A stretch of DNA of 12,552 nt from the NCBI GenBank assembly GCA_020058965.1, contig JAGVCY010000013.1:1-12552 (forward strand), written 5' to 3'. The notes below the pieces were generated by a model. The model saw nothing but the letters and a program-made list of their open reading frames with translations. It had not been told where the DNA came from and did not search any database. The position numbers and the translations under genes are program-made. This document shows positions 1 to 12,552 of the stretch, in pieces. This stretch comes from Candidatus Omnitrophota bacterium (lineage in GTDB: Bacteria; Omnitrophota; Gorgyraeia; 2-02-FULL-51-18; JAGOUK01). Each line of letters opens with the position of its first letter. Position 1 is the stretch's first letter.

Positions 1-514
1 AGAGCGCCTTGTCCTCGACACCCCATATCTCGAAGTCGCTCTTGCCGACCAGATTGTAGTACTCGCTGCCCTTAAGAATTCCCTGGCGCACGAGCTTGCG
101 ACCGACTTCTTCGCGGACTTTTTGGGAAAAGTGGGGTTTGAAGAACCCGACCGAAACATCACCGTCGGCGGCTTCGGTGAAGACGGTGCGAATGTTTTCT
201 TTGGGAAGAATTTCGTCGAGCGCGCGGGCGAGGTTCATCTGACCGGAGTCGTTGGTGTGCGCGTCTTGGATGAGGACAATAAGCTTGTCGGATGCGGGTA
301 CGGGTGAGGAAGCGGCTTTGTAGGCGTCTTCGACGATCGCAACCGATTGGGGGAGCGAAAAGCGCATAACCGGCTGGGGGAGAGCAACCGTTTGGGGCGC
401 GATTTGCGGCGCGGCCATCGAAATTTCCTGACCCAAAAAACTAACAACAAGGACCAGCGACAGGGTTCGTAAATTTGAATTTTTCTTCGTACGCGTCTTA
501 TAATTTAGATTCAT
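1..514 (-). CDS. Secreted protein with IQDAH and GVED motifs, 3'-partial
   Basis: An open frame starts at ATG 512-514 and runs off the left edge, with 171 codons visible. An in-frame TAA lies two codons before the ATG, so this is the first possible start in the frame. Residues 1-35 form a clear signal peptide: a basic N-terminus (NYKTRTKKNSNLR), a hydrophobic core (LSLVLVVSFLG) and an A-x-A-like site (SMA before APQ). The next ATG (418-416) would lose the signal. The mature part has KLIVLIQDAHTNDSGQ (77-92), VFTEAADGD (111-119), GILKGSEYYNL (145-155) and FEIWGVEDKAL (161-171). I associate this motif set with a secreted family frequent in Omnitrophota. His86 and Glu114 recall the layout of ChaN/TIKI-like proteins, but that link is tentative. 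No Shine-Dalgarno sequence is visible before the ATG. The protein probably acts in the periplasm or outside. Confidence 0.85.
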   Translation of the reverse strand, partial: MNLNYKTRTKKNSNLRTLSLVLVVSFLGQEISMAAPQIAPQTVALPQPVMRFSLPQSVAIVEDAYKAASSPVPASDKLIVLIQDAHTNDSGQMNLARALDEILPKENIRTVFTEAADGDVSVGFFKPHFSQKVREEVGRKLVRQGILKGSEYYNLVGKSDFEIWGVEDKAL

Positions 515-542
515 GATTTATTTTTATAAGTTTTTCTATTAG

Positions 543-561
543 TTGATTAAAAAGCAATCAA
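543..561. repeat. Short inverted repeat TTGATT-N7-AATCAA
   Basis: Six-base arms at 543-548 and 556-561 flank a seven-base spacer, 29 bases upstream of the ATG of the second gene. It could be an operator or a weak hairpin, but an AT-only-biased palindrome this short arises easily by chance in such sequence. Confidence 0.2.
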
Positions 562-600
562 TCATTGGTTATAAGTAATCTTCCACCCCAGCTTACCTAA

Positions 601-629
601 ATTGTGCCCCACAAACAGCCAACATTCAA
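601..629 (-). promoter_or_regulatory. Weak promoter candidate in the 148-base gap
   Basis: The gap between the two genes (515-662) is strikingly AT-rich. On the minus strand TTGAAT (624-629) and CACAAT (601-606) stand 17 bases apart, each matching 4 of 6 sigma-70 consensus bases, with about 87 bases left before the ATG at 514. A second -10-like TATAAC (568-573) has no good -35 partner. I see no GC-rich hairpin followed by a T run that would serve as a terminator for the giant gene. Confidence 0.25.
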
Positions 630-662
630 GTAACAAAAATATAGCTTTTTTATACTACTAAC

Positions 663-719
663 TTATGCCGAGGCTGTGACCCAGGCTAGCGCCATTTGAA
701 GGCCTGCCAGCCGGGCGGC
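663..719 (-). repeat. C-terminal AARLA variant plus hydrophobic tail
   Basis: The chain ends in VAARLAGLQMALAWVTASA and a TAA stop. AARLA (residues 3932-3936, codons GCC GCC CGG CTG GCA) is one residue away from GARLA and sits 13 residues before the stop, in the same position relative to unit F as GARLA has to the other units. The last 13 residues are uncharged and hydrophobic. A degenerate last copy fits a boundary that no longer needs cutting, but chance is possible in Ala/Arg/Leu-rich sequence. Confidence 0.5.
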
Positions 720-3700
720 GACGCTGATTTGGATGAATTTAAGGGTTTCGTTCAAGGCAAACGCTTCATTGCCGCGAATTTTGTTCATCAGCTTGGCCAT
801 GTCCGGATCCAACTGGCCAAATAAAGAAAGGATGGCATCATAAACGCTTCGATCAAGCACCGTGGCCTCCGCAAAAAATTGCTTCCAATCCTCTCCCACC
901 GTTCGTCCCACCGTCTCAAGCGGCACGGCCACCGCCTGGACCCAGCGCGGAACCATTCCGGCCGCGACGGGAGAAAACCGCATGTTGAAGCGGCCTTTGA
1001 TCTTGCCGTTTTCGTTCACATACCAATTGACGACAAACAAGCCATCCGCCGGATCCGCCAACTTGAACGCATTGGGTTCCTTGCGCACGACATTTTGAAT
1101 CAACGCGGCGATTCGCGAAAATTCCGGACCGCGGGACGCCAACCGCGCAACGCTCTCGGGATTAAAATAAAAAGTTCTCGCATGTCCTTCGGGCGCCATC
1201 CGTGCCGTGCGGCCTAGAACCGCCAGCATCAACCGGATCTGTAGTTCCAGCTCATCCGCCGCGAGTTCGGGCCCAAATAATTCATCCACCGGAACCCGAT
1301 AATGCGTATCCAGCGGCTGAACACCGTTGAACCGCCCAAACGCTTCGAGATCCGAGCGAATCCGCTGAAGCGCCGCAAATTTTTGATCGGCAAATTCCCT
1401 GGCCGCGGAATCAGCCGCATTTTTGTAAGCCGCTTCGGCCGTCTTTAGGTCAACCGTAAGCGTCTCGCCCGCGATCTCAAGCCGCAGCCGATCATTTCCG
1501 CCGATTTTTTCCTTAGTGACACGGGCTATCTCCAGCTCACTCCCGTTCATGAACGGTATTTTATAATCCGTCTCCGCGGCCAAATTTTGCGCGATGAACA
1601 CCCGGTAAATAAACGCCTGGATTGTCTGGCTCGGGACTGCCCCGGCCTTGGCCTCGGCCGGCAGCGCCGGAGTCGGCACTCGATCACCCGTTTTGGGCGC
1701 AATCGCCAGCCGAGCTCCGACAGTGCCGGGCAAGCCGCGCGCAGAAAGTGTTTTGGGCAAAAGCAAGCGTGGACCTCCGGCGGTTTTATCCTGGTTAAGC
1801 GCTCGCGCCATCGCATAGACCAGCTTATTCCGCGCCGCGGTCTGATCGTCCAGTTCAAGAACGCTGCCGGATTCAGTTGATTCCAAAAGTGCCGCGAGCA
1901 GCGGGTAAAACGCCGCCGGGCCGGTTCGGGCAAGCCGGGTGATCCCATCGCTTAAGGGCTCCGCAAAATTCCGCGGGTCTTCGACGCGCAGAAGTCCGCC
2001 GCGTTCCATCGCCGCCAATCGCTCCGCGTCCATTTCAGTCGTGTCTCCCAAAAAAATCCGGATCAAAAGACGGGTCGTGAGCGTCGAGGCTGGCACCGTT
2101 TTGGGTTGATCTGTGATGCTGTCGCCGGTGAAATGAAAAATAAGGTGCTTTGTCGCAGGATCCTCCAGCAGGGTGCTGAAATATTCCTGCTTGGACAGGC
2201 CTCCCAGCGGGATGTTCACATAACCGACACCGGCTCGAATCTCATGAGGAACCGGCCGGTTGTCGGACGGATCCCGAAGATCGAGCGCCGTCAGCCGGCG
2301 ATGAATCTCTGCGCCGACTTGCTCGCGCCAAAAGTCCCAGGTGAAGACGCCGGCGGTCAAGGTCGCGTATCGGGAATCTCCTGAATTTTTCAAATGCTCA
2401 AGTTCCTCCCCCGTGACGGAGAGATAACTTCCGGCGCTTTCCTTAATCCCGGTGGTCATAAGGCCGGTGACGATTTCTTCCTCGGGGGTCAGCGGTTCCC
2501 GGGTTCCGGGCGTGCCGTGAATTTTGGCCCGCGCGGAAGACCTGACTTCCAGCAGGCGGCGAAGCACCGGCGCCTGATCCGCGTTCGCGGCGGACAGGAG
2601 ATGTTCCAATAGTTGATCCATCGAATGATACTGTGTAAGCCATTTTTCCGCCGGCAGATCGTCCGGCGGAGTCAGAGCGGACGGGTTAATCTGAAGCGCT
2701 CCAATCTGCCGAATCAAGCTCTCGATTTCCTGATCGGCAGAATCCACGGCAAGCATTTTGGCAATTAGACCGCGCACAACCGGAAGACGAAAATACGCCT
2801 CGATAAACGCCCTCGCGGACGCGCCGAGCGCGGCGGCGCGATTGGAATTACCGTCCGCTGAAGTCCCCAGCGTGGGAATGACCGTCCAATGTCCGTCCGC
2901 AAACAAGCGGCCGTGAACATGGTGTCTCGGGCCAAATACAAATCCCGGGCTTTTCCACTGACCGTCGGCAAGGCCTGTTTCGATCGCCACTTCGGATGTC
3001 GTGTCATTGGCGGGAATGTTGATCCGCGACGGCGAAAGAGCGATCGCCTTTTGGATCGGAGTCAGGTCGCTGCTGCGTCCGACCTCTGCGATGAGCGGTG
3101 CGCAGATATGCTTCCACGCTTCTTCGGCGGTCGAACCGGTCGGAATCCGCATCCGTTCGCCGCGCAGAAGCGCGTCCAGGAGGCGACGGGCCTGAAGCGG
3201 GTTGAGCGGCTTGGCTGGGTCGATAAATGTCGCATCCTTGTCGTACACGCCCAGGACGGCGTGTGCGGACACGTGGATCGCGGGATCGATCCCCGGGCGG
3301 CCGGCGATCCAAAAAGCAGCCGCTCGATCAAAGAGAGCTCGTAATTCCCTCCGCACAAATTCGTTTGACGCGTCATCCGCGGCGATGCTCCCGCCGGCTG
3401 GAATCCGCCGAATATGATCCGCCAATTCCGCCATTACCGCTTCAAGCTCGGCGGCCGTCCAACGGCTCAAATCCGTCTCCCACATATCAAATTCTCCCGC
3501 GAGATAATCCGCCGCTTCAGATACCGTCAGAGCCGAACCAGCCGCAAGTGACGGTTGATTAAAAAAGCGTTCTTCCAACCGCGCCCACTCGACCTCAAAT
3601 CCGGATAACGCCGTCCGCTCCGGCTGTTTTGGCGGATAATACCGAACTCCTCCGACATTCGCGATAGAGGGGCGTTCCAGCGCGCGGGACAAAAGCGCCG

Positions 3701-6700
3701 AATCCTTAGGGTCGGCAAAACTCAAGGACGAAACTTCCTGAAGCGCGACCGACTCGTTGCCGAACATTTCCTGCAAAACCTCCGCCATCATGACCAATAC
3801 GACCTCGCGCTGAACGATCGGCCAATCGCGGCGGTAGCCGACCTGCTCCTCGATGCGGTCCTTGACCTGATAAATCGCTGGAGCGCGGTTCATCCAATCG
3901 CGAATCACAGCGCGGCGCGCGGCCGAATCACTCCCCAGGTAATCTTCCATGGACTCAAAGCCGGCCGGGTCTCCGCCGGAGCGCATCAAGCTCGGTGAGT
4001 TCCGAATATTGCCCGTCAGTAGAATGCTGTGAAGAGCGCGGGCGTTCAAATAGCAGTTGCCTGTGGACATCGCCAGATGCCCGTCATCATAAACAGCCCT
4101 CTCCCCATACCGGAAGCCGCTTCCCTCCAAGGCCTTGATCCGTCCCGACTCCCGGTGCATCGCGAACAAGCCGCCCGTCTCCGCTCCGCCGGCCATAGGT
4201 GTGTACTGAAAAACCGCTACCGCGCCGTCCTGTCCGCCATCATCAGGGTGCAGACGCTCATGCGCCTGCGCGATAAGAATATCGGACATCGGCGCCAAGC
4301 TCGAGCTCTGCTGAAGCCAGATCGTCGCAAATCCGCCGTCTTTCACCACCAGCGCCGCCTTGCCCATAGGCATTCCATTTTGCCGTTCGGCGGCCGGTAC
4401 GAGCGCAAGCTTCTGTTCGTCCAATTCGTAACCGGCAGCCTTCAGAGCCGCTTCAGTCAAAAGTTCGCTATTCGAAACAAGAATTCCCTCCACCGCGCCA
4501 AAGGTGCCAATGGGCGCGAAGCGGTTCAATGGATTCAGACCTGGATTGTCAAACGGAACACGCTCAAGCGGCGTGGCGGGAGCCGAACCGGCAGGCGCGG
4601 TCGCTTCAGCGGATCGGACTTCGGCCAATTTCTCTTCAATATCCCGAATCATCCAATCCAGCGCCGACTGCTGTTCCGCGTGGCGTTGAGCATTCCCTAT
4701 CGGCTTGGTTCCAAAGTCCAGCCGGGCTTCCGCCTGGGTAGGAAGCGTCACACGAGCCAAAGCACTGTCGACTGTTCCGACGCTCTCAAGCCCGGCTTCT
4801 TCACGCAAACGATCCAACGCGGACTCGATCGCTCCTTGAGTGAACGGGCTCGTCAGCACATGGACAAAGGTCTGCCGCCGGTCAGGGAAGCGGGCGAAGT
4901 ATTCCGCCCATTTGCGAAGCAAAAGACCCAAAAAGGTCGCGTCCGGTTCCGACCCACGATGAAACGGCACGACGGGCTTCACACCAGATTGGAACCGCGT
5001 GCCGGCTCCGCCCGCCAGCGTGTAGCCGACGATGCCGCCGCGCGCCATCGCGCGGTCCAACTTCCCAAGCATCGGTCCAAAGTGGTGGCGATAAGCGGTG
5101 CTCCGATCAACCATGAGACGAAGCGCTTCATGCGGCGCAAATTCCGGATTGGGCGCGGCGGTCAGAAGATCCAGCGTCAGCTCGTCTTCCTCGACCGTCT
5201 GTCCGGCGGCCTTTTGTTCCTCGATTCGGCGTTTGAGCCAATCCCGTTCCTTCGCTAGATCGGATAAAAATTGCGTCGTCATCATCGGTTCTTGATGGGG
5301 CACCGTCTCGTACGACTGTATCATCCGCTCCGCTTCTCTGCGGAAGCGTTCCTGACGGCCGTCGTTGAGCAAATGTTGTATTTCTTGGACAACCGCAGCC
5401 CGGTCGCCCCTCAAGGCCAGTTCGGCGATCCTGCGCAGTTCGGATATTTCATAGGAATATTTCCAATCCAGCGTCCCGTCCAGAACAAGTTCTAGAACCG
5501 CGCCGTAATATTCAGGGACGGACATCAGCGTGCGGAGATTGTCTAGATTCTGCCGGACCGCACGACGCACCTGTGAGTGCAAACGAATATTCTGCCCGGT
5601 CGACAGCGGGCGATAATTGGCGGCGATGGCGAGCTGTTTCCATTTTTCCAAATCCCTGGGCGGGATGCGAACATCGGAATCTCCGCGCTGAATTTTGGCA
5701 TGGAGCTCCGGGTCCTCCTCCGCGATGACAGCCATCAGATCCGGATCCATGGTCAGAATTCCGGGAGCGCGCGCGAACGCAGGAATTTCGGACGGATCAG
5801 CCCCGCTGCGGCGAATCGCCTCGGCCGCCTCGGCACTTGAAAAGCGCTCCCGCTTCCAGACGCGCAGAGCGTTCTCCCGAACACGCACCGCATCGGCGGC
5901 ACTGCGCCATGCTTCGACTTCATCCGTCGGCACATTTCTAAAAACCGCTCCGACAGTCGTCACGCGGCTGAAGTAGGGCTTGGGATCGTCTTCAACCGGA
6001 ACGATTTTTCCGGCGCGAAGGGTCGCGTCATGAATGCGGGCAACCGCATCCTTGAGCATGATATCTCGCTGTTCCTGAGGCAATCCTGATGGTAAAAAAA
6101 TCAGCACGCTTCCGGTGGACCTGGCGCCCGTGATTCCGAAGCCCAATCCTTGACTGCCCCATTTTTCGGACAGTCCGGTGAGCGCGTCCAGAATGATGGG
6201 GTTGATGGACACCGGTCCGATTTTTTCCCGCAAGGCCACGGCGGACTGGGACAGCCGGCCCATTTCGTCGGTGCGTCCCACATGCATCGCGCCGATCATC
6301 TCGTCGGTGATCTGCGACCAGGCGTCTGCCGCGTCAACCGCGGAATTGAGCGCGTGTGTGGTATAAAATTCCTCCAACGATGTTTCGGCCGGGTCGGTCA
6401 GGCCAACGCGAATCACATACACGCCCTGATTCAGGGCGGTCAAAGCGGACGGCGTAAGCAGAATCGGACGGATTCGCGGCAGAATCCGTCCCGGATAGCG
6501 CACTTTGCGGCCGTCAGGTAATGTTCCCTCAAGCGCGGAACCGGCCGCAATCACTCGAACACCGCCGCTCGCGGGCGCGGTGTTGTCCTGCGTGCCCGAA
6601 AATTGACCCTGATTGAACGCCACCTCCTGTCCGTTTAAAATTGCCGCGGGCATTCGTTCATTCTGATCCAGCCGCTCCCAGGCCACCTGCCCAATTTGAA

Positions 6701-9700
6701 TCTGCTCATCATTTGCCGTAGCGGCCGGCGAAGTTTGGACGATTCGGCTGAGCGCCAGATCCAACGCGGTCGTGAGCGCGCTGCTCACCGCCACGCCGGA
6801 ACCGGCTTCAATGTTGTCGACATAAAGCCGTATCTTGAGCCCCTTACCAACGCCAAGGAATCCCGCCATGATCCGCCGCACCGACTCCACGGAAGATTCG
6901 GCGCCTCCCCTGCGTGCTAACTCCAGAATTCGCTTGGGAAAAATTCCGGAAGCAATCAGCGTGTTGCGCACCAGATCCGCCTTGGACTTGCTCAAAAGGT
7001 CGTCGGCATTTTTGAACTTCTGCAAAAACCCCATGTCGAGAGATTCGACGGTGATGAATGCGCCGTCCATCGAATCCAGATCAGCGATCTCAAATTGGAT
7101 ACGAACATTGCGGCCCATAGATCCGTCAGACCGGGTCATTTCGTACGATGTGTTCAAAATGTTATAAGTCCATGGGCGGGTTGTGGAAACGCCCGCAAAA
7201 TCGCCGATTCCTCCGGCGGACAGCTCTCCTCGAACGGGCGACTCGACCTCAAACGCCGTCACGGTTCCGTTGCGGTAGGGTGTTGCGGCTTGAGGGGCTC
7301 GCTCGGTATATGTCCGCCAGCCGGCCGCATCCAGTGTGTTGAGCCGATCGATTCGTTCGAGCCATTGGGCGCGGTCGGGATCGAGCTGAAAAAGCTCCAG
7401 CTTGCGCGCATCATCCACATGGAGCTGATAAAGCTTTTTAGCCAGGCCTTCGTAGTATTTGGTGAGCCACTCGGCGGCCTTGATCGAGTGTCCGGCCAGC
7501 CGGCCCTCCGGAAGATTGGGATCGACCGCGAACCAGATAAGCGCTTCCTCAATCGCGCCGCGATACTCCTCGACGGTCTCGACCTCCCGGAGCCGGCGGA
7601 ACACTTTGTAGGATGGGGTGAGGCCGCCGGCCGGATCCATTTTTTCAAGCGGCTTGCCGGCATAGAGCGCGACGCCGTACACATGGGTCAGCCATTTGGC
7701 CGCAAACGCCCGCACGCCGTTGTTGACCCTTAAGTCGCCTTCCAGCCGCGGGTCAAAGATAAGTATGTGAAGCGCCTGCGCGATTCGCATGAGCGAATCA
7801 AAGTCGCGGCCGTGCAAACCCTCGACGGAGGCCTTCAACAGATGCGCGTTGCTGATCCTCAGGTCATAAACGATATTTTCCACCGCGATGCGGCCGATCG
7901 GCGCGGTGCTGACATACTGCTTATAGGCGTTTTCCCAATCCGTCTCCACCGAAGCGACTTCGGGGTCTCCGGATTCCGGCAGATCCGGCATGAGCTCGCG
8001 CGGCGGCGCGTACACAGACCCGCCGACGGTCTTGAAGTAAACGCTTTTGGTGAGCCGGCGCATCTGGCGGACACGGTTGAACGCCATCAGCGCGACGCGA
8101 TAATCACCCGCGTATTCAGGTCTCGACGCACGCGGCGCGCGGCGATCCAGATCGAGCGCGGTCTTGCCGATCCGATAAAACTCCCGCACGATCAAAGTCC
8201 GCGCCGCCTGTGCCTCTTCCATTTTTCCCTGATAAAGCGCCTCCCGATATTCACGCTCATAACGCCCGTCCAGCTCCGCAAACACCTCCGCGAGCGTCCG
8301 ACGCCCGTCTTCAGCTTTTAAACTCATCGGATCCGAACCCAAAATCCCCGATACTTCCGTTTGCGCCAACCTCGCCCCCGCCGATATTCCAGAACCTGGA
8401 ACAACTCCAAGAACAGGCTTTTTTTCGTCTTCCGGTCCGGCTAGCGGGGTCAACAAAACCAAGCCGGGTCCGCCGCGCGAGAGCGGCTCCACTGGGGCAT
8501 TCGGATCAAATTCCTTCAGAACGCCAAATGTATTGATCCGGCGAACCCAGGCAAGTGTCGGGCGTTCCTGAGAACCCTTCAGGACGCTGACATCGGCGGG
8601 AGGAGCCACTTCCACGGATTTAACGGGAACGCTATAAATCTCGATCGACTTTTTCTCATGATCAAAATAGAGATATATCCGCATGTTAAAATCGGACTGA
8701 TTGTCATATTTGAAGGTGTCTGTGATCGCGGTTCCGGCGGCTACAAAAAACGGGCTTTTCACATCCCATCTTTTACCCAAAATCTTGTCCAAGCCGATGG
8801 TCAGTAAGGATATTGCGAAGTTTAGAGCGTCCTCGCTCGTGGTCCATCCGCCATAGCTTGTAAAATCAAGGCGCAGAGCATCCCCCCGGTCCAAGGCCTG
8901 CCAAAAATCTTGTACAGTTTCGTGGTCGCTGATTTTAAGAAATTCAAATGCAGAAACATTCCCTGTTTTTGCCCGCCCTTTCAAAAATACTTCAAGCTCA
9001 GGCTCCACTCCCGCCAACCGCGCTCCGTTGGTAACGGGACCCAATCGAACTTGGGAGAGACCGGCCAATGCCGCCGTGCCCCCGACGATCGTCGAGAAAT
9101 GGGCTGTCATTTCTCCCAGCGGAATCTCGTGAATCTGGACCGGACTGTCATCACCGTCCATGCCGGCGATCACGGTGGTTGTGCGGCGGCCAAGCGGGCG
9201 GCTTTGGCTGATCAGGCGCACGAGAACCGGCTTGAGATCGATGTTGGACTCGGTGTATTCGACATCCAGCACGGCTCGGGTGTCAGTCCCCGGCTTCCAA
9301 ACCCAATATTCTTTGTTGGGACTGCCGGGTTCGCTCAAGTGGCGAATTTGGATGGGCTTTAAAAATTGCCGGAAGACCGGGTCCTCTTTCCACTGCCGCA
9401 CCACCTCCACAGCCTCTTTTGAATCCGGCATCGCTTGAGTCAGATGCGCCAATTCGCCGATCACATCGCCTTCGCCCCTGATTCCCAGACGCACCTCGTC
9501 GGGAGCTCCGTAGTTTTTGATGATCGTGACCGCTCCGTGGGTGATCGCCAACACACTGGCGCCTCCCGCCGTAAGGACCTGATCTCCTTCGCGCATGAGC
9601 ACCGTGCCGGCCGGATATTCGGTGACCGGAAAGCTCGGGATACGCTCAAGAACGAGCTTGCGCATGGCCTGCCGCACTTCCATACCGGCCGTCAACGCTG

Positions 9701-12552
9701 CCGCGACCCGCCGAACATCCTCACGAACACCGATCACGCTTCGCCAAAACTCCGGGTCGGCCCATTGTTCTTCCGACGCGGCATTCACCGTCTCAAAAAT
9801 GCTTGCGGACACCCCTGGGGTTTGATGAGTCCCGTCGTCGCCAAGAATGCCACCAAGTTCCTGCCGGCTGATCGGAATCGGATAACCTTCGGAATCCACA
9901 AGTTCGGCCGGATCATGCGCCAACGAATTATTGCGAACAATGTCCTCGATGGCCGGATCCGCGCCGTCAAGATGCAGCTGCGCCTTGACGATCTGCGCGT
10001 AAGAAACGGGCACGATCCCCCGGCGCACCGCTTCGTTCAGCGACAACAAAAACGCTCCGTACGCCGCGACCAGTTCCTCCCGCGTAAGTCCCGCGCGAGC
10101 GGAGGCATCTTTAAAAAGCTGGTTGAACCGGCCGATTTTACGGATCCAAGGATGATCCCACCGATCGGTGTATCGCGCCTGCGAATCGCGATGAGAAATA
10201 AGTTGAAGCAATTTCCATGCCGGCCGGACACGGCGGAAGCCGACCAAGCGTACCAGCGGACCGGTGATATGTCGGTCGAGCCAGGAGCCGATGAGCGGTA
10301 AATGTGATGGCGCGTCGATCAGCCGCGTGATCGGATTGCGCCGGATAAACTCGCGATAATATCCCGATGCCGCCTCCCAATACGCCTCGCTGTAATCCCC
10401 CGCATCCAAATACGCGATCAAAAATTTATGTGAATCAACTTTTTTGGAATCTTTGCCATACTTGAGCTGATTCACCCGCGTCGCCATTGCCAGAATCTCG
10501 CGGCGCAGTTCTTCCCGCTCCTCCGGCGAGACATCTCCCCACGCCAGCCGCGCTCCGCCGGGAACGTGGCGAATGGAAAAACGAGTGACGGGAGCCGCGT
10601 TTTTTGAATTCAAGGGAATGCCGTAAGCGCCGCGGCCCGTCTGAAGCGCTATGCGCTGTACGGTGGTGGGCGTTGTGATTTTGATGACCTCCGTCTTGGG
10701 CGCAGCTTTTGTGCCTTCGAAAATTTTCATCTCGCTGAAGGTCCCAGGGTCCTGTGACACGGGTATGAGTTGAAGTCCGAGCTTCTCTCCCTCTTCAAGG
10801 GTGTATTCAATCACGAGCTGGTCGCCGGCTTTGAGCTCGAGATTCGGGCTGTAATCCACCCACACGGCGCTGGAAGCATTGTCACGGGCGGTGTAACTGC
10901 CGCGCGCGCTCGCCGGCTGACCGCCCCAGATTTCCCTGCCTCCGACCGGAATTTTTTGAGCGTCGGCGGGACCTGCGGGCTTGAACCAATCCTTAAAGAG
11001 CCCCGGCACGTCCCCTTGAATACCCCACGCGTGACCGCCGCGCTCGTTGAGAACCTTCCAGGCCTCGTTGGACCACTCGAACGCGGTGAACGAACCCCAC
11101 CATCCGCTGGCCTCTGCCGCCGGTTGAACCGCCTTGAAGTACGCCGCGTCGTTCTGGCCGGGAGCGCCGATTTCCGTCACAAAAAACGGCAGTTCGATCC
11201 GGCGCGAGAGCTCAAATACCCGCGCCAGCTCCGACTGAACGCCGGAGGCGTTGCCGGTGTATTTGCCGCGTTGGAAGTCAATTTCCGGATAAACATTTCC
11301 GCCGATGCCGCTCCACACGCTCTTGGTGCCGGCGGGCAGGCTCTTCAAAAGCGCCGGGTTGGTCCCGGTCGCGCGAATCAAATCCGCCTCGGCGTCCGTC
11401 AGCGACCCGTGCCCCAAAAGCACCGGATGCGATGTTCTCAAACCCGCTTCCGTCTGCCGAACGAGCGCGGCCAGTCCCGCGGCGTACGGGTAAAGCCGCG
11501 CTCTGGGCAGGAATCCCTGCTTCAACTCCGCCGCCGAATAGTTCATTTCGTTGCCAATCACCCACGCGAAGAGCCATGGTTCCCTCGCGTACGTTTTGAC
11601 CCAATCCTGAACGCTCCGGGCGATCTTGCCGTGTTCGGCCGGCTTGTCCTCCGCCAAACGCGGTGAACCGGGCAGATCTTCCTGTCCGGCCCAATGCCCC
11701 GCCATCACGCGCAGGCCGTACAATTGGTAAGCCCGCCCCAGAATCTCCTTGGTTTTGCGAATGTCGGCCGCGTCGGCCAAAGGCAAGTGATACACGCGGA
11801 TCAGCTTGATCCCGTGTTGTTGGGTCATCACGCGTCCGTCATCCTTGCCGCGCGCGCTCAACCCCAAACGCTTCAACACCGGATCGTTCGCCGGAAGCAG
11901 CGGCGCAAAAAGCTCCGCCATTTTGCCGTGCGTGTAATAAGCAATGTTCTTGCCGTCTTCCGTCGGCTGATACACGACACCGGTCAAGTCGGACTTTTTA
12001 AGCTCCACTTCTTTCGCCGCCGCGCCGTCCTTATGAAAAATTTTAACCGTCCCCTTCGCCGGATCCGCGTCCACACGGACGGTCTGCGCCTTCGCGCCCG
12101 CCAAGGCCGCCGCGGCCGCCATAACCGCAGACACCCAACCCCTCCACCGCTCCGCCAATCTCGCCCCGCCGACACCGCGTCTTTTGGCTTCGGCTTGGAG
12201 CGCCTCGATCAATCCGGGTCGAACCGCATTAATTTTTTCTCGCTGCTGCAAAAGAAGGCTCCCCCACACCTCTCTTCGATGCTTGATGAGCGGAGATTCG
12301 GTCTGAACCGAACCGCCGGTAGCCAGCGGATCTCCCTTATTGATGGCCCCATTCAGTTTATAAACATCGGCTTCGGATTTTCCTGCCATCAAAAAAACAT
12401 TGTTCACCGGCAGACTCACCAGCCACCAGGGTTGACGAGACTGGGGATGCGCCACTAGGTCCAGACTGACCGCTTCCGGCAGGTCCAAAATCTTGCCGGA
12501 CAACTCCAACAAAAGATTCTGCGCCCGCGCGACGCCGGCCGCGTCCCCCGCC
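663..12552 (-). CDS. Giant multidomain protein, probable polyprotein, 5'-partial
   Basis: One frame runs from the right edge to a TAA stop at 663-665, giving more than 3,960 residues in the window. The first TTG (12512) is not a convincing start: 13 further sense codons precede it up to the edge, no stop intervenes and I see no Shine-Dalgarno sequence, so the gene almost certainly begins outside. Residue numbers in all entries count from that TTG. In order the chain holds an upstream tail (to 120), a signal-like segment plus TIM-barrel glycosidase and beta-sandwich (121-652), a cNMP-binding-like unit (658-1162), an orphan unit (1168-1378), a long sugar-activation unit with GHMP kinase, UDPGP-type nucleotidyltransferase and HAD-like regions (1384-3598), and a C-terminal orphan unit (3604-3931). 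GARLA pentapeptides separate these blocks. Antisense frames are long but look like GC-driven shadows. The reading frame is certain. The polyprotein interpretation is inference; a single uncleaved giant protein is the alternative. Confidence 0.95.
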   Translation of the reverse strand, partial: AGDAAGVARAQNLLLELSGKILDLPEAVSLDLVAHPQSRQPWWLVSLPVNNVFLMAGKSEADVYKLNGAINKGDPLATGGSVQTESPLIKHRREVWGSLLLQQREKINAVRPGLIEALQAEAKRRGVGGARLAERWRGWVSAVMAAAAALAGAKAQTVRVDADPAKGTVKIFHKDGAAAKEVELKKSDLTGVVYQPTEDGKNIAYYTHGKMAELFAPLLPANDPVLKRLGLSARGKDDGRVMTQQHGIKLIRVYHLPLADAADIRKTKEILGRAYQLYGLRVMAGHWAGQEDLPGSPRLAEDKPAEHGKIARSVQDWVKTYAREPWLFAWVIGNEMNYSAAELKQGFLPRARLYPYAAGLAALVRQTEAGLRTSHPVLLGHGSLTDAEADLIRATGTNPALLKSLPAGTKSVWSGIGGNVYPEIDFQRGKYTGNASGVQSELARVFELSRRIELPFFVTEIGAPGQNDAAYFKAVQPAAEASGWWGSFTAFEWSNEAWKVLNERGGHAWGIQGDVPGLFKDWFKPAGPADAQKIPVGGREIWGGQPASARGSYTARDNASSAVWVDYSPNLELKAGDQLVIEYTLEEGEKLGLQLIPVSQDPGTFSEMKIFEGTKAAPKTEVIKITTPTTVQRIALQTGRGAYGIPLNSKNAAPVTRFSIRHVPGGARLAWGDVSPEEREELRREILAMATRVNQLKYGKDSKKVDSHKFLIAYLDAGDYSEAYWEAASGYYREFIRRNPITRLIDAPSHLPLIGSWLDRHITGPLVRLVGFRRVRPAWKLLQLISHRDSQARYTDRWDHPWIRKIGRFNQLFKDASARAGLTREELVAAYGAFLLSLNEAVRRGIVPVSYAQIVKAQLHLDGADPAIEDIVRNNSLAHDPAELVDSEGYPIPISRQELGGILGDDGTHQTPGVSASIFETVNAASEEQWADPEFWRSVIGVREDVRRVAAALTAGMEVRQAMRKLVLERIPSFPVTEYPAGTVLMREGDQVLTAGGASVLAITHGAVTIIKNYGAPDEVRLGIRGEGDVIGELAHLTQAMPDSKEAVEVVRQWKEDPVFRQFLKPIQIRHLSEPGSPNKEYWVWKPGTDTRAVLDVEYTESNIDLKPVLVRLISQSRPLGRRTTTVIAGMDGDDSPVQIHEIPLGEMTAHFSTIVGGTAALAGLSQVRLGPVTNGARLAGVEPELEVFLKGRAKTGNVSAFEFLKISDHETVQDFWQALDRGDALRLDFTSYGGWTTSEDALNFAISLLTIGLDKILGKRWDVKSPFFVAAGTAITDTFKYDNQSDFNMRIYLYFDHEKKSIEIYSVPVKSVEVAPPADVSVLKGSQERPTLAWVRRINTFGVLKEFDPNAPVEPLSRGGPGLVLLTPLAGPEDEKKPVLGVVPGSGISAGARLAQTEVSGILGSDPMSLKAEDGRRTLAEVFAELDGRYEREYREALYQGKMEEAQAARTLIVREFYRIGKTALDLDRRAPRASRPEYAGDYRVALMAFNRVRQMRRLTKSVYFKTVGGSVYAPPRELMPDLPESGDPEVASVETDWENAYKQYVSTAPIGRIAVENIVYDLRISNAHLLKASVEGLHGRDFDSLMRIAQALHILIFDPRLEGDLRVNNGVRAFAAKWLTHVYGVALYAGKPLEKMDPAGGLTPSYKVFRRLREVETVEEYRGAIEEALIWFAVDPNLPEGRLAGHSIKAAEWLTKYYEGLAKKLYQLHVDDARKLELFQLDPDRAQWLERIDRLNTLDAAGWRTYTERAPQAATPYRNGTVTAFEVESPVRGELSAGGIGDFAGVSTTRPWTYNILNTSYEMTRSDGSMGRNVRIQFEIADLDSMDGAFITVESLDMGFLQKFKNADDLLSKSKADLVRNTLIASGIFPKRILELARRGGAESSVESVRRIMAGFLGVGKGLKIRLYVDNIEAGSGVAVSSALTTALDLALSRIVQTSPAATANDEQIQIGQVAWERLDQNERMPAAILNGQEVAFNQGQFSGTQDNTAPASGGVRVIAAGSALEGTLPDGRKVRYPGRILPRIRPILLTPSALTALNQGVYVIRVGLTDPAETSLEEFYTTHALNSAVDAADAWSQITDEMIGAMHVGRTDEMGRLSQSAVALREKIGPVSINPIILDALTGLSEKWGSQGLGFGITGARSTGSVLIFLPSGLPQEQRDIMLKDAVARIHDATLRAGKIVPVEDDPKPYFSRVTTVGAVFRNVPTDEVEAWRSAADAVRVRENALRVWKRERFSSAEAAEAIRRSGADPSEIPAFARAPGILTMDPDLMAVIAEEDPELHAKIQRGDSDVRIPPRDLEKWKQLAIAANYRPLSTGQNIRLHSQVRRAVRQNLDNLRTLMSVPEYYGAVLELVLDGTLDWKYSYEISELRRIAELALRGDRAAVVQEIQHLLNDGRQERFRREAERMIQSYETVPHQEPMMTTQFLSDLAKERDWLKRRIEEQKAAGQTVEEDELTLDLLTAAPNPEFAPHEALRLMVDRSTAYRHHFGPMLGKLDRAMARGGIVGYTLAGGAGTRFQSGVKPVVPFHRGSEPDATFLGLLLRKWAEYFARFPDRRQTFVHVLTSPFTQGAIESALDRLREEAGLESVGTVDSALARVTLPTQAEARLDFGTKPIGNAQRHAEQQSALDWMIRDIEEKLAEVRSAEATAPAGSAPATPLERVPFDNPGLNPLNRFAPIGTFGAVEGILVSNSELLTEAALKAAGYELDEQKLALVPAAERQNGMPMGKAALVVKDGGFATIWLQQSSSLAPMSDILIAQAHERLHPDDGGQDGAVAVFQYTPMAGGAETGGLFAMHRESGRIKALEGSGFRYGERAVYDDGHLAMSTGNCYLNARALHSILLTGNIRNSPSLMRSGGDPAGFESMEDYLGSDSAARRAVIRDWMNRAPAIYQVKDRIEEQVGYRRDWPIVQREVVLVMMAEVLQEMFGNESVALQEVSSLSFADPKDSALLSRALERPSIANVGGVRYYPPKQPERTALSGFEVEWARLEERFFNQPSLAAGSALTVSEAADYLAGEFDMWETDLSRWTAAELEAVMAELADHIRRIPAGGSIAADDASNEFVRRELRALFDRAAAFWIAGRPGIDPAIHVSAHAVLGVYDKDATFIDPAKPLNPLQARRLLDALLRGERMRIPTGSTAEEAWKHICAPLIAEVGRSSDLTPIQKAIALSPSRINIPANDTTSEVAIETGLADGQWKSPGFVFGPRHHVHGRLFADGHWTVIPTLGTSADGNSNRAAALGASARAFIEAYFRLPVVRGLIAKMLAVDSADQEIESLIRQIGALQINPSALTPPDDLPAEKWLTQYHSMDQLLEHLLSAANADQAPVLRRLLEVRSSARAKIHGTPGTREPLTPEEEIVTGLMTTGIKESAGSYLSVTGEELEHLKNSGDSRYATLTAGVFTWDFWREQVGAEIHRRLTALDLRDPSDNRPVPHEIRAGVGYVNIPLGGLSKQEYFSTLLEDPATKHLIFHFTGDSITDQPKTVPASTLTTRLLIRIFLGDTTEMDAERLAAMERGGLLRVEDPRNFAEPLSDGITRLARTGPAAFYPLLAALLESTESGSVLELDDQTAARNKLVYAMARALNQDKTAGGPRLLLPKTLSARGLPGTVGARLAIAPKTGDRVPTPALPAEAKAGAVPSQTIQAFIYRVFIAQNLAAETDYKIPFMNGSELEIARVTKEKIGGNDRLRLEIAGETLTVDLKTAEAAYKNAADSAAREFADQKFAALQRIRSDLEAFGRFNGVQPLDTHYRVPVDELFGPELAADELELQIRLMLAVLGRTARMAPEGHARTFYFNPESVARLASRGPEFSRIAALIQNVVRKEPNAFKLADPADGLFVVNWYVNENGKIKGRFNMRFSPVAAGMVPRWVQAVAVPLETVGRTVGEDWKQFFAEATVLDRSVYDAILSLFGQLDPDMAKLMNKIRGNEAFALNETLKFIQISVAARLAGLQMALAWVTASA
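720..1703 (-). other. Unit F: 328-residue C-terminal orphan unit
   Basis: Residues 3604-3931 form the last unit. It opens with a Pro/Ala linker (3604-3626), then a beta-rich piece (ELEIARVTKEKIGGNDRLRLEI, ETLTVDL, 3659-3689), a charged helix (3696-3726), a mixed segment with FYFNPESVARL (3781-3791), a beta hairpin (GLFVVNWYVNENGKIKGRF, 3824-3842) and a final helical part (3858-3930). I recognise no family and see no catalytic signature. Confidence 0.45.
1704..1718 (-). repeat. GARLA motif 5 (residues 3599-3603)
   Basis: Encodes G-A-R-L-A in the context LPGTVGARLAIAPKTG, with codons GGA GCT CGG CTG GCG. It is flanked on both sides by Pro-rich flexible sequence and marks the end of unit E. Confidence 0.75.
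1719..2807 (-). other. Unit E, C-terminal region of unknown function
   Basis: Residues 3236-3598 have helices (for example EIESLIRQIGAL, MDQLLEHLLSAA, PVLRRLLEVRSSARAK) and a central alpha/beta-like piece (RYATLTAGVFTWDFW, GVGYVNIPLGGLS, KHLIFHFTGDS). The end is a Pro/Gly/Leu-rich linker (TAGGPRLLLPKTLSARGLPG) running into GARLA motif 5. No family is recognised. Confidence 0.4.
2808..3275 (-). other. HAD-phosphatase-like region
   Basis: Residues about 3080-3235 resemble a HAD-superfamily phosphatase. AVLGVYDKDATFIDP carries the D-x-D-x-T signature (Asp3091, Asp3093, Thr3095). After a helix, MRIPTGS (Thr3125) resembles motif II of the v-I-x-T-G-R type. A Lys at 3155 could be motif III, and LGTSADGNSN near 3215-3224 is a weak match to the acidic G-D-x-x-N-D motif IV. 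HAD phosphatases of this kind remove phosphate from sugar phosphates, which would fit beside a sugar kinase and nucleotidyltransferase. Motif IV is poor, so the call is tentative. Confidence 0.45.
3276..4007 (-). other. Unit E region after the nucleotidyltransferase, unknown
   Basis: Residues 2836-3079 hold mainly helical sequence (for example RRAVIRDWMNRAPAIYQVKDRIEEQ, REVVLVMMAEVLQEMF) and a short beta-like piece with YYPPKQP near 2958-2964. UDPGP enzymes often have a C-terminal dimerisation or beta-helix region after the catalytic core, but this stretch is not obviously a beta-helix. No motif identifies it. Confidence 0.35.
4008..5045 (-). other. UDPGP-type sugar-1-phosphate nucleotidyltransferase domain
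   Basis: Residues about 2490-2835 match the Rossmann-like nucleotidyltransferases of the UTP-glucose-1-phosphate / UDP-N-acetylhexosamine pyrophosphorylase family. The nucleotide loop is at 2497-2517 (YTLAGGAGTRF, then Lys2512-Pro2513 in VKPVVPF). It is followed by TFLGLLLRKW (compare T-F-L-D-L), a strand and helix at 2549-2571 (FVHVLTSPFTQGAIESAL), a P-x-G-type segment at 2667-2680 (PIGTFGAVEGILVS), a strand with GG at 2766-2783 (VAVFQYTPMAGGAETGG), and STGNCYLNARALHSIL at 2816-2831 (compare N-T-N-N-x-W-x-N-L). The enzyme would join a sugar-1-phosphate and an NTP to give an NDP-sugar in the cytosol. An Ala/Pro-rich insert at about 2634-2648 is unusual. Which nucleotide or sugar is used is unclear. 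Confidence 0.7.
5046..5987 (-). other. Helical connector between kinase and nucleotidyltransferase
   Basis: Residues 2176-2489 are helical, with many Arg, Glu and Ala residues (for example RENALRVWKRERF, DPDLMAVIAEEDPELHAKI, QVRRAVRQNLDNLRTL, RDWLKRRIEEQKAAGQ). UDPGP-family nucleotidyltransferases commonly carry a helical N-terminal extension before the GG-x-GTR loop, so part of this may belong to the next domain. No separate family is recognised. Confidence 0.4.
5988..7235 (-). other. GHMP-type sugar kinase domain, L-fucokinase-like
   Basis: Residues about 1760-2175 show the GHMP kinase layout in order. Motif 1 is near 1764-1783 (LSAGGIGDFAGVSTTRPW, compare the S-x-G-R-x-D-x-x-G-G-x-x-D pattern of fucokinases). 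The ATP-loop motif 2 is at 1901-1913 (IEAGSGVAVSSAL, compare P-x-G-S-G-L-G-x-S-S). A QDN at 1975-1977 followed by SGGVRVI matches the W-Q-D-Q-x-G-G segment of fucokinase and Fkp. A degenerate glycine motif 3 is at 2126-2141 (GITGARSTGSVLIFLP, compare G-A-G-G-G-G). Such enzymes phosphorylate sugars at C1 with ATP in salvage pathways. Motifs 2 and 3 differ from consensus (Pro to Glu1902 in the loop; GGGG to RSTG), so activity or substrate may have shifted. The sugar cannot be read from the sequence. Confidence 0.65.
7236..8363 (-). other. Unit E, N-terminal helical region of unknown function
   Basis: Residues 1384-1759 are dominated by charged, Arg/Glu/Ala-rich helices (for example EVFAELDGRYEREYREALYQ, FNRVRQMRRLTKSVYF, KYYEGLAKKLYQLHV, DRAQWLERIDRL). 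It leads into the GHMP-kinase-like domain with no GARLA between. Helical regions can precede sugar kinase cores, but I see no diagnostic motif. The sequence EGRLA at 1669-1673 resembles the boundary motif but lies within helical sequence, so I treat it as chance. Confidence 0.4.
8364..8378 (-). repeat. GARLA motif 4 (residues 1379-1383)
   Basis: Encodes G-A-R-L-A in the context GISAGARLAQTEV, with codons GGG GCG AGG TTG GCG. It follows a Pro/Gly-rich flexible linker, where it would be exposed to a protease, and precedes the long sugar-activation unit E. Confidence 0.75.
8379..9011 (-). other. Unit D: 211-residue orphan unit with low GC
   Basis: Residues 1168-1378 form a compact block bounded by GARLA motifs 3 and 4. 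Residues 1186-1300 look like an alpha/beta fold: a helix-strand start (FLKISDHETVQDFWQALDRG, ALRLDFTSYGG), a helix near 1226-1246, then beta strands (FFVAAGTAITDTFKY, MRIYLYFDHEKKSIEIYSV). Residues 1336-1378 form a Pro/Gly-rich linker before the next motif. I recognise no family. By hand count, 8641-9000 is about 45% GC, against about 62-63% in two sampled 60-base stretches (5041-5100, 11041-11100). This unit may have been inserted later than its neighbours. Confidence 0.5.
9012..9026 (-). repeat. GARLA motif 3 (residues 1163-1167)
   Basis: Encodes G-A-R-L-A in the context PVTNGARLAGVEP, with codons GGA GCG CGG TTG GCG. It separates the cNMP-like unit from the small low-GC unit D. Confidence 0.75.
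9027..10541 (-). other. Unit C: orphan helical region plus cNMP-binding-like domain
   Basis: This 505-residue block (658-1162) lies between GARLA motifs 2 and 3. It begins with a charged helix (661-683), followed by Tyr/Trp-rich helical sequence (699-725) and an Arg/Leu-rich stretch (729-775) that is not hydrophobic enough to be a clear membrane segment. Residues 800-950 are mostly helical. A cyclic-nucleotide-binding-like fold occupies about 955-1038, and a beta-rich tail with aromatic residues (EYWVWKPGTD, ALGRR-type turns) runs to about 1160. Outside the cNMP-like part I recognise no family. Whether this unit acts as a sensor is inference from that one domain. Confidence 0.5.
9399..9650 (-). 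other. Cyclic-nucleotide-binding-like (CRP/CAP-type beta-roll) domain
   Basis: Residues 955-1038 follow the cNMP-binding pattern: YPAGTVLMREGD matches the F-x-x-G-x-x-I-x-x-x-G-D opening, SVLAITHGAVTII matches the central strands with the conserved Gly, and RGEGDVIGELAHL matches the G-x-G-D-x-x-G-E phosphate-binding-cassette start (Gly1013, Asp1016, Gly1019, Glu1020). The Arg that normally contacts the cyclic phosphate, in R-x-A-x-V, appears as Lys1032 in KEAVEV, so binding of cAMP or cGMP is doubtful. No helix-turn-helix is evident after it, unlike a CRP regulator. Confidence 0.6.
10542..10556 (-). repeat. GARLA motif 2 (residues 653-657)
   Basis: Encodes G-A-R-L-A in the context HVPGGARLAWGDV, with codons GGA GCG CGG CTG GCG. 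It falls right after the last beta strand of the CBM-like domain, a natural C-terminal boundary for the glycosidase unit. The next unit opens with a charged helix (EEREELRREI). Confidence 0.75.
10557..10940 (-). other. Beta-sandwich accessory domain, CBM-like (unit B)
   Basis: Residues 525-652 alternate polar and hydrophobic residues as in a beta sandwich (SSAVWVDYSPNLEL, DQLVIEYTLEEGEKLGLQLI, VQRIALQTG, TRFSIRHV). The pattern, including an N-terminal stretch with Trp and a final strand of the form RFSIRHV, resembles carbohydrate-binding modules found at the C-terminus of secreted glycosidases. It ends directly in PGGARLA. I cannot name a CBM family, and a purely structural domain is possible. 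Confidence 0.45.
10983..11990 (-). other. Clan GH-A-like TIM-barrel glycoside hydrolase domain (unit B)
   Basis: Residues about 175-510 read as an eight-stranded barrel. Strand-like segments lie near 177-182 (GVVYQP), 235-244 (IKLIRVYHLP), 267-275 (LRVMAGHWA), 313-323 (WLFAWVIGNEM), 364-371 (VLLGHGSL), 398-411 (VWSGIGGNVYP), 441-452 (LPFFVTEIGAPG) and 472-485 (WGSFTAFEWSNEAW). The Asn321-Glu322 pair after strand 4 fits the acid/base of clan GH-A retaining glycosidases, and Glu447 at the end of strand 7 fits the nucleophile. Both acids are present, so the domain may be active. The family (GH2-, GH5- or GH17-like) and substrate cannot be fixed by eye. The signal-like segment just before it suggests action outside the cytoplasm, on glucan or another polysaccharide. 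Confidence 0.7.
12084..12152 (-). other. Internal signal-peptide-like segment of unit B
   Basis: Residues 121-143 have the three-part layout of a Sec signal peptide: a short basic start (ERWRG), a hydrophobic Ala/Val-rich core (VSAVMAAAAALAGA), then an A-x-A site (AKA) before QTVRV. It sits directly after GARLA motif 1, so cutting there would place it close to a new N-terminus, where a Sec signal would work. What follows is a glycosidase, a type of protein often exported. If the chain is not cut, the same segment could be an internal membrane anchor or a buried helix; the core is only about 14 residues. Confidence 0.55.
12153..12167 (-). repeat. GARLA motif 1 (residues 116-120)
   Basis: Encodes G-A-R-L-A in the context GVGGARLAERWRG, with codons GGG GCG AGA TTG GCG. 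It separates unit 0 from the glycosidase unit and lies immediately before a hydrophobic signal-peptide-like segment. Presence is certain; a role as processing site or boundary is inferred. Confidence 0.75.
12153..12552 (-). other. Unit 0: C-terminal tail of an upstream unit
   Basis: This is the end of whatever unit lies upstream: 13 codons before the numbering origin plus residues 1-120. Residues 10-45 look like alternating beta structure (LPEAVSLDLV, WWLVSLPVNNVFLMAG). Residues 72-112 are helical and basic (IKHRREVW, QQREKINAV, EALQAEAKRRG) and lead straight into the first GARLA motif. I recognise no family. Because only the tail is visible, the size and function of this unit cannot be judged. 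Confidence 0.5.

Follow-up and report, generated by a model that had tools for sequence, protein, structure and literature searches.

A pentapeptide recurring between modules of giant genes points to probable polyproteins in one order of Omnitrophota

Results

Organisation of the locus

The window, that is, the whole stretch of 12,552 nucleotides that was analysed, comes from a lineage of tiny uncultured bacteria, one order of Omnitrophota. It carries a giant ORF on the reverse strand, an uninterrupted frame of 3962 codons that the contig edge cuts at its 5' end; the true start lies outside the window (Table 1). A second gene, also on the reverse strand, begins downstream of the stop codon of this ORF. 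Five exact copies of the pentapeptide GARLA divide the giant chain into modules. The first-pass annotation had described these copies, and an AARLA near the end of the chain, with residue numbers 13 too low because counting began at the first TTG. The copies themselves, the lengths of the pieces between them (532, 505, 211, 2,215 and 328 residues) and the codons listed for them agree with our analysis. Its chance estimate of about 0.03 exact copies is also close to ours, as the composition of the chain gives 0.036 expected copies compared to five observed. Every other pentapeptide occurs at most three times in the ORF.

Table 1. Features of the window and their coordinates
Feature	Residues	Position (strand)	Remarks
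Giant ORF		663..12551 (-)	3962 aa, 11.9 kb; 5' end cut by contig edge
End of preceding module	1-128	12168..12551 (-)	
GARLA 1	129-133	12153..12167 (-)	
Sec-type signal ERWRGWVSAVMAAAAALAGAKA	134-155	12087..12152 (-)	Adjoins GARLA 1; end point by eye
Module 1	134-665	10557..12152 (-)	Glycoside-hydrolase-like by eye (IGNE, TEIG stretches)
GARLA 2	666-670	10542..10556 (-)	
Module 2	671-1175	9027..10541 (-)	
GARLA 3	1176-1180	9012..9026 (-)	
Module 3	1181-1391	8379..9011 (-)	Family search: none found
GARLA 4	1392-1396	8364..8378 (-)	
Module 4	1397-3611 (2215 aa)	1719..8363 (-)	No above-cut-off family
GARLA 5	3612-3616	1704..1718 (-)	
Last module	3617-3962	666..1703 (-)	
AARLA	3945-3949	705..719 (-)	Within C-terminal tail
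C-terminal tail		666..755 (-)	Ser-Ala end, a signature of these ORFs
Start of next putative polyprotein		2..514 (-)	Sec-type signal and QDAH domain; cut by contig end

The window ORF gave two Pfam matches, both below cut-off, and no match at E 0.1 in NCBIfam or PDB sequence searches. Module 1 has no Pfam match and has homologues in four other giant ORFs. A weak cyclic-nucleotide-binding match was seen in module 2 (residues 977-1048, 18.7 bits, below cut-off). Module 4 contains a GGAGTRF stretch that presumably resembles those of nucleotidyltransferases, and none of its 2215 residues belongs to a motif site. Within it AAGSAL occurs twice (AGSAL at residues 2003 and 3004), which may be chance or a further border. 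A PDB search of L062, another giant ORF of this class, found nothing. The features of these ORFs that are described below suggest that the window giant ORF is probably the C-terminal part of a polyprotein.

The motif is enriched far beyond the window

The recurrence of GARLA was confirmed and extends well outside the window. A DNA pattern encoding the peptide was scanned in 20 relatives and then in 285 genomes of the phylum. Compared to the reversed pattern, the excess was clear in part of the window's order, for example in genomes G003 (84 versus 9) and G015 (72 versus 19), and was not clear in the window's own genome (50 versus 74) or in G005 (154 versus 149). We attribute the lack of excess in genomes of the same order to the reversed pattern being a poor control in GC-rich genomes, and peptide anagrams were therefore used as the control. 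Outside the window's order, inspection of the 285-genome list by eye revealed no excess of the size seen in G003 and G015, the largest being 23 versus 11 in G058.

Frequency was determined in a sample of G003 comprising 39 loci, namely contigs 1-32, each taken whole or up to 20 kb from its start, and seven middle slices. The sample amounts to 710 kb (including 20 kb of N) with 564 ORFs and 208,468 aa. The two most over-represented pentapeptides in this sample were GARLA (43 copies, 0.58 expected) and AARLA (29 copies, 0.70 expected), both ahead of P-loop words. A comparison with shuffled sequence had been proposed as a test of the first-pass annotation, and here GARLA occurs 43 times, whereas its 59 other anagrams average 0.92 copies. 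Nearly all GARLA copies (40/43) lie within the 14 sampled ORFs of at least 1500 aa. [GA]AR[LM]A is present in 12 of these 14 ORFs, which together hold 32,071 aa, or ~15% of the sampled ORF sequence. Four ORFs of G005 (9,512 to 12,700 aa) contain 79 GARLA compared to 0.57 expected; at 28.5 to 38 kb, they exceed the 20 kb that defines giant ORFs in Omnitrophota. A whole-ORF search of named genomes gave 56 pattern matches, none of which was confirmed.

For the position of the motif, we assembled 64 ORFs that bear it, each 1000 aa or longer, from nine genomes of the order. They total 218,121 aa (longest 12,700 aa) and hold 529 copies of [GA]AR[LM][AST] at a median spacing of 283 aa. Since most of these loci were selected for containing the motif, the set informs on position and not on frequency.

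The motif lies at the borders of unrelated modules

Fifteen ORFs or pieces of ORFs were scanned whole against Pfam, keeping the best stretch per family above cut-off and leaving out weaker matches. None of 149 motifs fell inside the 25 Pfam spans, compared to 8.7 expected, and none of 5000 random shifts reached this result, which bears out the earlier placing of the peptide outside domains. For six of the 25 domains, the start lies no more than 40 aa downstream of a motif (2.5 expected; 165/5000 shifts reach this). The domains sharing single reading frames of this class are unrelated, as in a polyprotein: PfkB, DnaJ, HPr with PPDK_N and GH77 with Kdo kinase were found above the Pfam cut-off across these ORFs, and a single ORF of G005 combines NTP transferase, GT2, methyltransferase and CheR. 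For the majority of modules, no family was recognised.

Similarity between different giant ORFs provided a second view of the borders. With the N-terminal domain excluded, 24 similarity blocks were obtained, and 49 of their 86 ends lie within 50 aa of a motif compared to 19.6 expected, a value reached in 0/1000 shifts. An initial test, which included the N-terminal domain and counted every HSP, placed 41 motifs inside blocks compared to 196 expected; in the same test, HSP ends showed no significant enrichment at distances of up to 25 aa from a motif (93/630 versus 65.9 expected; 79/1000 shifts reach it). Counted per motif without the N-terminal domain, no depletion inside homology blocks was seen (45 versus 40.9 expected), perhaps because the blocks often begin or finish on the motif itself. 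One and the same module was found in varied company and at varied places, and the modules are therefore shuffled. Together, these results reveal a recurring border sequence of the kind expected of a polyprotein.

Export-like signals follow the motif

Sec and Tat signals act at the N-terminus of a protein. At a first look, hydrophobic segments were found within 40 aa after 11/191 motifs, before 2/200 motifs and at 79/5577 random positions. A simple rule devised after this first look defines a signal-like segment as a positive residue followed by 11 uncharged hydrophobic residues. Such segments follow 46 of 416 motifs, precede 10 of 432 and occur at 375 of 13,324 random positions (2.8%; p ~3e-14 and 1e-7). 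By this rule they have the positive n-region and uncharged h-region of Sec and Tat signals, and part of them also have AxA, a lipobox or RRxFL. By eye, several of the 46 resemble plain membrane spans rather than cleavable signals. Also by eye, Sec-type signals ending in ALA or AQA were recognised in L066 (residue 2679), L130 (1344) and L149 (1574), and a lipobox-like GAGC after the motif in L127 (827). Tat-type signals, likewise judged by eye, follow the motif in L062 (954 and 1868) and L148 (1638), and a separate RR search added L129 (1986) and L111 (6458). Strict RR-F matches numbered 18 in the 64 ORFs, seven of them continuing into an uncharged stretch. Of these seven Tat-like signals, four start within 4 aa after a motif and three have no motif within the 30 aa before them.

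The glycosidase-like module of the window was observed in five giant ORFs of four genomes, always after a motif and a signal of its own. The homologues, 28 to 38% identical to window module 1, are in L062 and L148 (both G003), L146 (G009) and L147 (G007). The preceding motif is [GA]ARL[AS] in all five, and the signal is Sec-like in the window, L146 and L147 and Tat-like in L062 and L148. A motif also lies within ~200 aa behind the block in every case except L147. A sixth, distant relative (L140 of G001, 25% identity) has no motif in the 687 aa available, and further distant matches are mostly ordinary ORFs of 408-870 aa. Among 7999 candidates scored, no relative of the window module, stand-alone included, was found at E 1e-6. 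A separate pair of modules from G006 and G007 has kept both the Sec signal and its AQA site.

The J-domain of L091 begins at a GARMA. The Met of this motif (residue 630) aligns to chain residue 1 in two of four DnaJ 2 chains (4j80 and 6psi), and the other two are off by one residue, these being end points of local alignments. The motif border is thus accompanied by sequence signs of new N-termini, as a polyprotein would be. Since export signals need a free N-terminus and recur after the motif, the motif would be cut, and this would take place in the cytoplasm before export. Cutting is likewise argued by modules of cytosolic type (DnaJ, HPr, kinase, methyltransferase, GH77), which sit in the type of chain that is headed by an export signal.

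The chains share a first domain and a C-terminal end

All 19 ORFs of the 64 with a complete N-terminus have a QDAH...GGYH domain near the start, and a signal h-region was detected by the simple rule at 16 of these starts. The first motif follows at residues 496-827 in 18 of the 19 and at residue 1852 in the remaining one. The domain is ~500 aa long with QDAH...E...GGYH motifs, as in the N-termini of L066, L091 and L062. Matches to it number 28 in the window's own genome, 32 in G003 and 2 to 32 over 16 genomes of the order, counts in which some domains register as two pieces, compared to 0 to 2 in four genomes outside the order. Stand-alone relatives of ~500-560 aa occur in other Omnitrophota and in Elusimicrobiota. 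At the other end of the chains, 46 of 47 complete C-termini finish in Ala, the exception being L067. An Ala-Ala or Ser-Ala end stands behind a short hydrophobic or amphipathic stretch in 43 of the 47. Such [AS]A ends are found in 6/305 motif-less ORFs of at least 300 aa and in 0/18 of at least 800 aa. We take these C-termini to be reminiscent of the signals of tail-specific proteases.

The motif is constrained as a peptide and biased in its codons

Within the 64 ORFs, the Arg of the motif is nearly invariant (GARLA 298, GAKLA 1). Position 4 is mainly Leu or Met (GARMA 32, GARAA 5, GARFA 3), and position 5 is mainly Ala, Ser or Thr. Variants were found in related assemblies. In JACPAX, ORF L168 carries 8 copies of GSRxA (0.2 expected), in which the fourth position varies freely, and ORF L153 has GxRLA (5 copies, 0.07 expected), while GSRMS occurs twice on a contig of nS315bin20 (L181). 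Word counts show no comparable separator in the QDAH-headed ORFs L217 (CP070780), L196, L219 and L226 (1.7 to 3.6 kaa).

The first-pass annotation had proposed conservation at the level of the peptide and not of the DNA, which holds in part. In the G003 sample, each of the 43 15-mers coding for GARLA lies within an ORF and in its sense frame, 71 G003 copies of the motif comprise 58 distinct 15-mers, and DNA information is almost nil beyond about three codons on either side. Synonymous codons at the motif, on the other hand, are biased. In each of the eight genomes counted, CGG for Arg and TTG or CTG for Leu exceed expectation, and they do so strongly in the larger samples; the CGG excess is weak in G009 (4/18 versus 2.3 expected). 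Arg is CGG in 62 of 121 G003 motifs compared to 18.9 expected, and TTG or CTG stands at position 4 in 249/330 copies over the eight genomes compared to ~136 expected. Arg-Leu elsewhere in G003 ORFs is unbiased (CGG 68/376). The G003 motif also prefers GCG for Ala and GGC for Gly. Proteolysis gives no explanation for this bias; it may stem from a DNA consensus inherited from an ancestor, from gene conversion when modules are exchanged or from an effect on translation.

Discussion

A model of processing and its alternatives

The first-pass annotation had read GARLA as a peptide that separates unrelated folds and serves in processing or sorting. The enrichment, the borders, the signals and the constant ends support this reading, with cleavage as its predicted step. 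These sequences are best read as a lineage-wide bacterial polyprotein system, and this reading is probably correct. According to this model, [GA]AR[LM][AST] would be a processing site between independently folding modules, and a sequence-specific, Arg-requiring endoprotease of the cytoplasm would cut it while the chain is being translated or shortly afterwards. Modules in which the motif is followed by a Sec, Tat or lipoprotein signal would then be exported while the rest would stay inside. Each chain would start with an exported QDAH...GGYH domain and end with a helix finishing in [AS]A. We infer the cleavage, its cellular place, the scissile bond and the protease as parts of this model. The bond would most likely be the one after Arg (GAR/LA, the slash marking the cut), which is favoured by the near-invariance of Arg, the variants in JACPAX and nS315bin20 and the start of the J-domain. 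Less likely, the cut may fall between Ala and Arg, which would give every module a small-Ala end like the C-terminus of the chain itself. In its broadest form, which we consider somewhat likelier than its opposite, the whole order would produce much of its proteome (~15% of the sampled ORF sequence in G003) in the form of polyproteins cut at [GA]AR/[LM][AST] by one Arg-specific protease. There would be up to ~30 precursors per genome, of up to 12,700 aa and with one family of head domain. In-frame fused 'operons' would replace separate genes, and modules would use export signals of their own. The 2215-aa spacing in the window, the three of seven Tat-like signals without a motif in the preceding 30 aa, the block count without depletion, the codon bias and the lack of C11 and C14 matches in 20 genomes are points against the cutting model. 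So are, for module 1, the lack of relatives at E 1e-6 among the 7999 candidates, the motif-less L140 and the mostly ordinary ORFs among the further distant matches.

Another explanation is that the giant proteins stay uncut, as a scaffold or surface machine, with the motif as a conserved linker or docking peptide and the signals as anchors or relics of gene fusion. The flanks of the motif are mildly rich in Pro, Ser and Gln, as in linkers, some of the signal-like segments resemble membrane spans, and surface or adhesion roles are favoured for giant ORFs of Omnitrophota in passages of PMC10066038. It is nevertheless unlikely, because what comes after the motif includes Tat motifs, a lipobox-like GAGC and AxA sites, because the five diverged glycosidase-like copies keep the position of the signal while switching between Sec and Tat, and because enzymes of cytosolic type share this class of chain with exported ones. 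Repetition by chance in a chain rich in Ala, Arg and Leu, as the window chain is, has next to no probability and was rejected on the counts in the window (5 versus 0.036 expected), in the G003 sample (43 versus 0.58) and in G005.

Two further explanations draw on the codons. If the motif were an internal translation start at TTG, CTG or ATG, the modules could be made separately from one mRNA. Such starts would fit the excess of TTG and CTG at position 4 in all eight genomes, the coincidence of the J-domain start with the Met of GARMA and the slightly frequent GGA at position 1 in the window's own genome (9/23 versus 6.2 expected). We consider them very improbable, as 39 of 121 G003 copies use CTT, CTA, CTC or TTA and CTG outnumbers TTG in G006, G007 and G015. 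GGA, which a Shine-Dalgarno-like GGAG needs, is avoided in G003 (6/71 versus 19.4 expected), AARLA has no GG, and separate starts do not need a frame that is open for up to 12,700 codons. Little probability likewise attaches to the five codons being mainly a DNA or RNA element without a peptide role, such as a recombination site for module shuffling or a mobile linker. The synonymous preferences that are common to genomes and the occurrence of modules in different company speak for such an element, and the confinement of the 15-mers to the sense frame, their diversity and their almost uninformative flanks speak against it.

Cutting at the motif would have several consequences. At least one class of giant bacterial ORFs would be strings of ordinary proteins rather than giant proteins, and the viral polyprotein strategy would have a genome-wide bacterial counterpart. 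A new site-specific protease would be predicted. In silico cutting at GARLA would resolve many giants of unknown function into individual enzymes that can each be tested, and the system would bear on how proteomes are made and regulated in very small, possibly host-associated bacteria.

Relation to known systems

In viral polyproteins, a fixed motif is cut by a dedicated protease. They resemble the Omnitrophota chains in having unrelated folds in one frame, a short border peptide and release of the units, the last of which is proposed here. The present chains differ in that they are encoded by bacterial chromosomal genes, with many polyproteins per genome by our reading, in that modules have Sec- or Tat-type signals, and in that they contain no recognised protease domain. 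The fbcH gene of Bradyrhizobium encodes a single chain that holds an export signal internally and is cut by signal peptidase into two proteins. The internal signal is shared with the present chains, whereas fbcH is a single two-protein case that depends on signal peptidase and lacks a shared separator. MARTX-type toxins are self-processing bacterial toxins with multiple effectors. They too carry several modules per chain that are freed by proteolysis, but each is one secreted protein with an autoprotease domain, without a genome-wide motif.

Giant ORFs of over 20 kb are described from five Omnitrophota classes in passages of PMC10066038; annotated domains are scarce in them and their roles poorly understood, with adhesion or predation favoured. 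A passage of PMC12057145 calls the post-transcriptional integrity of such ORFs unclear. As far as these passages go, those ORFs resemble ours in phylum, in exceeding 20 kb and in having few annotated domains. They differ in interpretation, as a surface, adhesion or predation role is favoured there, whereas here the separator, the common first domain and the common C-terminal residue point to cutting. A passage of PMC11573180 considers cleavage of some huge proteins possible, with proteases and motifs hard to predict, whereas passages of PMC12583861 do not touch on the matter. In the openly licensed PMC literature, we found no report of polyproteins in Omnitrophota or of the term 'bacterial polyprotein', and the matches listed for the word GARLA were all unrelated.

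Candidate proteases and the QDAH domain

Clostripain- or caspase-type processing at Arg was set aside, as neither C11 nor C14 proteases had a match in any of 20 genomes, several of which are incomplete. The first domain of the chains was considered as a protease, since its QDAH...E...GGYH motifs possibly resemble, as we take it, the TIKI/TraB-like metalloprotease superfamily. It matched no Pfam family, and five relatives gave no TIKI/TraB Pfam match at E up to 10. A PDB profile search with the domain gave three matches only, with unrelated names and a best E of 0.19. With no family and no credible PDB match, this candidate was also set aside. One frame that encodes a QDAH domain, G002:C140:9913-11124, has a single internal TAG.
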